Source of the DNA: Gammaproteobacteria bacterium
Lineage (GTDB): Bacteria; Pseudomonadota; Gammaproteobacteria; S012-40
Direction: 5' to 3'
Assembly (NCBI GenBank): GCA_029884425.1
Contig: JAOUHV010000029.1
Location: 1-36,305 of the forward strand
Length of the DNA stretch: 36,305 bases
Position 1 is the stretch's first letter. Every line of letters begins with the position of its first letter. The notes beneath the pieces were generated by a model that worked only from the letters and a program-made list of their open reading frames with translations, was not told where the DNA came from and made no database searches. Below, piece by piece: positions 1-36,305 of the stretch. Made by a program: the position numbers and the translations under genes.

Positions 1-126
1 GGATATTGGTTGGTACCTGATGGCGCACTATAACCAGCGGCGTCCTCATGCGGCTAATGATGGCCTTTCGCCTGCGGCGAAAGAAGAAAAACTTAAACGA
101 CTGTCCGGAATTAGTTGACCACTACA
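1..126 (+). mobile_element. Right end of an IS3-like insertion sequence
   Basis: The transposase stop codon is followed immediately by the sequence GACCACTACA, which ends in CA about eight bases after the stop. IS3-family elements commonly end in CA within a few bases of the OrfB stop, with the terminal inverted repeat overlapping the end of the gene. The segment from about 100 to 126 is therefore the likely right inverted repeat. The left end and any target duplication are outside the window, so the exact boundary is inferred. Confidence 0.5.
2..118 (+). pseudogene. IS3-family transposase OrfB, C-terminal end (cut by window edge)
   Basis: An open frame entering from the left edge reads WYLMAHYNQRRPHAANDGL then SPAAKEEKLKRLSGIS and stops at 116-118. 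The YNxxRPH...GLSP pattern is the usual C-terminus of IS3-family OrfB integrases (DDE transposases). Only about 38 residues are inside the window, so whether the element is intact cannot be judged; it may be a full gene continuing to the left. It is typed as pseudogene only because it is partial here. The family call rests on the short motif and not on catalytic residues, which would lie outside. Confidence 0.7.
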
Positions 127-160
127 GTAACAGAGTGATTTGGATCACATACTAACGCAT

Positions 161-187
161 AAAAATGGCCGAAACGGCCATTTTTTT
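161..187 (+). terminator. Intrinsic terminator
   Basis: The stem AATGGCCG / CGGCCATT closes a three-base AAA loop and is followed by seven T residues; the A-run on the left also pairs with the T-run, so it may work in both directions. It lies between the insertion-sequence end and the flagellin promoter, and would insulate fliC from transcription entering from the left. Confidence 0.85.
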
Positions 188-300
188 ATGTTTTTAACTA
201 TTGCTCTTCTTTGAAAAAACAATATTAAACAATGCGTTATTTGTTTTTGTGGGTAGGAGGCAATGATTTGCCGCTACGGCAAAAAAGTTCTCAGGTTTAT

Positions 301-327
301 TCAAGATTGATCTTCAGGGAACGATAA
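301..327 (+). promoter_or_regulatory. Sigma-28 (FliA) promoter of fliC
   Basis: TCAAGATT at 301-308 and AACGATAA at 320-327 are separated by exactly 11 bases. The enterobacterial FliA consensus is TAAAGTTT-N11-GCCGATAA, so both boxes match well and the spacing is ideal. Transcription would start near 334, giving a leader of roughly 95 bases. Late-class, FliA-dependent control of flagellin is the norm. Confidence 0.85.
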
Positions 328-338
328 CCTAGCTGGGA

Positions 339-411
339 GCGGTGAATATGCACTAGATGCGTATATCCGCTAAGTAGCGTCTTAGGGTCAGGCCCGACCG
401 GGTTCACCCTA
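339..411 (+). promoter_or_regulatory. Structured 5' leader of fliC
   Basis: Two stem-loops can be drawn in the transcript. The first pairs GCGG at 339-342 with CCGC at 367-370 and extends inwards with mismatches and a G-U pair. The second pairs TAGGGT at 383-388 with ACCCTA at 406-411 around an inner CCCG/GGG helix. The second ends five bases before the GAGGAG ribosome site, a position suited to affecting translation or mRNA stability. Function is inferred only from position and pairing. Confidence 0.4.
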
Positions 412-429
412 CAATGAGGAGAAGCAATC

Positions 430-1887
430 ATGCCTCAAATTATTAATACCAATATGATGTCTTTGAACTCCCAGCGTAATCTGAATAAATCTCAGAGCAC
501 ACTGGGTACTTCCTTGCAGCGTTTGTCTTCTGGTTTGCGCATCAACAGCGCCAAAGATGACGCGGCAGGTTTGGCGATTTCTGAGCGTTTCACTTCCCAG
601 ATTCGTGGTCTGACCGTTGCTGCGCGTAACGCCAACGACGGTATTTCACTGTCTCAGGTAGCTGAAGGCGCTTTGCAAGAAGCAGGTAACATCCTGCAGC
701 GTGTGCGTGAGCTGGCTGTACAGTCTGCTAACGCCACTAACTCCAACTCTGATCGTCAAGCACTGCAGGCTGAGGTGTCTCAGCTGAGCGCAGAATTGAA
801 TCGTATCGCAAAAACTACTGAGTTTAACGGTACCAAACTGCTTGATGGTAGCAACACAACTTCTTTGTTCCAGGTTGGCGCGAATGCTAACCAAGTAATT
901 GTGGCTACAACTAACAACTTCAAAACTGACCAGTATGGTAACTACCAGATCTCTGGCTTTGGTTCCAGTGTTGGTTCTGTAAGTCGCTATTCGGTAAACT
1001 CTGCGGTGTTTGTATCTGGCTCTGAAGGTACCAGCAACGTGGTTGTTACCGCTGGTGATAGCGCTAAAGTCATTGCGCAAAACGTCAATCTGGTGAAAGA
1101 CGATACCGGTGTTACTGCAACTGCAATCACCGAAACCAAGCTGTCTTTCACTTCTGCAGGTTCGTATCAGTTGACGATTCAATCTGATAACGTGACTGCA
1201 AAGACTATCGGCTTCAGCCTGAACGCTATGACTGGTGTTGAGTCTTTGTCTGCCGCAGTAACAGCCTTTAATGACCATTCTGCTACCACAGGTGTTGTGG
1301 CTACTGTTGACGCTGATGGTAAGGGTATTACACTGACCAACTATGAAGGCACAAACATTACCGTAACTGATACAACATTTGCTAACTCAGGTGGCGTGGT
1401 TGTTACCTCGACTGATCCAACCACTCCCGGTTCGGTAACACTGGCAGCTAACTCTCTCGCAGAGACTGCCGTGACTACTGGTCAGGTAACTTTCAACTCC
1501 AACAAGTCGTTTACTGCAGTGGGTGGTGCGAGCCAGCAGGTACTGACGTTGGTTGCTCAGGCATCTTCTCTGAACGAAGTTGGTTTGATGGATATCAGCT
1601 CTGTAGAGGGTGCTAACGAAGCTCTGGTCACCGTAGATGCGGCCCTAGCTCAGGTAAGCTCTCAGCGTGCGAAGTTCGGTGCGTTGCAATCTCGATTCGA
1701 AGCAACCATCCGCAACCTTGAGACCAGCGTTGAGAACTTGAGTGGTGCACGTTCGCGGATCCGTGACGCCGACTTTGCGGTTGAAACCTCAGAGTTGACA
1801 CGTTCACAGATTCTGCAACAAGCTGGTACTGCGATGTTGGCCCAGGCCAACCAGATACCACAAAACGTGTTGAGTTTGCTTAGATAA
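430..1887 (+). CDS. fliC: Flagellin, filament subunit
   Basis: The 485-residue product begins with the conserved flagellin D0/D1 region ([20 protein letters not shown], then [19 protein letters not shown] near residues 32-51) and ends with the matching C-terminal helix ([25 protein letters not shown] at the end). The central part, about residues 180-390, is rich in Thr, Ser, Val and Asn and corresponds to the variable, surface-exposed D2/D3 domains, which are the usual sites of glycosylation. It is exported through the flagellar type III system and polymerises under the FliD cap. A GAGGAG ribosome site precedes the ATG by eight bases. It is the only flagellin gene in the window. A sigma-28 promoter lies upstream and a strong terminator follows. 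Confidence 0.97.
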
Positions 1888-1900
1888 TTAAAAAATAATA

Positions 1901-1938
1901 AGAGGGGGGGGGAGGCCTGTGGCCTCTCCCCCTTTTTT
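1901..1938 (+). terminator. Intrinsic terminator after fliC
   Basis: A G-rich left arm (nine G residues in a row at 1904-1912, then AGGCC) pairs with GGCCTCTCCCCC at 1921-1932 with a single G-U pair and a short loop, followed by six T residues. The very long GC stem should end most flagellin transcripts before flaG. Confidence 0.92.
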
Positions 1939-1959
1939 ACGTAAAGGATGGGTGCAGGT

Positions 1960-2352
1960 ATGGCTAACGAAATTAAATTACAGCAGGCCGTGTTGTTGAA
2001 AACGCCCCAGGCAAGTTCATCAACGACGGCAGCGAATCATCAGCCCTCGGTGAATATGGACGCTAAACCAGTGGTTCAGGACACGATGGTCAAGTCGAAT
2101 CCGACAGACGCGCAAGACAAGCAGAAGCAAGCTGCTGTCCTGGAAGAGTCGGTGGCGAGGATGGCAGATTATGCACGTTCCCAGAAACTGAATCTGGAAT
2201 TCAGTATTGAAGAGGTTACTGGTCAAACCTTAGTGAAGGTTATCGATCAGGAAACCGATACAGTAATACGCCAGATTCCTTCTGAAGAAGCGGTTGCATT
2301 GGCCAAGCGTCTAAAAGACAGCCAGGGCGGGATATTCCAGGAAATAGCATAA
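1960..2352 (+). CDS. flaG: FlaG-family protein
   Basis: The 130-residue product has a variable, Gln/Lys/Ser-rich first half and a conserved C-terminal half containing LEFSIEEVTGQTLVKVIDQE, then TDTVIRQIPSEEAVALAKRL, the signature of FlaG proteins found between fliC and fliD in polar flagella. FlaG influences filament length in Pseudomonas and Vibrio relatives by an unclear mechanism. I prefer the ATG at 1960 because the AAGGA at 1944-1948 has usable spacing to it; the in-frame ATG at 1948 would have the ribosome site directly against it. It lies just after the fliC terminator and no clear promoter of its own is seen, so read-through from fliC is likely. Confidence 0.85.
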   Translation: MANEIKLQQAVLLKTPQASSSTTAANHQPSVNMDAKPVVQDTMVKSNPTDAQDKQKQAAVLEESVARMADYARSQKLNLEFSIEEVTGQTLVKVIDQETDTVIRQIPSEEAVALAKRLKDSQGGIFQEIA

Positions 2353-2369
2353 TTGGCATCTACATTGCT
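2353..2369 (+). promoter_or_regulatory. Sigma-54 promoter of fliD
   Basis: TTGGCATC at 2353-2360 and TTGCT at 2365-2369 match the sigma-54 consensus TGGCACG-N4-TTGCW. The invariant GG and GC dinucleotides are separated by exactly ten bases. It starts at the last base or next after the flaG stop and lies about 95 bases before fliD, consistent with FleQ-dependent expression of fliD in polar flagellar systems. Confidence 0.8.
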
Positions 2370-2464
2370 GAGATATTAGGTAGCAATGAGTGGGAATTTG
2401 AAATAAAGACGGATTTACGCGCAGCAATGGTGCGGTCAATCGGTCTGAGTAGAGGTGACTGATT

Positions 2465-4852
2465 ATGGGTATTTCATCTGTTGGCGTAGGTTCGGGGATC
2501 GATGTAGGTGGTTTGGTTGATAGACTAATTTCTGCTGAAGGCGCGCCTAAAACCAATCGCTACAATCGTAAGGAAGCTGATATTCAGGCGAAGTTGACTT
2601 CGTTGGGTACACTGAAAGGTGCGTTGTCCGATTTTCAGATGTCTTTCAGTGCGCTTAAATACGCATCATCATTTACCTCTATCAAAGCATCGTCATCGCA
2701 AAGTGCGATTTTCAGCGCCTCTGCCGCCAAGGGTGCCGCAGTAGGAAATTATTCGCTTGAAGTATCCAAGCTGGCTCAGGCCCACTCTGTGGCCACCAAA
2801 GCCGGCACTGGGTTAACCAGTCTTGGCAGTCAAATTGGTACAGGCAGCATCACCATCGATTTTGGCACCTGGGATAATGCCGCTGCGCCGCCGACGTTCA
2901 CTGCGAACCCAAGCAAAACTGCAAAAACGATAAATATTACCGACGGCAGTATCTCCGGAATCCGCGATGCGATTAATAAAGCCAATGTCGGCGTTAACGC
3001 GAACATTATCTATGACGGCAGTAATTACCGTTTGAGCTTGACCTCCAGCACCGGGGCTGCCAATGCAATGCGCATCAGCACCGTGGACAATGATGGCAAT
3101 AATACCGATTCCTCTGGCCTTTCCATGCTGGCGTTTGACAAAGATACCGGCAGCGCTGGTTTTGCAATGAATTTGGATGAAAACACGCTGGCGCAAGATG
3201 CGGAAATTGCGATTGATGGACTGATCGTTCATAGCGCAACCAACGTTGTTACCGACGTGATCAAAGATGTGACGATCAACCTGAAAAGTGCTCAGGTGGG
3301 TACCAAGGGTGTGTTATCTGTTGCGGCTGATACCACCGCAATTACTTCGGGTGTGCAAAAATTCGTTGACTCATTTAATGGCTTGGTCGGCACGCTAAAA
3401 CAGCTGTCATTTTATAATGCGGAAACAGGTGATCGAGGCGTGTTTTTGGGCGACTCGGCGGTGCGCAATATCGAAAGCGGTATTCGCCGAATTATGGGGC
3501 AAGCATTCGGTTCGCAGACAGGTGCCTACAATTCGTTGGCGAGCTTGGGTATTACCACCCAGCGTGATGGTTCATTGCAGCTTGATTCTGCCAAACTTGA
3601 TAAGGCGCTGAGTGCAAATCTGGAAGATGTGCGAATGGTTTTTGCCGGGGGATATTCAAAACCCGGCGGTTCTAGTGTGAGTTACAACAAATTACCTTCG
3701 GGCATGGATGCGGGATCGATTCCAATCAATATTACCCAGGCGGCAACCCAGGGCACGTACGTTGCCGATGTATTAGCCAACAGTACGATTAGTGCGGGTA
3801 ATGACAGTTTTGTTTTGAACGTTAACGGTGTTGCCACGGGAACGATTACTGTCGCAGCCGGAGTATATAGCGGTTCAACACTGGCGACTGAAATTCAGAC
3901 CCAGCTCAATGCAGATTCCGTTGGCAAAGATGTGTTAGTTAGCTATAACGCTTCCACCAATAAATTGGAGTTCACCAATAAAAACTATGGCAGCACATCT
4001 GCGGTGACAGTGTCATCCACCAGCGGAACATTTGCTGCGGACACTGGTGTGGGTGGCGCTGCGGGTGTGGCAACAGCCGGGAAAGATATTGCCGGAACAT
4101 TGGGTGGTAACTCAACCCAGGGGAATTATATTGCCGCCGCGTTGAGTACCACGACGGTGACTTCAGGTAATAATCAATTTGTGTTGAATGTGAATGGTAG
4201 TAACACTGGCACAATTACCATTCCCGCCAGTGCTTATGCTGATGGTGATGCATTGGCTGCTGCTATCCAGACACGTCTGACAGTCGATTCTGTTGGTAAA
4301 AATGTGAAGGTCAGCTACAACAGCACCAGTAACAAATTGGAGTTTTATTCGACGAGTTTTGGCGCAACCTCTAATGTCACCGTGGTTTCCACCACCGGAA
4401 CGCTGGCCGCAGATATTGGCTTGGGCGGTGCCGGTGGAGTTTCAACTCAGGGGCAAGGGTTGGCAGGAACTACGTTTGCGGCTACGGGGGCGGGACAGGT
4501 TTTGACCGGTAGCGGCACGTATGCTGGTGTGGAAATTCAGTACACCGGCACGAGTTCTGTCTATGTGCGCGCGACAACACCGCATGTCGGAGTCATTAAA
4601 GAATTGAACAAGTTCCTTGATGATGCATTGCTAACGAATGGCACGCTAAATGCTAAAACTAAGTCATATCGATCCCAGATTGACGACATTAATGAGGATC
4701 GGAAGACATTGTCTACTCGCCTTGAATCAATGCAGGCGAGTCTGTTAAAGAAATTTGGAGCGATGGATTCGTTGGTAGCTCAGCTAAATGGTACCAGTAC
4801 GTATCTATCCGGTCAGTTTCAGCAACTGGCGAACTTGAATAAACAGAGATAA
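2465..4852 (+). CDS. fliD: Flagellar filament cap protein FliD, enlarged
   Basis: The start (MGISSVGVGSGIDVGGLVDR) is the typical FliD N-terminus and residues about 690-795 carry the conserved C-terminal helical region (LNKFLDDALLTNGTLNAKTK and GQFQQLANLN at the end). FliD forms the cap that guides flagellin assembly at the filament tip, exported with the FliT chaperone. At 795 residues it is longer than many homologues (commonly about 450-680). The excess is explained by a tandem duplication of a roughly 123-residue module at about residues 428-550 and 551-669, each with a flagellin-hook-IN-like pattern (FVLNVNG, then TGTIT, VGK, VSYN, NKLEF). A GAGGTGA ribosome site precedes the ATG. Confidence 0.95.
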   Translation: MGISSVGVGSGIDVGGLVDRLISAEGAPKTNRYNRKEADIQAKLTSLGTLKGALSDFQMSFSALKYASSFTSIKASSSQSAIFSASAAKGAAVGNYSLEVSKLAQAHSVATKAGTGLTSLGSQIGTGSITIDFGTWDNAAAPPTFTANPSKTAKTINITDGSISGIRDAINKANVGVNANIIYDGSNYRLSLTSSTGAANAMRISTVDNDGNNTDSSGLSMLAFDKDTGSAGFAMNLDENTLAQDAEIAIDGLIVHSATNVVTDVIKDVTINLKSAQVGTKGVLSVAADTTAITSGVQKFVDSFNGLVGTLKQLSFYNAETGDRGVFLGDSAVRNIESGIRRIMGQAFGSQTGAYNSLASLGITTQRDGSLQLDSAKLDKALSANLEDVRMVFAGGYSKPGGSSVSYNKLPSGMDAGSIPINITQAATQGTYVADVLANSTISAGNDSFVLNVNGVATGTITVAAGVYSGSTLATEIQTQLNADSVGKDVLVSYNASTNKLEFTNKNYGSTSAVTVSSTSGTFAADTGVGGAAGVATAGKDIAGTLGGNSTQGNYIAAALSTTTVTSGNNQFVLNVNGSNTGTITIPASAYADGDALAAAIQTRLTVDSVGKNVKVSYNSTSNKLEFYSTSFGATSNVTVVSTTGTLAADIGLGGAGGVSTQGQGLAGTTFAATGAGQVLTGSGTYAGVEIQYTGTSSVYVRATTPHVGVIKELNKFLDDALLTNGTLNAKTKSYRSQIDDINEDRKTLSTRLESMQASLLKKFGAMDSLVAQLNGTSTYLSGQFQQLANLNKQR
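3746..4471 (+). repeat. Tandem duplication inside fliD
   Basis: Two consecutive in-frame copies begin at 3746 and 4115, a period of about 369 bases. Shared protein landmarks are TQGxY, FVLNVNG, TGTIT, DSVGKxVxVSYN, SNKLEF or TNKLEF, FAADTGVGG or LAADIGLGG, and AGT at the end. The DNA has diverged clearly more than the protein pattern, so this is an old duplication and not an assembly artefact. Confidence 0.85.
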
Positions 4853-4913
4853 CAGTCTGTTATCGGCATCCTGATCGTTGCCGTAAAACTGTATCGTATA
4901 GAGGAGAGGTTGC

Positions 4914-5345
4914 ATGAATCCTGTAAATGCGCAAAATGCGCTCAAACAGTACGGCAAGATGAGCGCCAAGCTGGATGCTACAGAAGTTAGCTCTCATCGT
5001 TTGATCCAAATGCTCATGGAGGGTGCTCTGGATAAGATCGCCATTGCCAAGGGACATATGACGCGCAAAGAAATCAAGGAAAAAGGCAGTTATATTAGCT
5101 GGTCTATTTCCATCATCGAAGGCTTGCGCGCCAGTTTGGACTTTGAAAAAGGTGGCGAGATAGCAGCTAATCTTGAAGCGCTGTATGACTATATGCAGCG
5201 ACGCCTGGTTGAGGCCAATTTGCAAAACGATGTTGCCATGCTGGATGAAGTGGCAGGGTTGTTGAAAAATATTAAAACGGCCTGGGATGAAGTCGGACAG
5301 GCGCAAAGCGGCAAGCCGACTGATAATCCTGTGGCGACAGAGTAA
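4914..5345 (+). CDS. fliS: Flagellin export chaperone FliS
   Basis: This 143-residue, mostly helical protein has the FliS hallmarks: N-terminal MNPVNAQNALKQYGK, the LIQMLMEGALDKIAIAKGHM helix, SIIEGLRASLDFEKGGEIA and a LYDYMQRRLVEANLQND segment. FliS binds the C-terminal helix of flagellin in the cytoplasm and prevents early polymerisation. GAGGAGAGG lies just before the ATG. It follows fliD by about 60 bases and precedes the fliT-like gene by six, so the three are probably co-transcribed from the fliD sigma-54 promoter. Confidence 0.95.
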   Translation: MNPVNAQNALKQYGKMSAKLDATEVSSHRLIQMLMEGALDKIAIAKGHMTRKEIKEKGSYISWSISIIEGLRASLDFEKGGEIAANLEALYDYMQRRLVEANLQNDVAMLDEVAGLLKNIKTAWDEVGQAQSGKPTDNPVATE

Positions 5346-5351
5346 ACCGGC

Positions 5352-5675
5352 ATGAATGATGACAAGCTAGTGTGCGTGTATTGTGATGTCATGCAGCAGG
5401 TGCTGGTGTTGACACAATCCATGCTTGAGCATGCAACGCAGGATGAGTGGGACAAAGTTGCCTTGCTTGAGATTGAACGCGTAACGCTGTTGCAAAATCA
5501 CGGTGATCTACCCTCCGAACCTGAAACAATATCTCATGCGGCGGATTTGGTTAGCCAGATACAGGCTACAAATTTGCTGATTGTCGATTTGGGTAATAAA
5601 CAAATCAAATCGCTGTCGGCGCAAAGTCAAGACATTGGTCGTGGTCGCCAGGCCGTGGCTGCCTACGGTCGTTAA
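5352..5675 (+). CDS. fliT: FliT-like flagellar chaperone
   Basis: A 107-residue, helical, charged protein placed directly after fliS, the standard position of FliT, the chaperone for the cap protein FliD. The central WDKVALLEIERVTLLQ pattern resembles the FliT helix in which a Trp-containing stretch precedes an E-x-x-R-x-x-L-L register. Sequence conservation in this family is low, so the name depends mostly on position and length. Its stop codon overlaps the stop of the converging glycosyltransferase gene by four bases (TTAA, 5672-5675), leaving no room for a terminator between them. Confidence 0.75.
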   Translation: MNDDKLVCVYCDVMQQVLVLTQSMLEHATQDEWDKVALLEIERVTLLQNHGDLPSEPETISHAADLVSQIQATNLLIVDLGNKQIKSLSAQSQDIGRGRQAVAAYGR

Positions 5676-7534
5676 TCCTCTTTTGCTTTTATCATTTCCT
5701 CGTATGTATTCTCCAATGCGGATGTAAAACCTTTGGCGTTCATCAAAGGGCTGTTCTGCATTTGTTGGCGTAATGTTTGACGTATGGCTGTCAGCTTTGT
5801 GCTGTCTTTTGCCAAGGTCGAGGCAATGGTCAGGTACTGGTTTTCATCCGTGGCCACCAATTCCCCAAGTCCAACCTGATGTAGCAGGCTGAAGCCTACG
5901 CGTGAGCAGTGTCTATCCCCCGCTAACGTAATCACAGGTACGCCCATCCACAGTGCTTCACAGGTGGTAGTTGTGCCATTGTAGGGAAAGGTATCCAGCG
6001 CAATATCCATTTGCCCGTAGGTTTCCAGATGTTCGGCGGTGGATGAGGTATGTCCCTGCAAAATCAATCGATCATCGTTGACATGATGTTCGGCAAAGGC
6101 ATGGGTCAGTGATTCACGCATGATGGTGTCATGAAACGCAGAGGACTTCAGCAACAGGCGGCTGTGTGGAACTGTATTCAGCAGTTGCGCCCATTGGTGG
6201 ATTTGTCTGCGGGAGATTTTGGCAGTGTTGTTAAATGTGCCAAAGGTAATATACCCATTCTGCAAAAATGGGGGAGGCGAGACGTCAGGGAAATCGCCGG
6301 GCGGTTGATAGCAGAGAAATCCTTGCGGCAATCTCACCAGTGTTTCGCTGGCGTGCAATGGTGCTGATGTCGGATCAGTCCACTCATCCACCAGACGATA
6401 ATCCATGCGTGTCAGACCGGTAGTGTCCGGATAGCCCAGGTAGTTGACCTGGATTGGCGCCGGCTTGCGCGCCAGTAACGGAATGCGGTTGTTGGCGGTG
6501 TGTCCACCCAAGTCGACTAAAATATCGATGCCATCTTCAGCAATCAACTGCGCAACTTTATCATCATCCAGTTGTGCAATAGGACGCCAGTGCTCCACGC
6601 GCTGACGGATTTTTTCGCTCACAGTATCGTCTTTGCCGTGATTGGCATAGGCAAAAATTTCCATGCGGCTTCGATCATGCTGTTCAAGGATGGGAAGAAT
6701 GAAATACGCCACAGAATGGGTGCGAAAATCTGCCGAGAGATAGGCGATGCGCAACCTCCGTCCCCGTGCATCTATCTGCCGACTGGGAAATTGCTTGGCC
6801 ATTTCAAAGTGGGCTGACAATTGCTGATGCCGCTGAAATATTTCGTCGGCAGAGATGGCTTCCAGGTAATGTAAATTCATTAACAAGCCACAGCGTGCGC
6901 TGTTTAAGTTTTGATTGTTAGCGAGTGCCTGGCTGTAAAGCGCATGGGCCTTTCCGGCCTCACCGCGTCGCTGATAAACCAGGGCCAGATTGTTCATGGC
7001 ATCGGCATTGGTTGGTACGCGCTGCAGGATTTCGAGATATAACTGTTCGGCCAAACCCAGTTGTCCCTTGTCTTTGTGCAAATTGGCCAGATTGTTTTTT
7101 GCTTCCAGACAATTGGGGTCCAGGGTCAGGGCGTGGCGAAATAAATTTTCTGCTTGCTGTATGTCGTGCAGACGCTGATAGCAGCTGGCCAGATTGTTGA
7201 AACTCATGGCGTGCTGTGGTTGCAGTGTGCTGCTTTTTTTATAGGCCGCCATGGCCTCGTTGATTTCCATCAGCGCCTGATGCACGACGCCCAGGTTGAA
7301 CCACAGTTCACCGTCATTGGGGCTTTGCTGTTTGGCGCGCAGCATTAGTTTGAGTGCCTGACGCGAATCTCCCGTCTGGTGTTTTAACAAACCAAGGTAG
7401 TGCAGAGTGTCAGGATGCGATGGAATGTATTGCAGGATTTTTTTATATTGCTGTTCAGCCTGCTGCCATTGTCCGGCCTGATGCAGCTGTATGGCTTGTT
7501 GAAAATAGGATGCGAGTTGTTGATGTGTGGCCAT
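5672..7534 (-). CDS. TPR-containing O-GlcNAc-transferase-like glycosyltransferase (GT41 type)
   Basis: Residues about 1-225 form some six tetratricopeptide repeats (for example PDTLHYLGLLKHQTGDSRQA and NADAMNNLALVYQRRGEAGK). Residues about 255-610 match the GT41/SPINDLY catalytic region: LRIAYLSADFRTHSVAYFI, ILVDLGGHTANNRIPLLARK, PIQVNYLGYPDTTGL, ITFGTFNNTAKISRRQIHQW, and LDTFPYNGTTTTCEALWMGV followed by PVITLAGDRHCSRVGFSLL. Such enzymes transfer a sugar from a UDP-sugar to Ser/Thr; the TPRs recognise the protein substrate. The gene is 30 bases downstream of the TPR sulfotransferase and converges on the flagellin operon, so flagellin is the inferred substrate. No signal peptide is seen; cytoplasmic action before export is expected. 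The sugar donor cannot be told. Confidence 0.9.
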   Translation of the reverse strand: MATHQQLASYFQQAIQLHQAGQWQQAEQQYKKILQYIPSHPDTLHYLGLLKHQTGDSRQALKLMLRAKQQSPNDGELWFNLGVVHQALMEINEAMAAYKKSSTLQPQHAMSFNNLASCYQRLHDIQQAENLFRHALTLDPNCLEAKNNLANLHKDKGQLGLAEQLYLEILQRVPTNADAMNNLALVYQRRGEAGKAHALYSQALANNQNLNSARCGLLMNLHYLEAISADEIFQRHQQLSAHFEMAKQFPSRQIDARGRRLRIAYLSADFRTHSVAYFILPILEQHDRSRMEIFAYANHGKDDTVSEKIRQRVEHWRPIAQLDDDKVAQLIAEDGIDILVDLGGHTANNRIPLLARKPAPIQVNYLGYPDTTGLTRMDYRLVDEWTDPTSAPLHASETLVRLPQGFLCYQPPGDFPDVSPPPFLQNGYITFGTFNNTAKISRRQIHQWAQLLNTVPHSRLLLKSSAFHDTIMRESLTHAFAEHHVNDDRLILQGHTSSTAEHLETYGQMDIALDTFPYNGTTTTCEALWMGVPVITLAGDRHCSRVGFSLLHQVGLGELVATDENQYLTIASTLAKDSTKLTAIRQTLRQQMQNSPLMNAKGFTSALENTYEEMIKAKED

Positions 7535-7564
7535 GGCAGTGTGGCTGCAAGCCAGGTGCCAGGA

Positions 7565-9052
7565 CTACTTCCTCAGATGCATTAACGGCTGGAGGTGTTT
7601 TTCATAATGACGCCATCTAGCGACCGAGCGTTTGTAGACAGGTTGTCTGGCTTGCCAACTGCTGGCGGTGGAAACACGGCGCAATTGGCGGTGATAGTCC
7701 AGGCAGTTGCTTTCCCAGTCGAGTTCAAGGAACTGAATAAGCTTCCTGCTTTCCAATTCGGTGTCGCCGACCAGATTTTCATACTCTACGGTGTATATGG
7801 TGTTTGGCAGATGCTGCTGCCAGTGCTGTTGTAATTTTTGGTATTGCTCATAGACACTCGCCAGTGAGTTTAAATCAGCGGCATAGGCATGTTGTTCATT
7901 GAAGTTTTGGAAATAACACGATAGGCAGGTATCTACAGGGTCCCGTTTTACATGAATAATGCGAGCCTTTGGGAATACTAGGGTTATTAAGCCAAGATGC
8001 AGAAAATTAAGCGGTGCCTTGTCGATAAAAATTTCAGCAGATGGCGCAAGCTGGTTTATGTTGTGGATGTAGTTCCTGGCGATTTGATAGCTCAGATTCC
8101 GATCAAATTGGGCGTAGGCTTCCCTGAGGCTCGACGTTCCTGTGATGCGAGGAATGGCTGCGGCAATGGTATTGAAATAATCCAGCTCGCCAGCGCCGTA
8201 GATCTTGGAGTGGCTGGAAAGTATTTGTTCTACCAGGGTGGTACCCGAGCGTGGTATGCCGACAATAAAAGTTGGGCGTCGATCACTGTTGCCAAAGTAG
8301 CGATGGTGCTCAAAAAAATCTTTGCTGAAAGTGGCACACAAGTCATCAATGAAACCGCGAAATGTGTCAGGGTCAAAATAGGCCGGGCTGTGCAAATTGG
8401 CTTGTCGGTAATGCTCAAAGGCAATGTCGTATTTTTTCAAATCATCAAAAATTTTTCCCAAAGCAAAGTGCAGCTTGGATGTCTCGCTTTGGCTTAATTG
8501 ATTTTGTTTAAGCAATCCTTGTATGCGAACTATGTCATCATTTTCTTCATGGTAACGGATACTTCGCGACAGATTGAAATAGGTTTCTGCCCGTCTGGGA
8601 TCGTATTTTAAGGCAGTGCGAAATTGTTTGGCCGCTTCTTCTTGCAGACCGCATTCTTGCAGAATGACGCCCAAATTATTATAGGCTTGGGGGAAATTGG
8701 GTTGCAGCGTTGTTGCACGATGGTAGTGTTTGATGGCCGATTCGCGATGGCCGAGTTGTTGTTGGGTGAGTGCCAGATTGTAATGCAGGGCCGCATCGTC
8801 CGGGGTGCCAGTCAGGGCAATTTCGAACAGTTCGCAGGCGTGGCTGAGCTGGTTTTGCTCTCGTTCAATCAGTCCCAGATAGTGGGCTGCCTGGGGATGG
8901 CTGGGATTCATCTGCAGAATGAGTTCGTATATTTTACGGGCGTCATCAAGCCGATGCTGGCGATGGGCGTCAATGCCCTTTTGCAGCAGTTGATTTAAGT
9001 GCGATGGATCATGGGGCATCCCCCCGTTGCCATGCGGTTGTTGTGTCATCAT
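7565..9052 (-). CDS. TPR-containing sulfotransferase
   Basis: The 495-residue protein has tetratricopeptide repeats at about residues 15-165 and a sulfotransferase domain at about 258-480. The PAPS 5'-phosphosulfate loop is visible as FIVGIPRSGTTLVEQILSSH (residues 262-281), and the 3'-phosphate motif as RIIHVKRDPVDTCLSCYFQN around residue 380, with the expected Arg and Ser. It should move sulfate from PAPS to a hydroxyl on a protein or glycan. It precedes the OGT-like gene by 30 bases on the same strand. The start at 9052 (ATG ATG) has no clear ribosome site; an in-frame ATG at 9016 is an alternative. A candidate sigma-28 promoter lies about 28 bases upstream of the start. Substrate is unknown; sulfation of glycosylated flagellin is inferred from context only. 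Confidence 0.88.
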   Translation of the reverse strand: MMTQQPHGNGGMPHDPSHLNQLLQKGIDAHRQHRLDDARKIYELILQMNPSHPQAAHYLGLIEREQNQLSHACELFEIALTGTPDDAALHYNLALTQQQLGHRESAIKHYHRATTLQPNFPQAYNNLGVILQECGLQEEAAKQFRTALKYDPRRAETYFNLSRSIRYHEENDDIVRIQGLLKQNQLSQSETSKLHFALGKIFDDLKKYDIAFEHYRQANLHSPAYFDPDTFRGFIDDLCATFSKDFFEHHRYFGNSDRRPTFIVGIPRSGTTLVEQILSSHSKIYGAGELDYFNTIAAAIPRITGTSSLREAYAQFDRNLSYQIARNYIHNINQLAPSAEIFIDKAPLNFLHLGLITLVFPKARIIHVKRDPVDTCLSCYFQNFNEQHAYAADLNSLASVYEQYQKLQQHWQQHLPNTIYTVEYENLVGDTELESRKLIQFLELDWESNCLDYHRQLRRVSTASSWQARQPVYKRSVARWRHYEKHLQPLMHLRK

Positions 9053-9079
9053 GATAAAACGCCCAAACGATATAGGCGG

Positions 9080-9107
9080 TTAACGGCAGGGGGCTGATTT
9101 TGCTTTA
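9080..9107 (-). promoter_or_regulatory. Candidate sigma-28 promoter for the TPR sulfotransferase/glycosyltransferase pair
   Basis: Read on the minus strand, TAAA at 9107-9104 is followed after 16 bases by GCCGTTAA at 9087-9080. The FliA consensus is TAAA-N15-GCCGATAA, so the -10 box matches 7 of 8 and the spacer is one base longer than ideal. Transcription would begin near 9074, about 21 bases before the sulfotransferase start codon. The -35 box shares its bases with the T-run of the upstream terminator. A mapped 5' end is needed to confirm it. Confidence 0.5.
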
Positions 9108-9131
9108 AAAAGCCGCCCCCTAAGGGGCGGT
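9104..9131 (-). terminator. Intrinsic terminator of the 198-residue gene
   Basis: On the minus strand CCGCCCC, a TTA loop and GGGGGCGG form a strong GC stem (9112-9130) followed by a TTTTT run (9111-9107). It lies about 40 bases after the stop codon of the unrecognised gene at 9174 and separates it from the sulfotransferase gene. Confidence 0.85.
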
Positions 9132-9173
9132 TGCACAGTGCAGGTGTGTGTAAAACGGACTATTTTTGCTATG

Positions 9174-9770
9174 TTAGTAGCCGGACAACCAGCCGTTGCG
9201 ACCCAAAATCATCCCCATGGAAATCAGGGCTTCGTTGCAATGGCGGGCTGGCAACGCAGATTGCAGGCGCTGGGTCATGGCCTCAAACGGAGAGGGCGTG
9301 TCTTTCCTAAAAATGGACTCAATGCAGAACAGTTGAACGGCCAAGTGGACGTGCTCTTCTATGCTGGGTGGCAGTTCTTCGGCACGGGCCAGTAGTGTCT
9401 GGTAAATTTCCTTCCACTCAGCGGTTAAATCGTACTGCCAGTTCCACTCCTGGAACATCAGCGGCAGATTAAGCATCTCGTAGGGGAAGGCGGATGCGGG
9501 ATATTTCTTGATGAGATGCTTGACGGCGTTGAGCCAAATCAGACCAACCAGGTAAAAGTTCTGTGGCTGTTTGCTGATGTGCTCCAAGATTTCCGGTTCG
9601 GTAAATTCCACCAATGCAAATGTGATTTCTTGCGGGGTTTCCAGGTGGGCCATCAACAGGGCGGTGAATTGCACCAACTCCAGGGGATCGTCCTCGTTGA
9701 TGCTGAATCGAACGGGAACCAAGTTTTGGAATGCGTTGCTCTCTTCTTGGGTGAATTTAGCGGTCATCAT
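9174..9770 (-). CDS. Unrecognised 198-residue protein
   Basis: I do not recognise this family. The product is acidic to neutral, has no signal peptide or membrane span, and looks all-helical with many aromatic residues (LPLMFQEWNWQYDLTAEWKE near the middle, QNFYLVGLIWLNAVKHLIKK before it). The start has an AGGAA ribosome site four to five bases before ATG ATG at 9770. Codon use and composition resemble the flanking genes, and it sits on the same strand as the two TPR enzymes but is separated from them by a terminator. Between flagellin modification genes and fleQ a flagella-related or substrate-synthesis role is possible, but nothing in the sequence shows it. Confidence 0.75.
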   Translation of the reverse strand: MMTAKFTQEESNAFQNLVPVRFSINEDDPLELVQFTALLMAHLETPQEITFALVEFTEPEILEHISKQPQNFYLVGLIWLNAVKHLIKKYPASAFPYEMLNLPLMFQEWNWQYDLTAEWKEIYQTLLARAEELPPSIEEHVHLAVQLFCIESIFRKDTPSPFEAMTQRLQSALPARHCNEALISMGMILGRNGWLSGY

Positions 9771-9987
9771 TTTCCTGCACCTTTAATTCTTTATTTAACA
9801 ATGTGTTAGAGTGTTGTTATTGTTATGCTCCAACGTCCTCTAGGCTTCTATGGCCTGGTTTTATAACTGCAGCAACCGGGCCAATATTTTGTGGTGAGAT
9901 ATTCATGGCGCTATTATTTTTGCCAGTGACTTTCAAGACGCTTGTCGTTTCAACGGTTTAGCCGCGAAAAAAAGTTGTGCCGGCATT

Positions 9988-10016
9988 TTGACATTGCAAG
10001 GGTTTAATGTTTTACT
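9988..10016 (+). promoter_or_regulatory. Candidate sigma-70 promoter of the fleQ-like gene
   Basis: TTGACA at 9988-9993 is a perfect -35 box; 17 bases later TTTACT at 10011-10016 matches four of six -10 positions. It lies in the 328-base gap before the master regulator gene, leaving a leader of about 90 bases. FleQ/FlrA genes are usually transcribed by housekeeping sigma factor. The rest of this gap (9771-9987) shows no open frame or clear motif. Confidence 0.5.
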
Positions 10017-10110
10017 TAGTGAACAGAAATAGAGCCATCGTGCAGACGGTGGCCGTTCCGGCAAAACCTGGCCGTATACACCGAACTTTCAACTTACGAT
10101 GAGGGAGAGT

Positions 10111-11649
10111 ATGTCGCGAAATAATGAGACTTCCATTTTAGTGGTCGAGGACGACAGTCAGAAGCGACAAGTATATAAAGGTATTCTGGAATTTGCGGAC
10201 CAGGAGGCGAGAATCACGGATTGCCGCCACTGGAAAGAGACGTTGACGCAGTCCAACAACATCGGTGTAGTTTTACTCGGTGAATGTGGTGATGACGCCA
10301 CGACACGCAAAGTATTTAACGGTATTCGCGAACTTGACGAAGTGTTGCCGATCATTCGTCTGGCGGACAAAAACAAGCGTATTCCGAAGAATATGTCCGA
10401 AGAGGAGATGAGTCTGCAGGCTGAGTGCTTTGAAACGCTGACGGTTCCGCTGAAGTACAATGCGCTGAATGATACTCTGCATCGTGCTCTGGTTTATCGC
10501 GCCAGCAACACCGAAGGTGCGCAGACAGCTTCCTCTCCTGAGTTGTTCCGCAGCCTGGTGGGCAGCAGCCGTGCAGTGCGCACCATTCGTGACTTGATGA
10601 CTCAGGTGGCGGACTCTGATGCCACTGTGCTGATTCTGGGTGAATCAGGAACGGGTAAAGAAGTGGTTGCGCGTAATCTGCATTACAACTCATCCCGTCG
10701 AAACAAGCCTTTCGTGCCAGTGAACTGTGGTGCGATTCCCTCGGACCTGCTGGAAAGTGAACTGTTTGGCCATGAAAAAGGCGCGTTCACCGGTGCAATC
10801 AATGCGCGCGAAGGTCGCTTTGAGCTGGCCGAAGGCGGTACGCTGTTTTTGGACGAAATCGGCGACATGAGCCTGCACATGCAGGTTAAATTGTTGCGCG
10901 TGTTGCAGGAGCGTACGTTTGAACGCGTGGGCAGCAACAAGAGCATGGTGGCCGACGTGCGCATCGTGGCTGCAACCCACCGTAATCTGGAGCGTTTGAT
11001 CGAGGATGGCAAATTCCGTGAGGATTTGTACTACCGCCTGAACGTGTTCCCCATCGAGATGCCGCCCTTGCGCGAGCGTTTGGAAGATATTCCTTTGCTG
11101 ATCAATGAGCTGATTACGCGTATGGAAGCGGAAAAGCGTGGCTCGGTGCGTTTGACCCCTGCGGCGGTGATGGCGTTGACCCAATACCGCTGGCCGGGCA
11201 ACGTGCGTGAACTGGCTAACCTGATTGAGCGCCTGGTTATCATGCATCCGTACGGCGTGGTGGACGTGAACGACCTGCCTGAAAAATTTCGCCCGGTGAG
11301 CAAAGTCGTTGTGCCGTTGGATGATATTGACATGGATCTGGATGACGACGAGGTGATCGAGCGGGTGCAGTTGAGAAATCTGCCGCGCACCCCGGAATCG
11401 GATTTGCTGAACGAGCTGAAAGAGTCGCTGTTTGCCCAGCCGCTGTCTTCGCCGCGTTTGCCACGTGAAGGTCTGGATCTGAAAGAGCACCTGAGTTCGT
11501 TGGAGTACAACCTGATCAAACAGGCGTTGGAAGATGCCGATGGCGTGGTGGCACATGCGGCCAAGCGGCTGAAAATGCGTCGTACCACCCTGGTTGAAAA
11601 GTTGCGCAAGTATGGCTTGCAGCGGGCGCTGGATGAGTCAAGAGTTTGA
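10111..11649 (+). CDS. fleQ: Flagellar master sigma-54 activator (FleQ/FlrA type)
   Basis: A 512-residue enhancer-binding protein with an N-terminal receiver-like domain (about 1-125), an AAA+ domain with Walker A GESGTGKE (from residue 177), the sigma-54 contact loop GAFTGA (about 224-229) and Walker B GGTLFLDEIGD, and a C-terminal Fis-type helix-turn-helix (AAKRLKMRRTTLVEKLRKYG). The receiver lacks the phosphorylated Asp (VVLLGECGDD where D is expected), as in FleQ/FlrA. LFRSLVG at 145-151 matches the c-di-GMP-contacting LFRS motif of Pseudomonas FleQ. It should switch on sigma-54 flagellar promoters such as those seen before fliD, flrB and fliK. The ATG at 10111 follows GAGGGAGA; the in-frame ATG at 10099 overlaps that ribosome site and is less likely. 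Confidence 0.93.
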   Translation: MSRNNETSILVVEDDSQKRQVYKGILEFADQEARITDCRHWKETLTQSNNIGVVLLGECGDDATTRKVFNGIRELDEVLPIIRLADKNKRIPKNMSEEEMSLQAECFETLTVPLKYNALNDTLHRALVYRASNTEGAQTASSPELFRSLVGSSRAVRTIRDLMTQVADSDATVLILGESGTGKEVVARNLHYNSSRRNKPFVPVNCGAIPSDLLESELFGHEKGAFTGAINAREGRFELAEGGTLFLDEIGDMSLHMQVKLLRVLQERTFERVGSNKSMVADVRIVAATHRNLERLIEDGKFREDLYYRLNVFPIEMPPLRERLEDIPLLINELITRMEAEKRGSVRLTPAAVMALTQYRWPGNVRELANLIERLVIMHPYGVVDVNDLPEKFRPVSKVVVPLDDIDMDLDDDEVIERVQLRNLPRTPESDLLNELKESLFAQPLSSPRLPREGLDLKEHLSSLEYNLIKQALEDADGVVAHAAKRLKMRRTTLVEKLRKYGLQRALDESRV

Positions 11650-11701
11650 CTTGTTTCGTGCTTTGCGATGTAACTATTTGAAATAAAAAGATTTAAAGTC
11701 C

Positions 11702-11717
11702 TGGCGTAAATATTGCT
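11702..11717 (+). promoter_or_regulatory. Sigma-54 promoter of flrBC
   Basis: TGGCGTA at 11702-11708 and TTGCT at 11713-11717 carry GG and GC exactly ten bases apart, as required for sigma-54. The -24 box departs from TGGCACG at two or three positions. It lies 42 bases before the GTG start of the kinase gene, the place where FleQ/FlrA-dependent activation of the two-component genes is known in Pseudomonas and Vibrio. Confidence 0.7.
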
Positions 11718-11758
11718 CGGGGCTGTGTTATTGAAAACCTACCCTTGCGGAGCAATGC

Positions 11759-12964
11759 GTGGTTAAAAACACAGCCTCGAGCGATGTGCAAAAAAGTCTG
11801 GAAGATGCCTTTCAAATCTTCCACGATTTTTCACAACATCTCACCGAGTCTTACCGCACCCTGGAACAGCGTATTGGCAAGCTCAACCAGGAGTTGATCG
11901 ATGCCAATAATCAGCGCCTGGAACAGCTTCAGGAAAAGGAACGACTGGCCAGCCGTTTATCCAATGTCCTGTCAGCCTTGCCTGCCGGGGTGGTGGTCAT
12001 TGATGGTCGTGGTGTGGTGGCTGAATGTAATCCGGTCGCCGTTGAGTTGCTGGGTGAGCCCCTGCAGGGCCAATTGTGGCGCGATGTGATTCAACGCGCA
12101 TTCACCTCCAGTTCCCAAGGTAGCGAAGTGTTGCTGACCAGCGGTCGCGTGGTCAGTATTGCCACCGGTCCGCTTGGTACTGAGCCCGGCCAGATTTTTC
12201 ACCTCCACGATGTCACCGAAACCCGCGCGCTGTTGACGGCGCTGGATCGCTATAAGCGCCTGTCCGCCATGGGCGATATGACTGCGCGACTGGCTCACCA
12301 AATTCGCACTCCCTTGTCTGCAGCGTTGCTGTACACCTCGCAATTGGCCAAAGGTAACCTGGATGACGTGGCGCAAAAAAAATTCGCCAACAAAGCCATG
12401 AACCGCTTAAAGCATCTCGAAAAAGTGGTGGAGGACATGCTGGCTTTCACACGGGGCAGCGGTGATAACCGCAAATTGATGTCGCTGCATGAACTGATCG
12501 ATGCGTTTAAACGCAACGCCGAATCACGGGTAGAAAGTGACGAGGCCACGCTGCAAATCGACAATCAGGCGGACGATTGCACGCTGTATGTCAACGTCGA
12601 TGCCATGCTTTCGGTTATGCAAAACCTGGTGGATAACGCAATACAGGTGATTGCCAATGATGCGCAAATTTCGGTGGTGATTCGTTCAGCGGATCAGCAT
12701 AGCGGCATGGCATCGATCGACTTTGTGTTTACCGACAATGGTCCTGGCATTCCTGCCGAAAACGTCAATAAAATTTTTGAACCCTATTTCACCACGCGTG
12801 CGCAAGGAACCGGGCTGGGCCTGGCAATCGCACAGGCGGTGGTGCAAGGCCATGGCGGTAGCATGTGGCTGGAATCAACGTCTGCCGCAGGCAGTACGTT
12901 CATTATTCGTTTACCGATTCATCGCGAACAGCGCGAAGCGCAGTCACAAGCCGCGTCCAAGTAA
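11759..12964 (+). CDS. flrB: Flagellar two-component sensor kinase (FlrB/FleS type)
   Basis: The 401-residue protein is soluble: an N-terminal coiled coil (about 10-68), a PAS domain (about 68-155), a HisKA region with the phosphorylated His at residue 180 (MTARLAHQIRTPLSAALLYT) and an HATPase domain with N box (MQNLVDNAIQVI), G1 (DNGPGIP) and G2 (GTGLGLAIAQAV). FlrB phosphorylates FlrC, which drives class III flagellar genes. The start is GTG at 11759, preceded by CGGAG; an ATG at 11755 is out of frame and stops after three codons. flrC follows 11 bases after the stop. Confidence 0.9.
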   Translation: MVKNTASSDVQKSLEDAFQIFHDFSQHLTESYRTLEQRIGKLNQELIDANNQRLEQLQEKERLASRLSNVLSALPAGVVVIDGRGVVAECNPVAVELLGEPLQGQLWRDVIQRAFTSSSQGSEVLLTSGRVVSIATGPLGTEPGQIFHLHDVTETRALLTALDRYKRLSAMGDMTARLAHQIRTPLSAALLYTSQLAKGNLDDVAQKKFANKAMNRLKHLEKVVEDMLAFTRGSGDNRKLMSLHELIDAFKRNAESRVESDEATLQIDNQADDCTLYVNVDAMLSVMQNLVDNAIQVIANDAQISVVIRSADQHSGMASIDFVFTDNGPGIPAENVNKIFEPYFTTRAQGTGLGLAIAQAVVQGHGGSMWLESTSAAGSTFIIRLPIHREQREAQSQAASK

Positions 12965-12975
12965 GGGAGAGAAAC

Positions 12976-14379
12976 ATGAGCCAATCCAGCGTACTGATCG
13001 TCGAAGACAATGCTGATTTGCGCGAGGCACTGAGTGATACGTTAAAAATGGGTGGCTATCGCGTTATCGAGGCTGCCAACGGCGGTGCGGCGCTGGATGT
13101 GCTGGAAAATGACGATGTCCGCATTGTCATTTCCGATGTGCAGATGGACGGCATGGACGGCCACACGTTGTTAAAACGAATTCGCGCGCAATACCCGGAG
13201 ATTCCCGTGGTGCTGATGACTGCCTACGGCACTATCCAGAAAGCGGTTGAGGCCATGCAGGATGGTGCGGTGGATTATCTGGTGAAACCGTTTGAGGCAG
13301 AAGTCATTGTCAACATGGTGGCTCGCTACATGCCGCTGGACGACGAGGTTGGTTCCAATCTTGTTGCCGAAGATCCGCGTACCCAGGAAGTGCTGGCGCT
13401 GGTGAATCGGGTTGCTGGTTCGGATGCGACGGTGCTGATTTCCGGCGAAAGTGGTACCGGTAAGGAAGTGTTCGCCCGCCAGATTCACAATTCATCACCG
13501 CGAGCCAAGGGGCCGTTTGTCGCGCTCAATTGTGCCGCCATTCCGGAAAATATGCTGGAAGCGATGTTGTTCGGTTATGAGAAGGGTGCGTTTACCGGTG
13601 CCTATAAATCCAGTCCGGGTAAATTTGAACTGGCCAATGGCGGCACCTTGTTGCTGGATGAAATTTCCGAAATGGACATGGGGCTGCAGGCCAAATTGTT
13701 GCGCGTGTTGCAGGAGCGTGAAGTGGAGCGCCTGGGCGGCAACAAGGTTATTCCGCTGGACGTGCGGGTGGTGGCCACCACCAACCGTGACATGAAAAAG
13801 GAAGTGGCGCAAAAACGTTTCCGCGAAGACTTGTATTACCGACTCAATGTTTTTCCCGTGCATTTGCCATCCTTGCGCGATCGTCCCCGCGACATTATTC
13901 CGCTGATGCGTTACCTGCTGACGCGGCATTTCACCGATGCGACCCGCCCGGTTCCCACCTTGACGGCGGCTGCCGAAGCCAAGCTGATGTCACATTCCTG
14001 GCCGGGAAATGTGCGTGAACTGGAGAATGTGTCGCAACGAGCACTAATTTTGCAAACCAATGGTGTGATCGATGTTGACCACGTCATGTTTGAACCCGGC
14101 AAGATGAACAGCTCGCCGGTTACGATGCAGGCCATGGACGACGAGCCGATGTCCGAGCTGGATGACGAGGATGATGTTGATCTGACCCAGGGTGCGGAAT
14201 TGGGAGCCAATTTAAAGAATCGCGAATACCACTTGATTCTGGAAGCGTTGAAACACAGCAGTGGCAGTCGCAAATCCGCAGCGGAGCGACTGGGCATCAG
14301 TCAGCGCACGCTGCGCTACAAACTGGCCCGTATGCGGGAGGCCGGACTGGATGTTCCCGGTGCCTACGGTGATTACTAA
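12976..14379 (+). CDS. flrC: Flagellar response regulator, sigma-54 activator (FlrC/FleR type)
   Basis: The 467-residue protein has an intact receiver domain (acidic pair ED at 10-11, phosphoacceptor Asp at residue 54 in VISDVQMDGM, conserved TAYG and VKPFEA), an AAA+ domain with [19 protein letters not shown] and LLLDEISEMD, and a Fis-type helix-turn-helix (SAAERLGISQRTLRYKLARM). Unlike the FleQ homologue it keeps the receiver chemistry, as expected for the partner of FlrB. The frame is open further upstream, but ATG at 12976 with GGGAGAG is the evident start; earlier starts would overlap flrB. It ends 21 bases before fliE, with no promoter visible between, so flrBC and fliEFGHIJ may be one transcript. 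Confidence 0.93.
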   Translation: MSQSSVLIVEDNADLREALSDTLKMGGYRVIEAANGGAALDVLENDDVRIVISDVQMDGMDGHTLLKRIRAQYPEIPVVLMTAYGTIQKAVEAMQDGAVDYLVKPFEAEVIVNMVARYMPLDDEVGSNLVAEDPRTQEVLALVNRVAGSDATVLISGESGTGKEVFARQIHNSSPRAKGPFVALNCAAIPENMLEAMLFGYEKGAFTGAYKSSPGKFELANGGTLLLDEISEMDMGLQAKLLRVLQEREVERLGGNKVIPLDVRVVATTNRDMKKEVAQKRFREDLYYRLNVFPVHLPSLRDRPRDIIPLMRYLLTRHFTDATRPVPTLTAAAEAKLMSHSWPGNVRELENVSQRALILQTNGVIDVDHVMFEPGKMNSSPVTMQAMDDEPMSELDDEDDVDLTQGAELGANLKNREYHLILEALKHSSGSRKSAAERLGISQRTLRYKLARMREAGLDVPGAYGDY

Positions 14380-14400
14380 AGGACCGGAAGGAGAGAACGT

Positions 14401-14754
14401 ATGATGACCAACAAAATCAGCGCCAGCAGCATGCTGGCAGACATGCAGAAAATGGCCGCAGAAGCGTCGCGCAAGACGCAGATGATGCCTTTGGATGCAG
14501 CGGACATCGGCGGGGTGGAACAAACCCAGCGTCTGGATTTTGGGCAGTTGCTTAAAGGCGCCCTGAGTAACGTCAACAGTTTGCAGCAAGAGTCCAACAA
14601 ACTCAAAACTGCATTTGAAATGGGTGAGCCCGGCATTGATTTGCCGCAGGTGATGGTGGCATCGCAAAAGGCCGGCGTGGCATTCACCGCCACGGTGGAA
14701 GTGCGCAATAAATTGATTGATGCCTACAAAACCATCATGAGCATGTCGGTGTAG
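14401..14754 (+). CDS. fliE: Flagellar basal-body protein FliE
   Basis: The 117-residue product matches FliE in length and in its C-terminal half: DFGQLLKGALSNVNSLQQES, then FEMGEPGIDLPQVMVASQKA and FTATVEVRNKLIDAYKTIM. FliE joins the MS ring to the proximal rod and is among the first export substrates. A GAAGGAGAG ribosome site precedes ATG ATG at 14401/14404; the first is chosen. fliF follows after 27 bases. Confidence 0.95.
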   Translation: MMTNKISASSMLADMQKMAAEASRKTQMMPLDAADIGGVEQTQRLDFGQLLKGALSNVNSLQQESNKLKTAFEMGEPGIDLPQVMVASQKAGVAFTATVEVRNKLIDAYKTIMSMSV

Positions 14755-14781
14755 TGCAAACTGATCTAAAAGGCAAATAAC

Positions 14782-16590
14782 ATGGCTACGCCAGGTACTA
14801 ATAATCCATCCGAAGCACAGAACTTGCCCGCGACTGCAACCGCTGGGGGAGAGCTGCAGACTATTTCGAATACGCTTCCCACAACTTCTGCTGGTCGTAG
14901 CGGCGATCGCTCGCGGATGCAAAACCTGCTGGAAATGCAGGAAAAATTCGGTACTTTGCCGCGCCCCAAGCAGATACAACTGCTGGTGGGTATCAGTGCT
15001 GCGTTGGTACTGGTTATTGCCATCCTGATGTGGACCTTGTCGGTCGATGATTACAAACTACTGTACGGCAAACTGGAAACGGGCGACGCTGCTGCGATTG
15101 CCGAAGTGCTGGCCAAAGATGGCATTCCTTATCGTCTGGACGAAGTGACCGGCGAAATTCTGGTTGACCCAAAACAAATCCATGAAATCCGGATGAAGCT
15201 CGCGACCATGAGTCTGCCCAGGAAAAAGGGGGAGGGCTACGAAATCCTAGATAAGGATCAAGGTTTCGGTACCAGCCAGTTCATGGAAAACGCCCGTTAT
15301 CATCGCGCGTTGGAAGGTGAGCTGGCGCGTTCGATTGCTGACATCGAAGGTGTGGAATCTGCGCGGGTGCATTTGGCTATTCCCAAACAATCGGTGTTTG
15401 TGCGTGACCGGCGCGAGCCCAGCGCCTCGGTCATGGTGACGTTAACCCCAGGCAAAAAACTTCTCGATGCACAGATCGCTGCGATTGTGCATCTGGTGGC
15501 GTCCAGCATTCCTGAACTACAGGCTGAAAAAGTCACTGTGGTGAATCAACTGGGCGACATGCTGACCAAGGAAAAGCTACCCGGCCAAATGGCCATGTCC
15601 AGTGCGCAATTTGATTACAAACGCGGCATGGAAGATTACTACATTCAGCGGATTGAACGCATTCTGATGCCCATCGTTGGCTTTGAAGGCGTGCGTGCTC
15701 AGGTGGATGCCGAGATTGATTACTCGGCGGTCGAGCGCACCCAGGAAAGCTTCAACCCCGATCTGCCCGCAGTGCGTAGTGAGCAGGTGATCGAGGAGCA
15801 GTCTCGCGGCGGCGATGTCGGTGGTGTGCCTGGCGCACTGACCAACACCCCGCCAGGTGCGGCTAATTCGCCGGAAACCCTGCCACAGGCCAATGCCGAT
15901 GGCAGTGCCGCCGCTCCGCCCAGTCGTTCCAGCAAACGCTCCACCTATAACTATGAACTGGATCGCACAATCAGTCATACCCAGAGCGCACCCGGCAGCG
16001 TAAGACGCCTGTCCGTCGCGGTGGTAGTGGACGATAAAATGATTATCAACAGCGATGGCTCTACCCATCGGGAACCGCTGACGCCTGAAGAACTGGATCG
16101 CTTGAGCAATTTGGTGAAAGAGGCCGTTGGCTTCAGTTTGCAGCGGGGCGACAGCCTGAATGTGATGAATGCCTCGTTTATGTCCGGCAAGGAATTGCCA
16201 CCGCCGCCAGAACTGCCATTCTGGAAGCAGCCCTGGTTCTTCGAAATGCTCAAACAGGGTGGAGGCATACTGCTGGCGGTGTTCCTGATCATGATGCTGA
16301 TTCGCCCCGTACTGCGCGAACTCAAGCCCAAGGAAGAGGAAGTGGAAGAAGTTCCATTGGACGTGGAGGAAGGTTCGCAGGTGCTGCAGGCGGTCAAGCA
16401 GGGCTCGGCATCCATGGGTATCTTGTCCAGTGGTTTGAGTGCGGCGGATTGGGAGGCCATGGGCCTGACCCAAGAGGAATATCAGCTAATGCTGGATGTG
16501 TTGCGTAAGACGGTGACGGAAGACCCACGTCTGGTGGCCCAGGTGGTCAAGACTTGGGTTATGACCGATGACGGCGCGGAGGGCAGATAA
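14782..16590 (+). CDS. fliF: Flagellar MS-ring protein FliF
   Basis: The 602-residue protein has the FliF layout: a cytoplasmic N-terminus, a membrane span at about 75-92 (LLVGISAALVLVIAILMWTL), ring-building motifs with YKLLYGKLETGDAAAIAEVL and VHLAIPKQSVFVRDRREPSA, a proline-rich variable loop around 350-385, a second span at about 497-515 (GGILLAVFLIMMLIRPVL), and a C-terminal tail ending in DPRLVAQVVKTWV that binds FliG. It forms the inner-membrane ring on which the motor switch and export gate are built. The tail is followed after two bases by fliG. Confidence 0.96.
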   Translation: MATPGTNNPSEAQNLPATATAGGELQTISNTLPTTSAGRSGDRSRMQNLLEMQEKFGTLPRPKQIQLLVGISAALVLVIAILMWTLSVDDYKLLYGKLETGDAAAIAEVLAKDGIPYRLDEVTGEILVDPKQIHEIRMKLATMSLPRKKGEGYEILDKDQGFGTSQFMENARYHRALEGELARSIADIEGVESARVHLAIPKQSVFVRDRREPSASVMVTLTPGKKLLDAQIAAIVHLVASSIPELQAEKVTVVNQLGDMLTKEKLPGQMAMSSAQFDYKRGMEDYYIQRIERILMPIVGFEGVRAQVDAEIDYSAVERTQESFNPDLPAVRSEQVIEEQSRGGDVGGVPGALTNTPPGAANSPETLPQANADGSAAAPPSRSSKRSTYNYELDRTISHTQSAPGSVRRLSVAVVVDDKMIINSDGSTHREPLTPEELDRLSNLVKEAVGFSLQRGDSLNVMNASFMSGKELPPPPELPFWKQPWFFEMLKQGGGILLAVFLIMMLIRPVLRELKPKEEEVEEVPLDVEEGSQVLQAVKQGSASMGILSSGLSAADWEAMGLTQEEYQLMLDVLRKTVTEDPRLVAQVVKTWVMTDDGAEGR

Positions 16591-16592
16591 TC

Positions 16593-17633
16593 ATGGCACA
16601 ACCAGGAATGCCGGCGATTCCAGACATGATGGCCACCAGTACCGGCTTGACCGGTACCGAGCGCGCGGCGATTTTGCTGTTGACTTTGGGGGAAGAAGAA
16701 GCCGCGTCGGTTATGAAGCACATGGAACCCAAGGAAGTGCAGCGCATCGGCATGGCCATGGCGTCGCTGAGCACCATTTCCAAGGTTCAGGTGACCATGG
16801 TGGTCAAAGAGTTCTACACCATCATCCAGACGGCAACCGCGCTGGGCATGGACACCGACGAATACATCCGTAACGTGCTGGTTAAAGCCCTGGGTGAGGA
16901 CAAAGCCAGCGGTCTGATCGACCGGATTTTGATGGGTGGACACATCAAAGGTCTGGAAGCCTTCAAGTGGATGGACCCTCGTTCCATTGCCGATGTAATT
17001 CGCAACGAACATCCGCAGATTATTGCTATCGTGCTCTCGTTCCTGGACCATGATCAGGCGGCAGAAGTGCTCTCGGCGTTCCCCGAACCAGTGCGTGTGG
17101 ACGTGGTGTTGCGTATTGCCACCTTGGACGGCATCCAGCCAGCGGCGTTGCAGGAGCTGAACGAGATCATGGAGAAACAGTTTGCGGGTAACTCCAGCGT
17201 CAAGGCTTCCAGTGTTGGCGGTGTTAAAACTGCGGCCAACATTCTTAACTTTATGGACAGCGCGATCGAGACCGAAATTCTCGACAGTATCAAGGAAGTG
17301 GATGGCGAACTGGCCGAAACCATCGAAGAACTCATGTTTGTATTCGACAATCTGACCGATTTGGACGACCGTGGTATGCAAACCCTGCTGCGTGAATTGA
17401 ATACCGACGAACTGGTGGTGGCGCTCAAGGGTGCCAGTGAGGCGGTTAAAAACAAGGTGCTGAAAAATATGTCCAAACGTGCAGCAGATATCCTACTTGA
17501 TGACATGGAGGCCAAAGGGCCGGTGCGTGTTAGTGATGTGGAAGCTGCGCAAAAAGCAGTGGTGGCCGTGGCCAGACGCATGGCAGAGTCAGGCGAAATC
17601 ATGCTTGCTGCTGGCGGTGAAGAGTTCGTTTAA
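16593..17633 (+). CDS. fliG: Flagellar motor switch protein FliG
   Basis: The 346-residue product has the three FliG domains: N-terminal ring-binding (TGTERAAILLLTLGEEEAAS), the middle domain with the EHPQIIAIVLSFLDHDQAAE pattern, and the C-terminal torque-generating domain with charged residues (DLDDRGMQTLLRELNTDELV, VALKGA). It ends in EEFV, the usual FliG terminus. It couples stator force to the rotor. The stop overlaps the start of fliH (TAATG). Confidence 0.96.
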   Translation: MAQPGMPAIPDMMATSTGLTGTERAAILLLTLGEEEAASVMKHMEPKEVQRIGMAMASLSTISKVQVTMVVKEFYTIIQTATALGMDTDEYIRNVLVKALGEDKASGLIDRILMGGHIKGLEAFKWMDPRSIADVIRNEHPQIIAIVLSFLDHDQAAEVLSAFPEPVRVDVVLRIATLDGIQPAALQELNEIMEKQFAGNSSVKASSVGGVKTAANILNFMDSAIETEILDSIKEVDGELAETIEELMFVFDNLTDLDDRGMQTLLRELNTDELVVALKGASEAVKNKVLKNMSKRAADILLDDMEAKGPVRVSDVEAAQKAVVAVARRMAESGEIMLAAGGEEFV

Positions 17634-18406
17634 TGCGTAAATCAAAAGTTCATCCCAAAGACAGCGTCGACTTCAAGGTTTGGGAGTTTAATTTTATTGG
17701 TGACGAAGCCGAAGTCGCGGCGGATGACATTGCTGCAGCGATTCCCACTGCCGACGAATTGGCCCAGCTTCATGAACAGGCCCGGCAGGAAGGTGCGGAG
17801 CAGGGATTTCAGCAAGGTCTGCAACAAGGGATGGAGCAGGGGCATGCGCAGGGCCTGGAGCAGGGCTATCAGGAAGGCTTGCAAAAAGGTCTGCAAGACG
17901 GGCTGTCGCAGGGCCAGGAACACGTCCAGGCACTGGCCGAGCGCTGGGAATCGCTGGTGAACGCGCTCAGTCGACCTTTGCTGGAGCTGGATGTACAGGT
18001 GGAAGAACAACTGGCGCAACTGGCGATGGCTGTCGCTCGTCAGGTGGTGCGCCGCGAAATCAAGGCCGATCCCAACCAGATCATCGGCGTGGTTCGCAAG
18101 ACTGTGAATGTGCTGCCTATTTCGGCGCGTAACGTCCGCGTTTATCTGCATCCCGAAGATGCCGCCATTGTGCGCGAAGGCATGGCCCTGGAGGGCGCGG
18201 GCAATGGCGATGAGCGTCGTTGGATCGTGGTCGAGGATCCTGCCTTGACGCCCGGCGGCTGCAACATCGAAACCGAGCAATCGCGAATTGATGCGACGGT
18301 GGAGGCGCGTTTGGCGGCGGTCATTGCCCAGGTCATGGGTGGTGAGCGTAACGAGGACAAAGCCGAGCCCGCCGCCGAGCCTGAGGGCGGCGTGGAGTCC
18401 GCATGA
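17633..18406 (+). CDS. fliH: Flagellar export regulator FliH
   Basis: The 257-residue protein has a low-complexity segment at about 50-100 with ten or so G-x-x-x-G steps ([20 protein letters not shown], then [14 protein letters not shown]), the glycine-zipper helix characteristic of FliH, then the C-terminal domain ([17 protein letters not shown]) related to the F-ATPase stator. It holds FliI at the export gate. The start overlaps the fliG stop and its stop overlaps the fliI start (ATGA), so the three are translationally coupled. Confidence 0.93.
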
Positions 18407-19797
18407 GCGAGCAGGAAAGCGCCAATCGCAGTTCGATCTGGCAACGCCGGCTGCAAATGTACATCGACCGCGCCAAGGAAGCTCCCGTAACCTCGGTCGA
18501 AGGCAAACTGGTGCAAATGGTCGGCTTGACCATGGAGGCAACCGGTTGCCAGGCACCCATCGGCGCCCGCTGCCGGGTGGTTGGCCAGGACGAAACCGAG
18601 GTTGAGGCCGAGGTGGTGGGGTTTGGTGCCGACAAACTGTACCTGATGCCCACCGGAGATCTGCGCGGGATTTTGCCCAACGCACGGGTTATCCCTACCG
18701 GACGGGTCTACGAAGCGCCGGTGGGCGATGCCCTGCTGGGGCGGGTGCTGGATGGTGCCGGCAAACCGCTGGACGGCAAAGGCCCGATCATTACCCTGGA
18801 ACGCCGACCCATTTACGGCAAAACCATTAATCCCCTGTCACGCAAACCCATTTCCGAACCGCTGGACGTGGGCGTGCGATCCATCAACGCCTTGCTCACG
18901 GTGGGACGGGGCCAGCGTATGGGCCTGTTCGCCGGTTCCGGCGTGGGCAAGAGCGTGTTGCTGGGCATGATGACCAAGTTCACCGAAGCCGATGTGATCG
19001 TGGTCGGTCTGATCGGCGAGCGGGGACGTGAGGTCAAAGAATTTATCCAGAACATCCTCGGTGAAGAGGGTTTATCGCGTTCGGTGGTAGTAGCGGCGCC
19101 CGCAGACAGTCCCCCTTTGCTCCGTCTGCATGGTGCTGCTCTTACCACAACTATTGCGGAATATTTCCGCGACCAGGGCAATAATGTGCTGCTGCTGATG
19201 GATTCGCTGACTCGCTATGCCCAGGCGCAGCGCGAGATCGCCCTGGCGATTGGCGAGCCGCCGGCGACGCGCGGTTATCCGCCGTCGGTATTTGCCAAAT
19301 TGCCCCAATTGGTGGAACGCGCCGGTAATGGCGATGAGGGCAAGGGGTCAATTACTGCGTTTTACACCGTACTGGCTGAAGGTGATGATCAACAGGATCC
19401 AATTGCCGATGCCGCCCGGGCGATTTTGGACGGCCACGTGGTTTTAACTCGCCGTCTGGCCGAGGCTGGCCACTATCCGGCGATTGATATCGAAGCCTCC
19501 ATCAGTCGTGTCATGGCAGAAATCACCAGTCAGGATCACCAGGCCTGTGCCCGGCGTTTTAAGCAGATTTATTCCACGTACCAGCAAAATCAGGATTTGA
19601 TCAATGTCGGTGCCTATGCCCGTGGCAGTGATCCGCGCATTGACGAAGCCATCGCCATGCATCCGCAATTGATGATGTTTTTGCAACAAAGCATGCATGA
19701 CGCGTTCGACTACCCCAGCAGCTTGCAGGTGCTGCTCGGTTTTATGCAGCAACAACAGCCGCAGAAAAAAGCCCAACCGGCTCCCGCCAAAGGCTGA
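18403..19797 (+). CDS. fliI: Flagellum-specific export ATPase FliI
   Basis: The 464-residue product is an F1-beta-like ATPase with Walker [16 protein letters not shown] (from residue 174), [19 protein letters not shown], Walker [21 protein letters not shown] and the [20 protein letters not shown] signature of type III secretion ATPases. It energises or primes export of rod, hook and filament subunits with FliH and FliJ. It starts within the fliH stop codon and fliJ begins six bases after its end. Confidence 0.96.
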
Positions 19798-19803
19798 TAA
19801 GCG

Positions 19804-20244
19804 ATGAAACGCTCCAAGCGCCTGGAACAAATCAGCAAAATCACCAAAACCCAGGAAGATGATATGGCCAAGGCGCTGGCCGAATGTCAGCGACGTTTTC
19901 AGGCACACCAAAAACAACTGGACGACCTGCAGCTATATTTTCAGCAGTACAGTGCGCAGATTGTGCAGGAGAGCAGTGGCGGGCTAAACATCAGCCGCTA
20001 CCAAAACATGCAGGCGTTTTTGGGCAATCTCACCAAAGCCATCGAGCAACAAAAACGCGTGGTTGAGCAGGTGCGGCGGGAGTACGAGCACAAACGCAAA
20101 CTGTGGATGAACAAGCACAATCGCAACAAGGCCATTGACGCGGTTTCCCAGCATCATCGGCAACAGGAAGACGCGCAGGACGAAAAGAAGCTGCAAAGGG
20201 ATATTGACGACCGCTCCTCCCGGCAACGAGGCGGCAAAGACTAG
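19804..20244 (+). CDS. fliJ: Flagellar export protein FliJ
   Basis: The 146-residue protein is almost wholly coiled coil, Lys/Gln-rich (KITKTQEDDMAKALAECQRR, LTKAIEQQKRVVEQVRREYE), as is usual for FliJ, the gamma-subunit-like stalk of the FliHI ATPase. The C-terminal 40 residues are highly charged. Position after fliI is standard. Sequence conservation is weak in the family, so context adds much to the call. Confidence 0.9.
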   Translation: MKRSKRLEQISKITKTQEDDMAKALAECQRRFQAHQKQLDDLQLYFQQYSAQIVQESSGGLNISRYQNMQAFLGNLTKAIEQQKRVVEQVRREYEHKRKLWMNKHNRNKAIDAVSQHHRQQEDAQDEKKLQRDIDDRSSRQRGGKD

Positions 20245-20319
20245 CCGGAGCCAGCCAATAAATATGGCTTATCAAGATTCTTATCTGCAAATTCAATAGG
20301 TTACAGAGTGGTTTTGGTG

Positions 20320-20335
20320 TGGCACAGGCATTGCT
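20320..20335 (+). promoter_or_regulatory. Sigma-54 promoter of fliK
   Basis: TGGCACA at 20320-20326 and TTGCT at 20331-20335 match TGGCACG-N4-TTGCW with GG and GC ten bases apart, the best sigma-54 match in the window. It lies in the 131-base gap after fliJ and about 40 bases before fliK, giving the hook-length gene separate, FleQ or FlrC-dependent control. Confidence 0.85.
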
Positions 20336-20375
20336 GATTACTCAGCAATAGTTTACCGAACTGGAGCTCATGTGC

Positions 20376-22154
20376 ATGGCCAATGCCTCTGTCAACAATC
20401 TTCATTATTCCGCCTTGTCCGGCGCCATCAAAAAAGGTCTGGGTCATTCCAAAGCGAGCGGTATGGATGGCAGTTTCAACCAGCTGTTTGATCAGGCCAG
20501 ACAGGACATCAAGCCCACCAATGATCCGGTGCCCGCGTCATCGCGCAGCAAGCCGGTGCGTGTAACGCAGGATCGTCCTGCGGCGGAATCGTCGCGCAGC
20601 AATAACGAAGCCCAGGCAAGCGCATCCACGCGAGATGACAAGAAACAAGTGACTTCGAACGAGGCGCAGGCTTCGACAGATACGCAGGCCGCGTCCAGCA
20701 CCAGCAGCTCTAACAGTGACGCAGGTAGCACTGATGCCACGGCGCAAGCCGACACGGCGGAATCGTCGGTTCAGGCTGAGACCGATACCGTCACCGCGCA
20801 AAGTGATACTGCGGCACAAGCGGCGTCGGTCACGGAAAACCCGCCCCCAGCCACGGCGGCGACAGAAGATAAAAAAGTAGCGGCAGTTGATCTGACTGAA
20901 ACGGCTCAAACCACGGTGGCGGCGGAACAAACGGAAACAGTGATTTCGTCGACAGAGACTGAGGTGACAGAGGTTGGCGTGGCGTTGTCCGAGCAAGCGC
21001 AGCAAAAGCTGCAAGAGATGAATGCCGCACAATCCCAGGGCGCGGCCAAGGCCAATGATGTGCAGAAATCGGCGCAACAGATGGCAGGTACTGAGGCGGA
21101 TGCTGAGTCGCAACAGCCAGCGGCGAATGCCTCCAGCACCGCGCGATCGGTGCACGAAATGTTGCAACAGCAGCGGCAGCAGGCCCAACAACAGGCGCAG
21201 AGATTGGCGGCTGAATGGGCCTCGTTATCGGCAGATCAAAAAGAGCAGTTTTTGGCAGACAATGCAGACCAACCAGCGCAATTTGATGCACTGCTGCGCA
21301 ATGATTTATCGCGCGGCAATATGGAGGCATTGCAGCGCATGTTGATGCATAAAGGGGGCATTGAGATGACTGAGGCAAATCAAAAATCAGCCAGTGAGGA
21401 TGCGACTGATGCGAACGATCTGATTCTGCCGCAGGCCGATCCTGACAGTCTGGCGCAGACGGCGCAGCAGCATGCGAACTCCGAAAAAATGCGCGCAGTG
21501 ATTCAAGTGGCCTCTGAGAACATGATGGAAAAACGGATAAATACCGAGGCCATTTTTGAACAACTGAACCTGCAGGGCAATACGGCTGAAACTGCCAAGG
21601 GGGCGGTAACGACACCGGTTGCGGCTGGCTCGGTTTCGGCACTGGGACATTTGCAGCGACCCGCTGGTTTGGCCGGAGTGACGCCGCCGGGAGTACCTGG
21701 CAGCCACATGACCCTGGATCGTCGCGTGGACGATCCCACTTGGGGGAATGAGTTTGCCAAGAGGATCAGCTTCCTGGCGCGTGGTCAGTTGCAGCAGGCG
21801 GAAATTCGCTTGAATCCACCTGAACTGGGACAGATTGCAGTGCGGATCAACATGGTCCAGGATCAGACCAACATTACCTTCACCGCCCAGCATGGAAACG
21901 TACGTGAGGCGATAGAAGCCGCCTTGCCACGGCTGCGAGAACTGTTGAATGACAGCGGCTTGCAAATGGGCAGTGTCAATGTGTCCACACAGCAGCAGTT
22001 CGCCCAGCAACAACATGGCGGTTTTGCAGGATTTAACCATGGCGATTCACGTCTGGCGGGTGCCATCCTGCCTGGAGGAGAGGAAGAGTCCATGACCGGT
22101 CGTGAGTCGACGGTCGTGCGAAGTACCGACAGGCTGGTGGACTACTTTGCCTGA
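20376..22154 (+). CDS. fliK: Flagellar hook-length control protein FliK
   Basis: The 592-residue product has a long low-complexity first part (about 30-300) rich in Ala, Ser, Thr, Gln, with repeated ETV/TAAQA-like stretches, typical of the FliK ruler region. The conserved hook-basal-body C-terminal domain is seen at about 460-560: WGNEFAKRISFLARGQLQQA, then EIRLNPPELGQIAVRI and REAIEAALPRLRELLNDSGL. It measures hook length and triggers the export switch by contacting FlhB. The ATG at 20376 has GGAG nine bases upstream; the in-frame ATG at 20370 is too close to it. The next expected gene, fliL, does not follow. Confidence 0.92.
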   Translation: MANASVNNLHYSALSGAIKKGLGHSKASGMDGSFNQLFDQARQDIKPTNDPVPASSRSKPVRVTQDRPAAESSRSNNEAQASASTRDDKKQVTSNEAQASTDTQAASSTSSSNSDAGSTDATAQADTAESSVQAETDTVTAQSDTAAQAASVTENPPPATAATEDKKVAAVDLTETAQTTVAAEQTETVISSTETEVTEVGVALSEQAQQKLQEMNAAQSQGAAKANDVQKSAQQMAGTEADAESQQPAANASSTARSVHEMLQQQRQQAQQQAQRLAAEWASLSADQKEQFLADNADQPAQFDALLRNDLSRGNMEALQRMLMHKGGIEMTEANQKSASEDATDANDLILPQADPDSLAQTAQQHANSEKMRAVIQVASENMMEKRINTEAIFEQLNLQGNTAETAKGAVTTPVAAGSVSALGHLQRPAGLAGVTPPGVPGSHMTLDRRVDDPTWGNEFAKRISFLARGQLQQAEIRLNPPELGQIAVRINMVQDQTNITFTAQHGNVREAIEAALPRLRELLNDSGLQMGSVNVSTQQQFAQQQHGGFAGFNHGDSRLAGAILPGGEEESMTGRESTVVRSTDRLVDYFA

Positions 22155-22208
22155 CGACTCGGTACAGCAGATGAGTCGCGATAGCTGATTGGGGTATACT
22201 GCCCGCCG

Positions 22209-22233
22209 GGCACCGCTGATGGGCAGCGGTGCC
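22209..22233 (+). other. Perfect GC-rich hairpin between fliK and the Sel1-repeat gene
   Basis: GGCACCGCTG at 22209-22218 pairs with CAGCGGTGCC at 22224-22233 around an ATGGG loop, a perfect ten-base stem. There is no T-run after it, so it is not a classical terminator. A TATACT -10-like box at about 22195-22200 lies just before it, which would put the hairpin at the very start of the downstream mRNA. It could equally be a weak fliK terminator or a 3' end stabiliser. Confidence 0.5.
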
Positions 22234-22258
22234 GTGCTTGAACGACTTTGCGGTGCCG

Positions 22259-22951
22259 ATGCGTTTATTCCACTTGCCCTTGTTGGCATTTTCTTTGGCG
22301 ATGACTGCGTCACTGGCCGGTACACCTTCGGACGAGGTGCTGCCGCCGTCCCCGTTTTTAAATCCCAAGCCCACCAATAACCAGTCAACATCGTCATCCG
22401 TTCTGGAGCTGGAAGAAAAACAGCCCATCGACTGGAGCAAAACCATTGTTTCCCGCGATATTGCAGGTCGCAGCATTGGTCTGGACAACGAAAGCTGGGA
22501 AAAACAATATCGCGACGGTCAGAGCGCGTATTTTTTTGGTCAGTATCAACAAGCCCTAAATCTTTGGCTGCCACTGGCGCAGGGCGGGCATGCCGATGCG
22601 CAAGCCAGCTTGGGCTGGCTGTATCAGTCCGGCAGGCTGGGGCGGGTCGATCTATCACAGGCATTGCACTGGTATCGCCTAAGCGCTGCACAGGGGCAGT
22701 CTGTGGCGCAAAATAATCTGGGTGTATGTTACGAGCAAGGCATTGGTGTTGCGGTGGATCGCCAGAAAGCATTGCATTGGTATCGATTATCCGCCGCACA
22801 ACATTACCGATTCGGTCAGTACAATGCGGGCGTTTTGTTGGCCAGCGGCGATGATAATGAAAAAAAAGAAGCCATCACCTGGTTGCGCGCTGCAGCGACC
22901 CAAGGCGTGACCAAGGCCAGTGAAGTATTGAAAAAACTGACTGAGAAGTAG
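22259..22951 (+). CDS. Secreted Sel1-repeat protein
   Basis: Starting at ATG 22259 gives a clean signal peptide (MRLFHLPLLAFSLAMTASLA, cleavage before GT); the upstream GTG at 22229 would bury it. The mature part has a proline-rich linker, then three to four Sel1-like repeats at about residues 95-225 (HADAQASLGWLYQSGRLGR, SVAQNNLGVCYEQGIGVAVD, ALHWYRLSAAQ twice). Such solenoids bind partner proteins in the periplasm. Its TAG stop is directly followed by the ATG of the membrane sulfatase-fold gene with no intervening base, so the two are almost certainly co-translated and probably act together in envelope metabolism; the exact role is unknown. Confidence 0.8.
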   Translation: MRLFHLPLLAFSLAMTASLAGTPSDEVLPPSPFLNPKPTNNQSTSSSVLELEEKQPIDWSKTIVSRDIAGRSIGLDNESWEKQYRDGQSAYFFGQYQQALNLWLPLAQGGHADAQASLGWLYQSGRLGRVDLSQALHWYRLSAAQGQSVAQNNLGVCYEQGIGVAVDRQKALHWYRLSAAQHYRFGQYNAGVLLASGDDNEKKEAITWLRAAATQGVTKASEVLKKLTEK

Positions 22952-24979
22952 ATGAAAAATATCAAACGCATTACCGGGTGGCCGCAACTGGCGTATCAAT
23001 GGAGCAAAGATGTACAGCTGTTTTTGTACATTGTGCTTATCCTCAGCGTTTTTCGCGTCACACTATTTGTGTTGTTCAACGATCAATTGTCGTCGCAAGT
23101 TGATGCGTCCGAGTTTGCGCTGGCGGCGCTTACCGGGCTGCGCTTTGATGCGGCAACGGCAACGAGTTGGATACTGTTGTCGTTATTGCTGAGTTTGGCT
23201 GTGATTTGGTTGCCCTGGGCGCGCGTGGTGGAGAGGGTCAGATATTGGCAGGCGCTCACGTTTGCGACCATCGGCATGGTGATTATTTTTTGCGATATCT
23301 TTTTCTTCCAGACCTACGGTGAGCAATACAACCAGATGGTGTTGGGGATGTTTTATGATGACCAGGTCGCTATCTTGCTCACCATCTGGAAAGAATATCA
23401 CCCGCTGATCTGGATTCCACTTTTCATTGTGCTTAACGTCTGGTTGTGGCGGCGGTTGCGCGCCTGGTTGGCGATCGACTGGGTATCTGTGACGGCAGTG
23501 AAAAATAATTATCGCTACGGTTATCGACGCGCGCTGGCGTTTTTTACTGTGGTGGGCATGCTGGTGCTGGTTGCCTGGATGATACGCGGCAGCGTACCGT
23601 TTAATGGCACACCGCTCTCGTTGAAACACGCTTATGTAACCAATGACACATTTTTAAATCGCATCATTCCCAATCCGATGATTACGCTGCGTCATGCGTA
23701 CAAAGGCTATCTCGACAGTGGCGGTGAACTGAGTAGCGTCTGGCCAGGAACCATTGAAGAGGCGGTGGTGGCTGCCGGCTTGGCAAACGATGGTCAAAAC
23801 CTGGCGGGTGCGGATATCGATCAATTACTGATGCGGCAAGCGGCAGGTGTTGAACATCGACCCAAGCATGTATTCGTGTTGCTGATGGAAAGTTACAGCG
23901 GCTGGACCATGATGCCACTGTATGCCGGCGGTGGTTTTTCCGAGGGTCTGATGTCATTGGCCAAGGAAGGTGTGCACTTCCCCAATTTTTTACCGATCAC
24001 GCGCAGCACTACGCAGTCATTAAATTCGCTGGTGACTGGTATGCCGTATGTGGGTTATTACATTAACCATCAACCCTCATCAATGAAAACCTATGGCACA
24101 TCAATCGCCAAAATCTTTAAAGATATGGGCTACAAAACCCGGTTTTTTTATGGCGGCTATGTCGGTTGGCAGCGGGTGGATGTGTTTATTCCGTCGCAGG
24201 GGTTTGATGAAATTCACGGCGCAGGCAATATGACGGCGGCGAAGAATGCCAACGAATGGGGCGTCAACGATGAGTATTTGTTTGATTATGTTTATCAGCA
24301 GATTGATGACGATCAGCCAAGTTTCAATTTCATCTTAAGCACAACCAATCATCCACCGTACGATTTGGATTTGGCGGCGAAAGGATACAACGTCAAGCAA
24401 CTGCCTGCGGCAGTGACAGCAGGGCAACAGGATGCGGTATCCATTATGGGACATCACTGGTATTCCGATCGGGAAATGAGCAAATTTATCCGGCGAATGA
24501 ATGACAAACTCAGCGATAGTCTGTTTGCCGTTACCGGCGATCACAGTGCTCGAATCAATCTGAATTTCGCTGATAACGGCATGTTTTACCATGAGATCGT
24601 ACCGTTGGTTTTGTTCGGGCCAAAAGTATTGCCAGCACGGCCTGAATCGCTGCAAACGCCGGGTTCGCACGCCGATATCATCCCGACCTTGGTGGAGCTG
24701 AGCGCGCCTGCAGGATTCTCCTACGCGGCATTGGGTGATAATTTGCTGATCAAGGATGAGAGTGCACCAAGTTACGGTTTGGAGTACGTTATTGCGCGTG
24801 GTGGATTATCGGTGATCGATAGCCCTGCGCGCTATTACAGCGCGCCAGGGCAGACGTCATTGGGTTTGTCTGAATCGCAGTTGACCAGCTATGAGCGGCG
24901 CGTGAATGCCCAGCGTGCGATTGCATGGTATCGCGGCAAGATCAGTCAGTTTTTACCTTCAGCAGAGAGCGCTCACTAG
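22952..24979 (+). CDS. LTA-synthase-like membrane phosphoglycerol/phosphoethanolamine transferase or sulfatase family protein
   Basis: The 675-residue protein has five N-terminal membrane spans (about 20-45, 58-90, 95-125, 148-170, 190-212) and a large periplasmic sulfatase-fold domain. Motifs of the LtaS family are seen: HVFVLLMESYSGWTMMPLYA (metal-binding Glu), FPNFLPITRSTTQSLNSLVT (nucleophile Thr region), ILSTTNHPPYDL, and AVTGDHSARIN (Asp-His metal ligands). Relatives transfer phosphoglycerol or phosphoethanolamine from phospholipid to periplasmic glycans (MdoB-like) or lipids. A Gram-negative host makes teichoic acid unlikely; periplasmic glucan or lipid A modification is more plausible. 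Substrate cannot be decided from sequence. Confidence 0.85.
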   Translation: MKNIKRITGWPQLAYQWSKDVQLFLYIVLILSVFRVTLFVLFNDQLSSQVDASEFALAALTGLRFDAATATSWILLSLLLSLAVIWLPWARVVERVRYWQALTFATIGMVIIFCDIFFFQTYGEQYNQMVLGMFYDDQVAILLTIWKEYHPLIWIPLFIVLNVWLWRRLRAWLAIDWVSVTAVKNNYRYGYRRALAFFTVVGMLVLVAWMIRGSVPFNGTPLSLKHAYVTNDTFLNRIIPNPMITLRHAYKGYLDSGGELSSVWPGTIEEAVVAAGLANDGQNLAGADIDQLLMRQAAGVEHRPKHVFVLLMESYSGWTMMPLYAGGGFSEGLMSLAKEGVHFPNFLPITRSTTQSLNSLVTGMPYVGYYINHQPSSMKTYGTSIAKIFKDMGYKTRFFYGGYVGWQRVDVFIPSQGFDEIHGAGNMTAAKNANEWGVNDEYLFDYVYQQIDDDQPSFNFILSTTNHPPYDLDLAAKGYNVKQLPAAVTAGQQDAVSIMGHHWYSDREMSKFIRRMNDKLSDSLFAVTGDHSARINLNFADNGMFYHEIVPLVLFGPKVLPARPESLQTPGSHADIIPTLVELSAPAGFSYAALGDNLLIKDESAPSYGLEYVIARGGLSVIDSPARYYSAPGQTSLGLSESQLTSYERRVNAQRAIAWYRGKISQFLPSAESAH

Positions 24980-24995
24980 GGCAGTGAGCGTTTTC
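24969..24995 (+). terminator. Intrinsic terminator overlapping the LtaS-like stop codon
   Basis: CGCTCAC at 24970-24976 pairs with GTGAGCG at 24984-24990 (the flanks may add a base pair), followed by TTTTCT. The TAG stop codon (24977-24979) lies in the loop. It works for the plus strand only; on the minus strand no T-run follows. Confidence 0.8.
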
Positions 24996-25006
24996 TCATC
25001 TGTAAT

Positions 25007-25501
25007 TTATTTACGCACAGCGCGGACAAACCAAGGTTTGATTTGATTGGTGAGATAATCGCCACCATGATAGAAATGAACCACTGTCGCCCCTTCCGGG
25101 AATTGGGTGCTGGCTTCACTGGTCCAGTAGCCGGCAGGCTGTGTATCCATGAAACTGTTGCTGTCAACCGCAGGATCAAAACACTGTTTGTTAATCAGCG
25201 TTTTTAATTCATCAACGGTCGGTAATCGCCAATCTTTGTGACCGCTGACTCCGCCACCTTTGTTGATTTCAGTAATGGCCTGTTTGGCTTCTTTCCATTC
25301 CAAACGGCTGGGTATACCAGTGCAGTTACTGCCATCCCAACTGCTGCCGATTGAGCAGCGCATCCAGGTTAGTCCAGTTTGCTTGTCACTGATCAAGCCC
25401 GCTTTGCTGCTATCAAAATTGGTTTGCGGTGCTGATGGGCAAGCTGCCATGACCATTGGTGAGCTGATAAGTAATGAAATTGACGCAACAAAACGAATCA
25501 T
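25007..25501 (-). CDS. Secreted DUF1566 (Lcl-domain) protein
   Basis: From ATG 25501, preceded by TGAGGA, the 164-residue product starts with a signal peptide (MIRFVASISLLISSPMVMA, cleaved before ACPSA). The rest matches the DUF1566 pattern: DKQTGLTWMRCSIGSSW, LEWKEAKQAITEINKGGG, HKDWRLPTVDELKTLINKQC, and a C-terminal GYWTSEAST...PWFVRAVRK. These small Lcl-fold domains are common in secreted and surface proteins of proteobacteria; molecular role is not established. Four cysteines suggest disulfides in the periplasm. The frame is open to 25543, but that start would spoil the signal peptide. Confidence 0.85.
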   Translation of the reverse strand: MIRFVASISLLISSPMVMAACPSAPQTNFDSSKAGLISDKQTGLTWMRCSIGSSWDGSNCTGIPSRLEWKEAKQAITEINKGGGVSGHKDWRLPTVDELKTLINKQCFDPAVDSNSFMDTQPAGYWTSEASTQFPEGATVVHFYHGGDYLTNQIKPWFVRAVRK

Positions 25502-25536
25502 GCTGTCCTCATGTAGTTTGAAAGGCAAAGAAGGTG

Positions 25537-25567
25537 GCAGCATCGTAACAATAAAAAGCGATGCTGC
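25537..25567 (-). other. Nine-base perfect inverted repeat before the DUF1566 gene
   Basis: GCAGCATCG at 25537-25545 and CGATGCTGC at 25559-25567 pair around a 13-base A/T-rich loop. On the minus strand it lies between the SCO gene and the DUF1566 gene, 36 bases before the start. No T-run follows on either strand, so it is either an imperfect SCO terminator or a leader hairpin or protein-binding site. Confidence 0.4.
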
Positions 25568-25619
25568 AAATTCTTTCGGCAGAATTGTACATGATTTTCC
25601 AGTGGTTCCCAGTGGTCGT

Positions 25620-26291
25620 CTAGGTGCTTGAGTCTTGTGCCCAGGGCAGCCAGCGCTGAATGGCTTTTACCAATTCTTTGGGAGTAGTGCCATGACTCAT
25701 AAGTTCTGCAACCTGACCATCTGGACGAATAATGTACAGATAACCACTGTGGCTCATGGTGTAGCTGCCATCGGCCTGAACTTGATCTTTGCCATAGCCG
25801 ATTTTGTACAGATAGGCCATTTTTTGAATCTGATCTTCAGTGCCGGTCAAGCCAAGAATATTTTGGTGAAAATAATCTGTGTAGTCATTTAGTTTATCAA
25901 CCGAATCACGTTCGTGGTCAAGGCTGACAAAGAAAGCCTGTGCGCCAGGAAGGTCACCGGTCTCGTGCAAAATGCGTAGTGCAGAGCCAATTTTGTTCAG
26001 CGTGGTAGGACAGATATCTGGGCATTCTGTATAGCCAAATGTCAGAACGGTCACTTTGCCCAGCAACGCTTTTTCAGTAATGGGGCCTTGTGCACTTTGC
26101 AGTGTGAATGTTCCACCGACATTGTTGTACGGTGTGGCGGGCATGGGTGCAGTGAGTGAATTCTCAACCAGTGTTTTTACACCAGTTGCGAGAACCAATC
26201 CAAAGAGCAATAAATAAATTCTTTTTGACCAAGGCGTCTTTTTACGACGGGGCGCAGGTTGTTCCTGAATGGTATCAATTTCTGTAGACAT
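25620..26291 (-). CDS. SCO1/SenC copper chaperone, N-terminally anchored
   Basis: The 223-residue protein has one N-terminal membrane span (about 22-40, IYLLLFGLVLATGVKTLV) and a thioredoxin-like domain with the copper-binding CxxxC in FGYTECPDICPTTLNKIG (about residue 92-98) and a conserved His in SHSGYLYIIRPDG. SCO proteins deliver copper to or reduce the CuA site of cytochrome oxidase subunit II. It diverges from the cox operon across a 467-base gap, and a second SCO-like gene lies inside that operon. Typical length and all key residues are present. Confidence 0.92.
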   Translation of the reverse strand: MSTEIDTIQEQPAPRRKKTPWSKRIYLLLFGLVLATGVKTLVENSLTAPMPATPYNNVGGTFTLQSAQGPITEKALLGKVTVLTFGYTECPDICPTTLNKIGSALRILHETGDLPGAQAFFVSLDHERDSVDKLNDYTDYFHQNILGLTGTEDQIQKMAYLYKIGYGKDQVQADGSYTMSHSGYLYIIRPDGQVAELMSHGTTPKELVKAIQRWLPWAQDSST

Positions 26292-26758
26292 AACTAAAAC
26301 ACCTCCGCTGAGAATCTCTGGTCTGTGTTTTAGTTGATATGGGTTAAAGCAGGTCGTGAAGTCTTTTCATGATACAACGCTTGCTTGTTCGATTACAACA
26401 TTCCGCAAAAAAACATCAAACGAATTAATTCTTTACCAAAACGCTTTTATTTTTTTGTGAAACGAAATCAACCTTTCTGTTCCTTGAGAATGGAACGCTA
26501 CGTTCAATTTTAATACTTGATGAGTACGCTTTGTTACTCGTAACTTGCTGTAAAGTTAGCGTTTTATTTATTTTTTTAAGTTGGCTTCATTCGTGCAAAA
26601 CGCTGCACGTTTAGTTGATTTTGGGTTAAGCAATAGTGAAGTGATGTAGTCAGGTACTGGTCGGTTCTGACTACAACAGGCTGGTGATCGCAAGTTGGGT
26701 TATCGGTCGAATATTTAAGTTCTTAACAATAAGTAGTGAGCTGAGAAGGGGGTTAGAA
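26292..26758 (+). promoter_or_regulatory. AT-rich divergent control region between SCO and cox3
   Basis: The 467 bases hold no credible gene. They are clearly AT-richer than the flanks, with T-runs around 26440-26456 and 26565-26580, and include the small palindrome GTTAC-TC-GTAAC near 26533-26544. A TTGCTG followed 17 bases later by TTATTT (26547-26575) is a weak plus-strand promoter candidate. I see no clear FNR, ArcA or sigma-54 site. Promoters for both divergent units should lie here, but exact boxes cannot be assigned. Confidence 0.4.
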
Positions 26759-27502
26759 ATGAGTGATCATGCCTCGGGTGCTCATTGGCATTCGGAACCG
26801 CATCCTGTCCTGGTTGGATTTGGTGCAGGATTCTTTTTGCCTTGGGCATTCATGTTTCAATACGTTTACCACCAAGGTCTGTTTGCAATTATTGCGCTGA
26901 CACTTGCTGTGCTGATGCTGCTGGTTGGTGGTATTGGTTGGGTAAATGCAACGATAGGTGTTGTTAAAGACGAGGGTTGGAGCCCTTCTGCGATGCTGAT
27001 GTTTATCGGCACAGAAGCGCTGACAGTCGGCGGTATGCTGGCTGCGTACTGGACAATGCGTGCATCTGCACCAGTATGGCCGCCTGAAGGAACTCCAGAG
27101 GTGTATGCGCCAATATTCGCAACTCTGTTTGTATTGTTATCCAGCTTCACTGTTGCGTTTGCACGCAAAAAACAACAACAGGACGATGTTAGCGGTTTCA
27201 TGATGATGACCGTTGCAACTATCGTTATCTGGGTTGGATTTGGTGTGTTGACGATGATGAGCTGGGGCGATCTGATGGCTCAGGGATTCAACATCAATAC
27301 CAACGCATATGCTACTGCTGTGTACGGTATGACGGGTATCCACTTCGCACACTTGGTGTTCGGTCTGTTCATTATGCTCCTGGCTATTCCACCAGCGCTT
27401 AAAGGCCACCTGAGTGACTCCTACGCACGCGCTATGTCGATGTACGTTCACTTCGTGAATGTTCTGAGTGTATGGGTGCTGTTGCTGGTGTTCCTCTGGT
27501 AA
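26759..27502 (+). CDS. coxC: Cytochrome c oxidase subunit III
   Basis: The 247-residue protein has seven predicted membrane spans and subunit III landmarks: MFIGTEALTVGGMLAAYW (conserved Glu in span 3), MTGIHFAHLVFGLFIMLLA (G-x-H-x-x-H-L) and MYVHFVNVLSVWVLLLVFLW at the C-terminus. Subunit III stabilises subunit I and supports proton uptake. The ATG at 26759 follows AAGGGGG; the longer open frame from 26684 adds 25 residues without a ribosome site. It opens the operon, whereas in many aa3 operons subunit III comes after I and II. A SCO gene follows after 35 bases. Confidence 0.9.
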   Translation: MSDHASGAHWHSEPHPVLVGFGAGFFLPWAFMFQYVYHQGLFAIIALTLAVLMLLVGGIGWVNATIGVVKDEGWSPSAMLMFIGTEALTVGGMLAAYWTMRASAPVWPPEGTPEVYAPIFATLFVLLSSFTVAFARKKQQQDDVSGFMMMTVATIVIWVGFGVLTMMSWGDLMAQGFNINTNAYATAVYGMTGIHFAHLVFGLFIMLLAIPPALKGHLSDSYARAMSMYVHFVNVLSVWVLLLVFLW

Positions 27503-27537
27503 TAGGCTAATCGTCGACGTTGATGGAGGACGATGTT

Positions 27538-28368
27538 ATGTACACTGCGAATGCTTCAAAACATTACCTGATTGCATTGATGCTGTTGGTCGTGATGGTT
27601 GTCACTAACTCAGCATTTGCTGCGTACGGTGGTGTGCCAAAATCCAGTGTTGATCCGTCCATTCTCAAAATAGACGAAAAAAAACATCTGGGCGTTTCCG
27701 TTGATAAGTCTACGGTCTTCCTCGATGAGTTTGGCAAGGAATTTACAATAAATGACTTGGCAGGAAAGCCAACGATTTTGTTGTTGTCCTACTACAGATG
27801 CGATGGTGCATGTTCTGCAATTAATCGTACTTTGTATCGCACAATTTCAGGAGTTGATGACTGGAAGATAGGCAAGGACTTCAATGTCCTGACTGTTTCT
27901 TTTGACCACAACGATAATCCTCAGACGCTGGCTGAATTTAAAAGCTACTCCGGTTTCGATAAGGATATTCCTCAGGGCTGGACCATGGCGACATTCAAGA
28001 AGCAGGAAGATATTCAACCTTTTGCTGATGCGATTGGCTACCGGTTTTTCTGGGAGCCAAGAGATCGGGTTTTCCTGCATCCGAGTGTGTACATGGTGTT
28101 GTCTCCTGAAGGACGTGTAACTCGTTATCTGTATGCTGGAGGAGTGAAGGCCGAGGATATTGAGATTTCTCTTACCAAGGCAAAAGGTGGAGATATTTCA
28201 CCGTCCAATCTTATTAACTACATGGTTGGAGCTTGCTATAGCTACAACTATGAAGAAGGAAAGTACACATTGAACTACCCAATATTCATCGCGCTGGGAG
28301 CGTTGTTGTTGGGCATAGTTCTGCTTTCTTGGGGTTCACTAATTACCAAGTGGAGAGTGAGAACATGA
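27538..28368 (+). CDS. SCO1/SenC-family protein with C-terminal membrane anchor
   Basis: The 276-residue product has a signal peptide or N-terminal span (about 12-28, ending NSAFAA), a thioredoxin-like domain with CxxxC in LSYYRCDGACSAINRTL and the conserved His in DRVFLHPSVYMVLSPEGR, and a C-terminal span (about 247-268, IFIALGALLLGIVLLSWGSL). The GACYSYNYEEGKYTLNYP stretch before the last span is a feature of SCO-like proteins inside cox operons. It likely handles copper for CuA or CuB assembly. GAGGA seven bases before ATG 27538 sets the start. It overlaps cox2 by four bases (ATGA). Confidence 0.9.
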   Translation: MYTANASKHYLIALMLLVVMVVTNSAFAAYGGVPKSSVDPSILKIDEKKHLGVSVDKSTVFLDEFGKEFTINDLAGKPTILLLSYYRCDGACSAINRTLYRTISGVDDWKIGKDFNVLTVSFDHNDNPQTLAEFKSYSGFDKDIPQGWTMATFKKQEDIQPFADAIGYRFFWEPRDRVFLHPSVYMVLSPEGRVTRYLYAGGVKAEDIEISLTKAKGGDISPSNLINYMVGACYSYNYEEGKYTLNYPIFIALGALLLGIVLLSWGSLITKWRVRT

Positions 28369-29159
28369 CAATGAAAGAAAGGCTAACGTCGGCATTTTAC
28401 AGCCTGTTGCTGTTGCCAATGTTGCCCTCTGTTGCGAATGCCGAAGAGGTTCCTCTTCGTCAGAGGGAATATGAGTTGACACCACATGCGCACTTTGACG
28501 AAGTGTTGCATGAAGTGTTTGTGGATCTGACAGTGATTGGTGTGGTGTTTACCATCATCACTCTGTACTTCATGTTTGCGTACAAGCGTAAATCACCTGA
28601 TGAAACTGGTGCCAGCCCAGTGCTGAGTTCCCAGGCAAAGATTGGCTGGTTGATTATTCCAGCGGCTTTGTTCGTGGCTGATGACATGTTTTTGTTCGCG
28701 AAAGCATGGGATCTTCACGAAAATTACCGCAAGGTTCCCGAGCAATCTTACGAGATTAAAGTGACGGGTTCTCTGTGGAGCTGGAGCTATGAGTATCCAA
28801 ACGGTGTCACTACTCAAAACGAGTTGGTGGTCGCGAAAGGTACACCAGTGTTGCTGCGAATGACCAGTAACGATGTTGTTCACTCGCATTACATGCAGAG
28901 ATACCGCGTTACTGAAGACTTGATGCCTGGTCGCGTGACTTACCAATGGTTTATGCCTGACGAAGTTGGCGAGTCTGTGGTTACTTGTCGCGAATACTGT
29001 GGCGTGCTGCACTCAGGCATGTACGGTAAAATTCGTGTTCTTGAGCAGGCAGAGTTTGATACTTGGCTGTCTGAGCAGACGGTTGCTCTTAAGCAGAACG
29101 AGGAAATCAAACTGGGTATGACTAGTCCTGCCTTGGCTGCTGTAGGGGAGAATGGATAA
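28365..29159 (+). CDS. coxB: Cytochrome c oxidase subunit II with CuA site
   Basis: From ATG 28365 the 264-residue protein has a signal peptide (to about residue 26, SVANA), two membrane spans (about 48-70 and 88-108) and a periplasmic cupredoxin domain. CuA ligands are all visible: His in NDVVHSHYM, then VTCREYCGVLHSGMYG with the two Cys, the bridging Glu, the His and the Met. The WSWSYEYPNG tryptophan-rich patch for electron entry is present. There is no fused cytochrome c domain. The start overlaps the SCO stop, and the stop overlaps the cox1 start (TAATG). Confidence 0.93.
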   Translation: MTMKERLTSAFYSLLLLPMLPSVANAEEVPLRQREYELTPHAHFDEVLHEVFVDLTVIGVVFTIITLYFMFAYKRKSPDETGASPVLSSQAKIGWLIIPAALFVADDMFLFAKAWDLHENYRKVPEQSYEIKVTGSLWSWSYEYPNGVTTQNELVVAKGTPVLLRMTSNDVVHSHYMQRYRVTEDLMPGRVTYQWFMPDEVGESVVTCREYCGVLHSGMYGKIRVLEQAEFDTWLSEQTVALKQNEEIKLGMTSPALAAVGENG

Positions 29160-30745
29160 TGGGACAACCAAAAACAGCTAAAGACTGGGTGTTTAGCCTA
29201 GATCACAAAATTCTCGGTATCTGGTATTTGATTGGCTCTATTGCCGCGTTCGTGGTTGCAGGTTTGATGGCAGCACTGATGCGCGTAGAGTTGGCATCGA
29301 TTGGTCCTACGTTGACTGATGACCCAAACATGTACAACATTTGGTTGACCATGCATGGTGCGGTCATGATTCTGGGCTTCCAGATTCCTGCGCTTTTGGG
29401 CTTCTTTGCAAACTGGGCCGTGCCAATCATGATTGGCGCAAAAGACATGGCGTTTCCACGTGTTAACGCGTTGTCTGTTTGGTTGTTCTGGTCCGGCGTA
29501 TTGCTGGCTCTGAGCAACTTCGTTATCCCAGATTCATTTAATGGTATGTGGACAGGTTATCCGCCGTATTCTGAGACAGACATGGCTGGTAACACCGCTC
29601 TGTATACCGCGATCGTTGTTGTTCTGGGTATGTCGTCGGTGTTTGGTGCGGTGAACTTGGCTTGTACTGTAGCGTTTATGCGCGCTAAAGGAATTGGCTG
29701 GTTCCAGATGAACATCCTGACTTGGTGCGTGTTCTCAGCAAACATCATTCAGTTGTTGTTCGTACCTGTGTTGGCGGCGTCAGTACTGTTGTTGACCCTG
29801 GATAAGTACCTTGGATTTGGATTCTACAATTCTGCCCAAGGTGGCGACGCGCTGTTGTATCAGAACTTGTTCTGGTTCTACTCGCATCCTGCGGTTTACG
29901 TCATTCTGCTTCCATTCCTGGGCGTATGTTTTGAAATCGTTGCGACATTTACTCGTAACCAGATTTTCAATTACAAAGTTCTGGTATGGTCAATCCTGGC
30001 GTTCATTCCTATCGGTGCCGACGTGTGGATTCACCACGTGTTTGTTGCTGGTATGCCTAACTGGTTGCGTCAATTGCAGTCGTTCACAACGCTGCTGATT
30101 TCCGTACCGTTTGGTTTGATGATCATCAGTTTGATGGGCACCTTCTACAAGGGAAGTATCGAATACCGCACGCCCATGCACTGGGTTATCGGTGTGATCT
30201 TCATGATCCTGATCGGTGGTTTGACCGGTATTCCAAACGCGCTGGCCGCGATTGACTACGGTTTGTCTGACAGCTACGCGATCATGAGCCACTTCCACTA
30301 CGTAATGGCCATGTCTGGTGCGATGTCTATCTTCGGCGGTATTTACTACTACCTGCCCAAGCTGACTGGTCGCATGTTCAATGAAACAATGGGCAAGTTG
30401 TCTTGCTGGTTGTTCTTCATCGGCATGAACATCACGATGGCACCGCTGTACCTGATCGGTATCGAGGGTATGCCTCGTCGTTACTTCGACTACCAAATGT
30501 TCCCACAGTTTGAAGGCGTGCACGCCATTTCAACCATGGGTACTTATGTCGCAGCAGCGGGCATTTTGGTGATGCTGGTTTCCTGGATCCACTGTATCTT
30601 CGCTGGTAAGAAAGCAGATGCAAATCCATGGAAGTCCCAGTCTCTGGAGTTCACCCACACTGAGGTTATTCCTGGTCCAGGCAACTTTACTAGTCCGCCA
30701 GAAATGCCAGAAGGTTGGACACCGTACAACTACGTTAAGCGTTAA
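29159..30745 (+). CDS. coxA: Cytochrome c oxidase subunit I, type A2-like
   Basis: The 528-residue heme-copper oxidase core has about 12 spans and all metal ligands: His66 (WLTMHGAVM, low-spin heme), His243 and cross-linking Tyr247 (FYSHPAVY), His292/His293 (WIHHVFVAG, CuB), His378 and His380 (MSHFHYVMAMS, hemes). MIGAKDMAFPRVNALSVWLF is the family signature. The helix VI Glu of A1 oxidases (GHPEVY) is replaced by the YS pair (YSHPAVY), the classical A2 mark. It reduces oxygen to water and pumps protons. Presence of CyoE and CtaA just downstream argues for heme a. Confidence 0.96.
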   Translation: MGQPKTAKDWVFSLDHKILGIWYLIGSIAAFVVAGLMAALMRVELASIGPTLTDDPNMYNIWLTMHGAVMILGFQIPALLGFFANWAVPIMIGAKDMAFPRVNALSVWLFWSGVLLALSNFVIPDSFNGMWTGYPPYSETDMAGNTALYTAIVVVLGMSSVFGAVNLACTVAFMRAKGIGWFQMNILTWCVFSANIIQLLFVPVLAASVLLLTLDKYLGFGFYNSAQGGDALLYQNLFWFYSHPAVYVILLPFLGVCFEIVATFTRNQIFNYKVLVWSILAFIPIGADVWIHHVFVAGMPNWLRQLQSFTTLLISVPFGLMIISLMGTFYKGSIEYRTPMHWVIGVIFMILIGGLTGIPNALAAIDYGLSDSYAIMSHFHYVMAMSGAMSIFGGIYYYLPKLTGRMFNETMGKLSCWLFFIGMNITMAPLYLIGIEGMPRRYFDYQMFPQFEGVHAISTMGTYVAAAGILVMLVSWIHCIFAGKKADANPWKSQSLEFTHTEVIPGPGNFTSPPEMPEGWTPYNYVKR

Positions 30746-30891
30746 AAATTGAGTTTGGGGTTGGCAGGTTTGGTTTTCACAACTCACCTTCCAGATCTGT
30801 CGACCCTGTTTTACTTGAAATGCGAAAAAGGTGAGATTACAGAATTCTGTTTGCTGGCGTATGTATCGCCAGAGACAAAAAGTTTTGAGCC

Positions 30892-30948
30892 GGTCAGTGG
30901 ATAAACATCGCATCCACCCTCCCAAAGTCCACTGACCTGTTCTTTTTT
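30892..30948 (+). terminator. Long-loop terminator or attenuator before cyoE
   Basis: GGTCAGTGGA at 30892-30901 pairs perfectly over ten bases with TCCACTGACC at 30928-30937, closing a 26-base loop, followed by TGTTC and then six T residues (30943-30948). It ends 20 bases before the cyoE start. It would end most cox1 transcripts and limit expression of the assembly genes. A small stem TGGCG/CGCCA lies just before it (30854-30870). The rest of the 223-base gap shows nothing else. Confidence 0.65.
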
Positions 30949-30968
30949 ATTGGTGATGGAGTAAATAA

Positions 30969-31886
30969 ATGCAGTCACACAACATCAAGTCGATCAGTGT
31001 TGCACAGCAAACGATGCCCCTTTGGAAGAGCGTCAGGGTTTATTTGTCTATTTGCAAACCCAATATCGTGGCACTGACTCTGGTGGCTGCCCTTGCTGGT
31101 ATTTATATCGGCAACAATGGGGTTCTTCCTCAACTCTCAATGTTGATTTGGCTTATGACCACCCTGGCTTTTGCTACAGGTGGGGCCTGTATGATCAATA
31201 ACATTTACGATCAGGACATTGATCGCAAGATGAAGCGCACCGCAGACAGGGCGCTTGCCAAAGGCGTGGCGAAAATCAACTCTGCAATTACACTGGCGAC
31301 GACTATGATCGTCGTTTCGTTGTTATTGATGGCTTATTTTGTTAATGCTGCCTCAGCGATGGTGACGGCGGTTGGTGTGTTTGGCTATGCCGTTGTTTAC
31401 ACCATGTGGGCGAAGCGCCGCACACCTTGGGCTAATCAGATTGGTGGTATCGCTGGTGCAGTTCCGCCAGTGATCGGTTATGTGGCAGTGACTGGTTCAC
31501 TGGATATGATCGCGCTGAGCCTTTTTGCCATCATGGTTGTATGGCAACAACCCCATGCGTTGAGTCTGGCGCTGAAATATCGCGAAGATTACGCCAAGGC
31601 GGGTGTTCCGGTGATTCCTGTGGTTCACGGTGTGCAGAATACCAAACTCCGAATTTTTCTCTATGCTGCACTGCTGGTTCCAGTTTCTGTACTGCCTTAC
31701 GCGGTTGGAATCGCCGGTGGTTTATACCTGGCCGTCAGTGTGTTGCTTGGCCTGTATTATCTCGGAATGTGTTACAAATTTTATGTGTCAGCCAAAGAGT
31801 ATGACATTCGTATATTTCTGTTCACACTGTTGCATTTGATCGCGCTGTTTGGGGCGATGATGATTAATTACATTCCTGCGCACTAA
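30969..31886 (+). CDS. cyoE: Protoheme IX farnesyltransferase (heme O synthase)
   Basis: The 305-residue UbiA-type prenyltransferase has about eight or nine membrane spans. The Mg-prenyl-diphosphate-binding motif is seen as NNIYDQDIDRKMKRTADRAL, and MVVWQQPHALSLALKYREDY with AKAGVPVIPVVHG is typical of CyoE/COX10. It adds a farnesyl chain to heme b, giving heme o, which CtaA then oxidises to heme a. GATGGAG precedes the ATG. A terminator-like hairpin separates it from cox1. Confidence 0.94.
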   Translation: MQSHNIKSISVAQQTMPLWKSVRVYLSICKPNIVALTLVAALAGIYIGNNGVLPQLSMLIWLMTTLAFATGGACMINNIYDQDIDRKMKRTADRALAKGVAKINSAITLATTMIVVSLLLMAYFVNAASAMVTAVGVFGYAVVYTMWAKRRTPWANQIGGIAGAVPPVIGYVAVTGSLDMIALSLFAIMVVWQQPHALSLALKYREDYAKAGVPVIPVVHGVQNTKLRIFLYAALLVPVSVLPYAVGIAGGLYLAVSVLLGLYYLGMCYKFYVSAKEYDIRIFLFTLLHLIALFGAMMINYIPAH

Positions 31887-31925
31887 TGTAACGAGGGAGA
31901 TTGAATTGTTGATGAGGTGATAGGT

Positions 31926-32060
31926 ATGAGTAAAGATTCAGTAGAAATTAATTCAAATAATAATAAGAAGAACATTGCTGGTATTTTGTTAGGGTTGTTT
32001 GTGGTGCTGGTGATGGCTATCACAATTATCAACCAAATACTGAGTAGCCAAGCGGTCTGA
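31926..32060 (+). CDS. 44-residue single-span microprotein
   Basis: This short gene lies between cyoE and ctaA on the same strand. The product starts MSKDSVEINSNNNKKN, a polar N-terminus, followed by one membrane span (IAGILLGLFVVLVMAITIIN) and a short tail QILSSQAV. GAGGTGA about eight bases before the ATG gives a good start. Size and topology resemble the tiny accessory subunits or assembly peptides found in oxidase loci, but I recognise no family. Expression is supported by ribosome site, spacing and hydrophobic pattern only. Confidence 0.65.
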   Translation: MSKDSVEINSNNNKKNIAGILLGLFVVLVMAITIINQILSSQAV

Positions 32061-32122
32061 GTTTTTAGGTAGTATTTTTGGTGTTATGCGATCGTAAGGT
32101 CGCGAAAAAGGTGAGGTGAGTT

Positions 32123-33178
32123 ATGATGACAACACAAAGTTCGTCGTTAATTCGGGCGCAAGACAGATATATGGCCATATGGCTGCTTGCTGTTTGTGCC
32201 ACGATCTTTGCGATGGTGGTGCTGGGCGGTGTTACCCGTCTGACCGGTTCAGGTTTATCCATCGTCGAATGGGACCCCATAATGGGAGCGATTCCTCCGC
32301 TTACCTATGATCAGTGGATGGAAGCATTCCGTTTGTATCAAGCCAGCCCGGAATTCCAATATAAAAATTTCCACATGTCCCTGGACGATTTTAAGGGGAT
32401 TTTCTGGTTCGAATATGCCCATCGTTTGTTGGGTCGGGCGATCGGCGTTATTTTCTTCGTTCCCATGGTGTATTTCATCGTTAAGGGATGGGTTGGAAAA
32501 ACGCTGCGGCTGAAATTTATTACCATTTTTATCCTTGGCGGTTTGCAAGGTGCGTTGGGTTGGTACATGGTGAAAAGCGGTTTGGTAAACGATCCGCATG
32601 TTAGCCAGTATCGCTTGACCGCGCATCTTGGTATGGCATTTGTTATTTTTGCCTACAGTTACTGGGTTGCATTGGGATTGTTGCTGCCCGCACAGCAGAT
32701 GATCAAGAACGCTGCGTCAGTGCGTTTGAGCCGGCTGAGTTATGTGATAACCACCATAGTCTTTATCACCGTCCTTTCCGGTGGCCTGGTCGCCGGGACT
32801 CGCGCAGGTTTTGTATACAACACCTTTCCGTTGATGGATGGTTCCATTGTGCCAAATGGATTGTTCATGTTTGATCCTCTATGGCGAAACTTCTTTGAAA
32901 ACATTATCACGGTGCAATACGACCACCGTTTGTTGGCGATTACCACGTTTTGTTTGATCACGGCGTTCTGGCTTATGTCACGTAAAGCAAAGTTGTCAGT
33001 GCTGCAGCGTACTGCGGCAGGGTTGCTGATGCTGGCGGCGTGTATGCAAGTGGCATTAGGAATTTCCACCTTGGTGCTTGAGGTACCCATTGCTCTGGCT
33101 GCGATTCACCAGGGTGGTGCGGTTGTTCTTTTCTCAGCAGCGCTGTTTGCGTTGCACGTATTTAGAACTTCCAAGTAG
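32123..33178 (+). CDS. ctaA: Heme A synthase (CtaA/COX15)
   Basis: The 351-residue protein has eight predicted spans in two four-helix halves, each with a conserved His pair: EYAHRLLGRAIG and HLGMAFVIFAYSYW in the first, YDHRLLAITTFC and IHQGGAVVLF in the second. The COX15 signature GGVTRLTGSGLSIVEWDPIM is near the N-terminus, with no Bacillus-type extracellular Cys pair after it, so it is the proteobacterial/mitochondrial type. It converts heme o to heme a. AGGTGAG precedes ATG 32123 (a second ATG follows at once). The next gene begins 11 bases after the stop. Confidence 0.94.
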   Translation: MMTTQSSSLIRAQDRYMAIWLLAVCATIFAMVVLGGVTRLTGSGLSIVEWDPIMGAIPPLTYDQWMEAFRLYQASPEFQYKNFHMSLDDFKGIFWFEYAHRLLGRAIGVIFFVPMVYFIVKGWVGKTLRLKFITIFILGGLQGALGWYMVKSGLVNDPHVSQYRLTAHLGMAFVIFAYSYWVALGLLLPAQQMIKNAASVRLSRLSYVITTIVFITVLSGGLVAGTRAGFVYNTFPLMDGSIVPNGLFMFDPLWRNFFENIITVQYDHRLLAITTFCLITAFWLMSRKAKLSVLQRTAAGLLMLAACMQVALGISTLVLEVPIALAAIHQGGAVVLFSAALFALHVFRTSK

Positions 33179-33189
33179 GAGTGGTGCAC

Positions 33190-33786
33190 ATGGGTGTGAG
33201 TGTAAAGTCCACTGCCAAGAGTGAAACGCCGATGGGCGGTAGTGATCAGGATGCAAAGAACAAAGTGCTGTCATTGGCAATTGTTGCACTTTTTCTTGGT
33301 GTCGTTGGAACCGTCTACATTCTGTACTACATCGGAATTTTTTCTACCGTTAAAGTCCAAAAAATTGTGACGCCTGGGTATCAGTTTGCCTACGTCGAAC
33401 ATAAAGGTCCGTACGACAAAATTGATTTGGTCTTCAAACGATTGAAAGAAACGGCCAAGGATATGTCGGTGAGTACGTCGACACCTGCGGCAATATTTTT
33501 AGATGATGCGGGGAAAGTCTCTCCCGAAAAACAGCGCAGCAAAATCGGGTTTATGGTGCGTAAATTCGATCAGATTCCTGGCGGCATGTTGCTGGAGGAG
33601 TTGGCACCGTCGACCGTACTGCAGGGCGTTTTTCAGGGAAGTGCGATGATTGGGTCATACAAAGCCTACTCTGCTATGAAAGAGTGGTGCATGCAGAATG
33701 GCTATCAGCCATTGTTGCCGGCGATGGAGATCTATCATGAAGATGGATCGGTTGAATACCAACTCCGTATCGTTGAGAAGGGCTAA
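33190..33786 (+). CDS. Membrane-anchored GyrI-like (SOUL/effector-binding fold) protein
   Basis: The 198-residue product has one N-terminal span (about 25-48, LAIVALFLGVVGTVYILYYI) and then a GyrI-like small-molecule-binding domain (about 55-198): YQFAYVEHKGPYDKIDLVFK, the AAIFLDDAG strand, KIGFMVRKFDQIPGGMLLEE and a C-terminal AMKEWCMQNGYQPLLPAMEI, YHEDGS segment. Such domains bind hydrophobic ligands or heme-like molecules, usually fused to DNA-binding domains; here there is none. Its place between ctaA and an oxidase-like gene suggests a heme- or oxidase-assembly task, which is inference. GGAG eight bases before ATG 33190 sets the start; in-frame GTG codons at 33181/33184 are less likely. 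Confidence 0.75.
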   Translation: MGVSVKSTAKSETPMGGSDQDAKNKVLSLAIVALFLGVVGTVYILYYIGIFSTVKVQKIVTPGYQFAYVEHKGPYDKIDLVFKRLKETAKDMSVSTSTPAAIFLDDAGKVSPEKQRSKIGFMVRKFDQIPGGMLLEELAPSTVLQGVFQGSAMIGSYKAYSAMKEWCMQNGYQPLLPAMEIYHEDGSVEYQLRIVEKG

Positions 33787-33789
33787 GGT

Positions 33790-35178
33790 ATGAGTCAGAA
33801 ATTTGAATACACATTGGATATTCCAAAGGGTGAGCCTGTTGAGCATGCCAAGGGCTGGTTGTATCTGGCGCTGACTTCGCTGGTGCTGGGTGGGTTGCTC
33901 ACGATTTTGATCGTGCTGTCGCGCACGCCGGGTGTGCAAAACTTTATTCCCTGGATAGATTTTTTTCACACGGCGATTATTGTTCACGTTGATTTGACGG
34001 TGCTGGTTTGGTTTTTATCCATTGCCGGCATTTTCTGGAGTTTGAACAGCGGTGAGCGTCATTGGCTGCTGGGTAAGGTTGCGCTGTGGCTGGCAACGGC
34101 GGGTACGATGATTTTTACTATCTCGCCGTTTGTTGGCGCTGGCGATCCGCTGATGAACAACTATATTCCCATTTTGCAACATCCCGTTTTTCTGGTCGGC
34201 TTGTCGGTGTATGGTTTGGGAATGTTGCTGATGATTGCGCGCGGATTGTTGTCCCGGAGACGAGCAAGCCCAGAAGGGGCGGTACTATCGTTTGGCGTGA
34301 CGACTTCCGTTTATGCAGCATTGTTTGCGTACGTAGCACTGGTATTGACCTATGTACTGATGCCAGCGGACATGGAAGGGCGTTCTTTTTACGAATTGTT
34401 GTTCTGGGGTGGTGGTCATATTTTGCAGTTTACGCACACGCAGTTGATGGCGGTGGCGTGGCTGTGGTTGGCGACCATCGCGGGATTGAGATTGGGTCTG
34501 CCGCACAAACTGACGTTCTGGTTGTTAGCGATTGGTTTTGCGCCCATTTTGTTTTCGCCGCTGATTTATGTTCTTTTTGAAGTAGGCAGCGTTGAGCACA
34601 TCAGGTTGTTCACCGTCCTGATGGAATGGGGCGGTGGCGTGGCCGCATTGCCTATTGGTTTGGCGGTGGTGTATGCCTTGTTTAAGCAGCGCAGTGAAAA
34701 GTTGCTGGCGTCACCTGAGAAATCGGCGCTGGTGTTTTCAATTTTGCTGTTTGCCACCGGCGGAATTATTGGTTTCCTGATTAGCGGCGTCAATGTAACT
34801 ATCCCAGCGCATTATCATGGCTCCATTGTCGCGGTAACGTTGGCGTTTATGGGTGCTGTGTATTATCTGTTGCCCAAGATGGGTTTTGAATCGGTATCAC
34901 ATCGCTGGGGTTGTCGGCAGCCATTGATTTATGGTGGTGGGCAGATGTTGCATGTGCTGGGACTGGCGTGGTCCGGTGGTTATGGTGTGCAGCGTAAAAC
35001 CGCAGGGGTTGAGCAGGGTTTGGACAGATTGCCGGAGGTCCTGGGAATGGGATTGATGGGACTGGGTGGTTTGATTGCCGTTGTGGGCGGCACGGTGTTT
35101 TTGGTGATTGTGTTGCGTGCGATTTGGCGTGGCAAAAAGCGGCCTTCGGCCGCATCTGCTGAACACGCTTCAGCATAG
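33790..35178 (+). CDS. Orphan heme-copper-oxidase subunit I-like membrane protein
   Basis: The 462-residue protein has about 12 spans and the layout of oxidase subunit I. By eye: helix II His60/His66 (FFHTAIIVHVDL, low-spin heme), helix VI His210 (WGGGHILQFTHTQ), helix VII Glu269-His270 (GSVEHIRLFTVLM) where HH is usual, and helix X His341/His343 (IPAHYHGSIVAVTLAFMGAV). Tyr of the His-Tyr cross-link is not seen at the helix VI place. So heme binding looks possible, but the CuB site looks incomplete. It follows the GyrI-like gene by three bases and has no subunit II or III of its own. It could be a quinol or NO-related reductase, a divergent cbb3-like core or a heme-transfer factor. I do not recognise a precise subfamily. 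Confidence 0.8.
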   Translation: MSQKFEYTLDIPKGEPVEHAKGWLYLALTSLVLGGLLTILIVLSRTPGVQNFIPWIDFFHTAIIVHVDLTVLVWFLSIAGIFWSLNSGERHWLLGKVALWLATAGTMIFTISPFVGAGDPLMNNYIPILQHPVFLVGLSVYGLGMLLMIARGLLSRRRASPEGAVLSFGVTTSVYAALFAYVALVLTYVLMPADMEGRSFYELLFWGGGHILQFTHTQLMAVAWLWLATIAGLRLGLPHKLTFWLLAIGFAPILFSPLIYVLFEVGSVEHIRLFTVLMEWGGGVAALPIGLAVVYALFKQRSEKLLASPEKSALVFSILLFATGGIIGFLISGVNVTIPAHYHGSIVAVTLAFMGAVYYLLPKMGFESVSHRWGCRQPLIYGGGQMLHVLGLAWSGGYGVQRKTAGVEQGLDRLPEVLGMGLMGLGGLIAVVGGTVFLVIVLRAIWRGKKRPSAASAEHASA

Positions 35179-35274
35179 AAAACGGTCAAATGGCGACGTT
35201 GCAACAGTAGTTTTGTTTTGAAAGGTGGACAGCGCGCACAGGGGGACACGCTGTCTAATCTCGGCAAATGTGGT

Positions 35275-36305
35275 CTACTCTGCCTCGTCGCTCTCTTCGT
35301 CGTCCTGCGAGTCCAGAATCATGCCTGCGGGTGGTGTAATCTGATAATTCTTGATCATGCGCCGCAAGCGTGGTCGGGAGATGCCCAAGATCTCGCAAGT
35401 TTTTCCTTTGTGCCATTTGGTGGCATCCAGCACGCGTTTGACGTGAGCCTGCTCGACTTCTTCCAGTGAAAGTTCATGAGCTGGCTTGGCATCTCTCGGA
35501 TCAATATTGTTGGCGCTGATCGGGTTGCCGCGTTTGCAGATGTCACTCACCAGGTCAGTAGTAATGGTGTCGGTGGAGCACAAGGCCACCGCCTTGGCGA
35601 GCACGTTTTCCAGTTCGCGGACGTTGCCTGGCCAGTCGTAGTTTTTGAAGCAATCCAGAACGTCCTCCTGAACTTGCACCACATGACGTCCCATCTGATC
35701 GTTGAGACGTTGCAGCAAAAGTTGAATCAAATCCAGAATGTCTTCTTTGCGATCGCGCAATGGTGGTAACTGAATGGTGACAACCTTGAGGCGGTAATAA
35801 AGATCTTCGCGGAATTTTCCTTCGCGAACTTTTTCAGCGAGATCAACATTGGTTGCCGCAATTACCCGGGCGCTGGTTTTAATCGCTTCTTTGCCGCCCA
35901 ATGGCATGTACTCTTTTTCTTGCAGCACGCGCAATAATTTGGCTTGGGTTGTTATGTTCAATTCGCCCAGTTCATCCAGAAACAGAGTACCGTTTTCTGC
36001 AAGCGCGAATTTACCAAGCTGGCGGTTCACTGCGCCGGTGAATGCGCCTTTTTCGTGACCGAACATATCGGATTCAAGCAGTGTGTCGACCAGCGCCGCG
36101 CAGTTGACTGCGACAAACGGGCCGCTGGATTGTTGGCTGGAGTGATGAATGGCGCGCGCGACCAGTTCTTTACCGGTGCCGCTTTCGCCGGTGATCAATA
36201 CGGTTACCGGGCTGCTGGCGACCAGACCAATGGTTTTAAAAACCTCTTTCATCGCACGACTGCGACCGATCATGGTGTACGGTGTGTGGCTGCTTGGCTG
36301 GGGCT
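35275..36305 (-). CDS. Sigma-54-dependent transcriptional regulator, C-terminal part (cut by window edge)
   Basis: The frame stays open to the right edge, with [10 protein letters not shown] read upstream of the first internal Met at 36273, so the N-terminal sensory domain lies outside. Visible parts: AAA+ domain opening [16 protein letters not shown], Walker [19 protein letters not shown], sigma-54 loop [17 protein letters not shown], Walker [14 protein letters not shown], arginine region [20 protein letters not shown], and a C-terminal helix-turn-helix ([20 protein letters not shown]) with an acidic tail ([12 protein letters not shown]). Its targets cannot be told. It converges with the oxidase-like gene; 96 bases between them hold an imperfect inverted repeat but no clear terminator. 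Confidence 0.92.

Follow-up and report, generated by a model that had tools for sequence, protein, structure and literature searches.

A TPR-sulfotransferase gene beside the flagellin operon in a gammaproteobacterial family: a candidate system for flagellin sulfation

Sugars as well as methyl, acetyl and formyl groups are known decorations of flagellin. In Caulobacter crescentus, pseudaminic acid is added to the flagellins by FlmG, the TPR domain of which suffices for direct binding to them (PMC7591256). The flagellin glycosylation islands of Enterobacteriaceae are variable and contain SPINDLY-type GT41 enzymes, sugar genes and enzymes that add methyl, acetyl or formyl decorations (PMC4875605). 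As for sulfate, swimming filaments carrying it were encountered, in the literature found, in an archaeon only. There, the sulfotransferases Agl30 and Agl31 of Halobacterium salinarum place sulfate on a glycan of surface and swimming-filament proteins (PMC11980604). No report of a sulfated bacterial flagellin or of a bacterial flagellin sulfotransferase was found in the literature searched, most subscription journals lying outside that search. Among sulfotransferases acting on proteins, the TPSTs are Golgi enzymes devoid of TPRs. Bacterial RaxST belongs to the raxX-raxSTAB cluster and has the RaxX peptide as its substrate (PMC6637879).

Here, we describe a gammaproteobacterial locus where a sulfotransferase and a GT41 glycosyltransferase, each bearing a TPR array, adjoin the flagellin operon. 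The window, that is the whole stretch of DNA analysed, is 36,305 nucleotides long. This kind of island and both kinds of enzyme have precedents; what is new to us is how they are combined, that the place is conserved and how they are probably regulated. We estimate the probability that flagellin is sulfated in some form at roughly 0.7.

Gene order and candidate promoter

The plus strand of the window carries fliC (430..1887), encoding a flagellin of 485 residues (Pfam Flagellin_N and Flagellin_C) that is the presumed acceptor. Next come flaG (1948..2352; Pfam FlaG), the filament cap gene fliD (2465..4852; Pfam FliD_N and FliD_C), the flagellin chaperone gene fliS (4914..5345; Pfam FliS, TIGR00208) and a fliT-like chaperone gene (5352..5675; Pfam FliT). 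Tail-to-tail with this series (430-5675, +) stand two minus-strand genes. The upstream one encodes a TPR-sulfotransferase of 495 residues (7565..9052), with Pfam TPR_2 followed by Sulfotransfer_3 (E 1.3e-44). The other, 30 bp downstream, encodes a predicted protein O-glycosyltransferase of 620 residues, a TPR-GT41 of the SPINDLY/OGT type (5672..7534) where Glyco_transf_41 (E 2.6e-62) lies behind the TPRs. The stop codons of the fliT and GT41 genes share 4 bp (5672-5675). A first-pass annotation had recognized both TPR-bearing enzymes, their short spacing and their tail-to-tail position with respect to the flagellin/cap operon, and the Pfam assignments bear out this description. Farther upstream on the minus strand is ORF198 (9174..9770), 198 residues long and matched by no Pfam or NCBIfam family. 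At its other end, the island is bordered by a fleQ-type master regulator gene (10099..11649, +; Pfam FleQ and Sigma54_activat), after which two-component genes that read as fleS/fleR type follow on the plus strand.

Between ORF198 and the sulfotransferase gene, a rho-independent terminator (9130-9113, −), made of a 7-pair GC stem and then CTTTTT, stops just ahead of a candidate sigma-28 (FliA) promoter, TAAAG-N15-GCCGTTAA (9107-9080, −). Because the terminator, which separates the two, is followed by this box, the sulfotransferase and GT41 genes look like a separate transcription unit that starts with the sulfotransferase gene. The box spans 55 to 28 bases upstream of the start codon and matches the FliA consensus, TAAAG-N15-GCCGATAA, at 12 of 13 bases. 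No other site with at most one mismatch occurs in the window, and 500 shuffles of the 300 bp ahead of the sulfotransferase gene gave no score as high. FliA is encoded in the genome. The motif is not enriched genome-wide (6 sites at one mismatch versus 5 for a reversed control pattern). Since these counts are nearly equal, the box is credible thanks to its position and not to the motif alone.

In the family to which the window belongs, boxes above chance precede the homologues of G008 (p 0.008) and G005 (p 0.03), that of G005 sitting very near the start codon. Those of G010 (p 0.056) and G004 (p 0.12) are weak, and no sigma-28-like box was found upstream of the G011 homologue (p 0.66). The combined p of 7e-5 leans on the box of the window itself. 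The sigma-28 promoter originally proposed ahead of the pair thus withstands the shuffling and stays a candidate. Besides, two FliA/WhiG-type sigma factors score above the curated cut-off in the genome (G000:C33:14865-15521, −; G000:C7:22375-23034, +), so that a second sigma-28-like regulon may exist.

Features of the two enzymes

The AlphaFold2 model of the TPR-sulfotransferase (mean pLDDT 92.5) comprises a TPR superhelix (residues 16-220, approximately) and a PAPS-sulfotransferase domain (about 255-495), for which the Sulfotransfer_3 profile gives 153.5 bits against a cut-off of 27. In VIA-align comparisons of this predicted model, residues 255-495 superimpose on TPST1 (5wri) with a Z of 22.0 and an rmsd of 2.9 over 238 aligned residues. 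Among the structural matches listed, the only solved sulfotransferases are TPST1, TPST2 and a tick TPST (Z 21.6-22.0, rmsd 2.8-3.1, about 238 aligned), and the best sequence match is also human TPST1 (E 2.6e-6). For the TPR part, the matches are consensus TPR proteins (CTPR), MamA and OGT. A PAPS loop, GIPRSGTTLVEQ, occupies residues 265-276, and R370 with S378 forms the 3′-phosphate motif. Arg268 of the P-loop, Glu289, Lys345, Arg370 and Ser378 are invariant in the six full-length proteins of the family and kept in at least 231 of 245 relatives. They align with R78, E99, K158, R183 and S191 of TPST2. Arg101 and Arg105 of TPST2, which presumably read acidic residues around the target tyrosine, are not kept, the aligned residues being Asp291 and Thr295.

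Sequence and model therefore describe a putative PAPS-dependent sulfotransferase that, because the counterparts of these two arginines are absent, is filed as having a TPST-like fold and not as a TPST. With TPST1, TPST2 and RaxST, it shares the catalytic fold (Z 22), the catalytic glutamate and lysine and the PAPS loops. Unlike the TPSTs, it has a TPR array and lacks the two arginines to which recognition of acidic sites is attributed. Regarding the supply of PAPS, an APS kinase domain is encoded in the genome (E 1e-61). G001 and G002, which have a weak partial APS kinase match only, are likewise without the sulfotransferase; in G004 (80% complete), which carries the sulfotransferase, no APS kinase match was found. 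A second, merely distant sulfotransferase match in the window's genome (C4:50515; 23.6% identity, E 4e-5) lies among non-flagellar genes and was set aside.

The GT41 protein (PF13844, 211 bits against a cut-off of 25) has SPINDLY as its best solved relative (E 1e-129, versus 6e-89 for human OGT). The SPINDLY residues H495, S496, N661, K665, H728, Y744 and T748, reported as essential or in contact with the donor (PMC9715652), are kept as H273, S274, N435, K439, H502, Y518 and T522. As Tyr744 of SPINDLY has been argued to leave no space for UDP-GlcNAc (PMC9715652), GlcNAc is an unlikely donor for the GT41 of the window, by analogy. The genome encodes a complete pseudaminic-acid pathway (PseI, H, G, F, C and B at G000:C2:1282-7243, all above NCBIfam cut-offs) as well as gmd, and GDP-fucose, CMP-pseudaminic acid and other sugars are possible donors. 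A second GT41 is encoded on contig C36.

Compared with SPINDLY and OGT, the GT41 of the window is bacterial and has a shorter TPR array. On the basis of domain layout and gene content, FlmG would be its best model. In both, the glycosyltransferase domain (GT-B in FlmG) comes after a TPR array and the genome has a pse pathway, and the cytoplasmic modification of flagellin carried out by FlmG is likewise proposed here. FlmG differs in that no sulfotransferase partner is described for it (the string 'sulf' occurs 0 times in PMC7591256), whereas the GT41 of the window sits in the fliT-fleQ interval beside one.

Flagellar position across the family and beyond

The family of the window, which is also its order here, comprises 13 genomes, G000 being that of the window. 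Matches to the sulfotransferase domain at E < 1e-30 were found at 8 places. Seven of them adjoin fliC-flaG-fliD-fliS, tail-to-tail with fliS/fliT, in six genera (G000, G010, G004, G008, G005, G011 and G009). All but one of the 13 genomes carry fliS, and in 7 of these 12 the sulfotransferase occupies the flagellin locus; the family search, in which some genomes are incomplete, found fliS and no sulfotransferase in G001, G002, G003, G006 and G007.

The class survey covered 370 genomes at E < 1e-40. A TPR-sulfotransferase homologue was present in 79 of them, and fliC and fliD were near it in 2 of the 100 surrounding stretches examined (L058 of G190 and L081 of G115); in both genomes, the gene is placed between flgL and fliC. 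The difference between 7/8 and 2/100 is significant by Fisher's exact test (p 1e-8), the loci being partly dependent with several per genome. In a scan of named genomes from many phyla, which may leave out the genome of the window and those near it, 77 of 79 loci had no flagellin genes nearby. In one alphaproteobacterial MAG (L218), a tandem of two TPR-sulfotransferase genes immediately precedes fliC-fliD-fliS; in a Phycisphaerae MAG (L201), a weak match to flagellin lies at the edge of the stretch.

The link of the sulfotransferase with flagellin is therefore real, yet lineage-specific, considering 7/8 in the family against 2/100 across the class. As most class homologues lie away from flagella, flagellin is not the substrate of the whole enzyme family, which is a general one that several lineages seem to have put to flagellar use. 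According to the first-pass annotation, finding the pair mostly away from flagellar genes in relatives would speak against a flagellar function. For the sulfotransferase, the family goes the opposite way and the class goes this way, and the pair itself is linked to flagellin in G010 only, besides the window.

The history of the family enzymes was examined with a tree of 62 sulfotransferases, including the six full-length ones of the family. Five of these fall in one clade (support 87/76, not significant), where the enzymes of the window and of G010 pair firmly (99/91). The G011 enzyme lies outside on a long branch, and grouping all six enzymes in a single clade is not rejected (p-AU 0.389). 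With full-length identities of 29-48% within the family, either one old acquisition followed by fast divergence or two recruitments to the same site would fit the data.

The order fliS - GT41 - sulfotransferase - ORF198 - fleQ is repeated as a whole in G010 only, within the family. In five other genomes, the sulfotransferase gene at the flagellin locus lies directly against fliS/fliT with no GT41 adjoining. The pair as such is thus weakly conserved, and for the two-step scheme first put forward, an obligate coupling to this GT41 is not supported. Outside flagellar loci, a GT41 lies within the examined flank of 18 of 179 sulfotransferase loci, a raw count without baseline. Likeness between the TPR arrays was dropped as support for shared recognition, the TPR part of the sulfotransferase ranking that of the GT41 of the window 15th out of 252 sequences.

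The contents of the fliT-fleQ interval mark it as a variable flagellin-modification island in this family. The G008 island has pseB/pseC/pseF-like genes and a second, TPR-free sulfotransferase, a Sulfotransfer_3 protein of 289 residues (L017 6500-7369, +) near the pse genes and the flagellin locus. Genes that read as CDP-sugar-type are found in G004. In G005, as many as six additional TPR ORFs occur: six consecutive TPR-like ORFs stand between the sulfotransferase gene and fleQ in L160 (3-10520), one of which (2546-4645) matches TPR families only in Pfam, so that any C-terminal catalytic domain in it would be of an undescribed kind; L156 has three. In G010, further GT41 ORFs, one of 1331 residues, lie upstream of its two fliC genes (L161 3035-9041; L243 2799-5389), and PseG/PseI genes are on the fliC contig as well, about 17 kb upstream of that gene. 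G007, the flagellins of which have 276-288 residues and no D2/D3, has neither island nor sulfotransferase; its seven short flagellin genes stand in a row (L157 12562-19520). Like the islands of Enterobacteriaceae, those of this family are variable blocks close to fliC with SPINDLY-type GT41, sugar genes and decorating enzymes. The former occupy a fliDC/AZ position, with no sulfation enzyme mentioned ('sulf' 0 times in PMC4875605), whereas the latter lie between fliT and fleQ.

ORF198 has homologues in G010, G005, G003, G009 and G002, beside flagellar genes or on their contig, and is on this basis a candidate for a new flagellin-modification factor. Proteins of this type occur in six family genomes, including that of the window, and the rest of the 370 class genomes gave only two very weak matches. 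Homologue sites are L015 around 11151-11750 (−), L019 17639-18178 (−), L156 10761-11315 (+), L023 around 10982-11410 and G002:C63:2319-2816.

Proposed mechanism and alternative acceptors

The flagellar role initially advanced is supported by the position next to fliC-fliD-fliS in the family and by the sigma-28-like box. In the mechanism that we propose, the unit at 9107-5672 (−) would be a late flagellar operon within a modification island bounded by fliT and fleQ, and FliA would switch on flagellin and this unit together. While still in the cytoplasm, flagellin would be held before its export by the TPR array of each enzyme, as has been shown for the FlmG TPR domain in Caulobacter. The GT41 would O-glycosylate serines or threonines in the exposed, variable D2/D3 region of flagellin, with pseudaminic acid or a deoxyhexose, for instance fucose, as the donor sugar. 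The sulfotransferase would move sulfate from PAPS to flagellin, either to the glycan or to a protein hydroxyl, and this would precede FliS-aided export. Sulfate on the glycan of a filament protein, one of the two readings proposed here, is what Agl30 and Agl31 bring about. These differ in being other enzymes acting on an archaeal N-glycan, for which the abstract describes no TPR guidance (PMC11980604).

Between glycan and protein as the sulfate acceptor, the choice is close to even. Direct sulfation of tyrosine competes seriously with glycan sulfation because the catalytic domain is closest to TPSTs, the five active-site residues included. The sulfotransferase would then act on tyrosine, or on serine or threonine, of flagellin independently of the GT41, with the glycan as a separate modification. 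The five family genomes where no GT41 adjoins it are consistent with this idea, as is the presence of Tyr169 and Tyr172 in nearly all long flagellins of the family. However, the flagellin tyrosines are equally conserved in relatives without the sulfotransferase, so that they are not decisive as a marker of sulfation. Moreover, Asp291 and Thr295 replace the two arginines of TPST2, the islands of the GT41-free relatives still carry other TPR ORFs and sugar-pathway genes, and a common fold shows no acceptor. Direct sulfation, which overlaps with the main explanation, can accordingly be held only tentatively. Its fuller form would have a cytoplasmic, TPR-guided enzyme of TPST fold, under the control of the flagellar regulon and recruited several times across lineages, sulfate the flagellin protein in parallel to O-glycosylation; this we regard as slightly more speculative.

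Alternatively, the sulfotransferase would modify another surface molecule, such as an exopolysaccharide, LPS or a further filament protein, for instance FliD, and would have only regulation or neighbourhood in common with flagellin. The enzyme family does have other acceptors, given that 98 of the 100 class loci and nearly all those of named genomes are without flagellin genes. For the enzymes considered here, such an acceptor is rather unlikely: a single flagellin-adjacent position is held in seven genomes of the family, separate flagellar positions are seen in other lineages, and a sigma-28-like box is present. Finally, chance insertion of a mobile island at a permissive site, with no flagellar role for the pair, might account for the strong variation in contents between relatives, but is very improbable, as one enzyme type holds one position across the family despite its divergence, behind a promoter-like box, and as GC content gives no signal of horizontal origin (0.48-0.50 in these genes, 0.49 in fliC and fliD).

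Returning to sulfation of flagellin, a sulfate ester would, if the proposal is true, give the surface of the filament a fixed negative charge, with possible effects on its stability in salt, on adhesion, on contact with phages and on recognition by receptors. We know of no substrate of TPR-sulfotransferases, widespread as these are in the class. Those of flagellar loci offer an abundant and purifiable candidate acceptor, and the function of the whole TPR-sulfotransferase family thereby becomes testable.
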